From Branchiostoma lanceolatum (taxonomy: Eukaryota > Chordata > Leptocardii > Amphioxiformes > Branchiostomatidae), in assembly GCF_035083965.1 (NCBI RefSeq), contig NC_089727.1, positions 6,639,501 through 6,703,500 on the forward strand: 64,000 nucleotides of DNA, read 5' to 3'. The notes under the pieces are model-generated. The model made no database searches and was not told the origin of the DNA. It was given only the letters and a program-made list of their open reading frames with translations. Position numbers and translations under genes: made by a program. Shown here piece by piece: positions 1-64,000 of the stretch. The first letter of the stretch is position 1, and each line of letters opens with the position of its first letter.

Positions 1-349
1 AGGGTAACGTTACCATAGGAGTGGGCAAACGCCTTCTGAATCGGTATACTTGCTGGTTTTGACGAAAGAAAGAAAGTACTGTTGGCCATGAACATTGATT
101 AAGGTTCCCAAGTAGAATTATATTAAAATCCAAAGATCGCATTGATTGAAGTTTGTAGATACTCTATTTAGTCTCCATTCTTTGAACTTTATTCCCTTTG
201 TGTTCCCCCATACATTTCCTGTTACGTCGTGTTGTTACCTTCGCCAAGGGTAACGTTACGTATACGTTTCCATTGTCCTTTGTGGTTGGCAGTAAAAAAG
301 GAAAGGAAAGTGATCTCGAACCAGTTCAGCTCAAATGAACTCAATGAAC

Positions 350-605
350 AGATAAGCTAATCTTCCACTGGTCGTGACAGGAAGACAGGCGCTATATACA
401 GTATTTACAGGTTCATTGTACCGGGGAAATTCCCCGAGCTCTTTTCGACAAGAACAATGAACAGTGCACCACGGCTTAACGTCCCGTCCTAAGGACTGCG
501 ACCTTTTCCGGCAGCGTGCATGTCGGGTGAGCGACACAACCGGGATCGAACCCGGGGCTTCCAGTTCCAGAGACAAGATCGCTAACCACTGGACTACGCA
601 CGCTA
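350..605 (-). mobile_element. tRNA-derived SINE, family 1
   Basis: Read on the minus strand, the head carries an A-box-like TAGTCCAGTGGTTAGCG (582-599) and a perfect B box GGTTCGATCCC (542-552) at normal tRNA spacing. A non-tRNA body follows with GGACGTTAAGCCGTGG and TTGTCGAAAAGAGCTCGG. The two ends of the tRNA-like head do not pair as an acceptor stem, so it is not a working tRNA. A body-only relative lies at 46499-46650. Confidence 0.7.
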
Positions 606-1082
606 TGGGTGAGTTTGTGGACAACATAACTCGAAAAATGGTAAACGGATCTCTATCTAATGATAGTTGGTGTGCGAGTGTATGTGAAACGAAGGACAAG
701 TCCGATTATGGACCGCCTAGTGGCTTCCTGTGGTACTGCAGCAGAACTCCCAGTTTTCATATCTCACGTTCTGGATATCGTATGGCCATGATCTTTAAAG
801 GTAGATACTAGTAGCTTTTGCTCTCATGACGAAGTGGTATAGGTTTGTGTTAACAGCTTTGTCATGACTTTTGGTATGTAGGTAGCTAAAGTGATTCAAA
901 CAGGAGAGCCTTATTTGCATGATCAATGAGAAACATTTATAATACGCCAGTCGTAAATGGTAACAAAGGTATGAAGTCATGGAACTCTAGTTTTTTTGTC
1001 AAAGATGCCAACAATACACAAGTAAACAGACACAGGTAGCAATAATGACAGACACTTCTGATGGTTCAGGTATAAAAATAAT

Positions 1083-1088
1083 GTTTAT
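1083..1088 (-). terminator. candidate ILK polyadenylation signal
   Basis: AATAAA on the minus strand about 2.96 kb beyond the ILK stop codon. It is the first clear canonical hexamer found downstream of the gene. A closer variant signal is possible, so this is a weak call. Confidence 0.3.
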
Positions 1089-4045
1089 TGGCAGTACAAG
1101 TAGTAGCAATATGGCGAGTACTGCCCCCTACCGGAGCTATTGCAGATGAACCCATCACAGTGAAGCCATAACCAGGGATTAATACATCTATAGTCAGCAT
1201 ACAATTCATCAAACTGGCTGTACAATCTATAACTGCAATGGATAAGGTTAGGGATGGACCTGAAAAATTGTGGGGAGTGGGCATTTGTGTGAAGATGTCT
1301 TTGCCAATTTGTTTTTTCTTTTGAAAACTCCTTGTACAAAGTTTGTTTCGTTTTTCCTACCCTGTAAATTTAATACACATCACATTCCTTCTGGGTATAC
1401 ATCATCAACCTTCAGCCTGCTAAGTTACCTGTTTGGCACCAAATCTGCATTGATTATAGGGTTATTTGGCAGGTAAAAGGTTAATGATAGAGTATGTGAA
1501 TATAAACACTCTGAGGGGACTCAGCTCAAGTCCGCAATAACATTCAAGGAAGCACTGTACGAGTAATCCTGAAGCAAATGGCAGAGGAAATATTAGCAAT
1601 GTCTTTCTACTGTGTTTTTTTTCTGCAGACAAACACTACACTGGCCCACATGGCAGACATCCTTCAGTCCTATGTAAAAATAAGTTTACTACTGCATTGA
1701 CTTTCAACTTGGTAAAACAAACTAGAGCTTAAGGTTAACAATTTTCCCCAACTGCACCTCAATGAAGATAACCTATAAAATATTCCGTGGCAACAAATAC
1801 CAAACATGTCAAACTAAAACATACAGTTACAGTTGTAAATACTGTTCCATTTTAAATGTCTTTGATACTAGGTTTGCAGTGCACATCGCTTATTGTACAC
1901 TCTTTAAACCATACATTGCATCATAGCACTACAGATAGAAGAATATCATACATGCATATATAGAATTTTAAGTGTATTAGGAATAGCAAGCAGATGTGCA
2001 AAGCTAGTATAGCTCTTGGATGCATACTGGGTATCTATGTTAATCATATGACTAGTTATGTGATGATGAAACTTTGCCATCTTTACCACTTGCATAATAC
2101 TTAATGATGTTTTAGTAGATTCTGCCTTCTACCAAAATCACACTTTGTTTGAAATACAGGATCAAGAAAAGAACAGAATTCAAGGCACTTTCTGGAACAG
2201 ACATCCAGGGTTAGTTCTGACATAAATAAACTACTTTATCAATCATCAAGTAGATTATGAATGTCATTAATTTGACAATCCCTGCAACTTTTAAACATCG
2301 AGCTGCAAGCTCACACTCGACGTGTAACAGAACTCTATCTTGCAGGAAGACACAATAAACAGCTTTCCCCAAGCCACAATCCCTACCCATACATGTATAC
2401 CCATATAGGGTAAGGTGTCTAATCTATAGCTATACACAAAATACTGTCATTAAATATATTAACAATCCTTATATGATATTTTCATATTCTGAGATTTTCA
2501 CTCATGACTGTGCTATGGCCTGTATACCTGAAACACCATTTACCCTACTACCATATTCAACCATACCCTTTTAAAGTCATTAATGTGAAATGAGCAAAAG
2601 ACAGTCACATTTAGATGATTAAGATTCTCTAAGAATCAGTGTGTTGGATGAAATAACATAATTCGTATATGGCATTTTTTTGTTGGTTTTCATTTCCTCC
2701 ATGAACACAAAATATATCTGTAATGTATTTGAGACAAAAAAACAACAACTGACTAATTGTTCTTTGTATGTGGCTATTTCACAAAGTCTGATTTCATTGT
2801 GGCTTTCCTAACTTGACACAAGTAGTCAGTGGTCATCTCTTACTGTTACACAAAAATATATGGCATGCAGTAGCACAATGCCAAAAATCACTCACCAATC
2901 AATTAAGATTAAAAATACTAAATATAATACAAGGAAAACTAAATTATCAACATTCGTTCTCATCAGCTCACTTTGATCAGATAACAAATACTAAGTACAA
3001 ATATTGCAGATTAGTGCAGTAAGTTATATAATCATATTAAGTCGTTTTAAGTGCGAGGAAAATATGTGCATGTCATTCCTTACCCAAAGAAGGTTTTCAA
3101 TACTGAGTTATCAATTCTAAAATAAAACTTAATACCAAACATATTACAGTATGCGGCACTGTTGGTGCTCCAAATGTCTAGATCTGCCTGTGCCATCCTT
3201 GTTGATTGTCTTGAAGCATTACCAGACACTAAGACTACGTAGGGAGGCAAAATCATGATTTTTCTCCAGCTCACGGTTTCCGGAGAACAGAATCTTTCTA
3301 CAGCTAGATGTGCAAAGGTTAGGTGTGACAGGTCGTTCAGTGTGATATAACAAGCTGCTGCTGCGCCGCGTACCTGTGAAGCTGTTTTGTTACGACGAAT
3401 GGCAGTTATACCGGCTATATAGATACAGATAAATCTGCGGCAAAACGCATTGGAGGAACAATCTTTCCAGAAAACAGTATGCGATCCCCCTTGTGTCCTC
3501 TTAACGTCAACATAAAATTATCAGGGATAATACTAAGCTCGCAGCAGCACTATAGTCACATACGGCTACAGTATTGGACCAAAATGTTCGCATAAAACCA
3601 CCGCAAATATTTCTGCATTTACAGCAGTTTCAGAACTAATCATTGCCTGAATCTTGGACAAATGCAGTGAGCTGTGCCAGTTCACAGAGGGAGCTTCCCA
3701 GCAGAAAGGCCTACTGCTCCAGGAACTGTGAGCTTTGAGAAACGTCATGATTTTGCCTTCCTACATCTGCTGGGAGTTTAACCAAGACCTGCACAATTCC
3801 CCTTGTTACATCATAGCACGTACTCATGAGTGCCCTACCCTAGGAACTCCTATTTTACAAGAATACTTTGTAAGTACCGATAGTATGTATGGCCAAATTC
3901 ACCTTAAGTATACCATAAGAATATGATGTTTGAATATAATTATTACAATGATGACTTCGCTTCCGCTCTCATTTACCAAACGTTGCAACTTTAAAACCTA
4001 TCTAAGATATGAACAGATAATATAAGACGTCATGAATGGCAAGAC

Positions 4046-7000
4046 TTATTCTGTTTTCTCCTGCATCTTTTCTAAGATGGGTATGATCATGTCGAAGGTT
4101 GGTCGCTTGGCTGGGTCCTCGTTTAGACAGATCTTGATGAGCCTGCAGGCGTGCTGGGAGGCTCCTGGAGGGATGGTGGGCCGCAGACCCTCCAGAGCAA
4201 TCTGTACAAACAACATGGGGACATTAAGCAAGGCTCGAAATTCATTTTTGGAAAAAGGCGCACTGGTGCACCCAACCCAAAAAATTAGGCGCACAGAAAA
4301 AAAATTGGGTGCACCGCATAAAGTAAAGTTGAAAGTCAGAATTTATATATGTATAAATCATGATTACAAACACTCTTATAAGAACTTCTGTAATAATACA
4401 GCTAACAACAAAATTTCACACAAGTAATACATCAAATAAAGTATAACAAAAGGTTATATTGCTTTTTCTGATACTTACATTTCAAGATATTCTGTATACT
4501 AGTGTATAATAGTACCTTTTACCCAATACCTTACGAAAATATCTAGGTACACCAGTGCACCCACAGTCAAAAATTAGGTGCACAGCTCCAATTTTGGGTG
4601 CACACAGGTGCACATGCACCCACTATTTTGAGCCCTGTTAAGCAAGGTGGTCTTGTGGTCAGGGTTGCTGACTTAGAATCTTTAATCTTTATCTATTGGT
4701 TTGGCTGTTCAGCACCCACAGCCAGGGCTGCCCAACTAGCCTGTTGCTATTACAAAGGGCCAGCCAGTACATTGGAATTTTGACATGGACAGTATAACAA
4801 CCTTTTACATTATTCTAAGTTCATGTACATAAAGACTATTGTATATAAATGATTCAAAATATTGGTATCTACATCGAGAGGTCAGGGTCAGTACGTATAT
4901 GTACGACTTAGAATCTACAGGTTCTGGGTTCAAACCAATCCCTAGCAGGCCCCAATGTTGTGCCCACGGGAAAGGCACTTTACACCTACTTCCTAACTGA
5001 ACTTATTATATATAAGTGAAAATGAGTACCTAGCTTTGGATGGGACATAAAGCCGGAGGTCCCATGTTTAAGGAGAGCCAACACCCACGACATTTATCGA
5101 GAAGAGGCATATGAACTATAGATTTACATGTAGCACATCATAGTCCATGCTTTTCTTTTTCTCTTTATTATAAATAAGTTGTTCAACATAGAACTACATT
5201 TAGCTCTTATGGGCATGAATAATCATATGCACTAAAGATCATTGCTATTACATTGCATTGATAACCATGATACCTTCATGCCAGCCTCCATGGCGGACAG
5301 GTCAGCGAAAGGCACCTCCCTGGTGAGGAGCTCCCACATGAGCAGGGCAAAGCTCCACATGTCCGCAGCACGCTTGTTGATCTCGCTCTCTTTCTTCTGC
5401 AGAACTGTATGATACAGAGATATGGTTTCCATCAAAGGCCATGATGATATTCAAAAATACAAAACAACACTACATGCTTCCAAGTGTCCTCCTTCCGATT
5501 CCTGGGACTGCAACAAATTTATAGAACAGTTAAAGCTTGTTGATCTCATTCTCTGTCTTCCACAGATCTGAAGATTCCTAAGACTGTCAGTAGTAAGTTT
5601 GTTTGAGCCTTTGTTTATTCATGATAAGCTCAAATCGGCACGCAGGCAGCTTTTCATGAGGGCAGAGGTAAGGGTCAGATACAATATAGCAGAGATATAC
5701 AGTCATTTGAGTCATATTCATGGTACAACAATATACAATTGCCACAACATACAACATATAGTAGGGCGAAAGCTGGTTTATGAATGATAGCATGAAAGTT
5801 CATCTGTGTTGATCTTATTCTCCTTCTTTTGCAGAACTGAAAGGCACACAGATATCAAATAACATGGTTTCCCTCATTACAGGCCATGATGATATATAAA
5901 AATGCTGCAACACAACACTAGATGCTTCCAAGTATCGTTCTTCCTTAAGGAGGAAGGTTAATCTTCTGGTTAGGGTTGTTGACTCGAATCTGGGTTAGAA
6001 TCCCTAGCAGGCCCCAATGTTTACTCCTTGGGAAAGGCACTTTACACCTACTCCCTCACTCAAATCAGGTGAAAAAGAGTACCTCAAGCTACGGAGGTCC
6101 CAAGATTGAGGAGAGCCCAGCACACATATTGAAAAGAGTAGGGTACCATCTCCATCCCAGTGTGAGTGGATAAAACCTTACAGTCCAGTCTTAGGCAGCT
6201 TTTACTTCCTATACAAAACTGGTGTGCTATGCCTAACAGTGGTTCTCTGGTCATGCAAAACATGCAAACAAAACTTTTTAAAGCCTGTTAAGTGTGAAAG
6301 TTGTTAGTACTTACTCTCTGGTGCAAACCAGGCAGGGTTGAAGAGCTTGCCGGGATTCTGGAAGGAGAACTTGACATCCGCCATGTTGATTCTTGCTGTC
6401 AAGTCCTCATCAATCTGTGCAGGGAACAAACAAAGGTTTTCTCATCCAATCCACATGTTGTAAATTCTAATAAACAAACTGGACAAAAGTAAAAACTAGC
6501 ATAATTTAATCATATAAAAGACAAAGAAAACACAAACAGAAAGATCAAAATCAGAATACCTCCCCGTGAACTAGTAGCCTTTTCCATTCACTCCAATGAC
6601 CTGGACTGTCATGTCTAAATAAAGACTAGTTCTACCAACTCTGTTCTCTATTTCCTGCAACTCCAGCAAGTAGTACCTTTGCGGTCATCTTCCCACTCAC
6701 TGACTTCCTGCCTCTCTACTGACCGTTGGACCCGGACCAGTGGGAAACAAATCCAGCACACACCAAGACTAACTAACAAACAAATAAGGCAAACAAAACG
6801 AAAACATAGATTCTGTACATGGAGTCTACCGGTAAAAGTCTTCACTCACCATGATGTGTTTACTGTTGAGGTACAGCCTGGGTACCATGGGCTCCAGCGA
6901 GTGGAGGAACGCCATCCCTCGTGCCACGTCCAGCGCAAACTTGAACGCCTGTGCCTGGTCAACCACAATACCTGCAGCAAAGAGCATTCTGTTCATCATA

Positions 7001-10000
7001 CTGTAGTTGATACAAAGGGCCTACGTGTAAGATAGGCCCAAATTCAAATCCTACATCCCTATATTTGTAGAAGAATTTGCAGAAGTTGACTATCAGTTCA
7101 AATAACCACAAGACATTATCCACATATATAAATAGTTTCAAAGTAGTAAAGGGGTAGGTATTTTTTACATCATCAACTATATTGGGAACACACCATCAAA
7201 ATTATGGGTTTGAGTAGAATAAATCTATTCTATCACATTTTCCTCTAGGAAATCAGGATACAGAAAATATAGTCGGAATACAATCAAAACTGCCCAAGCA
7301 GTCTACCACTCAGGGGACCACTAAAATCTGGTCTTTGTGGACATGCTGTCACTATTGACAGGATTCTCATTGCTTGTGTCAAGGGGGAAAATTATTTATG
7401 GGACACACCAAAAACTGGCCTGTGGTAAAAGTGGTAACTTGTACAGGTTTGCCTGTACTAAAACAATTCTCTAAAAAACTAATCTAATGACTCCAACACA
7501 GCAAGAAGGACAGACAAGGAAGGAGGTATTGTGTAAGAGTGAACAAAACTTCTACCAACAGTAAAATAATTACATGGGAATGTTGACAGAAAAAAGACAA
7601 AACAAGAAAAGAAGTAAGACATTTGGACACACCCTTAATCCTTCCTGATCCATCCTTAACAGACATTATGATAATGCTAAGATCTCAAAACTTAAGATTT
7701 TATCTGTGCCTTGCCTGTGTCTCAAAAGCAGTAAATCCTCACCAATAGATGATTTATGGTATCCAATGATGGCTTTGGTTGAAAGAGAAGAGGTAGGCAG
7801 AGAAAAGCAACCTGAGAGAGCTTTGCACCTGCATGCAGCTGATAACACAGGTGTTACGACTAAAACAGTTTCACCTGAACACATGCAACAGATAACTTTG
7901 CTTTGTTGGGTTTCTAGAGGTAGGGGGAAGGGTGGGGTCTATCACACTAAGCGTGCAACATGCAAGCTACTTTTGTGTCTAATTGAAATGTCACTTTGTG
8001 ATTTGAGCATATACTATAGCGTGTACCAACAGAATTCTGCTAGGTCACATATATCTGCCACCCTGAAAAACGTGTCAAAAGAGATCTTCAATGCAACGTG
8101 CTCTAGTATAATGCACTCTAGCAGATCATATATATGTAACCTGGCAGAAAAATGTTGATAATGGGTTAAGTTGTAGTAAACTAAGACTCACACAGATGGA
8201 CAACATTGTCTACTAGACATTCAAGACTAATGATACAGCCACAACAGATATGACTGCAAAAAAAAAGGAACTTCCTATTACATGTACTAACAAAATGAAG
8301 AGTGGTCCAATAATGAAGGCAACATAGGATCTCTCTAAGTTTGAAACAAGATACAAGCAGTAAGAAATGCAATATTTTCAATCATCTATCAAGGAGTTAG
8401 GCTCTAAGTACATGAGGAACATGGGCCAACTCGGAACCAAGACTCTTCCATAAACAAATTGATGGGGGCATTTAGGTTTCTATAGCAGGAGTATAAAATC
8501 TTTTGAGTACATGGTAGGTATTGAATTGAAATGAAAGCGGAAAAGGTAAATGAGCGTCATGACTACCCCCTCCAGAATCTTTCAAAATAATGGAAAAATT
8601 CAAATTATCAGATTTCTGAAGGACAGTGATTGTTCAAGGGAGATTACAAAGTTTACAACACAGCACAAGGGACACAACAGTCAACAGTTAAGGTGTCAGT
8701 TTAGCATATCATAAACTACAGTCTTCAGTCTGTACAATTTTTGCATCACATTTTGCCTTTTTGTGCATTACATATGCTATCAGTATATACCCTGTAGGCA
8801 GATATCAAGAAATCTGCAGCTTCTAAATCAAACAACCAAACACAGCTATCAAAACAAACATGCACTGTTAAGAAATACAGTCTGTGTTTTGGTTTAGTGG
8901 TGTGAAGTTCAAAGTTGTTGGGTAGAATTGAGTAAAAATCCAACAGACCCAATATCTAAGAGTAGCCTGGTAACCATCCTATTCTAGCTCTGGCTCCCTT
9001 CTAGTCAGAATAGTCTGGGCCCCGTTAGACAAATTATTGGCATCTGAGTATTCTACTAGAATATAGGCATCAGTTCTGATTGGCTTCAAGAAGTTCAAGT
9101 CACACTGTCCTCCTGAAAGAATGGCAACAGCCATTAGTAGTAGTAGTAGTAGTACGTGCACAGGCCAGAACTGGCCCCTTGCGTAGGATTATACCGCCCC
9201 TTTACGGGGTGACATACCCTTTCGTTGGCAGTCGTACAAGACGGTGATGCGCCAGATCTCCCGCCCGGGTGAATGATGTAAATCACCGTGTGGCTAATAC
9301 GAGACGGAGGTTCGCCAGGCCTCTATCCGGGTGATTTGTAGTGAATCACCAACTCCAGATAGAAGGATTGGGAAATTAAATCCCTATGAAATCTCTAATT
9401 CCCGTAATGATGCAGGACATAAGGACCAAAAGTTTCAATGGAGACGGAGGACAGACCATTCTGCAAAGGAGCAATCAGAGGAGTGAACAGGAGCTAGAAC
9501 AGGATGAATTCCAGGTTACTTCAAGAATGTCATTCCTCCACATATCGTGCCTGGACAGTGGCGTCGGTGTGGCAGGACTCAGAACCAATAGGTCCCGGGT
9601 TCGATGCTCACCATGCCCCGGAGTTGTGCCCTTGGGAAAGGCACTTACACAACCTTTTCTGGCAGTGGAGTGACGCCCACCGAGCCTCTTTGGCTAATCT
9701 GTCTAAAAGTGTGCAAAAAAACACACTACGGATTTGGTTGCCGATGTGCCAACATCTAGCACATTTGCAACCAAGAACCGTACAAACATGTCGTGCCTGA
9801 TGACCTACCATGTCCCTCGTGCAGGATGTTGAAGAGCGAGCCGTACGGCATGAACTGGTTGATGACTACGAGGTGAGGAGGCTGGTTACAGGCGCCCAGC
9901 ACGGGAAGCACGTTGGGGTGGGAGAAAATCCTGCAACATGGGATTACAGATAGATTACTTCAACACTGATCACTAACCAGGAAATACAGTGAAAGTCTGG

Positions 10001-13000
10001 AAAGTCTAATTGATTTCTAAAAGCACACTATCTCAATGAATAAACAAATTACGACAACAATAAAGATGGCATAATATAAGTGAATTTATAGAGACATTCA
10101 AGTTTCATTTCCAGACTTAATAATTCATTTTTAGACTTAATGTTTTTAACATCTCAACTTTCCATAAAATATACCAATGTTGGAACTTCTAGACTATGTG
10201 TCTTCAACATTGTTAACCAAAGAACATCAAAATGAATGCAAGGTTTAAACTAAAAATAGAACAGAGGATGAAACTTACCTTAGTCTTGGATACTCTTCAG
10301 AAAAGTCCCTTGCTTTTCTTGCGTTGATGTCTCTCACTTTCAGGATCTTGGCAACAATCTCATTGCCCTGCCACATGCCTTTCCAGAGCTGGGTAGGGAA
10401 CAGTGACATCATTAGCAAAGTTAAACACTATCTTTGATAACAGCCTGGGCATTTGGACTCTCTAACTGATGGTAACGTTACCAGTCAGAAATTGAATAAA
10501 CTGCCAGAGAGTCAAGCATATTTTTTGGCTAAAAATCTACCAGCATGTTAATTGAACGGGGCTCAGTGACCTGCAAACATTCGCCGATCACTAAAAAGAT
10601 TGTGAGGTGATTGGGAGAATACTGGCTCCATTGCTGCCGAAAAAGTCCCTTTGGAGCTCGCAGACTCATAGGGCTGTTTTCTTGCTTTGTTACGCAAGCT
10701 TTGGGGGTGTGGAGCTTACCTCTCCTGAAGCATTTGTGTTCATTTTGACTTGTAGATTGAGCTGCTTGATGTCAATACCAGAGTGCCTGGACAGGGTTCC
10801 ATTTCCTGGGGACAAAATGGTAAGAATCATTGTAAGTATAAAACATTTTTGGCAGATTTCAACAGGTCTAAGATCGTTTTCATACGCAACACAAAACAAA
10901 TTGTTACAAGATGAATCAAACTGGGAAGATTTTGTTGAAGATTGTGAACTTACTACTTCTTGTCTTTGTTCCTCTCCAAATATTTTCTGCAAAGAAAATG
11001 GCAAAAGAAAAACATTAAATCATGGTTGTTGTATTCATACAAAAACTGGTATCAGAAAAACAGCAAAAGTTTGTATCAATGTTGTGGAAAAGTTGACCTA
11101 CGTTGTGTTTTATGTAGTAAACTCTCTGAAGTAGTGTGAAGCAGTGTAAAGAGTGAACGACAGAGGAGATTAGCATCAAGTCACACCAGTTTATCTCCTT
11201 GGTTCTCAGACATTTTAAGGTGAAAATATAGCAAGAGGACATTGTAAAAGTAGAGATTATTGCTGCGTACCTAAACGTAACATCAGGTACAGGTACAGGT
11301 ACAAAGGTTTAGGTACAGGTCCGGACATGTCCCTGTACCTGAACAATTTGAAAAATTAACATGTGTTTTACTGAACTTCTTCAATAATGACAGAAACATA
11401 ATCAAACTGTTTACAGCTTATTATTCAAAGAACATAACTAGGGTTCCTACTGCCAAACTCCCTTGGCCTTGCTATCAAAACTCCCGTCCTGCCTGAATGA
11501 TCTGTTGCATATTAGTTGCACTATTCCAAGGTGTCACTTTGGTCACGTTTGGTGTTGTATGAGGCCAGGAGATCAGTCACAAAATAAGCACATACTTGGT
11601 GTAAATTTATATCGGTACAGTACCGGCACTTCATGATCCGGTATTTTGGACCTATACCTAATCAATTTTTACGGTACAGTACGGGTTCTGCTACGCAGCA
11701 CTAGTAGTGATCTAGAGCAGGGAGGAAAACTTCAACATGACTGTATTAACTCCATAAAACTGAGGCATAACAGGGTTTTTTTCATTACTTTTTTCCATTT
11801 AAGCATTTCCTTTTAGAACAGAGAACCAACGATTAAATTGGAGTGGCCTTATCACAGACAATAAGGCATTAGTACAATGTAGATTAGCATCATCTCTGAC
11901 AAATAAGGACTAATCCCTTCAGTAAAGATCACTGTTAATCCTTTACTCTCTGGTTGAATTAATGAGCTTAGTAAACCATTAATTGGAGACAATTCATTGC
12001 CTCTTCACCCGATCTAATTACCATTAACATACATGTTCTGTAAGCCAAGTGAGGATTGCGACTGATCGCAAGTTTGTTTTGTTTTGAAGCTGGCTGAGAC
12101 AAAATTGTTCATTATGCAGTTTACGTGAGGAAACACCTTTTGCACATGTAGAAACTCAAGGTGGCATAGGGAGGATTGTTCATAAAAACTTATTAAGACA
12201 ATGAAGTAGCTTCAAGTACCGTATAAGATTTCAGACCCAAGATAAATTTGAACTTATTAAAAAGTCCAGAGTATGATATTAAATACAAAATTCTGACCCA
12301 AAATGAGTGAGTACAAATACATTGTTTCACAGTTTACTATTGAGTTGGTCTACAGTGCAAAACGTTACTGCTTTCTCTGCTTAGTACCCAGTACTTATAA
12401 GAGTTTGGGAGTTAAACACACCCCAATGCCTGCAGACTAGCCCCCCAACAGAAGTGGCCATGTGTGGCCCAAAAGCCATAGAAACGGAGATGGGCACTGC
12501 TGCCATACAACAAAAGGTGTGGGAAGGATTTAAGTTTTGATAGTGTACTTACGATGTACTGTTCCTGTGTGTGAGAGCCAATAGCAGCAGAGACAGAAGT
12601 GAAGAGTTCACAGTGTATGTGGAAGGTTTGTATAGAAAGTGATACAACGCTTGGAACTTCATCTGTGTTGGTAGAAGTCATTCTGAATCGAAGCTGAGCT
12701 GTAATTTCCAACTTGTGATCCACTGCTCACTGAGTCACTCAGTGTTCTATCTGCATAACGTGACATCACAGAAGCGGTGGATTGCTCATACCTTGACAAA
12801 GACTGGAGTTTGCCAGTCGAAAATTTGGGTAAGTCCAACTTTTTGTATTGGAAATTACAGTTCAACTTTGATTCAAACCACCTAATCTAGTGTAGAAAGA
12901 TGTGACCATTTTGGGACGGATCATAGAGGCTTGTGTTTGTGTCAAGAATTTGTTTACAGTTTTATTTGCCTAAACAGCGAATAGGATGTTTAGTCAGGTA

Positions 13001-16000
13001 CCTTTTACAATTTAATGAATCTTATACGCATGATGCATTTTTTGACATTTTTCCACATCCTCCAAGAACCAACCAGGTCCACTTCTAAGACATTTCGTGA
13101 TGGCGCAACATATCTTACCTTTGTAAGGCACTTTGCCAGTTTCTTGGCCCAAAGCTGACGCCCTCTCTGTGTAAGACAAAAACATAATCTAGTCAGGATA
13201 ATCTGGCAATACTCTTTGATTCACTATATACAAAATCCATTCCCTTTACTAGACGTTGCATAAAACATTTACATTTTTGTACAAAAAAACAACAACAAAC
13301 AGAACTCAAATGTCATTCGTTTCATGAAAAAGAGCGATCTAACAAAGGTCTTAAATAAATCCGACTATATTCTAAGAAAGTTTTATTTCGTTAGGGTACC
13401 GTTGACGAGCTTGGCCAAATGGGGTTTGGCCTTGTCCACTGGCGTCTCCCCATACTTGTTGCACACACCAACCAGGGCACCGTTGGTCACAAGGTCCTGG
13501 AAAAGTACAAAAACAAGTTTGGCTGTTTGTTCTTTTTATTCCTTTGCATACGTTCAGTATTGCTAGATAAATGAATAAATAGATAGCTACAACAGAAGAG
13601 ATAGTCAAGAAGAACTGCTAAATAGACATTTAGAAAGACTGTCGGTAGTGCATGACTTACATGCATCTGTAAATGGAAAGTATGACCAGGTTAATTAGGC
13701 ACAGCTTTCTTCATACCTTTAATAAAAAGTTTGAATAATGTGACTTGACTTTCAAGGCTAAAGGTCATTTGAGCTGTGATTTGTTGCTAGACAAAATAAA
13801 ACAACCATTTTAAAGATATCAAATTTCAACTGTTTGACAGCAGCACAAATAGTTGTTCTATGAATCACATTTCTCCTTTATCTGTAGCATTTAGGAAGAG
13901 ACCGTTCCTATTTTCCTCTCTATCAGGGTGTGTGAACGTGGCTGGGGGATTAACAAACGGTGGACGCTCTCCAAATTTGTCCAGACATGAGTGCTTTCCA
14001 TTCAGCAGCTGGAAAACTACTCTAGCCCTAAAAGGCAGTGAAGGGCCCAAAATACACATGTCCCACTGAGGGTGTCTGTACTTTCAACAACAACTGGGTC
14101 AAATGAACTTGGGTGGAGATCTTGGCACATGATCAATCCTAGATCCTCCTTTAGTCTGTACCAGACTAACTATGCTGGCCATGGGGAGAATATTTGCCAG
14201 GGAAGTTTCATTTGCAGGAGGTGATAACCTTACCGTGAAAACTGACTATCCTGGCCAATTATTTTTAGCTGAATTTTCCAATCCCTTACCCCCCTAGGAA
14301 GGCCGGTGGAGGCTTGATCCTCCTCTTGGAATGGAACAATAGTGCTCCTCCTCCATCCCCATTCAATCACTGTAATCCCAGACCCAGCACTATCGTACTG
14401 ATTTTCAGAAATAGAGTTTCCTACTGAATTTTTTTCTCTTGTCTCATTATTATGCAATCTTAGGTAAGATGTAAAACAAGACTACCAGGAAATGGCCTCC
14501 CTTTATATTTGAAAAGGCAAAATGCCAGAGCTTCCACTCTCCAGAGGAGGGCCATGTCCCCCTACTGGACCATCATACATTAGCCTAAGTACTATCCTCC
14601 GTAGTGACCGCTGGCTCAAAAAAAATTGCTTGCTAACCACAGAATTTTTGGGGGGCCAGCGTTCACTACAGAGGATGGTACTCAGGCTAATCATACATAC
14701 CACCTTGGGTGGTTTTATCACTAGTACCATATCATATCATACTCTAGATTCCCGGGGAGATTCTTGGATCATGATGTAAAATTTCCAATACCAAAGTTGT
14801 GTTAGCTCTGCTGTGTGCTTCTTCTTCCACTTACATGTACACAGGCTGTAACTCATCCCAGGGATTGAGAAAACTTACACAAGAATGGAAAACAAATTTA
14901 GTTGGGCACTGGTGATATTTCACAATCTAATCCCCCAAAGGTATCAACCTCATACTAGAGATTGCAGTAGCCTAACCTGGATGCCAAACCCCCGATCTCT
15001 ATAATATCTATCGTTTTTCAGGATTTAACTCAGGGGGGCCTGTTGAAGAATTTCCTTGGAGGCATGTTGGCCCTAAAGTTGGACTATGGAGGCCCTGGAA
15101 ACAGTCTCAGGCATTCAGGCTAACTGAAGCTATGCCAAACAAATTGTCCAGCTTTTCCTTTAATGAATTATGTCAGGTTACACGTAGCTAGACTTCCGCT
15201 TTTTGGCATACTAAACTATTGCCCAATGACCAATTTTCTGTCACTGCCAATATTTGTGAGGTTTAATCGATTTTTAGTTTTTTAAAACTTCAAAGAGGGC
15301 CTGCATGCTCTTTTCCATGAGGCATAGGCAGCCTATTTTTATTTCCCTATTTTTTGTTTTCATGGGGAATTTTGCATAATTGCCTTCCTTGATTTTAGGG
15401 GGTTCTTCTATATTCACCTTGAGGCGTTGTAGGGATCCCCCATGCAGACCCTTTTCTAGATGTCTGTAATATGGAGGACTATTAGACAGTCCTACAGAAT
15501 AAGAATATTAATTGAACTACAAATTGTCTGATATTTCTGAGCAAATTGAGAGCCCAGCATGGTTGATATGATAGACACCAATACATGGATACAAGGATCC
15601 TGTCGATGAAAAAAACCTAAGCCCTGCCAATAACCCTGAGGGTGAAGTCTGCAAGATGTCTGATTTAAACCTAATTACCATGGCCTTGTTGCCTTGGTTA
15701 CTTCTCAGCAATGTAATAAGACGAGAAAGTCAATAGTGAGCTTATCAGATGAAAGAAAGCAGCATTGCAAGACTGCTTGCTTTGGCCAGATTTTAAAAGG
15801 ACATGCATGCGAAGATCTCAAGATTAAGGCCGTACCAATTTACTTGCTTGGTTCTTAGACATTTTTAAGTAAAAACTGAGCAAGCCGTAAAGATGAGAGA
15901 TGGGTGGAAAATTTGTATCTCGCTATATGTACATGTATCTGCGGTAAGTGTATAACTGTTTGTACTTTCTCTACAAACTCAGTTTTCATGTTCAAGTTTT

Positions 16001-19000
16001 CATGTTGATAAAGTAATCTAGTTCGGCATTATTTCTTCTAAATCAACAAGAAACTAATCATAAATCAGTGTGGCCTAGCTGGCAGCTTTGATAAATATCT
16101 ACAATCGATTGTTTCCTCTGATTGGTTTGTTTTTTCTCTGCACTCAGCTATCAGTTTTCACTGGAACCTAAACAAGGCTTGGACACATAAATATTTCGAC
16201 ACGATTACGACAGCTCTGTCCCTCGCCACATTCCCAGCATCCTCAGCTGTCAATGACATCACCTATCCCAGCAGGCTCTGACACACCCCCTGACAGACAT
16301 CCCACCAAAATATCCTTAACCTCATTGTGACCCGACAGGAATAGTCTCACAGACTGTTTTGGTTCTCTTTCCAACCCCTCCCCTATATAGTGGGAAGCAT
16401 CTCATATGCAATGGTACCTGGACTATACACCATGGCAACTTCCATCTTGTTATGTGTTTTGTAATACTATGTACGTATGTGTAAGGATGCATGTACATGT
16501 ATATGGATTTATTATGACTAAATATTAATGGGTTCATTATGACTTTAATCAAGTAATTTGTCTCTTAGTCTCAGTACCTGAATAAAAAGTGGCCGATAGG
16601 CCGATTGAGTTTTTTTTTAATAAACAACAGCTCAAACAAACCAACCTCTGCTATGATGTCCTGTGACCAGAAGCAGGCATAGTGGAGAGGTGTGTTGCCG
16701 TGTTCGTTCATTGCATTGATGTCAGCCTTGTGTTGCAGCAGCTGTGAGAAGGGATAAAAGAATAGATTAAAAAAAGAATGTAAGTTGGAAAATAACCAAA
16801 TTACTGATTCTTATCTAATCTAATCATATCTCACAGCATGGCAGTAGCTGGTTACATAACACTGAATGACCTGTCAAACCTAACCTTTCGACATCTAGCT
16901 GTAAGGTTGTTTGAAGTTATCTAATGAGGATGCCTCTACTGTACTTGGTAGCAAACACCCTATGATAGTTCTGGGGCAAAACTAATTTTTGACCACATCA
17001 GTCCTGGGTTGATAGCTCTGTTACTCGAAGGCATGACACTGAATGTCTTTCAGACTTGAACTTGATATACATGTCCTCCCTTGGCAGGAAGACAGACAAA
17101 CAGTGTTATAAACCAGCAGAGGGTGAAGCCTGGAGCAGCAGGGTCTCAAGGAGTGGGTGTAGTTTAGTCTGGGCCACAGACCATGGAGAGTCTACAGTCA
17201 TCCTTATAATCATATGGAGGGATTGTTTTCGGTCGTTTGTCTGTCTGTCTGTCTGTGTTGCTAATTCTAGTTAGCATAACTTAAGAAGCTCTTGATCCAA
17301 TGTGATGATATTTCATATGCGGGTAGGTTTTGGGAAGATGGAGCTCAATATCGATTTTGGGCCTCCTGGCAGCTCTCCTTGGTACTACAGCAGAACTTCT
17401 GTGTTTTGTATCCTTTGTTCTGGACATGTTATGGTCTTTTAGGTAGCAGCTAGCTTTTGATGTCAGGAAAAAGTGATGTAGTTTTGGGCCCCGAACAGCT
17501 TGTTCTAAACCATCCATAGGTGAAGCCTGTGGGTCCCGGGAGTGGGTGTAGTTTAGTCTGGGCAGCAGACCATGGAGAGTGTCTGGGGATCAGTGTCAGC
17601 AACTCTTGATGGAAGTGGGCCATGACTGTCTAACCTTACAAGTTCAATGTCACTGGGAACTTCTTTCAACTTCCTGTGCTGACTGATGAAACTGTTGACT
17701 TCAGCACAAAAACTGAACAAGTTTGTAAATATCAGAGCTACACAAAACAGGACCAGCTACATGTACCATAGATTCATTTACTTTCCCGTTGGTTTTATTT
17801 TTCAGTAGGAGAGCAGGTTTTCACAGTGCTTTGAATTTGCAGTTGAAACAATTCTGTAGTATATGAATCTCACAGAGGAGACATATCAGTGGCGTCATGA
17901 ATTTACTTTGGAGTGGCCACTGCGAAAACCATGAAAATAAAAGAGCCAAAAAAGTTTGAATACTTACAGTATTCTGATTCTCCTAATCAAAAAAACAAAC
18001 AAAAAAACATTTATATATGTCTGGTTAGAGATTGTGACCTGGTAGAATTCCTGACTCTCTGTTGACAGACACTCTAATCCCCAGATTCTGCTAGTACAGA
18101 TCTCGTTTGGATTCCATAAATTTTAACAATATTTCCATAAAAGATAGTCAAAACTTTGATTAACGTCACATTAGATCAATGTGTAGACTTTAAACTTGGG
18201 AGTTATAAATGGGGGACCACCCTAACACATTCCTAGCATCCAGATTGTAGTCTCTGTCAACTCTAATCGGGATCCCTACCAGTCAAATCGGCAATTCTGC
18301 CAGACTGCAACCTCTACCGTGACACACATATATATTGGGGATTAATCTAGGTAAACTGTCAATCAGAAGAGAGTAACACACTGCCCCACAGGGGACAGAT
18401 GGGACAGTTACTAAGGGAATGTCAAGACAGGCTCCATTGGACCAGTTAATCTGACCTCTGCAAATTCAATTTATCCTTTCTGATTAGTTTCCACCAGTCC
18501 AGCCAGACAAACATGACCAAATATGGAGGTGGATATCCAAATATGGACAAACATAGTCCAAGCACCAGGTAGTGTTCTAGACCTGTTTCTGTCACTATAG
18601 TCTAGTAGAGGCACAGTGTATTTCAGGGACCATCAACAAAGACAGTCTACGGGGCTCAGTGATGACCTGCGCAGTGATCATGAGAACCCCCTGCACGAAA
18701 ATATCCTTTTTGAGTGTTCACACACTCCCCTGTGTGACGACGGTTTTAGGATGTTTTTATGGTAAAGTCTGCATTATTTTGTATCTGTATCTTAAGAGCT
18801 GGTATAGCTGCCATTAAGTGTAACACACCAGTTTCCGTATCTGTAGTGTGGCAGCAGCTGGTTATATTACACTGAATGACCTGTCATACGTAACCTTTGC
18901 ACATCTAGCTGCAAGCATTGTTTGGTGGCGACAGCTTCCACTCTAGGAAAGTTCTACTATTTCTAGGGAAATACAAATTTTGCATCTAAATACATGTATC

Positions 19001-22000
19001 CAAGTATCTAATACCAGCTCAGAAAAGAACAAGAAACAGTACTAGTCATCACTTCAAGTACCTGAGTTATCAATCCTGGATTGAGGTGTTCACAAATTTG
19101 TTTTTCCCTTGAATTATCGTAGAGTGGAACTCATTGCCACCAAGAACAGGATGATCATTAGATAAGGTTTGCAGCTTGATGTGCAACAGTTAGGTGTGAC
19201 AGATCGTTCAGTGTAATGTAGAAAGCTGTGTCCATGCCTGCAAATCTTCTGTGTTACTCCGGAGGGCAGTTATACAGTTATACGCTATACAGATACAGAA
19301 GCTGGTGTGTTACGCCATAGGGCAGCTATACTGGCTATACAGCAGGGCAATTGGGCCAATGGATTTGTCCAACCCTGTACAGATACAGATATCTGCATCC
19401 TTGCCCCCACCTTGAGCACGACGTCCCTGTGCCCGTGGCTGGCTGCAAGATGAAGAGCCGTGTCGTCCCCCATGTTGCAGGCGTTGATGCGGGCTCCTCG
19501 ACCAATCAGCAGCTCCACAATGTTCAACCTGCCCTCCCTGGCCGCCCAGTGCAGCGGACTGAAACCGTGGTCGTCCCTGGAAGACATGGCCAAGTTTGAA
19601 GTTAGTTTTGCAGAAGTTGAACTTGTAACTTATTGTCCAAAATATATGGTGGTTTACGAAAATAAATGGTGCTGCAAGATATGACATACAACTGACTTTG
19701 TTTTGTTTTCTTTCTTTGAACCTTTATCTATTCATGAAAATAATCGAGGACAGGACTGAGGAGGTGAGGGTTACACAAAATGTAAAGATGATATAGATCA
19801 TTGCAACTATTTACATGGAAATCTACCTAACAGCTGACCCTGACTCTTTTAACTGTCAAAAAATTGTCAAGCCAGTCTGTCATACCTCTTTATTTTGTTT
19901 TTCCAACATATAGTGTTTACCAAAAGTTGTTCCTCTATTCCCACCATGTCAATGCTAAGTGTTCAGACATGTATAAAATTTACAGATTCAGACAGGCAGT
20001 TGAAGGCTGACACCTACAAGCTGTTGAAGCTGCAGCGTGATAACCACACCGCTGTGTTTCATCAGCTAGTCACCACCCTGACCATGACCTTCAACTCTTC
20101 TAGCCTGGAATCAATAATCCTATTCTAGCTCTGGCGAAACTAGTCTGGGTGTGGGCTCAAATAAAGATCTAAACGGGAACTATGTGGCTCCAGAATCTTT
20201 TCTGAAGATGTGGCGTGTGTACGGTTGACTTGAGGTTGTCCACTACTACTGCCTATTCTAGGTCTGGTTCACTCCTTTAATCGCTTCTCTGCAGTATAGT
20301 CTGGTCTATGTTCCCATTTAAAATTTGAATCAAATTTTGGTCCTGCATCATTTCAGTTATTGAACATTTCTCAGAAGTAGCATAACAGGACAGAGCTTTT
20401 GAAATCCTGTTTAAACCCTGTTATGAAGACTGTGCAACTTGGATCCATTCAAAATTCTCTCCTATATTTCATGATTACTGTAGGTGAATATTCAAAAGTC
20501 AATGTCTCTCGCAGTGTTCTCGCCAGCGCCCGTCCTCCCGTCATTTGACAGGTTTTTGTCGCTCATGACGGACAAAATTTTTGCCCAACCCGTCATTTTT
20601 AATGGATAAAAATAGGTGTGTAAAGATATTTAGACAGAGTTTAGAATTTTGCAAAAACTCCAGAGGATCACCGGAAAATCGCGACGAGGGCGATCTAGAT
20701 CATTTCTAATGCCCGCCGGCGACAACCCCAGCCACACAAAGAGCGCCGTGGTGGATACTAGTACATGTATTTGGTGGCCGCCGAAAACTCGGCGTCATGC
20801 GCCGCCCTCCCCACAGTTTTGGCTGGTCGCATCGGGCTGACGTTTATTTCTGTTTTTTCCCTCTCGGTTCACCGTCAGTTATTGTTATCAAAGAAGCCTA
20901 AAAATTCAGAAATATTCCTATAGCTATCAGGCTTTCTGTAATCTGTAAAACATTATTAAAGTTTCAAGCCGCGGCGGCTGAGTTGAATGCGCTTTCTTAC
21001 CGTAAGAAATGGTAAACAGGCGTCAGATATTCTATTCCACCAATCACAGTGCGTCGTCTCCGTCGCGTCAAGAAATACCGACCAATGACATGCGAGTCTC
21101 ACTACTCGCGTGATTTCAGCTAAGCGTGAATTTGCGAGATGTTAGAGGAATGGCGGGGATCGCAAGGATCGCACAACGAAGCGGCTGTTGGAAGGCTTGA
21201 ATCGACAGCTTTTGAAGACATTCAGTGCAGTTACCGGAGAAATTAACCGTGGAAAACATGGGAGAAAAAATGGACGTCTTTATGGCGTTCTTTCTCAAAG
21301 TAGGGTGTCAAATTTCTCATTATGTTCAATAAATACAGGGAGCATACGGGACAAGTGTTGAAAAATTTTAATTTTGCCGACTTATTCTGTGTGTATTTTT
21401 TGTAGGACGTAGATACGTAATAAAGTTTTGTTGTGCTTGATTTTCTTTTCTTTGCCGATTGTATACAACATAGAAATGTAGCTTGTGTGTGAACATTCGA
21501 TCTTACCGCGATGATCGACGGCACGCCTCCCCCCAAAATTAAGCCTGAAACCCTTGTGTAATTTTTCACCGAAAGAGATGTCATTAAACTAAGCTTATTC
21601 TACCAAGAAATTTGCCCCTCAAAATGCAGGAAATAGCGTTTCAGAGGGTCTAGATTCCAAAATTTTCCGGGGGAGAATACCCCCGGACCCCCCTAGGATG
21701 GTCACGCCTCCGGCGCGACGCCTCGCGCCTTCGGCGCTCGATATGTTCTTCCCGACAGGAAAATTGAAATGACGGGTAAAAATTTCAGGCTGGCGAGAAC
21801 ACTGGTCTCTCAGTCAATGGCTGACAGACTATTTGGAAGGGATCAGAGGAATGGACCTGAGCTAGAAGAGGGGAATACTAGGCTAAAATTCTTCTGGGGC
21901 TGCCATCTGAATTATTGAACATAAAAGTTACAGTACTCTTGGTATGACTAGAGGATGTCTTTCAGATTCAAATATAATATTTACTAACATAATTCTGCCA

Positions 22001-25000
22001 GGTCACATATAAACCACCCTGAAAAATTGCATCTAAAGAGATCTCCAATGCAACCTCCCCAGTTTATCATAATGCACTCCTGCATACCATACTAATTGTC
22101 AGTGCATACTTGGGGGGTTTACAATAGAGATATCTCAAAGTCAAACACACTGTTTTCAAAGTGGCTCAGCAGATGAATGTTCATGGAGTACTTTGAAGGG
22201 GTTGGGGTTTTGTTCGCATTAAGAATTTTCGCGTACACATGGAAAATTTTCGCGTGGAAAATTTGAAATGGAGAATTCATTTATAGGTTCAAAATATCAA
22301 AGTTATTTTATCATCAAAATTTGTCTCCCTTGGGAATAGCACACACCAAACCACACCACACCATGCCCACTCCCATGCAGGGGAAAAGTTTGCCTGTAAT
22401 TTTGATCATTTGTGCGTTAAAATATGCAAATTAGTTGATCCGAAGGGAATTGAAGGTTTACAAATCTAAGGTGTTACACCCAAAAAATTTCAAAGGATTT
22501 TTGAAATTCAAGAAAACAAAAAAACAAGTCTATTCCCAAGGGAGACAAATTTTGATGATAAAATTACTTTGATATTTTGAACCTATAAATGAATCCATTT
22601 CAAATTTTCCAGCGAAAATTTTTCGCGCGTACGCGAAAATCCTTCACGCGAACAAAACCCGTTCCCCTTTGAAGTACTAGACGGAAAATCAAGTTGCCCT
22701 TGAATTGTTATCATTCCCATCTTGCCATCCACATTCCTGACTCCAGCTGAGCCGACCTTGTTCAGAATAATTCTAAAGGTTACCGCCAGAAACATGGAGA
22801 GCCTCATTCAGTCCCTGTCTATTGTCAATCAACAGCAAAGTTGTGTACACAGTATGGGAAGTCAAGGGTACCGTTTTCATTGCTCCATTGCCCTAGGATA
22901 ATATTGACAGGGGTTCTTGACTTTATGGTTCACTTCAGGGACAAGTAGCTGAAACTACAGCAGATGACAGAAAATACAGTACCACAGAAAAAACATGGAA
23001 TTGTAAAATATGTAAAATATGCTTCTGCTCTAAGACTTGTAAAACGGACGTTCATTTAACTTCCTATCCGAAGGACGTCCCTATCTGAAGCTAGGTACTC
23101 ATTTTCACCGGAGTGAAGTTACAAAATTCGTGTAAAGTGCCTTTCCCAAGGGCACAACGTTAAAGGGCAGGATTCAAACCCAGGACCTTTGGGTTCTAGG
23201 CCAAACACGCTGCTATTAACGCCACCGCGATGCCACAATACTGTCATCAACAGCAGTTACATAGAGTCCATTCCAAGTCACCAAGAGGGTTTTATAATAA
23301 TATTTGAAATAATTTAGAAAAAATTCTAATAAAAGAATATCTGACTTACAATAGTTCTAAATTTTTCTAAAAGATTGAATATAGAAATATGAATTTATTT
23401 GAAGTCGATTAGATAATTTAGAAATATTTTGAAAGGAACTGAACAAAAATCTCTTTATTTAGAATAATTTCTAAACGTTGATGTGATTCTTTCACTTTTA
23501 GAAATATTAACAGAAAATGCTAGAAAATGGTTAACAATGGTAGAATGGTGATTGCCCCCATAAAAGTAGGTGCTAATCCGGCCCTTAATTCTGCTTTTGT
23601 ACATCTTTAGACTTCACTGTGGGACACTGTTGGGTCTTTTGTGGAAAGCATTCTTCCCTATACTTCGCAAGGATGTGTGAATTGCTTTCTTCCCAGCCCT
23701 CTGACCTATTAATAAAGATGTTACAAATAATGGTAAAAAATGGTAGGAAATTGTAAATAATGGTAATATGCCGTTACCATTATTTAGAAACTGTTAGAAA
23801 TATCATATTCCATATGATGAATATTTCTAAAGTTTCAGAAAACCGGAGAAATATTTATTAAGTTCAAATCACATTCCAAATATTTCTAAAGTATGAAATC
23901 TATCACACAAATAATTACAATAGATTGAAAACATTTGTAAATTAGGACAATAACAACCCTCTTGGTGACTTGGAATGGACTCTAACAATAACAGTAACAA
24001 CAGCTTGGAAAGTTGATATGGCAACAAACCTTTCATTGATATGATAAACAACTCCATGGCTTCTTTCAGCAGCTGTGATTGTCATGATTCTTACAAATGC
24101 TGGAGCTTGAGCTAAATGGAGTGATCTGTGGTGGTTTGGGATCACAGGTTGAGTGCGTATGAGGTTATATCTAATTGAAGGTCATTTTCCTGTTCAAGAA
24201 ATGCTTTTCAGCTGGTTTAACAGAGGAACAGCGCCAAAAACGGTCAAGGATTCCCCTCGCACTATGTCAGGGAGACTCCTGCAATCAGCTGGCTGGGCAT
24301 TGCTGGAATTCTTTTATAAGGGGAGGGGGGATCCTAGCCTACACCACTAGGCCTTCCTACAGGGGTATGGATTGTAGAATTCAGCAAAATGGGGAATAAT
24401 TGGCCAGGGGTGGGTCCGCAGGAAGGTTAACATTTCCCCCTCAACTGGCCAAACCTATGGTGGCCAAACTCCCCTGGCAAATTATCCTCCCTATAGCCAA
24501 CATAGTTTGCCTGGTAGAGACTAGGGCATCCATGGCGTGCGGACAGGAGTGGAATACTTCATCGGATCTTGTTGCCTTGTTTACCTGGGGTTACCAGAGT
24601 AAACGCCCTTCCTCTAAAGAGTAAACATGGGAGGTATGCTAAGAGGCTGACCAAAATAAGAGATGGAGACTTTCCTCGTAAACATGTCCTCCTCGAAGCC
24701 TTGCAAGAAAACAAAAGACACTCCCCAAGTCTCCTTGGAAGGGGTACACCCAAGATCATATTAGCTATGTTACAGTTAACATTTTGACATGCAATGTTTG
24801 AAGACGTGCCAACTTGGACATTTGATATAGGGTAATCAGCGACACTCCCTTTTTGACAAGGCTGAATAATTCTGTTTTCTAACAGCATTTCCAGTGCTTT
24901 GCTGCTCTCCTGTATTGTTAACGGACCCAATGCAATACACAAATGTAGTAAGTAATAGATCAGGCTCTTGACTCTTGTTGTGACTGTGAAGAGTGATAGT

Positions 25001-28000
25001 ATTGCTAAGCAAACAAACATCATTTTGACAAGTTCAGGTAGTTGAAGTTATACCTTGACAATGGAATTGGAATGAAGAAAACCTTCTGTCAAAAAGAAAA
25101 CATTTTTCTGACCAGTGGCATACCGTAAGACCCAGTGGGGACAATGATATTCAGTGTTAAGGTTTAGTTGCTCAGTTGCAGCCACTTAGAAATCCAGAAT
25201 AAGTATTACTTTCCAACCAGCAGTCCATTTTCTGCTTGACTTGTATTTCATTAGAGTATCTTGTATGTCTCCCACACAAGCTAACAGTAAAAATGCACCA
25301 CCCAAGTGATATATAAAGAAAGGAGAACACACAACATATTTGCTTGGAGATTTATGTCTTCAAAGGCCATGACCCCTTAGTCCCACCCTGGGAAATTATC
25401 AAGACACGCCCCCTCCCAATTCAACCTTAGTGAAACATCCATCTTGGCTTTTATGTATCATCAATGCTTTGAATGTTTTTAAACTGAGATTTATCTATAA
25501 AAGGCTGTGGCAGGCGTTACTGTAAATGCATCTACTTTTGCAGTGGTTTTATTTCGTGGTAGGAGGGAAAAGGATGTTTTAGCTGTATTTGAAGCAATAT
25601 TCTGTTGTACAGTAGACATATTCGTGGTGTTATGATTTCGCCATTATAAGAGGTCACCACAAGAACTGCAAAAAGAAAACCACCACAAACATTTCAAAGC
25701 CACATTTACAGTACATTAAGCATCAGGCTAAAATGTAGAGGTATTTTGGTACTGAAAAGGTCAGGGCAGCACTGCAGCAGGATGTAAGGGACAATGTGCC
25801 CGGATACACCCAGGGGACTGCCAACCATCCATACATATCAATCAGGAAGGAAAACGCAGTGTGAACAGTCTGGGGACTGAATAACAACTAGAGATGAACA
25901 CAACAGTATGTCTGTGATCACTGTGATGATATTAGATAATATTTTGAATTCAGGTCCACCCATGCAATTCTAATTTTCACCTTTCTCCAATTTCTTAAAA
26001 GTAGGCCCACTGTATCTTCAAGACTTTAAGGACTTCTGCCATTGAATGCAGGACTACTGCTATTGACAAAAGCATTTTGGATGTGGAACATGATACATAT
26101 TTGGAATATACAGTGCCATAAAGTACGACATAAGTCCTTATTTATAACTGTTGCAGTTATAAATAAGGACTTATGTATACACTGAGTATGACAAACTCAC
26201 ATTACATGTCTATTTGTGCTGGAGTTTCTTTGGCGGCTACTAAAATGGCCATTAGAAAAAAAAGCAGTATAACTACTGTAGAATTATCTGAAACATCATA
26301 CGATACTGTGGTTCCATGTTTTTTTTGCACCCAAAATACCGGTACTATCATTTGACTGCCCACCCCATACTTTCTCTGCTCTATCCTGACAGCCCAACTG
26401 TTTCTCAACTGGTATAGGTTGCTGCATGATGGATAGCTGCAATTTACTTCAAGCAATGAGTAGTGCTGGCTTTCAACAGTATTTGAACAACCTATCCTTG
26501 ACCTGAGAGGGTCACCTGACTCTGACAGCAGAACAGTGAAGGTGTTTGCCATGAACACAAGTCGGGTGTGTCCATTTGGTGAGAGTCAAGCACCTGTCGT
26601 CTGTTTGTCCTTCAAAGGGCCACTTCACTATTGTTCGCCTCCAAGGGTGACATTTTCTGGGTTTATAGGCTATAGGAAAACACACCGGGTCATGGCACAA
26701 TTTTAGAGGTGAGGTGTTTTAAGGAGAAGAATAACAAGTCTTAAGTTCCAAGTAAAAATGACTAAAATTGCTGAGTTACCTGCAATTCCACAAACCCAAC
26801 CTTTTAAACTCATCATCTTTGAAAAGAATTTTCTGCAAATTGCACATAGCAGGGAGTGTATTTCTATCCATGTCAGAAAAATGCTTTTCAGTGGTAACAA
26901 ACAAGAAGAACTTGACCCTATACATACTACTGGTAGTACACATTAGCCATTGTAGACTACCATACCATATTCTTGTATTTATGTAATTGTACTTCTGCTT
27001 TATTACCATGATCCACACTTAGCTTGTAAGAGCATATAGATGCAATACAGGTCTCATATTCAATCATCTCCTTGAAATGTGGGTGGATGAGGGACCACAT
27101 AATAATATTGGTTACCATTTCGTTTCATGACTCATTTTTCTAGTTCAGGTGTGTTATGTTAGCTGGAGTGACTCAAGCTGCTCAGTGCCAATATCACTGC
27201 TGTATCCACCCAGGTTTCACCACATATGGATGTCATCTGAACTGGGAGAGTGACTCATATCCCAAGACTCTCCCGCCCACACAACAAACACACACACTTG
27301 ATATTGAACTCAAATGCAAACAGGTGCAAATTTTATTCCACTGAGACTCTGAGAGTACACCTGTACTTTTGACCCCTGAATGTAATGGCCCAGATGTGGA
27401 CTTTTTGTAGAATAGAATGAATTAATAGTTATGTTTTTACAATACCCACGAGGTGTCACTTGAGTGATTTGGCTAACTCTCATATCAAACGCTAAGATCT
27501 CATTTTGCTGAGTGTTAAATGACCAATTAACCAATTCAAAGCACTCAGGGAATTCACGATGGACTGGTGTTTGAGGTTGGAATTGACAGACATCAGTGTT
27601 AAATTGAAACAACGTCTTGTTTCTGTTTGAAAGAATAAATTTAAATCATAGCAACCAGTGCACAATTGATCATGATTATGTATTTAGTACTGTGAAGACA
27701 AAAAAGGTATAATCAAAACATCAACTATCAACTTAAGAAACCCTGACTTATATATTATCATTTTTATCACAAGTAGGTGAAAACATTAGAGTAAATACCA
27801 TATCAACTCTAACCCAGGGCCAGGGGAACCTTTTACATATTCGATTCTTAGGATTTTTACTTTTCTTGTATCATTACAAATGCTGGATCGTGAATGTGAA
27901 TTAAACATTTGCCCTAGATTTCCTGTGTATGTTTATCATAGAATAGAATAGAATAAGAATAGAATAGAGAGTGAGCAATGTTCTGGCTATTTCATTTTGT

Positions 28001-31000
28001 ATCCAATACACCTGGTGTCCCAATACACCTGGTGTCCCTGACTATAGGAAGTGCCATGTTTATCACAACAGTCCCTGGGGGGTATGACATCAGACTTCAA
28101 TCATCACAGAGTAGGCATTTGGATTATCCCCACGCTCGTACCCAGCGCCGCGAAGAAGCCATAGGTTTAGATCGTGGGCTCAACCAATACACAAAATAAA
28201 ACTATATGGAATCCACGGCTGTCATTTTGTTTTGTTTTGTGTTTGTCTCAATTACCTTAGCAAATCGTAAGTTGTGTGACTCTTGTGTGCGTCTCTATAC
28301 AACGTGTGACTGTACACTAGTAAGCTAGTATTTTCTACAGTTACCGAGGCGAAAACAAGACGAAAGTTTACTATTTCGGGGCAGGGTTGAACAAGTATGG
28401 TTGCCCGATTGCCCGGGGCAAGTGAAAGTGCTGTTCGGGCAAGTGGATATCCTCCCCCAATTGCCCGATCAGGCAAGTAAGATTTTTTCATGCAGTCTGT
28501 TTCAAAACAAACTTTATTCCAGTGAAAGGATCACAAAAACACCACACCACAATGTATCTTATCATTAGAAACTACATTTCTCTCAAAATATTCCAAAAGA
28601 TTATGAATTGAACCCAAAACAGGACAATTTGGCTCACATAGTACATGTAAACAAACACCCATGGCTCTCTCAGTTCGTAGACCTGCTGGCATGAAACTTT
28701 GCAACATCAAATCCTTTGAAACATGATATCCCTGTGAGCACTCTCTAAATGTAGCATTTTCCTTCTTTCATTGAACAGCAACATTGTGGATATGACACAC
28801 TCTGAGGGTTCCCACAACATTTTAACTGATTGAGTGTATATTCAGGATATTCTAAATTTCTGTTCAACTTCTAAATGTTAATACTGCAAAAAATCATTTG
28901 AAGGTGTTGCTTGATGTACATGTGTGGATTGATATTGACTAATGTTATCTAGAAAATAAAAATTTCACGACAATGATTCAAAACTGGCCATATCATAAGA
29001 ACCATGTTTAGTTATATTAGATCCACAACACTCTAAATGTAACTTTTCCATCATATGACAAATACCTGATTTTTTCTTCTGTTTACTAAAGAAATGGGAG
29101 AATAATAATAGCCCTCAGTGAACACAGGAATATTGTAGTACTGGATCTAAGGAATGATCAATACACAACATTTGCTGAAAACTTGAATGTTGTTCTTTAT
29201 GTTAAATAAGCCTGTGTCTTTACCTTAGACTTTTTGCCAAAATTTTTTTCTGTATCGCTCTGATTTTATTCTGAAAAATCTGAGAAGCAACAAATGAAAT
29301 TGGCGTGGTTTAAGTGAAAGAAGATACGTTGTAATATCATGCTTCTTGTTCAAGTTTTTGTCATTTCCCGTAAATACGATCATGACATCCACACAACTTG
29401 GTCTTGTAGTTAAAACTTTTTTGCTATAATTACATGCTTAACAAGACGTTTTTACTGAAAAATAACAGAATTCATTACCGCAAGCAAAGATGCAAAGAAA
29501 AAATGTCATTTAGATTTCGGGCAAGTCAAAAGTTGGTTCGGGCAAGTAGATTTTTTTTCTACTTGCCCGATAGGGCAAGTGAATTTTTGAAAACTTGTTC
29601 AACCCTGCGGGGGTAAAATGTTGCCACAATGGTGATACGTTATATCAAAGGGAACTTTAAAATGTACCTAATTTGGTGGCGCTGCGAGGGTGTTAGATTA
29701 CCCTTCTAGATTGCCGAGAGGGGAGTTATGTCACGGAAGGGAGTTTGCTACGGTAGCGAGTTTGGCCTTCTCCGCACATACATTCACGTCCCCAGGATAC
29801 TACCGTCCTCCCAGCATGCTTCGCGCACCAAAAATACGCTCTCTGTCCCAGGGCTGTCTTTGCGAACAAACCGCTATAGTAGCCCTCATGCGGCCAAAAA
29901 GTGAATTGCATAAAAGACTCGCACTCGCATATTCAGTGGAACAAGTCAATTTATTACGACGCTGTGAAGGAGCGTGGATTATCCCCCATCAATTCATTTG
30001 AATGACAAGCCCCTTTGGGATCCTCACAACAAAAGATGGATTAGGTTCAATAGACTGTTTCACTTGTACGGCTTCCCTTTTGTTTTCCTATTTCCTCATT
30101 AGAACAATTAGAGCTGTTTAAATCACAGCACAGCAGAAGCTGAAGAACTCCTGCAGTTTCAATTTTCTGGCTGCCTGCTTCTTCCCAGTGGCTTCTTCTT
30201 GTCTGTGACTGTTCTCAATTACGAGATACGCCCATCTCTAGCATTCTTTTTCCTTCACCTAAATTACATTCAATCTAATTTTCTACCATGATTTCTGCAA
30301 ACCATCCTGGGAGTGATCTCTCATTTTCTAATTCCACAAATTGTTCTCTCTCCATGAACAGGCAGAGACATGATTTTGTTGCCTACGCTGACCTTTTTGG
30401 GCATTTTCTAAACCCCATCTGTGTTTTTAGTAGACCCTGGGTCCTAAAATCTCATTTAGTACAGACAAAAATAATCATAGTCACGCAGCTAGCTGATGTC
30501 TTGTGCACTTGCATTTCAAATACGCCTTACTATCCTAGAACAGGTAACATAGCATGTTACATCTACTGTATCCAGTGCAAAAAGTAAAGCTGAAACTGAA
30601 AGAAGTTGAATGGTCCACACCCAAAGTGACGTTGTCAGACACAACTTTAATTTTCTGCCTTCTCCAAACTTTTGTTTTCCACTCGAATTTACATAATGTT
30701 GACAGTACGTTATCAAACTCCAAGATAGATAGGAAAACCCCATTCCCAGACAATACACAAGTAGCCCCTCCCACTCCATACATGGAAGCAGAGGGCCCTG
30801 TCCACTATGATTCAACATCCAACCTATTTATAGTAAGCAAACGGTACAGGGATAAAATAGACCACGATGGCATGTCGGTGGCTACAATGAACTACACAAC
30901 TAAATATACTTGATTAATAATTTATTGCTTAAGTGTGTACCTTTTAATGACATAACTTGGAATTCTTGGCAAGCTTCGAATCATTAGTCACCAACACTAG

Positions 31001-31171
31001 GGCAGTGTCAGCTATTTTTTGACACAAGAGTAGAGTTTTAACTGGTAGAAATTCGTGGGTGACTTGTTTGCGGGATACTCACCCCTGGTTCGGGTCGTGT
31101 TCGGTGTTGTCGAGCCACACACGCACGTACATGGCGTTCCCCTCCCGACACTGGGTGAAGATGTCATCCAT
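4046..31171 (-). CDS. ILK: integrin-linked kinase (pseudokinase scaffold)
   Basis: Focal-adhesion pseudokinase that binds PINCH through its ankyrin repeats and parvin through its kinase-like domain, linking integrin tails to actin. Coding exons in transcript order: 31171-31083, 19576-19411, 16741-16646, 13496-13400, 13166-13119, 10986-10954, 10805-10720, 10388-10279, 9930-9809, 6971-6850, 6414-6315, 5404-5274, 4201-4046. They total 1356 nt, giving 451 aa against 452 in human. The protein starts [12 protein letters not shown] as in vertebrates. Ankyrin repeats cover about residues 1-165, a short linker follows, and the kinase-like domain covers about 190-447. Lys219 of the VAK motif is kept. 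The HRD catalytic motif is absent (RLYLNS) and DFG reads DVK (336-338), the known ILK pseudokinase pattern. All acceptors are AG and all donors GT. The start has no competitor upstream. Homology is from memory of vertebrate ILK; the junctions were read directly. Confidence 0.96.
4229..4637. mobile_element. hAT-like non-autonomous element, 5 bp target duplication
   Basis: Left end CAAGGCTCGAAAT and inverted right end ATTTTGAGCCCTG, flanked by TTAAG at 4224-4228 and 4638-4642. Inside are inverted runs of GGTGCACC-type sequence. It has no coding capacity. It lies 26 nt upstream of the ILK exon 13 acceptor, so it replaced almost all of the original 3' end of the intron. Confidence 0.7.
4905..5100 (+). 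mobile_element. SINE, family 2 variant (GGTCCC body)
   Basis: Contains the family hallmark GGGAAAGGCACTTTACACC, then GGGACATAAAGCCGGAGGTC and GGAGAGCCAACACCCACG. The tRNA-like B box GGGTTCAAACC is at about 4926. Sister copies are at 5965-6175 and 36385-36600. Confidence 0.6.
5534..5571 (-). pseudogene. degenerate copy of the 5' end of ILK exon 12
   Basis: On the minus strand a CAG is followed by codons resembling the start of exon 12 ([10 protein letters not shown] against [10 protein letters not shown]). Only about 35 nt are recognisable and the frame soon closes. It lies in intron 11, between the real exon 12 and a longer duplicate at 5803-5955. Confidence 0.55.
5803..5955 (-). pseudogene. 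partial duplicate of ILK exon 12 5' end plus intron flank
   Basis: Aligns to 5376-5500, which is the acceptor side of exon 12 and about 95 nt of the adjoining intron. The shared intron words include GGCCATGATGATAT and ATGCTTCCAAGT. The copied exon part reads LQKKENKIN after an intact CAG acceptor, then diverges. It cannot replace exon 12, which needs 131 nt, but it could act as a decoy 3' splice site. Confidence 0.65.
5965..6175 (+). mobile_element. SINE, family 2 variant (GGTCCC body)
   Basis: Same structure as the copy at 4905: the CCCTAGCAGGCCCCAATGTT region, GGGAAAGGCACTTTACACC, then GGAGGTCCC and GGAGAGCCCAGCAC. It sits next to the duplicated exon 12 fragment in ILK intron 11. Confidence 0.6.
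6415..6849 (-). other. ILK intron 10
   Basis: 435 bp with a normal GT donor and AG acceptor. I see no repeat or RNA gene in it. Confidence 0.7.
8032..8153. mobile_element. short hairpin MITE
   Basis: Imperfect inverted ends of the form TTCTGCTAGGTCACATATAT against a right end that reverse-complements to TTCTGCCAGGTTACATATAT. A relative lies at about 21990-22090. No coding capacity. Confidence 0.5.
8963..9525. mobile_element. TAGCC-ended non-autonomous DNA element
   Basis: Left end TAGCCTGGTAACCATCC. The right end reverse-complements to TAACCTGGAATTCATCC, followed on both sides by a shared TTCTAGCTC word. The subterminal word GTCTGG near GCAGAATAG is also shared. The same end family bounds 20103-21886. 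Flanking target duplication is not convincing (5 of 9). Confidence 0.5.
9239..9350. repeat. two tandem modules, each ending in a hairpin
   Basis: Two related units of about 50 bp, the first starting ACGGTGATGCGCCAG and the second GACGGAGGTTCGCCAG. Each ends in a small hairpin. In the second the stem is GGTGATT (9330-9336) with AATCACC (9344-9350). The units lie inside the 8963-9525 element. Confidence 0.5.
9931..10278 (-). other. ILK intron 8
   Basis: 348 bp AT-rich intron. Nothing recognisable. Confidence 0.7.
10389..10719 (-). other. ILK intron 7
   Basis: 331 bp. Contains one GTAACGTTAC-type word at about 10472; otherwise nothing. Confidence 0.7.
10987..13118 (-). other. ILK intron 5
   Basis: 2.1 kb between the 48 nt and 33 nt exons. 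Holds a Harbinger-like element (about 11178-11850). Two overlapping minus-strand frames at 12412-12865 share no family I recognise and have no fitting splice context for ILK; I leave them uncalled. Confidence 0.6.
11178..11850. mobile_element. Harbinger-like MITE (GGCCACACCAATTT family)
   Basis: Left end GTCACACCAGTTTATCTCC then TTGGTTCTCAG. The right end is GAGAACCAACGATTAAATTG then GAGTGGCC. It belongs to the same family as 15826-16077, 45043-45537 and 61491-62093. It encloses a short run of AGGTAC repeats at about 11285-11315. Confidence 0.5.
14581..14689. mobile_element. TAGCC/GGCTA MITE with 9 bp target duplication
   Basis: The ends TAGCCTAAGTACTATCCTCC and TAGCCTGAGTACCATCCTCT (right end reversed) match at about 31 of the first 35 positions. 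Perfect 9 bp direct repeats ATCATACAT flank the element at 14572-14580 and 14690-14698. A 9 bp duplication is typical of Mutator-like elements. No coding capacity. Confidence 0.75.
15826..16077. mobile_element. short Harbinger-like MITE
   Basis: Left end AAGGCCGTACCAATTTACTT with GCTTGGTTCTTAG, and right end AACAAGAAACTAATC with AGTGTGGCCT. Diverged member of the GGCCACACCAATTT family. Confidence 0.45.
17112..17585. repeat. direct repeats flanking a dispersed repeat
   Basis: Two copies of a module of about 70-80 bp (17112-17195 and 17518-17583) share GAGTGGGTGTAGTTTAGTCT and GACCATGGAGAGT. Between them lies a dispersed repeat with a TCTG microsatellite (17237-17257), the word TTTTGGGAAGATG and GGTACTACAGCAGAACTTC. 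That repeat also occurs at about 690-870, 38395-38520, 41170-41345 (reversed) and 60335-60500. Confidence 0.55.
18773..19345. mobile_element. long inverted-repeat DNA element
   Basis: The left part contains ATCTGTATCTTAAG, a GGTATAGCTGCC word, GTGTAACACACCAG and ACACTGAATGACCTGTCA. The right part contains these in reversed order and complement: AGATCGTTCAGTGTAAT, TGGTGTGTTACGCC and GGCAGCTATACTGGC. Arms are long (over 150 bp) but diverged. Related pieces are at 3295-3440, 16840-16925 and 51180-51270. Confidence 0.55.
20103..21886. mobile_element. TAGCC-ended element interrupted by a nested hAT
   Basis: Outer left end TAGCCTGGAATCAATAATCC. The right end reverse-complements to TAGCCTAGTATTCCCCTC. 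Both are followed by TTCTAGCTC and AGTCTG words. The outer element is therefore about 490 bp plus a 1.3 kb insertion. The same ends occur at 8963-9525. Confidence 0.5.
20512..21804. mobile_element. non-autonomous hAT element, 1293 bp
   Basis: Perfect 16 bp terminal inverted repeats CAGTGTTCTCGCCAGC. Near-perfect 8 bp flanks GTCTCTCG (20504-20511) and GTCTCTCA (21805-21812) fit hAT integration. The interior has CGTCAT-rich subterminal words, a GC-rich block at about 21700-21740, and no transposase frame. Confidence 0.8.
22199..22666. mobile_element. long-TIR element with 8 bp target duplication
   Basis: Perfect 8 bp flanks CTTTGAAG at 22191-22198 and 22667-22674. Ends GGGTTGGGGTTTTGTTCGC and GGGAACGGGTTTTGTTCGC (right end reversed). 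The arms run about 140 bp each and carry the words AATTTTCGCG and TTGTCTCCCTTGGGAATAG on both sides. No coding capacity. Confidence 0.75.
23085..23235 (-). mobile_element. SINE fragment, family 2
   Basis: Minus-strand copy with TAAAGTGCCTTTCCCAAGG and the B-box-like region GATTCAAACCC. Only the tRNA-like head and first body part remain. Confidence 0.6.
23274..23982. mobile_element. AT-rich TIR element with TA duplication
   Basis: Ends GAGTCCATTCCAAGTCACCA then AGAGGGTT, repeated as an exact inverted copy at the right end, flanked by TA on both sides, as in Tc1/mariner-like insertions. The interior is very AT-rich with many repeats of the type AATATTTCTAAA and its complement in both orientations. 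Confidence 0.7.
26128..26176. repeat. perfect 23 bp hairpin with 3 nt loop
   Basis: Arms ACATAAGTCCTTATTTATAA plus CTG, loop TTG, then the exact complement. Too short for a gene and with no flanking duplication that I can see. Confidence 0.7.
27940..27967. repeat. AGAAT microsatellite
   Basis: About five units of the pentamer AGAAT with one interrupted unit. Confidence 0.8.
28382..29607. mobile_element. hAT-like element with 5 bp target duplication, 1226 bp
   Basis: Perfect ends CAGGGTTGAACAAGT and ACTTGTTCAACCCTG, flanked by CGGGG at 28377-28381 and 29608-29612. Subterminal inverted words TTGCCCGA and GGGCAAGTG occur at both ends. No transposase frame. A piece resembling the AAATTGGCGTGG end of the Harbinger family lies inside at about 29280-29315, possibly a nested scrap. 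Confidence 0.7.
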
Positions 31172-33278
31172 ATTCTGTCCGATCGCTTTTCCGGTGTCTC
31201 AAATTTTCCAATGGCACGCGGAAGTGAGTAGGAATCCTAGACAGTACAACAAGAACGGTTTACCAGGCGTGTGGATGTCAGGAGAGCGTCCTCTGTCCCT
31301 TCGGGGGAGTCATGAATCCTTCTCCAAACAATCGGGACCAGAAATAGCAAGGTTCGGGGTCGCCGAATGGTTCCACGTAGCTAAAGAGGGCGATGGAGTT
31401 GTTTTGCTCGGCTGGACTTCAAGACCTCCCCGCCGCGGTGGGAGGGCACACACCGTTCTTGACCGCCGAAACTCGTGAAATTCCGCTACGAATGCCTGCT
31501 GAAAGCAGCCTCGGATCAGTGTCAACCGTCTCGTTATAGATAGAGGACAGTGACACAGCCGATCGGGACCTCTAGTACAGGAAGTCACTTCGCCGATCGC
31601 GTGTATTTACTTCCAGGATATCGGTTGCGCCCACCCACCCAACTCGCCTTCCTAGCCCCAGTGGGTTCCCGTCCGCTCACTCACACGAATTCCTGGTGAT
31701 CTCACACCTCCCCTTCAGTATCCAAGCAGATCTACAAAATCCCCGAGTGGCACAGACCCTGTGGAAGCTTGCTCCCTCCTCGGGGTGGCGAAACTCCAGC
31801 GGGAATTCCTGAAAACGCGGAAATTCCAACGAGCGGCGGGGCAGCAGGCTGACCTCCCGTGTCCGGACGTCCGACTCAGGACTGGCACCGTGTCGCGTCA
31901 AATTCATGTTCTGACAGATTTCTGCTCTGAGGCGCTAGGAGGGGTTGTTTGAATGCGTGGATATAGGGTTGCGGTTACGGTCACGGGTCAGTTAGGGTTA
32001 CAAATTAAATTGGCCAACATTGATAGGTCAATGGAACCCAAAGAAACTTTTTCGTGAGGTTGAGCTTCTACACATTGTCGATAAAGTGTCCCTATAAACT
32101 TTAGAAAGTGTTGCAACAAAAATTTGGTAGGGACATAATTTGGCATGACGCCCTGAGCTGCGCACGCCCACTGCGCACCACCTTCCCGCCAGGCCGAGCG
32201 AGCAAAATGGCTGCCGCGACTCGCTAGATTCCGTTTTGTCCGTCAACTTGTCTCTTTTGCACTGGTTGTAGAGGCTTTTAGGCTCATCTGTAGAGACAGG
32301 TTGGTTATGCACGTTACTGTCATATTTTTGCGTAAAAATGGGACAGGATAGTCGAGGAAGGAGCTTATATGGCGCTTTGGGGTTGCCGGCATTTGGCTGC
32401 CCAGTCCCGAAACCTATTCATGCATGTTTGTCCATTTACACCTGTTGACCCCACATATTTTGTCATGTGGCTGTGGACTGGTGATCTATTAAATACCTTA
32501 ACGGGTGCCGTCTTTTTGTCTGAAGAAATTTTCAAAGCATGCAAAGGTAATTAACCGACGAAATGCTACAATGAATAAGCTTACTGATAAGGGGTCATAA
32601 GGTTGTTTGTATTTGAAAACAAAAAGCACGTTTGTTTCAAAAGGTCAATGACCGAGAAGTCAGAGAAGTGTGATCTTGTAATCGGTATCTTAGTCAGAAA
32701 AGAATTCGAACAGCAAGGTGACATTTAGTCAATAGTCGTACATCCATAGGTTTATGATACAGCCGAGCACACAGCGTTTCATATGGGACGTGAGAAAAAT
32801 GTGCCAAAATCTCCCTCAACCCTTGTTTTGTTTTTCTTATGATGAGAATTGTATTTCATGTCACTGGAAAGCTGTTTCATTTGTGGTTACTTTGCTTTTT
32901 TTTGCAATGAGCAACATTGCTGAGATTTCCCTGCCATAATCAAACACTGTTGACAGGGAAATTTCGGCACCCTTTATTTCTGCCACTCACTCATATGAGT
33001 AATCTTGGTGCTCAATCCATGATTGATACTGATAGCTTTCCAATGATATCTAATACAATAGAATAAAAAAAAAGTAACAACAGTGATATGATCAAGTAGA
33101 GTGAAGTTTCCAAAGTTTTTGTGTCATATTTAGTTCAGGTACATTTCACCATTCACCAATATTGACTTTTTGTTGTTGACTGAATTACAGTGAATGTGTT
33201 CACGACTGACACATGTAAATTTCTTTCCTTTGCAGTTTTTGCCAAACCCACCCCTGGTAGCAAAGTTAAGAAGTCGCC
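31172..33278. promoter_or_regulatory. head-to-head promoter region of ILK and PGAP1
   Basis: Both coding regions read away from this 2.1 kb stretch. The part 31172-32250 is relatively GC-rich for the window. A YY1-like word AAAATGGCTGCC at 32204-32215 lies on the plus strand and suggests a start for PGAP1 transcripts nearby. A candidate 5' noncoding exon ends at the donor AAAG/gtaatt (32546). An acceptor TTGCAG (33230-33235) precedes the PGAP1 ATG by 43 nt. The sequence 32730-33200 resembles parts of the first introns of both THEM6 genes, so it may be a dispersed repeat. Confidence 0.5.
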
Positions 33279-35996
33279 ATGGCATTTAGTGTGATGCCTG
33301 TACTGATGCTGGGCTTGGTCCTGGTCGGCCTGTTCGACATCCTGTCCAACTACGAGAGCAACAGGTGCGAGATGACCTACATGTACGAGTACCCAGAGTA
33401 CCTGCCCGTCCCTCTGAGTGAGAACGTCACCAAGTCGTTCCCGCGGTACAACCTATACCTGTACGCCGAGGGGAGGTATGCAAGGCAATCAACGAACTTC
33501 AAGCTGACAGGAGTTCCCGTGTTGTTCATCCCGGGCAACGCCGGTAGCCACAAGCAGGTCAGGTCGCTCGGTTCGGTGGCGCTGAAGAAAGCGCAGCACC
33601 TCCGCACTCCGTTCCACTTCAACTACTTTGCCGTGGATCTGAACGAGGAATTGACGGGAATGTTCGGGGCCATACTGTCAGAGCAGACAGAGTTTGTCCA
33701 TCGATGTATCTTGAAGATCCTCTCAATGTACAGGAAGGCAGAAGCCCCGCCTAAAAGTGTGATTCTAGTCGGTCACTCCGTGGGAGGCATCATAGCCAGG
33801 GGTCTTTTCACCCTCCCTGACTTTGACCCCTCTATGGTCAACACCATCATCACTCAAGCTACCCCCCACCAAAGCCCTGTCGTCAATGCAGATCAGTATA
33901 TGGCAGACTTTTACAACACAGTCAATCAGTTTTGGCAGGATGGAATGAGCAGTGGACGGCTTTCACACGTTACCATAGCCTCCACAGGAGGGGCTCACAG
34001 AGACTACCTTGTTCGGGCAGGGCTGACGTCTCTGAAAGGGATCATCCCAGAAACCAATGCTGTCAGTGCTGTGACATCGGCAATACCAAAAGTGTGGCTG
34101 TCTACCGACCATCTGGCAATAGTATGGTGTAAACAGTTGGTGCTAGCCACTAAAAGAGCGCTTTTTGACATCATCGACCCAAAGACAAGGCAGGTCACAA
34201 CGGATGTGAAACACAGGATGCAGGTGTTTCGCCACCATTTTCTCCACCACCCTGGAAGCAAGTCCTTCTCCTTAACATCAGTGCAAAGTGCAATCCCTCC
34301 TGGTGATAAGTGGGTCGAGCTTACAGATGAGATATGGGAACTTACAGAGCCTAGAAACAAGGATGTAACAAACTATATGTTCCCCATTGACAAAGAGTCG
34401 GGTAGAGATACCTTTGTAGCAGCTACCAATATTGTAGAAGATAGCTGGGTGTACTTGTGTCAAGAAGAGGGGGGGCAGAGGTGTAAAGAGGGGCTTGATA
34501 TGTCCTCTCGGTCTCAGCTCAGCCCTCCTCTTTACTCAGGTCACAAAGTTGTTCACCTACATCTGGCCAGCTACAGAAGTTTTTCTCACGTTGTTGTGTC
34601 TGTACCCAAGTCATCAAAGCCAGTGAAGTTGCAAACACAGTTCTACAATGGTACAGAGAAAGCTCAGGAATTGGAAGTCCCCCACGTCATGTCTTTTACC
34701 ATACAAAAGGTGGTTGAGGTTGAAGTTCCTAACAACACAATGTTTTACAACATCAGTGTCGTAGGTTTACAAGAAGTTTATCATGCCTTCACAGCCAACT
34801 TGATAAGTGATTGTGAGGACAATGACATGACAAAGATGCACATGCACATTCCATGGTTCAAGGAGGACGTTTATAGCGTCTCCCAGGCAAGTGGAGATGG
34901 TAAACTTTCGATGCGTTTGCAAAGTGGAAAACTTGTGGATGAGAGCACCAATCCAGAGCTCCGCCTGTACCTGAATCCAAAATGTAACTACAAGGTCCAA
35001 GTTTGGGTCAACTTTGTGGAAGTCTTAGGTCAGTTGATAAGATTCCATGGTATTGTTTTACCTGCATTTGCAGTGACCATCATACTGATGGTACTGTCCT
35101 ACCAGATTAGGACACTTGGTCGTGGACAACCTTGTCCTTCATTTTCTGAAGCGCAGGCAGCCTTCTGTAAACCATACAGAGTTGCCCCTTTGGTCAACCT
35201 CTTCTCCTTGTTGATTAGCTACCAAGGTGCACGTCTGATGTACCTGTCTCTCAACATCCCCCTCCCAGACTCGGAAGTCATGAAGGCTCAGGGAACATGG
35301 TTTAATGCCATGCCGATCCTTTTCTACTTCTTTGCCAGTGCCATCTGCACAATGGTGTCAGCTGCGCTGTTCGGGGGAGTGACTATGATAGGTCACTGCA
35401 TGGTCTGGTTTGGGAAGAAACCCGCCGATCCTGAAGAGATGGCGAGGAAAGCTCCCCATCCAGCGGCACTGTTCGTCATCTCTGGCGCCTTTCTGGCCGT
35501 AGCTAGCCAGTTTTCGGGAGCACTTGCCTTTGCTCTCGTTCTAGCACTTTACTTCGGTAAAACCTGCCGGTTATATGCCAACACCATCACCCTGAAGAAC
35601 TGTTTGAACCTGCAGAACGACAAGAAAAAGCCTGGCCCTCTCGCCGATGCAGAAGACACCTTCCACCTCCAGTACACAATTCTGTACTTGATCTGGTTCA
35701 TGTCGATGCTCTACATGCCTTCTGTCGTTTTCCGGGGAAAGAACTTGAACTTCGAGTACAGGCTACCGGCGGACCCCGCCCTGTACACTGCAGCTGCCAT
35801 GAGTGCGTGTTTTGCTTTCTTGTATCCTCTGCAGGGATGTAACCTCAGGAAGAGGCGCAGTGTTGTTTGGTTATCCTGGTTTGTGTACATCAGTGCGATA
35901 TTGGCTTGTATGTTCTGTATGGTAGCCCTCTACAGGACTCCATACTTTATACTTGGGGCTTTTGTAGTGGTTGCTTTCTGTCACAGAATGGTGTAA
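33279..35996 (+). CDS. PGAP1: GPI inositol-deacylase PGAP1, single exon
   Basis: ER membrane lipase that removes the acyl chain from the inositol of newly attached GPI anchors, which speeds exit of GPI proteins from the ER. 905 aa, close to human (922). An N-terminal membrane segment (about 6-22) is followed by a conserved luminal stretch MYEYPEY and LYAEGRYA. The lipase core contains GIPVLF-like GVPVLFIPGNAGSHKQVRS (78-96), the nucleophile motif GHSVG (Ser167), ITQATPHQSPV and STDHLAIVWCKQ (about 274-285). A luminal beta-rich region follows, then about eight membrane helices from residue 588 to the end. The start ATGGCA has a good context and matches the family N-terminus. The whole frame is free of introns, unlike its neighbours. 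AATAAA follows at 36125. Confidence 0.96.
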   Translation: MAFSVMPVLMLGLVLVGLFDILSNYESNRCEMTYMYEYPEYLPVPLSENVTKSFPRYNLYLYAEGRYARQSTNFKLTGVPVLFIPGNAGSHKQVRSLGSVALKKAQHLRTPFHFNYFAVDLNEELTGMFGAILSEQTEFVHRCILKILSMYRKAEAPPKSVILVGHSVGGIIARGLFTLPDFDPSMVNTIITQATPHQSPVVNADQYMADFYNTVNQFWQDGMSSGRLSHVTIASTGGAHRDYLVRAGLTSLKGIIPETNAVSAVTSAIPKVWLSTDHLAIVWCKQLVLATKRALFDIIDPKTRQVTTDVKHRMQVFRHHFLHHPGSKSFSLTSVQSAIPPGDKWVELTDEIWELTEPRNKDVTNYMFPIDKESGRDTFVAATNIVEDSWVYLCQEEGGQRCKEGLDMSSRSQLSPPLYSGHKVVHLHLASYRSFSHVVVSVPKSSKPVKLQTQFYNGTEKAQELEVPHVMSFTIQKVVEVEVPNNTMFYNISVVGLQEVYHAFTANLISDCEDNDMTKMHMHIPWFKEDVYSVSQASGDGKLSMRLQSGKLVDESTNPELRLYLNPKCNYKVQVWVNFVEVLGQLIRFHGIVLPAFAVTIILMVLSYQIRTLGRGQPCPSFSEAQAAFCKPYRVAPLVNLFSLLISYQGARLMYLSLNIPLPDSEVMKAQGTWFNAMPILFYFFASAICTMVSAALFGGVTMIGHCMVWFGKKPADPEEMARKAPHPAALFVISGAFLAVASQFSGALAFALVLALYFGKTCRLYANTITLKNCLNLQNDKKKPGPLADAEDTFHLQYTILYLIWFMSMLYMPSVVFRGKNLNFEYRLPADPALYTAAAMSACFAFLYPLQGCNLRKRRSVVWLSWFVYISAILACMFCMVALYRTPYFILGAFVVVAFCHRMV

Positions 35997-36124
35997 TGGA
36001 AGCATCATGAAGCATACGTCATGTCCATATCCGGCCATAAGATGTGCCATATTTCATAAATGAATGTTACACATGTATGTAAAGGATTCGATTTATAATC
36101 AAGAGCATTATGCTTTGGTTTGTG

Positions 36125-36130
36125 AATAAA
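36125..36130 (+). terminator. PGAP1 polyadenylation signal
   Basis: Canonical AATAAA 129 nt downstream of the PGAP1 stop codon, in AT-rich sequence. A second AATAAA at 37163-37168 could serve a longer transcript. Confidence 0.6.
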
Positions 36131-36384
36131 TATATTGTCTCAGTCCAATTATGAATGCTATCTTTTTAGCAGAAGGGGAACACTTTGACAAGATGTAATT
36201 TTCATGAATATAAGACAGTCTATATGTGTTAGAACTTATACTTTGATACATTGATTTTTGTTTTATTACTCCAGACTTATCTATAATAGTGGTCTTGTAT
36301 GCATTGATAATGCAGCATATTAAAATTAGTTGAAAGTAGGTTGACCTCCTCTTGTGTGTGAAGAGGGGCATGACTTTGCAGTAG

Positions 36385-36600
36385 TTGTGTGCAATGCGTC
36401 CTTGCTGCTTGTATGGGACGTAAAGCCAGAGGTCCCCTGTGAGGAGAGCCACACATGAAAGATCCCACAACGTTTGTTGAAAAGAGTAGGAGTCCTTCTC
36501 TGTTTGAGTGGATTAAACCTGACAGCATGGTCTTACGCAGCTTGTACCTACTGTGCAAAACTAGTGTGTTATGCCTACAGGCGGGTAACTGGTTATGTAA
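36385..36600 (+). mobile_element. SINE body fragment, family 2 variant
   Basis: Contains GGGACGTAAAGCCAGAGGTC, GGAGAGCCACACATG and TTGAAAAGAGTAGGAGT, matching the copies at 4905 and 5965. The tRNA-like head is missing. Confidence 0.55.
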
Positions 36601-37530
36601 AACGAACAAACAAAAAACCCAATTGCTGCTATTTTGTTATTTGTTGGACAGTTTTCAACTATGTCTCTTAACAATTTTTGGGGACCAAGAAAATGTGTTT
36701 CTTAAAAGAATGTTCACATTATAGAGTGTAATGAAGAAAGAGTTTTAAGACAAATTCTTCTCAAATTTAGACATAATGTTCAGTGCATCTTGAAGGTGCC
36801 CATGAAGTATGGTTTCCACCAAAATCTAAGATGTAATTTTTATGGAAGCATTTCACATAGTCTATTCTAGTGGGATGTCACTAGAAATAACAACAGTTTT
36901 TATAATAGTCTGGATATGTGCTATATGGCAATAGGTCCTATGTTTAGTGCAATATTTCTTCTATAAGCAATCCTGGATATGCACAACTTGGTCACAGTCA
37001 TGTGCAGTATGAATGCACACAGGAACGAGTAACAAACTTGAAAGCAGTGGTGCTACAGATGTTTTCAAAACGCTGTGTTAGTTGGAAGAAATATGTTGCT
37101 GCTTGTGTTGTTGTGATCAATGGTTTTGATACAAAATTTTTTCTATGTACATGTATGGACAGAATAAAAGGAACATGTGCAACTGAAGTTACTTGTATTG
37201 TTACATGTTTTGAGTGTGATTGTCTATCAGTAAAGTTACTTTCACTTTGAAACTGAAACATATGTATGAAACAATTGTCATGACTTTTTGAAATAGTTTT
37301 TTGGACTTTTGAAATCAACCATAACAGGTAACGTTGAGAGGGAAGAGACTTAGCAGATGTCATTGTCCAAAAAAGTTCACAAGATTTGCAAAACTATAGA
37401 AAAATCTAGCCTAGAAAAAAATGATGCTAACTTTTTCACACACCAACACACGTAATAAACTTCTCTTACAAGTCTCCCTATGAACATTTATGTCAGAAAC
37501 ACCCCCATCTTCTTAGTGCGCTCTTCCAAC

Positions 37531-39406
37531 ATGGCGACGGTTTGGTTGCTGGTAGCTCTTCTCGTCCCGTTTGCCTTCTTCGATGTCTGGTACTTCCTCA
37601 ACGGTTTCATCACGTGGATGGTCGCAAAGTTACAGAAAACAATACGGAAGAAAGGCGTATTGGAGGACGTAGTTACCTATGGTAAGCTCTTACTTCTCCG
37701 TTTTTGTCGTTTACCGGCCACGCCCCCCTCCCACTAATTTGTTGCCAAAGGTCATACCGGTATATGTAGTCTGTCAGATCAAGGAGTAAAACCTCCTTGG
37801 TCAGATATCATGCAGATCTGATGGTCAAAACGAAGTCTTCCATGCAGATTTATTGAACTGTTGTTATGTTAAGTGCTGACAGATATTTACATAGCTTTAC
37901 ATAAAGCATTCTTAAAAGTGCCTAAGCCCTTTCACAATCCTGGTTAATTTAATAGTTATTCTTCAAGCAGAGGCTTCGATCGAGAGGGGTAGTTCTGTCC
38001 GGGATTTCTAACGTCCCTCTCCTGGACGTTAGAAATCCCGGACAGAACTACCCCTCTCGATCGAAGCCTCTGCTTGAAGAATAGTTAATAGTAACGTTAT
38101 CAGGATCTATCAGATCATAAACCTAACGCGTTAACACATAATCTTAAACTTTGGAAACTTTTTTTTCGGGTGATCATCTCCAATGTAAACAGTAACGTTA
38201 ACGAAGATTCCAATTGTATATAACACAATTGATAAAGTAACAACTGAGATCTGATCAGTTGGAGTCAAGTTTCCAAACTCTGTCAGGTTAAATCAGGTAA
38301 CGTTACTTGTCAAGTCACGAATATTGACTTTTTGTTGTTATTAGCTCTGGGAATGAGGGTGACACCTCTGACTGGAGGTAATGTTTTGGTTGTGTATGTG
38401 TGTTTGCATCTATACTATAACTCTAGATCCCTTACGACTTTAGTTCTGTGGGTATTTATTGAGGTCCAGAAGACACCTGGTGAATTTTGGCCCCCTTGCA
38501 GCTTTTTCAGGTATGGCAGCATTACAGACTGCCAACATCTTGTTGACTTAGCATTTGTTTGTGCAGATGAAGCATTCACTGATTTGTGTCTTTTTTGTCT
38601 GCACTTTTACAGGCCTGGTTACTACCACTGATCTGGACTTCATGTGTCACAAGAACAACGCTCGCTTCTCGCGCAAGTGTGACTTTGGCCGTTTCATGCT
38701 ATGGGAGTCCACGGGAATCTGGGATAGCGTACGGAAGTTGGGAGGTTCGGCAGTTTTGGGGGCTTCCACCGTCCGCTTCCGCAGATCACTGCAGTTCCTG
38801 GAACCTTTCAGAGTCAGATCTAAGGCAAGAACTGTGAAGAGTTTTTCCAGCAAAAGCACCATAAAAAAACAAGGGCCTGCTCAATATGGTCGAGGGAAAT
38901 TTTGGTACCGTTTTCTCAAAACCAGCTCACATATGGCTGGCTCGACCGCCATAGCCTGTGGGGTACCGTTGTAAAGGGTATTAGATTAGATGTAACATTT
39001 GCTGCTACTGACTTGATGTATGTTTGTTATTGTCTAAAGCACTTCCAGACACTTCCCAACATCCTTATAACTTTAGAACTCCCTACTGCCTAACTCGGTA
39101 ACCAATAGGGACTTGGGTGGCAAACAGCTACTTCAAAGTGCTAAAGGTTAAAAGATGTTGTATTTTCCACAGGTTTTATGCTGGGACAACAAGGCCTTCT
39201 ATGTGGAGCAGCGACTGGAGTCCCTCAGAGACAACTTCATCTGTGCAATAGTGTACTGCAAGCAGACCATGATACGTGTCAGTCCAGCCAAGGTGGTAGA
39301 GGCCACGTGTGGGGAGCCCATGGCCAGCCCTGAGTTTCCATCCGAGATCACCGCGTGGATCGAAATGAACAACATCTCCAGCGAAAACCTCCGCAAAAGT
39401 CTGTGA
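37531..39406 (+). CDS. THEM6: THEM6-like hotdog thioesterase, copy 1
   Basis: Member of the THEM6 group: one N-terminal membrane anchor followed by a 4HBT hotdog fold, thought to act on acyl thioesters at the ER membrane. Exons 37531-37681, 38613-38824 and 39173-39406 (151+212+234 nt), giving 198 aa. The anchor is at about residues 3-20 (LLVALLVPFAFFDVWY). The motif DLDFMCHKNNAR (57-68) corresponds to DLDLLLHMNNAR of vertebrate THEM6, with Asp57, Asp59 and His63. The second block RFRRSLQFLEPFRVRSK and the third LCWDNKAFYVEQRLESLRD match the family. The first ATG of the shared frame is at 37480, but only the ATG at 37531 is followed by sequence conserved with copy 2. Intron 2 begins AAG/GCAAGA, a GC donor. 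Confidence 0.9.
37957..38083. mobile_element. perfect palindrome, 60 bp arms, 8 bp flanking repeat
   Basis: Arms 37957-38016 and 38024-38083 are exact inverted copies separated by 7 nt. Direct repeats TTAATAGT lie at 37949-37956 and 38085-38092. It is in intron 1 of THEM6 copy 1 and absent from copy 2, so it was inserted after, or lost since, the duplication. Confidence 0.75.
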
Positions 39407-41620
39407 CATGCCACGTGGGTTAGACGGAGTATACCATGAGCTCAGGCTGAAACCAGTTGTCCATATTTGCCACCAGTCATTCACATCTTTCTCTTCTATT
39501 TCAATGAATTACATAGACCAAAGAAGCTTTTGCTTATTGCCTGTGTCTAGCATGTATCACTTAATATGTCATACTTGGGCCGCGAAAACGTTAGATACGG
39601 GTGTTCCGGACCGTGTGATAATTTTCCGTATCACACAGGCTTCCATAGAATATTTAGAATGCATTTCAGCGCGCTGGTTGCGCTGCCGTCCAAAATTCAA
39701 ATACCGGATTTGGAAGTTGGAATCAATGTTGCTACAGTTTTTTGTTCGAGGACACAAAACTCCCTCAACTTCTGGCGCATTCCGCATTGAAATGTGTGTT
39801 TTCTCTGGTGATTGTATTCTATATTTAACCTAGAGGGAGTCTGCACTTATCAGTTATGGACTACATTGTATTTGGTATCTCAGGGGCTTTGTTTTGAACT
39901 CAGGGCAAGAGGTGGATGTGACATGAAACTCATTGTCAGGTTGTTGGACGAGGTAAAGCAAAAATAGGTACATTCATTGTTACACTAGTAAATACATGTA
40001 CACTGACAAATGGGTGAAAGAAATTGGTGAACAAATAACTAGCTTCCACTGTAGCGGATTAGATGAAATCGAGGTGAGGCTGGAAAGAAAAGGTTGTAAC
40101 AACTAACAAGTCAACAATAAAAGCTTCCGAGTCTGCAAGCTTTGCAAAATAAGTGACGGTATAGTAATTTTATGTAGAAGCCATATCATGCCATGATGAT
40201 TTATAACTAGTAGATATGATGTGGTAATATTTCAGATGATGGGGAACTTACATTTGGCTTGCTCCATCCTTATTGACTGGCAGCACTTGTGGTGTACTTG
40301 GTCTAATCCACATTTTCATTTCTTTACATTCTATTCATTTCACCAGAAAGTGCATGTCGCTCTTTGGCGTTTTTCAAAGATTCCTGCTCTGGGGGGAGAA
40401 CCCCAACATAAAATAACAGAACATAACATTGTATGATGATTACAAAAGGTCAACTAAAATGAATACATTCATAAATCAATCATAAATAACTAGTATTACA
40501 AATAAATCAAGATAGCTTCGTATAACAGTAAAAAATTAAAGGTTTGTCCAGAAACCACACAACATTGTCATTATGACAGGATTTTGTCATTATATTAAAA
40601 ATTGTATCAGTCTGCACAAAGAACAACAGCTCAGGAGTATGTTTGGGCCAGAAAGGGATATGAAAACATGATACATGTTACAATAAAATGTTGACAGAAG
40701 AAAGCCAATTATTCTCTTTGTCATGTTTCAACTTTAAAATAGACTGCGGCAATACTGCTGTCAAAACAATATAAAACTCTTTTTTCACACGCACACACAG
40801 ATTATTCTTTTCTTATGTACGCAGAGAAATAGTCAAAAATGTGATTCCAATGTACATAGTCAAAGATCCCTGAATGAACATTAATGTGTGAAACACTCTA
40901 ATAACTGAGGTTTATGTGAACTAGATTACTTTATAAGCACAAAATGTACATATACTGGAGTGGGTATGAATTACTGGTGGTGAGCCGTAAGTCTGATGTA
41001 GATATAACGCTCTTGAAGTCACAATTCGAATGTACTAGTACATGTATATGCATAATATGGTTCATGCGATGGTCTGGTTATTACAAGGAAAACAGTGATT
41101 CACAATATATACATGCCCCAGTGTTGCTGGATGCTTAAACACATGATATAACAAAAGATACAAAAAGTAATGCTGCAGTACCAAGGTCACATACTAGGTG
41201 GCCCAAAATCGACCTTCACCTTTGTCTTCCCAACACCTACCCACATACCAAAGGCCATTACAATCCATTCAGATGTTCTAGAGTCATGCTTGCGGAAACA
41301 CAAACCAACACACAGACAGTGTCACACCCAAAACTATATCTCCATTTTTCATGGAGATAACTACCATAAGCTAGGAATACAACTATCCAGAGCTATCGTG
41401 ACAAGCGACGAGACTGCAACTCCGAGATCCAACTTCAAGCGACGCGCGCATATTTTATCTAGAATCCCTTAACCAATCGCGCTGCTGTCACCAGGCTATT
41501 GGTCACCAGCTACCTTCACTCCAAAAGATCATCATCGGATCCTGCCTAATCAACATATGGTAATTATATATTCATGAATTGATTGATTACCTATTCGTTA
41601 CAACAGTGTACTCTTCCAAC
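39407..41620. other. spacer between the two THEM6 genes
   Basis: The first 500 bp are 3'UTR sequence shared with copy 2 (for example GGACTACATTGTA and the word GGGGCTTTGTTTT). It is interrupted at about 39580-39830 by an insertion absent from copy 2. A possible poly(A) signal AATAAA is at about 40116. A minus-strand copy of the dispersed repeat seen at 17220 lies at 41170-41345. The rest, 40130-41160, shows nothing. Confidence 0.6.
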
Positions 41621-44448
41621 ATGGCAACGGTTTGGTTGCTGGTAGCTCTTCTCGCCCCGTTTGCCTTCTTCGATGTCTGGTACTTCCTCAACGGTTTCAT
41701 CACGTGGATGGTCGCAAGGTTACAGAAAACAATACGGAAGAAAGGCGTATTGGAGGACGTAGTTACCTATGGTAAGCTCCCCCCCTTATATAATATGTTG
41801 ATAAATGACATATCTGATGGTCGGAACGATATGATTTTCTGCCTTGTGGCTGTCCTGTTACCAACGAATATTCCTATTGCTTAACATGAAACAAAAAATA
41901 TAACCTTCTGCCTACGGTGAAGGCAATAATGAAGCTGGTTTCTTCAACTTAAAGCGCCTTCAGTAACATGGTTCAGATCTGAACTTAGCAAAAAGTTTGG
42001 GAACTTGATTTCGGTTGATCATACATGTACCTCCATTGGTACGTAATCAATTATATTGTTTTGTGTATCATTGGAAAGCTTCACTTATTGAAACCCCTGT
42101 ACAAATCATGAATGGTACTCCGTATGCTATGATCGTACATCCATGGCATGGGTCGAGCACCATGCACCAGGGCTGCATTCGTGTGCAGATCGTGAGAAGA
42201 AAAAAACGGAATTTCCCGACTATATCGTTTGTGTCCCCTGTTTTCTTATGATGAGCACTGTCTTTTAAACTGATACCCTGTTTAGTTACTTATGTTGTCT
42301 TTATTAGTTTATACAGGGTAGGCGCGCTCAGTGCTAAACACACTGCTTTACAGGCGTGCGCTGTACAGAATAACATACACGGCTGAATAATGTAACATAA
42401 AGAAGGGAATAAGATAAACCAATGAGCAAAAAACATCCCAAAATTATAAAAAAGATAAATACACAACCGAGTGTCAATCAGAATCATATACCGTAGACCA
42501 AAGTCTGTGTGGCAGACCGGGTCAAGAGGTAAGCAGTGATGTTTAGCTTCTTGAGAGATAGGCCAGACGTGGCCACTCTAACTGTTGCAGGCAAATCATT
42601 CATGCAAATGCACCCCTGTACGTAAATGTTCTACGGCCGGACTTTAGTATGACTTTAGGAAGTTGTAAGTTTGAATTATGCCTTGTTGCATAGGTGTAAT
42701 TTGTAATGATTACGCTTTTGTGGGATAACAACAATGATTTCGTGGGTGAGTTGTCGACAAATGCTAAGCCTTCCCTGCTGCCAATATCCAAAATTTCGGT
42801 ACTTTCATTTTCTTGACTCGCTTACACGTGTTACATGAGTAACGCTACGGTCACATTTCCAAACCGGCGCCCAGACGTTGGGCAGTTTGTGGGAACGAAA
42901 GGTATGATATAAAAGACATCAAAACATACAAAACATATAAAAATGTTCCTGAGCATAATCTGCGTATATCTATTATGATATGCTAGAACACTTTTATTCT
43001 TTGTTCCCGCAAGCAGCCCGGCCGGGTCCCGGTTTGGAAATGTGACCATAGCCTGACGCTGGTGCTCGATCCATGAATGCACGATTGTTGCAGGTGACGC
43101 GTACCATTGTAAAGGGTAATGATAGTAACCAGTATCAAGATATTGAACTGAAAGAGTAACAACTAAGAAATGATCAACTGAAGTCAAGTTTTCAAACTTC
43201 TTGAGTTAGGTTTACATCAGGTTACACGTTACTTAGAAACTGCTAGCCATAAATGCACCAATATTGCCATTTTATTATTGACTTAGCATCTGTTTGTGCC
43301 AATGAGATATCAACTCTTTTGTCCGCATTTCTCCAGGCCTGGTAACCACCACTGATCTGGGCTTCGCGTTTTACAAGAACAACGCTCGCTTCTCGCGCAA
43401 GTGTGACTTTGCCCGTTTCCAGCTGTCTGAGTCCACAGGAATCTGGGACAGCCTAGCGAAGTTGGGAGGTGTGGCGGTATTAGGAGCATCAACCATCCGC
43501 TTCCGCAGATCACTACAGTTTCTGGAACCTTTCCGAGTCAGATCTAAGGCAAGAGTTTACAGAAATTACCCATGCAATGGCAGCCTCTCTAGTGCTGAAT
43601 TGGTGCAGGGTTTACAATCACATAATACACATGGGCAACCGATGCATATTTGATCCACACGTGCACTTTTTTGGAACTGTCACAAGGGTCTGGGCGGCTG
43701 CCATTCGGCGCCACTAGGTAACCTCAATGCGACCTTCCCCAACCAAAGTCAGGTACCCGTTTACATCTGGGTGGAGTGAGGAACGTCATGTTAAGTGCCT
43801 TTCCCAAGGGCACGACATCGGGGCATATCAGTGGTTTCGAACCTCTCGGTTGCGCCACACGATGCCACAGAGTTGTGAACATTGTTCTGGTTCCCCTTAG
43901 AACACACTGACTTGATTGTACGTAAGACATCTGCGGACACTCAATGCCCCCCCCCCCCAAGAAAAGTTAAGAAGTTTACAACCGTAACTGTAATTGTAAA
44001 GAGAAGCAGCCAAAGTTGCAAATATATGCCATATATTGCAGAAGAACATCGGAAAACGGATAGTTATGTCGTAGACTGCCAAAGTCGATTTCAAAGAAGA
44101 CATGAAAGCATAATCATATACAAATGGGGAATCATTTCGAAAGGACATATGGTCGAAGGAAATTTTGGGCTTTTTTTTCCCAAGCCTCAAACCAACCAAT
44201 TGTCTTTTCCACAGGTTTTATGTTGGGACGACAAGGCTTTCTATGTGGAGCAGCGACTGGAGTCCCTAAGAGACAACTTCATCTGTGCAATAGTCTACTG
44301 TAAAGAGACCGTGCTTCGCACCAGTCCAGCCAAGGTGGTGGAGACCATGTGTGGGGAGCCCATGGCCAGCCCTGAGTTTCCATCCGAGATCACCACGTGG
44401 ATCGAAATGAACAACATCTCCAGCGAAAACCTCCGCAAAAGTCTGTGA
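41621..44448 (+). CDS. THEM6: THEM6-like hotdog protein, copy 2, altered active-site motif
   Basis: Tandem duplicate of the gene at 37531. Exons 41621-41771, 43337-43548 and 44215-44448 have exactly the same lengths and phases, giving 198 aa. The membrane anchor and the C-terminal blocks are almost unchanged. In exon 2 the motif reads DLGFAFYKNNAR, so Asp59 has become Gly and His63 has become Tyr. By my count the proteins differ at 2 of 50 residues in exon 1, 11 of 70 in exon 2 and 8 of 77 in exon 3. The frame is fully open, so it is not a simple pseudogene. The GC donor of intron 2 is kept. Either it has changed substrate or chemistry, or it has lost catalysis while keeping its fold. Confidence 0.88.
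42845..43051. mobile_element. MITE with CTAYGGTCACATTTCC ends
   Basis: Left end CTACGGTCACATTTCCAAAC and right end GTTTGGAAATGTGACCATAG are inverted copies with one mismatch. Length 207 bp, no coding capacity, inside intron 1 of THEM6 copy 2. The flanking duplication is unclear. Confidence 0.65.
43715..43870 (-). mobile_element. SINE fragment, family 2
   Basis: Minus-strand copy with ACCAAAGTCAGGTACCCGTT, GTGCCTTTCCCAAGGGC and the B-box-like GTTTCGAACC, in intron 2 of THEM6 copy 2. Confidence 0.65.
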
Positions 44449-45839
44449 CATGCCACGTGGGTTAGACGGAGTATACTGTAATTCACTTTATCTTCACGGT
44501 AGCTGTGTAAGGAAAATGCTTTTTCACTGAAGTTTAACTTCATTAATTGTGGCAGCAAGTGATTTACAGAACAGATGTGTGAAGGAATCATAGATAATTA
44601 CAACAGGTTTTTCACGGTGATGATAAGTTCATGGTACAGAGGTGACCGTGAAAACAGTGAACATAAAGTTACAGTAAAAGAAACAAGAATTACAGTATCA
44701 TGAAGTTGAACCCATGAGCTCGGGGAAACTAGCCGGCAAGCAATAAAAAAATGTAATAAGAAAATGGTAACTTAGAATAAAACAGTCGTAAGGAGTCTGC
44801 AACGGAGGCTAGGGTGAAACCAGTTGTTGTCAATATTTTCCATTAGTCCTTCACATCGTCCTCTTTTAATCTACTTGAATAAATTCTAGACAAAAGAGTT
44901 TTCTGCTTATTAGCTGTGTCTTTGCCTAGCATGCATCACTTAGTAAGCTAGTTCGAGTCTGCACCTATTGACTTGCTACGTAATTATGGACTACATTGTA
45001 CATGTATTTGGTATCTTAGGGGCTTTATTTTAAACTCAGATAAGGCCACGCCAATTTTTTGTTGCTTCTCGGAATAGCCTGCCCTGATTTTCCCATTTAA
45101 AAAAAAAAAAAATTTGGTCGCTATTCCCATTCACAAATTTTAACTCCAAATTTTACTATATGTTCAGTTGTAGAACTCAATAGCCACCAAAATAGATTAT
45201 AAAGGCCTGCACATACCTAAAAAGTGTGGTCACATTGATCATAAGTTATAATTTTTCATTTATCAAAACTACTTCTCAATATCAATCCATACATTACATG
45301 GCAAATGGTAATTTTGTTACTGAAATTATAGTACTAGATCAAAGAAAGGGGTGCATTGCATTAAAACGAGCCAGACAAAGCTGAAACTTGAATAATCCTC
45401 TTATTCTTTATGTAATGTAAACCCTTATTTTCACCCCAGACTATTTGCAAAATATTTTATTTTTATTTCTTTTCGCCCTGTCACTCCATTTAAAAAAAAA
45501 AAAAACGAGAACCAACGAATAAAATTGGTGTGGTCTAACAATCAGTTGTCAAAAATGAGCGATGTGAAATTTCATCACGATTTCCCACCAATTATTTAGT
45601 AATAATTACTGTGGTCATATGCTGGCAAATCCAGGTCGTTTTGGGCAGTGTAACTGATGTAACTTACATTAAGTTACAGCAGCCAAACCATGTTATAATG
45701 ACATTATTTCTAGCATCACAAAAGAAACAGAAGCATTTTACAAAAACAAATCTTACAACATACTACTTCCTAATCAGAGATTTTATTTTGTAAATAACAT
45801 TTCCAAGGTACAGCTGTTATTTTCCACAATCATTTTTGC
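44449..45839. other. convergent spacer between THEM6 copy 2 and ALKBH8
   Basis: 3'UTR sequence shared with THEM6 copy 1 runs to about 44476 and resumes at about 44811. Between them is an insertion of about 335 bp that is absent from copy 1. Poly(A) candidates AATAAA are near 44742 and 44878. A Harbinger-like element follows at 45043-45537. ALKBH8 ends at 45840 on the other strand, so the two genes are tail to tail. Confidence 0.6.
45043..45537. mobile_element. Harbinger-like MITE
   Basis: Left end AAGGCCACGCCAATTTTTTG with TTGCTTCTCGG, and right end CGAGAACCAACGAAT with AATTGGTGTGG. A-rich runs at about 45100 and 45490. Same end family as 61491-62093. Confidence 0.55.
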
Positions 45840-48800
45840 CTACAAACTTTTCTGTATTACTATGCACCAGTTACCTTTGTCATAGTAACTGTCTATAACT
45901 GAAATGTCAGGCACACTGTTACAGAGTTCCTCTACCTCTCCATCCTTAAAAACATGATAAAATCTATGGTAGATTGGCCCATCTTGTCCTTTGTCCTGCT
46001 GGCCAACTGATGCACAAGCACGAGATGAGCTGTCCACCCTTTCCTCCTCTGAATCCTGCTTCTGGTGATGTCCTGCATCTGACTGTTTGCATGTATCTTG
46101 CTCACTGCTTCTGTTACCTGACTTTGTCTCTTCTGTGCCATTTCTGGTGTCTTTCTCTGGATTCTTTGCGGTATCTCCTGTCTTTCCTCCACCTGACTTA
46201 CTCGACACTTCAACACCTGTACGAGAATCCTTCTGCTGTTTCTTTGCACCATCCCGGAAGTGCCAGGGTACCAGCATGTCTTGGGTCTGAAAGGAGGTTC
46301 TGTTGACATGAACAGGAAGTCCTGCACCTTGTTGTTCTTGCACTGAATCCCTCTGACCACTGTCTGGACTTGTAGCACCTCTGATGTCATCAGGAATCGT
46401 GCTGCTCTTGTCTCTTACATCATCATTTTGGCGCTCTAGGATGAGAAAGGGAGGAAGAGTTGCTAAGTAAAAAATGTATTGCGAGCTGGAAAGTGAACGT
46501 AATCTTCCACTGATTCTGACAGAGACAACAGATGCTATGTACAATATCTACAGGGTCATTGTACCTGGGAAACCTAGCTCTTTTCAACATTCACAATGAA
46601 CAGTGGACTACAGCTTAACATCCTGAAACAAGCATTAAGAATCCTCTCTATAGGTATCACCTGTCCACATAGACTAGATATTATTGACCCCCGAGCGGTC
46701 TTCTTAGGCAGTTTTGACTGTATTTTGATCAAAGTGACTTTAGCATCAACGTTACATGACTGCCAAACCATTACCTTTAGTGTCCTTTAAGTAGTTGGAC
46801 TTGACATTCTTGTATTCTTGCTCAAAAGCCCAAACATAGATGAGGGCCTTCCCTCCAGGCTTGAGGAGCCTGGCCAGCTCCTTGACAGCTTTCAGTCTTC
46901 TTTCCTTAATACATGAGGAGAAATGTAATCATAATCTTGAAAAATAATAACTAGTAAACAATTAAGAAGGCTGAAAAACACAGTGACCACAAACATTTTC
47001 ATAGAAACATACACACTACAGTTTTCCCTGGTTCTTTTCAGCTAAACTGATTAACCCTGTTTAACTCCCTTAGCAATTTATTCTCCCAATAGCCAGCATA
47101 GTGAATTTGATAGCTACACTAAGCCTACAGAGACTAGTTCCTTCGTGTCTTCTGTAGAGACGCCTACCAGGCTAACACTGCATATAACTATTGTAGGAGA
47201 CACTGCAAAAGGCAGGACCTCACAGAGCAACCGATGTGGCCACTGCCGTAGATTGTCTAAAAGGTGAAGGTAAAGGTAGCCCCACTGTATAGGGGCAGTG
47301 GATTGTCATGCACCATGTCTATAGCACAGTATTAGATGGCAAAGCCAATCCCTCTCCTTCCACCGCCTTTTACCTTCCCAACCAAAGTCGGGCACCAATT
47401 TTTACACCTGGGTGGAATGAGAAAAGTCATGTTACGTGCCTTTCTCAAGGACATGACTTCTACCTCAGGAACACCAGGAATTGACCCATGACCTCTCAGT
47501 CTAGTGTTCGATAGCCTAGTCACCCAGCCATTTGATGCCGTCTTCAGTAGACTATGGATTGTCTACTTTTAGAAATGCAAAAGCCAAAGAGAGTTATAGT
47601 TGAAATCATACATACCTGCGTACAGAAGTGATGGATGACAGCTATACTGATGGCTGCATCTACAGCCCCGGTCCGGATGGGCACAGACAGGGCGTCACAC
47701 ACAAACACCTCCAGCTGTCTGTCCCTGCAGATCTCAGCCAGACCACAGCTCCGGTCATTCCCCAGCTGCAGGTGTACATATGAAAGTGAACCAATTTAGC
47801 TAAATGAATGTGACAGAGAAGACAGACCCTGGTTCATTGTACAGGGGATATTCCTCATGTTCTTGTCCACAAGCATAATAAAAAGTAGACCATGGATGAA
47901 TGTCTCATCCTAAGCACTGAGACCTTTTCCAAAAGCATGCAAGTCGGGTCAGCAACAACGGTGGTACAGGTCTCATGTTTTATCATAAAGATCTTATTCG
48001 CCATTTCCGTACACAATGTAAAGTGCTTTAATACCAACAAGGTTTTGATCAGATCTCGGATCCTTCCGTCATTATGATCCATAGATTTAGTGCTGATGAC
48101 ATCTAAAAAAAGGTTATTATTCTTCTTCGTCTTGAGTGAAATAGAATACAAAGAAAAATTAAAGATAAGGGTCTGAGCAAACAGCAATGACTTGTACAGG
48201 CCAGAAAAAGTGTGTGTATCAGTGACATGTTTCGTACATCATGGATACTGCTATTACCACTGCAATGCAAACTGTGCTATACTTACAGAGTAAACATCCT
48301 TGTTTGCTCCCAGGTACTTTCCACTGCCACAACCTGTGGATAAACGAACAACAATTTAAGAGCAAGGAGACACAGGGATAAAATTCTCTCATTGAAAAGG
48401 TAAAGGTAGTCCCATAGCCTTTTTGAGGCTATAGGGGCAATGAGTGTCTAGGGTACAGGATTGGAAGGCACAGCCCATCTCTCCCTACCTCTTTACCTTC
48501 CCATCAAAGTCATGATCAGGTACCCATTTTGGGTGTACCATACCTGGGTGTAGTGGAGTGAGGAATGTAAAGAGCCTTTCCCCATGACTCAACATCTAGC
48601 CAGGAATGCCAGGAATCAACCTGTGACCTCTCAATCTCGTGTCTGCTACTTGGCCATTCGACGCCCCAACTCTCTCCTCATTGCACCAATACACATAGGG
48701 AGCTTCTACAAAGCACTCAAGACAGTACCTTATTTAGCTGGACATTGAGAGCAGATACCTGTAACATACTGTATGTTCTTACCTACATCCACCACTAGAG

Positions 48801-51800
48801 CTCCCATGGGCTGTGCCTTTAGGAATTCAACAACCCGTGGCCATGGGGAGTGTCTGGTGGAACTGAAATGAGAAGCAATGTCCTCATATACCTGTAGAGG
48901 ACAGGAACAAAATGAAAAATTGCCAGTATGACATGAAATGTATCAAATGTTATTCTATACTTCTTTTAAAGAGTGTTTCAACAATTGTTGATTGGTTATG
49001 AAAAAGTCAGTTAAGGAATACTAGTACTTTCATTCACTCAGCTGAAGAGTCATTCCTCTATTTACTCAATCTTCTCTTTTAGAAGTTTGAAATATGTACA
49101 AGTGAAAGCTGACAGCTCAAAAATACACAATAGTAACTGTACAAATTTGAGTGGTGCCTTCAGTTTACCTTTAGAAATAACTGATTTCAAAAAGAGCTCT
49201 TATGTCATTCATAAAAAAAATGGTAAGACAACATAAGAACAACATTTGTAGTGACTATCAAAAAGCAGTGCTATATTTATATCTGCTTGTAGACTACTAT
49301 GACCGTACCTGGTGCACGTGCTGCTGCTCCAGCTGGGCTGCCTCCCCCTCACTCCTGGGCAGGGAGGCGCCGGTCTTCGGCAGCTGGGAGTCACACTGGG
49401 ACGGGTACTCTGGGGGAACAGCAAAACAATATAGGCCACATAGGTGAAAAGGCAGTCATCAAAAATAACAGTTGTTTGAGTTAAGTCGAGCATTGTTTTT
49501 TTCCTGTCCCACTGATTGTTTGGGAGCCCATGTTGTTAAGTCTGTCACTTTAAGCTCACAAAGATGCATTTTCATCAATTTCATATCAAGAGGTTCAGGT
49601 TTTTTTGACGGATGGGTTGAAATTTTTGACTGCTCCAACAAGCAAATTTCCATCCTGTGACGGAGGGACAGGTCAAAGGGCCATTTTACTGTCATGGTAG
49701 GAATATCGTGTAAAGTGCCTTTCCCAAGGGTTCTAACCGTTGCGCCACATTGACGCCATGGCTGTACAGAATGATGCAGGTACAGAATTAGAACTCACTG
49801 CAGTCACACGGCGTGTGCCTGATCTTCCTGAGGGTGAAGGACGTGCGGACCTCCCTCCTGGCGAGTGTCATGGACTCTTCCTGCCCCTGCACAGGAACCG
49901 GGTCCATCTTCCTGGGGATGATCCTGAACACAATTCACAATTAGAACACAAGAACTATCTGTGTACGTGCATATCATTGTGTGGCAGAATGGTAATGTTT
50001 GTTTGTTACAGAATCAAGAGGTTCCAACCCCAAACAGGCTCTGATGTTGTGGCCCTGGGAAAGGCAGCTTTTGTAACCCCTGTGCTTAATCTTATTGGGT
50101 TAGTTTACCCTGGGAACCACACTGCTATCGGGCCTTTTAGCCAGTTACTTTGCCGGCCCAGAGCACTAAGCCTGCTAATACAAATCCGCGCCACCAGGGG
50201 AGTTCTAGCCCGAGAGTTGACGGGGCGCGGTCCACTCCTCGGGCTACAACTTCCCAGAGCATTAATTTAGATTGGGCGGGCTGACTGTCTCCGGCCGCCG
50301 AGGGGAGTTGCTAGCGGCCTGGTCCTAGTCTAGTCTCCCAGGGTAGGGTTAGTTAGTCCTCACTCTCAGTGAGTTTAGCATGTCTCAATCATGATGTTTA
50401 TGACTTAGGGAGAAGAGATGCTGTCCCAATGCGACCTGCAGCCACTAACCCGTGTGTCCAGAGGTACCTGGCCTCCCCAGACATGACCAGCAGACTGCGG
50501 GCAGGCAGGACTATCGGGACTCGCTTTCCACTGGGGTGCTTGAAGTCCATTACTGTCTGTAAAAAAAATTACAAATCTTACACATAACTTGCCTGGGTGC
50601 CATCCTTGGTAGTAACCGCTGAGTTGCTGACTCAATCTTTTCACTTGCTAACCATGAAAAGATTGAGCCAGTGGTTACTACAGAGGATGGCACTCAGGTT
50701 AGCACACAACATTTGGTATATCCCAAATTTCAAGGCCATTTATATGTGAAGCCTAGTCTCCAAGCAGACCCAACGGTTGCAAAGACCGTATCCAACTGGC
50801 AGAAAGAGTGTTTATAGCAACTGGTGCCTGACAACTTCCCTGGCTGACTGGAGCTTCTCTGGCTAGCTTGTTTGATTTTAGCACCGTGGAGATCTGCTTG
50901 GAGATTATGTGAAGCCCTGCATTTTGACTTATTGCATTTTAAAAGCAGACGACTCATCATGGCTACTTGCAAAAGGTGATATAATTGATACAACAATGTC
51001 AAGAAAAAAGAATAGGTAGAAAGGTTTGAGAGAAAACTGACTTTACTTAGGCACAATTATTGTTAACTGGGAAAAAGGGATGTTTCAACACCTCAATCCT
51101 GGGTTGATAACTTGAAGTCATGAATATTTTGTGTTCTTACAGTCCTTCGGCACAACACATCAGCTAATCTCAGGCCCACATTGCGGCAGCAGCTGGTTAT
51201 ATTACACTTAACGAAATGTCACACTTGACCTTTGGACATCTAGCTGCAAGCCTTGTTTAAAGCTATCTAATGAGCATGCCCATACAGTACTTGGTGCCAA
51301 CTAGTTCCACAGTGCTACAGTTAACTGGGAAAAACAAATGTTTCAACACTTTAATCCTGGGTGGATAACTATTTCTTTTTCTTAAAGATAGAGGATCTTT
51401 CTCACCTGTCCACCCAAACTGAGGGAAGAAATTTCATCTTCAAATGCTGAGTGTGTATCCACATGGGGAGGAATTCCTGATCGGAACAAACAAACATTTT
51501 AAAATATACCGTTGCAGTAAACATGACATAAAGGTATTGTCATAAAATTGAGCAAATTAACAGGCTTAGAATGTGAACTCCAGTAAGAGAAGTTATTGTA
51601 CTTGTAATGTAGTGCAAATTATATTTCAAACCGTCCCTTATAATTAAGATCACAAAATAAAGAGCTCTTTCAAGAGGCCAACAATTTCCATCCAAATTTT
51701 CTCTGCTTTTACAGACAAAAGAAAACTACTCTCCTCTTAACATCACATAACCTACACATTGCAGAAAAGGTTAGTGGGAACATTTGTCTTCCTCTCTCTT

Positions 51801-54800
51801 ATCAGTTACTTTCTCAGAAAAAGAAGTCAAATCCAAAAAGTTAGAATTCAGATTCAGTAATCAAGTCGGTAGTTAGACTAGAGTAAACACAATGCATTGC
51901 TATACTGTTCTACTGTAATGGAGATGATATTAAGTTTATTGCAAATTCGTGCCCGTGGGCTAATTGCAAGTAACATGAAAAGGACAGATAAATGATGTAC
52001 TACATCATTTATCTGTCCTTTTCATGTTACTTGCAATTAGCCCACGGGCACGAATTTGCAATAAACTTAATATCATCTCCATTATGTGTACTTATAGATT
52101 GACCCCCTAGATTTCTGCAAAACACACAGCCACCCATACATGTCTGTGTCTGGCTGACCAGTACCGCTGATACTATACATAAAGATAGTGTCAGTTGTAA
52201 GAATGTAACATAATTAATCTATCTGCTGGACAGGAGACATCTGGTTGCCATCTGAACTGTCCTGAACAGTACCACCCTAGCCCATAAAACAGGAACACAG
52301 TGCTAGTGTGCTAGATAAGACAGACCGACTATATAAACAGAGGAGAGGTAAATCAGGCCACTCCCACTGCCCTAGAGGATCCACTTTTCCTATTCTACAT
52401 ACACGTACACTTACTGATGGAATTGGATCAAAACAAGCATACAAACCTAACATTCTTTATCTCTATCTTTGGTTAAGAATTAGCTGCTTTTGTCTGTGTC
52501 AATGTAACACCCTTGCAATCGGTGGGCTCACTGCCTTGGACTGTGGAAGGAACAGGCTGAGGCCACATATATCAGTCTGGCTTCCAGGGTACAAAGGTCT
52601 GGGTTAAAAGGTCATGAATGATATCTGGAGTTGTTGCTTATACTAGGTCTTAGCCCATGGCTACTTCCCCTCAGCCAATGGGAAGCCCCAATTTTCTGTG
52701 GTTATATCCACATAGTGTGGGATATCAGAAAAGTGTGAGTGATATCTGTGGGTGATATAGAAAAACTGTGGGTGATATAGAAAAACTGTGGGTGATATAA
52801 CCGTGTGACCTATTCTGACCAATCCCTGCTCTGATTTCTAATTGCCCGGGGATTTGGGACTCTCCCCATATGTTTTACAGACCTGGTCTGTGCTAGCTGT
52901 TATATCCAGATATCTTGGCCACTCCCATCTGATCAGCTATCTATTACTTATCTTAAGCTGTTTTCAGGACAGGCAGACTGAGAGTTGCATTTCCCATTTG
53001 TTTTCAAAATGGAAGCAGCACAGAAGAATGGTGTGTTCCTGTCCAGAGGAAGACTGGTGGTTGTGGTTGTTGTGGTGGTTCTGCTGATGGTTTGTACAGG
53101 AGTTGCCGTGGGTCTGACAGTCAAGCACACAGCTTCAACTCACGGGCCGGATCAACAGGTACAGGTACAACTTTTTGAAGAAAGATGTTTCCGAAATCCC
53201 TGACTTTCCCTTTCCTGCAAACATTTTGTTTGCCCTTCTTCTATTTTTTCTTCTGTATTTGCATATTTGCAGTGGATTTATGTTCGTTTCACCCTCATCA
53301 TATGCACACTGTCAACATGCACTGTCTTGCATTGATTTACTACCATTGTTTCATTGGCGGATTCAAAGACACCACGACTTCTTGATTTGTTTCTTTGTTT
53401 AAGGCTTATGATCAGGGTTTGTTTGCGTTGTTAAACTTAAACGTCAGATGATGTGAGAGATGTTCACATCTGACTTGCACAGCATTTGCTTGTGCTACCA
53501 GCCCTTGACATGATTGATGCTAACACAGCTGAGATAAATTTACAGCAGTTCACCTACCCTGTCCAGGCTGGTACTGGTTGACTGTAATCTGATCCGGCCT
53601 GTGTTTGATGTGTCCCTCTGACATCATCTTGTCAATCACTGGGCTGCACCAATCAGGAAGGCCGCCCGGGAGAGGCTTGTCTTTGTCCACATTGTTGTTA
53701 TCGTATCTAAACTCGTAGCCATAGTGCTTCACTCTTCTGTGCCTTAAAGCTTGTTCGGCTGGAACAAAACATATTGAGGGTAAAACATCATCATTGGTGT
53801 TCAATGTTTATCAGATATTCATCATTCACATTTAATAGAATAAATCTAATCTACTATTCATGGATTCCATTTATGAAAACACAGCATGAACGAGCTCAAT
53901 TACAATAACACAACTTAGAACTAAGTAGCCTGGATGCCAGACCCCCAAACTCTGAAATATCTATCGTCACGATAGATATTTCAGAGTTTGGGGGTCTGGC
54001 ATCCAGGCTAAGAACTAAGGAACAGCATTCTAATTCCATCCATCCATCCATCCATACTATTTAGAATTAGAAAAATAATATAACAAAGTTTGCATTTTGG
54101 ATCATCTCAGGATTGTGTAAAAGTAAAAGTTTAAAATGACAGATTCAACAACAAAACTAACAATATGGGCTCCCAAACAAAGAGTGGAATGAAAAAAAAT
54201 GTAAAGCTGGCCACAGCCCTAAAAGGTAGGTAAAGGTAATTCAAAAGGTAGTCCCATAGCCTTTATGAGACCATAAGAGCAGTGGGTTGTTATTATGTGT
54301 CTAGGGCACAGTCTTGGAAGGCGGAGCCAAAACTTCCCCTTCCACCGCCTTTTACCTTCCCAACCAAAGTCAGGTACCCGTTTTTAACCTGGGTTGTGTG
54401 AGGAAAATTGTGTAAAGTGCCTTTCCGAAGGGGACAATATCGATGGCATGTCAGGGAATTCGAACCCAGGACCTCTGGGTTCTGGGCCAAACACCCTGAC
54501 CATTACGTGAACCCGATCACCACAAAGTTGTAGACAGCCTTAGGCCCTTAGGAAGAAAAGAAAAAACACTCACCATCCGTGTGCTGTTGTTGCTCGTTGC
54601 TCCAGCCGAGCCCCTCCATCAGCCTAGCCGCACAGGCCGGACTGATGAAATCTTCCACCAGCCGCAGCCCCGGGGGCAGGTCCAGCCCTGCTGCCCTCTG
54701 GGATGGGACTGGTGGGCAGAAAGAGAACAGAATAAGCCTCCTCACAATCATGTGATACATTGTGGTCTTAGGTCCAAGTTTAAAGCCCCTTACTAATTTA

Positions 54801-56401
54801 TTTTTTGTCATGTGTATCAGTACATGTCATTTGAAAAATGTAATTTGAACCATGAGCAAAGTCTTCTCAAGATAAGGAAGAAAATGTGAAGCAGTGAAAA
54901 TACAGAATTTATTTTCTGCTATGCCATGTCCTATGTGTACAGTCATTTGTTAAACTTTCCAGACCACTTACATTTCATAATGATGGATGAACTTTTTTCC
55001 CAACCTTTTTCTTTGCATGCTTGCATCAGTTTTGGGGTACCCAGTGAATGTCATTCATTAAGTCAAATCAGCATGGCTAACCACAATACATCACACCATC
55101 CATGCGCACTTGAAACAGTGAACTGGCTTACTAGTTATTTCTAATTAACCCCTCTGGCCAAACGGCAAACTGGCGGAGGGCAGCCGGAAGTCTTGCTAAA
55201 CTTTACACTGCTCCTAGGGCAGTGTAAGCTACTAAGTACAGGACTGATGGATGAATATACAATACGTATGTACAGTATGTCTATGCTTGTCATCTTTGCG
55301 GGGTACTCTGCAGTTTGGAAGAAAGCTGCCAGGAGCATTACACTATTTAGATTCAGATCGTTTGGAAAGTTAATCAATTGCTCGACGAAAATTATCATGA
55401 TATTGTGATGACAATTCTCTGTCAGTTATTGCAGGATTCTTACTCACTGCATGGTTTTTATCTTTCTTATTTGCCCACCTTCATCAATGTAGTTCAGGTA
55501 AAATGTGACATTAGGCTGCTGCAGCTCCTGTGGACTTTTCAACATCCTCCCGTTGAAGACAGCGAATGCTGCAGCAGCTGACTGATCGTCGTTATAGGAA
55601 ACAAAAGCGTATGGTTTCCCCGTAACCATGACGATGTCCTGTAGATCTCCGTGGGTTTCAAACAGTCTCCACAGCTCCTCTCGGTGAACTCCGTTGCTCA
55701 TTCCTGCATTGGCCACAACCAGGTGCTAGGGTGATAGAGAAATATTACGGAACGAGATCGAACGAGATTCAACGTGATTTGGCCGTAGGCGAAAGATCCT
55801 GTTTTGGTGGGCTACTTAACTGTAACTCTTGAAATGTTCATGGTGCTTTTATTTCAATGGTGCAAAATGATGGCCCTACAAATACTAGTATGCATTTTCT
55901 CTAAATCACTACTGTACTACAGATTGGAATTGTTTCAACCTTAAACATAAAACACCACAAAAATAGAATCCTTTTTATATATTTACAACATGCATGGACT
56001 GATGGAGTCTGCTTCATGTTGAAAGCGGACTAAAGTTAACAAGATGGATTCAAGGCTGTGGTAAAAGTAGCTATATCTAAAGTCTATAGTATGACGACAT
56101 AATATTGTGCTTGTCGGTTTACTTCAGAGTGAGTCTCAGACTATCAGTGAGAGTTGAAAAGTTATTTTTCCAGTAACGTTAACCTACCGAGTCAGGCCCA
56201 AGTGGCCGACCTGAGATTGGGAGACTGTGTGCTCGGCTGGGGCGCCATCAAACCTACCTTGGTTACTTCCCGACTCGTATTGATGCCTTCGTGTCTTAAT
56301 AAAGTCTGTCGCGCCTTGTTCTGTTTCTTCTTAGCCTTCCTTTCCGATTTCGTCAGTTTTGTTTTCACGTCGCCACTTTCCGAATCCATGGGCGCCGCCA
56401 T
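45840..56401 (-). CDS. ALKBH8: tRNA wobble-uridine methyltransferase/dioxygenase ALKBH8
   Basis: Makes mcm5U at the tRNA wobble position with TRM112 and hydroxylates it to mchm5U. Exons in transcript order: 56401-56258, 55725-55479, 54708-54574, 53758-53558, 51476-51406, 50556-50450, 49923-49799, 49409-49309, 48891-48783, 48333-48287, 47765-47616, 46904-46775, 46435-45840. They total 2163 nt, giving 720 aa (human 664). A basic N-terminal helix ends in LLRHEGI. The RRM covers about 49-130. The AlkB domain covers about 131-343 with HVD (247-249), distal His301 in LWTH and Arg328 in RTSF. The methyltransferase follows with VVDVGCGSG (410-418) and AVIHHF. The last exon carries [10 protein letters not shown], a charged disordered insert (about 585-670) and the conserved end YHRFYHVF...[14 protein letters not shown]. 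Start ATGGCGGCGCCC has a YY1-like context. The exon 12 acceptor is a weak TTAAG. Confidence 0.95.
46499..46650 (-). mobile_element. SINE body fragment, family 1
   Basis: Matches the body of the element at 350-605 (AATCTTCCACTG, ACAGGGTCATTGTACC, AGCTCTTTTC, ACAATGAACAGTG). The tRNA-like head is not recognisable. Lies 63 nt upstream of the ALKBH8 exon 13 acceptor. Confidence 0.6.
47265..47545 (-). mobile_element. SINE, family 2, nearly full length
   Basis: Minus-strand copy in ALKBH8 intron 11: GTAGCCCCACTGTATAGGGG, CCACCGCCTTTTACCTTCCC, AACCAAAGTCGGGCACC, then the promoter-like head with CACCAGGAATTGACCCATG and the A-box region. Confidence 0.65.
48395..48665 (-). mobile_element. SINE, family 2, nearly full length
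   Basis: Same organisation as the neighbouring copy at 47265, with AGTCCCATAGCCTTTTTGAG, ATAGGGGCAATGAGTG and AGGTACCCATTTTGGG, in ALKBH8 intron 9. B-box-like sequence near 48610. Confidence 0.6.
49924..50449 (-). other. ALKBH8 intron 6
   Basis: Contains a plus-strand SINE scrap at about 50020-50075 (GGCCCTGGGAAAGGCAG) and a GC-rich stretch at 50150-50330. Nothing coding is convincing. Confidence 0.5.
50589..50701. mobile_element. TAGCC-group MITE beside the ALKBH8 exon 6 acceptor
   Basis: Ends GCCTGGGTGCCATCC and ACCTGAGTGCCATCC (right end reversed) with inner inverted words GTAGTAACC and CTCAATCTTTTCA. Flanks ACACATAAC and GCACACAAC agree at 7 of 9, consistent with an aged 9 bp duplication. 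It starts 32 nt from the exon 6 boundary. Same family as 14581-14689. Confidence 0.6.
50702..51405 (-). other. ALKBH8 intron 5, remainder
   Basis: Holds a copy of the ACACTGAATGACCTGTCA-type repeat at about 51180-51270. Two near-repeats of GTTAACTGGGAAAAA (51061 and 51319) followed by TGTTTCAACAC and CAATCCTGGGT mark a diverged direct repeat. No exon. Confidence 0.5.
51916..52084. repeat. perfect 169 bp palindrome, 84 bp arms, 1 nt centre
   Basis: Arms 51916-51999 and 52001-52084 are exact inverted copies around the single base at 52000. The innermost arm pairs GATGTA with TACATC. Flanking duplications are not visible, unlike the three similar palindromes in this window. Confidence 0.85.
52713..52800. 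repeat. 20 bp minisatellite
   Basis: Unit TGTGGGTGATATAGAAAAAC, two perfect copies (52747-52786) and a partial third, with two degenerate units upstream. Confidence 0.8.
53009..53158 (+). pseudogene. orphan membrane-anchor exon, M1 aminopeptidase-like
   Basis: An open 50-codon stretch starting [16 protein letters not shown], then a valine-rich membrane segment (about residues 16-38) and a Thr/Ser-rich polar tail, ending at CAACAG/GTACAG, a good donor in phase 0. A short basic cytosolic tail containing KxGxFxS before one membrane helix is how aminopeptidase N and related M1 enzymes begin. No downstream exon of such an enzyme is visible on the plus strand before the window ends. It lies inside an ALKBH8 intron on the opposite strand. 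It may be a stranded duplicated first exon, or the start of an unrelated type II membrane protein. Confidence 0.35.
53926..54010. mobile_element. perfect palindromic MITE, 9 bp target duplication
   Basis: Arms 53926-53967 and 53969-54010 are exact inverted copies, beginning TAGCCTGGATGCCAGACCCC and ending in GGCTA. The 9 bp AGAACTAAG is directly repeated at 53917-53925 and 54011-54019. A diverged relative of one arm lies at about 14965-15020 (CCTGGATGCCAAACCCCC). Confidence 0.85.
54225..54520 (-). mobile_element. SINE, family 2, full length
   Basis: Minus-strand element. The head has an A-box-like TAATGGTCAGGGTG and the B-box-like GGGTTCGAATTC; the body has GAAAGGCACTTTACAC, GGTACCTGACTTTGGTTGGG and AGGTAAAAGGCGGTGGAAGG, ending with CCCATAGCC. 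Best-preserved copy of this family together with 60505-60760. Confidence 0.7.
54709..55478 (-). other. ALKBH8 intron 2
   Basis: 770 bp intron with ordinary splice sites. No repeat or gene recognised. Confidence 0.6.
55726..56257 (-). other. ALKBH8 intron 1
   Basis: 532 bp. Contains one GTAACGTTAACC word near 56175. Nothing else recognised. Confidence 0.6.
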
Positions 56402-56591
56402 CTTGCTTTCACTGACCTTTGACCGCACCAGATGTCCGAAGCAGACGTACCCGGAACTGAACTTCTCTCGCTGTTTACACCGCAACTTTGAGGGTTTTGC
56501 GTGAATTGACGTACCGTGACGTTGTGAATCATTCACACACATGCACAGTTCTCGGCTGTCCGTCATTGGAAGACACCTGACACACACAGAG

Positions 56592-56721
56592 TAGCCGTGG
56601 CGACTCTTTAATCGGGTATATTTTGCTGTATGTCTAAAGACTCTTTTACATTGTGAGGGTAATGTAAAAGAGTCTTTAGACATACAGCAAAATATACCCG
56701 ATTAAAGAGTCGCCACGGCTA
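56592..56721. mobile_element. palindromic MITE upstream of ALKBH8, 9 bp target duplication
   Basis: Exact inverted arms of about 61 bp around an 8 nt loop (56653-56660), ends TAGCCGTGGCGACTC and GGCTA. The 9 bp CACACAGAG is repeated at 56583-56591 and 56722-56730. It lies about 190 bp upstream of the ALKBH8 start codon, probably in promoter or 5'UTR. Confidence 0.85.
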
Positions 56722-56730
56722 CACACAGAG

Positions 56731-59700
56731 GTACATTTTCGAGTTTAACGTTACAGGTTGTTGTTTTGGTCGGTAACAAAGTTGATCAGGAGTAGAGTAG
56801 AGTAGAGATGTTGTTAGACTTTTGATGTGCCAATGTGACAACTCGCTCTATGAATGTTCAGATTTGGGATACTTTTCTACTTTTAACAAACTCTGAGTCA
56901 ATAGCTTGGTCAGGTCAGCTCGCCAAACTGATGATGATGTAATCCCATAACACATGCTCGGGTTGCCAGCCCATAATTTGACCCGTCATGACCCCTATTA
57001 GATACATCCTGTACACAAAAACACTTCAGCATGTCAAGTATTCTTAGAAAACATTAGCATGAGCAAAAGTCCATCAAAGCGTTGTTGTGTACATTTGTTA
57101 AATCAAGCTGTTAGAAGGTCTGTTGTGACCTCCAGCAACAATATGCTGTGCACACCTTAATTGCTGAGGATGGTATGATCATGAAATGACGGAGGAAAGG
57201 TCTTATGCCATAAACGGTAGCACAGGGAGTGCATCAAAGAGGAGACCGTTTCGCATCAACCTTTTCTTTAAGGTGGTGGGAAAAAAGAAGCAGAGACATA
57301 GGAAGGTGGGCCACATGATGTATTTATCCTGCTTTAGCACACTGAAGTAACCGTTTGGCTACTACTCTATTGGTTACATGGCTATAGGTAGCAGGGAGAA
57401 GATTTAAATTATGTTGACCATTAGTTGATGTTAACAGTCAACAAATGATGTGTTTATTTTTCAAATGATCTATGCAGTTTCTCCAATTTGTATACAGTGT
57501 AGTCGTCATGACAACTGTCTTTGTAGGGAGGTTGACAGGAAAAAAAACAGTCTTGATGTTTTTTGAGGGGGTGACAGAATTTTAGCAAACAGTAATTTAT
57601 CAGCAGAGAAAGAGCATTGACCTCTAAACATGACTCAGACTTAATTTCAACTTTCTTTAGTCAGATTTTTTGCATTGTAAAGGTTGAAGTTGTCATAATT
57701 TGCTGTTACCTAATATAAGCTAATAGTTTAGAGACATGGGAATTTGATAGGAAACCAAAACTTGGTTCTATTTGCTATTAAAAGCTGAAGTTGTTTGGTA
57801 AATGCAGAATACAATAAAATGTTGGAAGTTGTAAAATGTGCACTGATTACCCTCTGTAACCTTGAAACAATGAAGCAAGTCAGGGTGGCGCCCTTACATC
57901 AATTTTTGGTAATCGATATTCAATACCTTTTTTGTGGGTCAGTAGGCTCAGACACACAGTGAGCGACTACCTCTTCTGGTGACATTGATGGATTGATATT
58001 TTTTAAAGTGTTTTCTTTCTGACTAATTATCTGGAGCACGACCTGGAGTAACCTATGTCATGCCTCTTGATGAAGTAGATGAGATCATTGCAGTGCATAA
58101 GAAACATACTAGTTTTCTTACATGGCAAATTAGTTCATAGTACTACATGTACAGGAAAGCATCAAACAACCTGAATATGCCATGTTAAGAAAAAAAGACA
58201 AAGCAAAAGAATGTTTTACAATGATAAGGAAAAGAATTATGTAATCTGTTTTAGCCAGGACTTAACCCTGAGTGGACCCTTCAGGGTGTGCTTCAATCTC
58301 TCAATGTCGACTAAAGCGGTAATCCTCATTAATCTACTCATGCGTACATAAAAATGGATCATGTTAAAATTTGGGGAAATATCTTACTCTTTACTCACTT
58401 TTTCACATGTTTCCAAATCTGGAATGATCCCTACAAATGTCTTTGCAAGGATCCTTGGTCTTGGGTAACAAAATATAGAAGAGAACAGTCCTTTGGCAAG
58501 TCTATTTAGATCCTTTTCAATGCCTTTTTTAATGAACCGACCAGACTGTGAATGAGGTTGAGTTGGAGCGACCAGAATTAAGGGCCCTTCTTGGTCTTTA
58601 TTTGGAGGAGGCAAATCCTGTTTCTCCACCCAATTCAAAATTGCGGTCATAGTTGGCAGTTACACGAAAGTCGCACCCTCTCTTCAGCTGAAGATCCTGA
58701 TTTCGTAACTGGATTTTGGTGAAGTTAATTTGACTGCAGGACCGACGGATTGTGGACAGTGATGTTTCCAAGCTGTCTGGTCGGAAGCATTACAGAGTTT
58801 AAAGAGGTAAACTGATTGTTTAATTAAGAACTCTCTCAACAGTGAAATTGTTCGTTTCTGTTGCCACAATGAGTCTCACTGGGCCAAGTGAAGTGAAGTG
58901 AACTTTATTGCTCAACAATCGTACATGGTACAATGTATGGCATGAAATCAACAATCTGTTCTACAAGGCTAATCTATCCTACAATTCTAAGTACAAAATA
59001 TTTTCGAAACCAGTGTATTTGTTACAATATATATTCATGTATGGGTAATTCTGTCTCGCTTTTCGAATGATTTATGGAGAAATTGACCTATGTACATAGA
59101 TATAGGAGTCGGACATGACAACAGTACATAGAAAATATCGCTCTGTGTACCAGATAGGGTGAAGTTTGTCTTAGTAGTAATAGTCTGTAAAAGCATATCT
59201 CTCTCTTTGCTATAAGTTGCCATGAACCCAGAGTGCTAACACCCCCTCTACTAGAGGCTGCAACTGTTCAGCGACCAAAGGTTTGACAGATCCCTCAACA
59301 AATTTCAGACAAAGAGCAAATTCTTTTATGTTTTGTGTGTTTAGTAGTTGTCTTTTAAATCCTACTTTTACATGTTGCATCATATTCCAATCATGAAATT
59401 AAGAGTTGCACAAATCCAATTTTGGTCGCTCAGCCACCCACATCTAGTGCAAACAGAGCCTGATGATAGTGCTTACTGCTCCACAAGGCTACACTACATT
59501 GTATCATAGACTTTGTTACAGACATCTTTTATCAGAGACTGAGGATGGGTGTGAAAACATTTGCTTGCTTCCTTGTTGTTTCGATAGAAATAAGCCCAAG
59601 CCCCCTCACCATGTCGGCTAACCGTACCAGCTCCATCATTTTTCTGATAGAGACTCAGTTGTTACTCGGGGAAGGAGGCCTAGGTGACCCCCTGATGGAG

Positions 59701-60119
59701 TATCTAAGGAATGATGTTGTTTGCACTTTCGCAGCTAGAACTCGTTCCCGTTGTCACATTGTTGTGTAACTAAGGTCTTCTAGGTTGCGCGTGATGATGC
59801 ACGTTGTCCTTTTTATTTAAATAATTTATGAGCAAATGCTACAATAGCCTTTTTTGCTGAGACTTTCATACTTTGACATTACTTGTTTCTTTCTGGGTCT
59901 GTGTTTTCGCATCTATATATCAAGATCCTTTTGATGGATTTGTCTGAAATTTTGCATGTCGGTAGTTAAAGACGGTATCAAACACATTAGCCACAATGCA
60001 AACACCATAATTACTTATGTATATAGGATTGTGTCCTATGTTTGTATGTGCGGAATAAAGCTCACGATTTATTTTCTTGTTTGTTTCAGTCCCCAGTTGT
60101 AAGCCCGAGCCCCCTCGCC
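56731..60119. other. intergenic region between ALKBH8 and urah
   Basis: 3.4 kb of mostly AT-rich sequence. A minus-strand frame of 88 codons at 58384-58650 (MTAILNWVEKQDLPPPNK...) matches nothing I know and is not called. A dispersed repeat begins near 58875 (GTGAAGTGAACTTTATTGCT). A fragment resembling urah exon 1 is at 59592-59640. Nothing else is seen between 56800 and 58300. Confidence 0.5.
59592..59640 (+). pseudogene. partial duplicate of the first coding exon of urah
   Basis: About 43 of 49 bases match 60101-60149, covering the leader AAGCCC.AGCCCCCTC and the codons for MSANRTS. Upstream, a T-rich acceptor-like tract and TAG also resemble the true exon. After ATCAT the similarity stops and the frame does not encode the rest of the domain. 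Confidence 0.65.
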
Positions 60120-61453
60120 ATGTCAGCTAACCGTACCAGTCCCATCACCACCCATGTGCTGGACACCTCTCTGGGCAGGCCTGCCGCTGATGTACCCGTC
60201 AAACTCTTCCGCAGGGGCGAACGCATCGGGCAGGAGTGGAGCCAGGTTTCCTCAGGGTCAGACATTCATCTATCAATTACGTCCGTGAAAAATGGAGGCA
60301 TAGTTTTGTGTGTGTGTGTGTGTGTGTGTCTGTGTTTCCGGATGTTTGCGGTTAGCTTAACTCAAGAACCTCTGAATGTATTGTCATGATTTTTGGTATG
60401 TGGTTAGGTGTTGGGAAGATGAAGGTGGAGGTTGATTTTTGGCCCCCTTGTCTGTGACCTTGGTACTGCAGCAGAACTGGATTTTGTATCTCTTGTTTCA
60501 TCAGTGGCATCATGTTGGTGTAATGGTTAGGGTTTTGACCCAGAACCGATAGGTACTGGGTTCCTATCCCCTGACATACCACCGATGTTGTGCCCTTGGG
60601 AAAGGCACTCTGCATGACTTTCCTCACACCACCCAGGTGTAAAAATGGGTACCTGACTTTGGTTGGGGAGGTAAAAGGCGGTGGAAGGATAAGGATGGGC
60701 TCCGCCTGCCAATACCATGCCCTAGACACAGTGGATAACAATCCACTGCCCCAAATGTCAATCCTTCTCTATCAACGGGTGCCAGACTATTCAGTGAGGG
60801 AAGCGATTGGGGGAGCGAACTGGAGCAAGGACAGGATGGCTACCAGACTATCACACCACATGCTTGGCCAGAAGTCATTCATTGTTTAATCTTTCACACA
60901 AATTGCCTAAGCAGCCATATATATTACCTAGTATATTACAGCTAATTCGATGATGTTTTTCTTTGATTTAGACAAACTAACTCGGATGGACGCTGTAACG
61001 GTCTGCTGAACAGTCTGGAGGCAGGAGTCTACAAGATAACTTTTGAAACAGCAACTTATTTCAACAAGAATGGCATCAGGCAGTACTTCTATCCCCACAT
61101 TGATGTAAGTTAAGTCCTGGTCAAATTCTTTGTACAATCATCTTATTTCAAATATTTAGCTGTTTCTTTTCAAATCGTTATTCTTACTTCATTGTTGTTT
61201 TGTTGAATGCATTCTTGTACATGTGTATTTTAGAGGAGAGGACCTCATTAAGCACTTTTGCCTGATCCTCAGAAAAGAAATGACTGAAATCTTTAAAAAT
61301 ATTTGAAATGACTCATTAGTTATAAACCAGGAATTTCAAATTTCCCTTTCCATTCCTCTTCAGATCGTGTTTGAGATCCACGACCCCAGCCAACACTACC
61401 ACGTGCCTCTCCTGCTGAACCCGTTCGGATACTCCACCTACAGGGGCTCCTAG
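60120..61453 (+). CDS. urah: 5-hydroxyisourate hydrolase (transthyretin-like)
   Basis: Hydrolyses 5-hydroxyisourate to OHCU, the step after uricase in urate breakdown, usually in peroxisomes. Coding exons 60120-60256, 60972-61104 and 61364-61453 (137+133+90 nt), giving 119 aa. The single transthyretin-like domain has catalytic His12 in ITTHVLDT, Arg53 in SDGRC, His103 in HYHVPLLL, and the diagnostic C-terminus YRGS. The first intron donor is TCAGG/GTCAGA and the second acceptor is TTTAG. Exon 1 starts after TTTCAG at 60089, so untranslated or N-terminal sequence in an upstream exon is expected. Vertebrate enzymes carry a PTS2 signal there, and none is visible in this model. The first ATG of the exon is used because the codons before it are not conserved. 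Confidence 0.93.
60308..60329. repeat. GT microsatellite
   Basis: About eleven GT units 51 nt after the urah exon 1 donor, at the edge of a dispersed repeat. Confidence 0.85.
60335..60500 (+). repeat. dispersed repeat (GGTACTGCAGCAGAACT family)
   Basis: Includes CTCAAGAACCTCTGAATGT, GTGTTGGGAAGATGAAGG and GGTACTGCAGCAGAACTGG. Matches the repeat at 17220-17480, 38395-38520 and about 690-870, and 41170-41345 in reverse. Nature unknown, possibly a MITE or SINE tail. Confidence 0.55.
60505..60760 (+). mobile_element. SINE, family 2, full length
   Basis: Plus-strand copy in urah intron 1. The tRNA-like head has GTAATGGTTAGGGTTTTG and ACTGGGTTCCTATCCCC; the body has TGCCCTTGGGAAAGGCAC, GTACCTGACTTTGGTTGGG and AGGTAAAAGGCGGTGGAAGG, ending in ATAACAATCCACTGCCCC. 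Confidence 0.7.
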
Positions 61454-61490
61454 GGGGTATTTATTGTCCGGCCTCACAAACTTCAACTTA

Positions 61491-62093
61491 GGCCACACCA
61501 ATTTAATTTCTTGGTTAACAGATTTTTTTAAATTTTATCTTAGCACAAGGACATCATTAAGTTTATTTGCAAATGTAACAAGACACTACACAGTCTCTCA
61601 GGCAGCATGGCTGATTTCGAGAGCCAACATTTACAGGGACAAAAACACAAATGTATAGATAGAAAATTACACTTCACTAAGTTATGATACAGTTTAACTT
61701 AACATTAAAATTGGTCATACAACTCAGTTATACATTAATAAATGTCCTTAAAATACTTATATACAGACTATGAGAATTGGATCAGAAAGATTTGTACGTA
61801 AATTTGTTCGGAGGTCAGAGTTCAGGATATAGGTGTAAATGTTTCACTACTGTCTCACAACACTAGGACATGTTTAGCCAACACAAGCTAGGAGGAACGG
61901 GTGGGAGTGTCAAAACGTGCATAGAAAAAATCGACATCATTAAAACAGAAGGCTGGGGTGAAAACATGCACCTAACCCTGTTCACTCCCTGAAACTGTGT
62001 GCACCAAAGTACAAATTTCCTCTGAGACTTTGTTTTCATGTTGATTTTCCAATCTTGCAATTCCGTTAACCAAGAAATTAGATTGGTGTGGCC
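61491..62093. mobile_element. Harbinger-like MITE in the urah 3' region
   Basis: Ends GGCCACACCAATTTAATTTC then TTGGTTAAC, and inverted GTTAACCAAGAAATTAGATT then GGTGTGGCC. TTA is duplicated at 61488-61490 and 62094-62096, as expected for PIF/Harbinger. It begins 38 nt after the urah stop codon and supplies AATAAA at 61737-61742. Confidence 0.8.
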
Positions 62094-62096
62094 TTA

Positions 62097-64000
62097 TGAT
62101 TTGTCTTCTGAGCACATTGAGCTACATTTTTTAAGCCTCTGTCACACATTCAGGACTTTCCAACAACTCTGCCTCGACCACTCCCCAACCAAAGTCGGCG
62201 CTGGGTCGGGAGTATTCTTCCATGCTACTTCCAGTTCACTCCTCTGATCGCATCCGAGCAGAATATGTCTTTCCCAACTTTAATTTTTGCCGCAGATGAC
62301 TTTTAAAGAATAGAAGGCCAGCTCCCAACCAAAGATGACCTTGCTCATGACTTACTCCCAACCATGGTCTGGAGAAGGCAGGGAGGCCATGGTCGGCTAT
62401 ATGTGACAGGGGCTTTAAGGTTTGGTTCTCAAGAGGCTATCATTCAGACAAAGTCACAAAATTATGTGGCGTAGATTCCACTAATGTTTAGTTTAGGTTG
62501 TGTAATAAATAATCATTAGATGTGTGTTTCACATAATTTATATGACAACAGATGTTATTTTACATCACATGTAGCGTAGGATTTCTTCATGTACCTGTAG
62601 TTTGGCTGTGTGTTAGATCAAGAGCATCAGGTGAAGAATAAAAAGCAAAGATATGAACTATGTAGTACTTCAGTCCATTCATGAACATGGTACAACTACA
62701 ATGTACAGTATATCCATAACACAGTACCACAAAGCAAAGCACAACATAAAGAATAGAGCATCTTGCCTGATGTATTTAAGTTGCCAATAATCTTGTTCAA
62801 GATGACTGAAAAACATGTGTTTCTGCTCATTTTTGTTGAGCTCTAATTGGCCTTATGCATATGTAAGTTTATCACTGTAGCTATGCAGATCACTGTTGCC
62901 ATGCATGGTAAACAAAGGCAATACAACCCAATTCTGGACCGTTCTTGCTGAAACTCAACTTCCGGATGGTTTTAGATCAAATTGTTTGCTTTTGTAGATT
63001 TATCTGGATCAAAAGTCTTCCATGCCTCAAAATGTGCTCTTGAAATAAGCAGCTTATACCAAGGATATAGAATTAGTAAGGAAGTTGTAAGAATTTGTGT
63101 GCTGTGACAAGACAACTTAGCTGTCTCTATTAGTGTACATGTATTTGCTTTTCTATGTTATCTTCATAACATTTCATAAACTGATTAGCTGGGTGGTAGG
63201 GTGACAGCTGTATCTGACCTTCTGTCCGTAGTATAGCAGTTCGTATGTAGTTGTAGCAATGTCAGTCAGGATCTAGTCACGCCCTATTGCTGGCCATGCA
63301 TGTAGTTCATCCTGCTGCAAGTGCCTACAAGATGGGACTTGACCAAGGTGGGGATTAACTGTGCTGGGCTTATGATACTTTACAAGATACTTTACGAGTG
63401 GGCTCTTGTGTGTGTGACATGCTTTGTGCTACTAAATCCAGGATAAAGTTCTGGCCCAGTTGGCAACCAGTCTAAAGCCGAAAGATTTGCTGTCTCCAGT
63501 GCCCTCCATATGTAGTCTGTGTCGACTCAATATGCATATGGCATTTGCACACATGCCACTAACCTCTGGACTATGCACACTACTACTAGCTTGTAACAAG
63601 TGATGATTCAATAAAGATTAACACATGAAACATGGCTGTACTTTTAATTCTGTTGTATCTTTGTGAAAGTGAAAGGAACAAGCACCAGGTTTACAGTTTT
63701 AGTCACCGTAATTGTTCACAGATTTGCCCACACAAATGTCCCCCTTTTACATTTTTGGGCACTGTAAAAGAAAGAAAAAACTGTAGTCATGGAGACTCAT
63801 GTGCGATGCCTAAAATTTTGAAGATTTCAGTCTTTAACCTTAGATTTTTCTTATGTTTGCATGTGCAAATAGGGCATTTTTACATTCTTTACAAACCCTT
63901 TTACCATAAGACATGATAAAAGATAACTTGGCAATTTGAAATTGTTGTCCCTGCCAGATTTGCTGAAGAGGCAAGCCTGAGAACGAAATAAATAAAATTA
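62097..64000. other. terminal region without recognised genes
   Basis: 62130-62420 has repeated words of the type CTCCCAACCAAAG and GGTCGG. 62600-62770 resembles a dispersed repeat tail. No conserved exon is visible on either strand up to the window edge. Confidence 0.5.

Follow-up and report, generated by a model that had tools for sequence, protein, structure and literature searches.

An intact tandem copy of a THEM6-type hotdog gene in Branchiostoma lanceolatum lacks the near-invariant active-site aspartate

THEM6 is described as a protein of the endoplasmic reticulum (ER) membrane with a transmembrane segment at its N-terminus; it reportedly regulates ether lipids and is required for the synthesis of sterols in prostate cancer cells, and the cited sections of that paper present its thioesterase activity as a prediction only (PMC8899912). 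The relevant sections of two papers give THEM6 no characterised function (PMC8899912, PMC11594901), and the second of them reports two THEM6 genes in the aphid Myzus persicae (PMC11594901). A hotdog subfamily named after the mesenchymal stem cell protein DSCD75 (MSCP) has been listed with 10 metazoan members and 1 proteobacterial member (Dillon and Bateman 2004; PMC516016). In the passages that we cite, an Asp is named as catalytic in the 4HBT-I, YbgC, and YbaW types of hotdog enzymes (PMC2698920, PMC12794305, PMC6678348, PMC516016), and the active sites of 4HBT-I-type enzymes lie at the dimer interface (PMC2698920). Replacement of the equivalent Asp abolished activity in a YbgC-type enzyme, in ShMKS2, and in ALT1 (PMC12794305, PMC6678348); in the gentisyl-CoA thioesterase of Bacillus halodurans, loss of Asp16 cut the rate only 230-fold (PMC516016). 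Our literature searches found no report of a THEM6 paralog without the catalytic Asp and nothing on THEM6 in Branchiostoma or on hotdog pseudoenzymes; a search for pseudoenzyme thioesterase paralogs gave nothing related, and none of the titles on amphioxus thioesterases was on topic.

The window analyzed here, a stretch of 64,000 nucleotides from B. lanceolatum, harbors two three-exon genes located head to tail on the + strand with 2.2 kb between them (copy 1, positions 37531-39406; copy 2, positions 41621-44448). We call both copies THEM6, a name taken from the original prediction. We also take DSCD75 to be THEM6, and the active-site segment of copy 1 is presumably like that of vertebrate THEM6. 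The exons and the segment of interest are:

37531..37681, + strand: copy 1 exon 1
38613..38824, + strand: copy 1 exon 2, carrying the intact segment DLDFMCHKNNAR
39173..39406, + strand: copy 1 exon 3 and stop codon
41621..41771, + strand: copy 2 exon 1, start of the protein with its N-terminal hydrophobic anchor (from hydropathy), codons 1-50 plus 1 nt
43337..43548, + strand: copy 2 exon 2, encoding the first half of the hotdog domain with the altered active-site segment
43354..43389, + strand: copy 2 active-site segment, codons 57-68, DLGFAFYKNNAR (from the alignment; coordinates counted from the start of exon 2)
44215..44448, + strand: copy 2 exon 3, encoding the second half of the hotdog domain and the C-terminus, plus the stop codon

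The exons measure 151, 212, and 234 nt in both copies, each copy has 597 nt of coding sequence (198 codons and the stop), and the two proteins are 89% identical. Copy 2 contains neither a premature stop nor an indel, and the claim that its 198-codon frame and exon structure are intact thus stands. Its splice sites had been called intact as well, which holds for their positions and needs one amendment: intron 1 is GT-AG in both copies, but the intron 2 donor is GC rather than GT in both (GC-AG, TAAG|GCAAGA, with intron starts at 38825 and 43549). An alternative donor for intron 2, a GT lying 12 nt upstream that would keep the frame, was rejected in favor of the GC because it would remove the residues VRSK, with which relatives align. 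The introns can be aligned between the copies in pieces only and differ in length (931 versus 1565 nt for intron 1 and 348 versus 666 nt for intron 2, copy 1 versus copy 2). A tblastn search with copy 1 revealed no third copy within the window, the other matches being short with E values of at least 0.40.

Several features of the neighborhood were recorded alongside. An uninterrupted frame of 908 codons (33270-35996, + strand) matches the alpha/beta, beta-sandwich, and transmembrane domains of PGAP1, the GPI inositol-deacylase, and carries a nucleophile-type VGHSVGG motif; this apparently intronless gene lies 1.5 kb upstream of THEM6 copy 1. A hairpin in the first intron of copy 1 (37950-38090) has 67-nt arms that are 96% complementary and 7 nt apart. 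In intron 1 of copy 2 we found a MITE-like element (42839-43057) with 39-nt inverted ends, 82% complementary and 141 nt apart, enclosed by the inverted arm pairs 41989-42022/43170-43203 and 42147-42162/43060-43075. Reading back from exon 3 of copy 2 into intron 2, the frame stays open for a further 112 codons (43879-44448, + strand), probably by chance.

Both proteins belong to the 4HBT_2 family (Pfam entry PF13279), with 86.4 bits for copy 1 and 69.6 bits, 17 less, for copy 2 (cut-off, 25.5). The match of copy 2 covers the whole domain (residues 54-183 on profile positions 2-121 of 122) and is its sole Pfam match at E values up to 1. An N-terminal hydrophobic anchor is seen in both copies: the 19-residue Kyte-Doolittle maximum lies at residue 1 and amounts to 2.16 in copy 1 and 2.03 in copy 2. 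Neither copy matched NCBIfam, a phmmer search of solved structures with copy 1 returned just one weak unrelated match, and no animal relative was found among the viral contigs, prokaryote contigs, plasmids, and solved structures searched. Viral contigs, queried with exon 1 and with a bacterial homologue, yielded no match in either case. The one match among genome contigs, a 26-codon stretch in Salipaludibacillus aurantiacus picked up by a single 8-residue pattern, was judged to be chance.

The central observation concerns the active-site segment. The original prediction held that copy 2 had lost the Asp and the His of this segment, and indeed it differs from copy 1 by D59G and H63Y, together with M61A and C62F. 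These four replacements result from five base changes, all non-synonymous, in four codons within a span of five. The accompanying claim that the changes cluster at the motif was borne out in part: four fall within five codons, but random placement yields such clustering with p = 0.069 in exon 2 and p = 0.060 in the whole protein, values that are suggestive, short of significance, and moreover optimistic because the boundaries were chosen after the data had been seen. Also, the 11 residue changes of exon 2 comprise, besides the four in the motif, seven elsewhere, at positions 76, 79, 81, 90, 91, 96, and 104.

We then examined which of the lost residues is conserved in relatives. The first outgroup set consisted of 7 plasmid records (5, then 7 records, 7 of them distinct) and 31 loci, and all 38 have Asp at the position of D59. 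The full set comprises 107 bacterial members, namely, the 7 plasmid members and 100 places from 199 genomes of a single phylum among the matches listed; these 100 are the 31 loci plus 69 whose match starts no later than profile position 5 and extends to position 87 or beyond. The phylum, that of Salipaludibacillus aurantiacus, is presumably Bacillota. In this set, the D59 column contains Asp in 102 members, Asn in 1 (39.9 bits), and a gap in 4, although the members were found with profiles that contain the Asp, a bias in its favor. At the H63 column, His is present in 23 of the 103 rows with a letter and Tyr in 2, again among the matches listed. With a near-invariant Asp and a His in 23 of 103 rows, only the loss of the Asp carries weight; judged from these alignments, D59 is the decisive loss in copy 2 and H63 matters less. 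As a separate observation, two of the seven plasmid homologues, from Photobacterium (L003, 296-829) and Pseudorhodobacter (L037, 284-871), have Glu at the place of copy 1 His63 and keep the Asp.

The bacterial relatives are distant (17-26% identity in six aligned rows) and therefore polarize the change at D59 but not most of the other differences between the copies. Site 127 is a case in point: the Asp of copy 2 is shared by 2 of 6 relatives (L003 and L004) and the Asn of copy 1 by none of the 6, although in the full set few members have Asp (4) or Asn (3) among the matches listed. Copy 1 may thus be the changed copy at this site, so the changes need not all belong to copy 2.

A profile of alignment A1 matched ten distinct sequences of solved structures at E values up to 0.01, the best being 1njk (YbaW). 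The alignments shown for four of these ten (1njk, 3hm0, 5byu, and 2fuj, the best matches, of the YbaW and YbgC/4HBT-I types) all contain an Asp at the place of D59, the second Asp of a DxD. Thioesterase papers assign 1NJK and 2FUJ to the YbaW subfamily (PMC2698920, PMC12794305, PMC6678348, PMC516016), and Asp20 of 2FUJ is named as its catalytic residue (PMC2698920). Provided that the 2fuj chain starts with a tag of three residues, its aligned Asp would be this Asp20. The YbaW and YbgC/4HBT-I enzymes thus keep a catalytic Asp that copy 1 retains as D59 and that is G59 in copy 2. Since loss of Asp16 in the B. halodurans enzyme was so partial in its effect, D59G need not abolish activity.

The divergence between the two copies is unevenly distributed. 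Synonymous differences number 1 in 33.5 sites over codons 1-50, 23.5 in 81.7 sites over codons 51-166 (a synonymous divergence of 0.36), and 0 in 19.0 sites over codons 167-198. The contrast is significant for exon 1 versus the middle (p = 0.0011) and for both ends versus the middle (p = 2e-5), values which are likewise optimistic, the boundaries having been chosen by eye with the data in view. The longest run free of synonymous differences, a statistic that requires no boundaries, gives p = 0.014; the longest run free of any difference over all coding sites is not unusual (p = 0.14). Two probable conversion tracts were delimited:

41605..41779, + strand: exon 1 of copy 2 with 16 nt upstream and 8 nt of the intron, 97% identical to 37515-37689
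44350..44476, + strand: from codon 167 to 28 nt downstream of the stop, with a single difference to copy 1 (coordinates counted from the start of exon 3)

Beyond these tracts similarity drops, to 71-84% identity in those pieces of intron 1 and the 3' region that align; one 22-nt piece of intron 2 is 95% identical between the copies. The simplest reading that these patterns suggest is gene conversion of both gene ends. The flanks of the motif had been described as conserved, and they are, yet their synonymous sites are conserved too, and DNA-level homogenization therefore adds to whatever selection on the protein contributes. If both ends were converted, the active-site exon has so far escaped homogenization, which could be by chance or by selection.

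Between the copies the protein is under constraint. The overall dN/dS is 0.29 (bootstrap 95% interval, 0.14-0.54) and that of codons 51-166 is 0.26 (0.12-0.51), with 2.8% of replicates reaching 0.5, about the ratio at which one would begin to suspect that one copy evolves freely; these ratios are pairwise and measure constraint between the copies, which is not assignable to either one. For exon 2 alone the interval is wide (0.11-0.74), so relaxed constraint in this exon is possible, and when codons 59-63 are removed the estimate is 0.21 (0.06-0.57). In neutral simulations of the copy 2 branch, in which indels were not counted, the frame stayed free of stops in 2.5% of runs at K = 0.18 (roughly half the dS of 0.36 found for codons 51-166), in 12% at K = 0.10, and in 0.3% at K = 0.30. 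Because 12% of runs survive at the lowest of these distances, the open frame alone is moderate evidence.

Taken as a whole, these data lead us to favor, with moderate confidence, the reading that copy 2 is a functional THEM6-type tandem paralog that has lost the D59 carboxylate and is probably an inactive or strongly impaired thioesterase with a binding or dimer role. Of the three outcomes suggested initially, a new substrate, a scaffold role after loss of catalysis, or a regulatory pseudoenzyme, the sequence does not single one out. The pseudoenzyme idea gains from the finding that the key hotdog Asp is gone from an intact and constrained paralog, and loses from the His not being family-defining and from the borderline clustering.

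Three other explanations have to be weighed against this one. Copy 2 might be losing its function, through early decay or relaxed constraint, with the motif changes being neutral hits that preceded any stop or frameshift. The four changes do hit the segment that matters most for function, the dN/dS interval of exon 2 extends to 0.74, gene conversion can keep the ends of a decaying copy looking intact, and on a short branch (K = 0.10) the 12% of simulations without a stop would accommodate an open frame. But the 597 nt are free of stops and indels although the introns have come to differ in length and align only piecewise, 97% of bootstraps put the dN/dS of codons 51-166 under 0.5, and exon 2 outside codons 59-63 has a low point estimate; on balance we regard decay as unlikely. 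We give far less credence to an artefact, whether two haplotypes, a misassembled duplicate, or a sequencing error at the motif: a mid-gene synonymous divergence of 0.36, introns that for the most part cannot be aligned, and unlike inverted-repeat inserts in the two first introns are more than we would expect of one locus, and five clustered base changes leave the frame intact. A haplotype duplication was accordingly set aside on the divergence of the introns.

Copy 2 might also still be an enzyme, with D74 on the hotdog helix replacing the D59 carboxylate and with A61, F62, and Y63 shifting the substrate range. A parallel exists in the Arthrobacter 4HBT-II enzyme, in which Glu73 is catalytic and a Gln occupies the Asp17 position (PMC516016). 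D74 is unchanged in both copies, and its spacing of 15 residues from D59 equals that of the pairs Gln58-Glu73 and Asp17-Asp32 in published enzymes (numbers from PMC516016; the comparison is ours), so that copy 2 matches the acidic helix residue found in 4HBT-II enzymes 15 residues after the Asp17 position. The D74 column is acidic in 96 of the 103 relatives with a letter (Glu in 87 and Asp in 9, among the matches listed). However, this makes D74 a general family residue that occurs together with D59, and its retention therefore says little. Furthermore, 4HBT-II enzymes, as portrayed in the cited passage, have a different tetramer and an HGG motif that is missing from copy 2: where they have HGGAS-x-ALAE, copy 2 reads YKNNARFSRKCDF (PMC516016). 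A relocated active site, proposed here by analogy, thus appears improbable.

Under the favored reading, a paralog without efficient catalysis, copy 2 has kept its N-terminal membrane anchor, its hotdog domain, and the greater part of its other sequence, and would most likely reside at the ER membrane. With anchor and domain kept and the carboxylate gone, we infer that it would bind acyl-CoA or a lipid without efficient cleavage, acting either on its own or paired with copy 1 in a dimer of which it would be the non-catalytic half and whose active sites would lie at the interface. That copy 1 is itself active is an assumption, because the thioesterase activity of THEM6 is only predicted. A more elaborate version, which we consider a long shot, is that the tandem pair encodes an asymmetric ER-anchored THEM6 heterodimer. 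Copy 1 would then provide the catalytic Asp, copy 2 would contribute a dead site and a more hydrophobic pocket mouth, and a homodimeric hotdog enzyme would have become a regulated enzyme with one site; conversion would homogenize the anchor and the C-terminus, and selection would keep the active-site exon apart.

The non-catalytic paralog that we favor resembles described systems in different respects. With THEM6 itself it shares a single 4HBT_2 hotdog domain behind an N-terminal hydrophobic anchor, and it differs in missing the near-invariant Asp. Since one member of the pair lacks the putative nucleophile, the two copies could serve as a ready-made test of whether THEM6 is a thioesterase or an ER binding protein. 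Precedents for a non-catalytic hotdog subunit are HadA/HadB and FapR. In the mycobacterial HadAB dehydratase, the catalytic pair is on HadB only and the acyl chain is bound by HadA (PMC4491049); HadA is thus a hotdog subunit that lacks catalytic residues and holds the acyl chain for a partner that performs the catalysis, much as copy 2 might do for copy 1. HadAB is, however, a dehydratase of a different hotdog subfamily, and HadA and HadB share little sequence, compared to 89% identity for the THEM6 copies. FapR is likewise a hotdog protein without catalysis and, in the passage cited, is thought to retain ligand specificity for malonyl-CoA (PMC516016). It is, however, a bacterial repressor that binds DNA and has a helix-turn-helix, whereas copy 2 matches 4HBT_2 alone, with no DNA-binding helix-turn-helix in Pfam at E values up to 1. 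If our reading is correct, copy 2 adds an animal case to the hotdog duplicates and partners that give up one active site.
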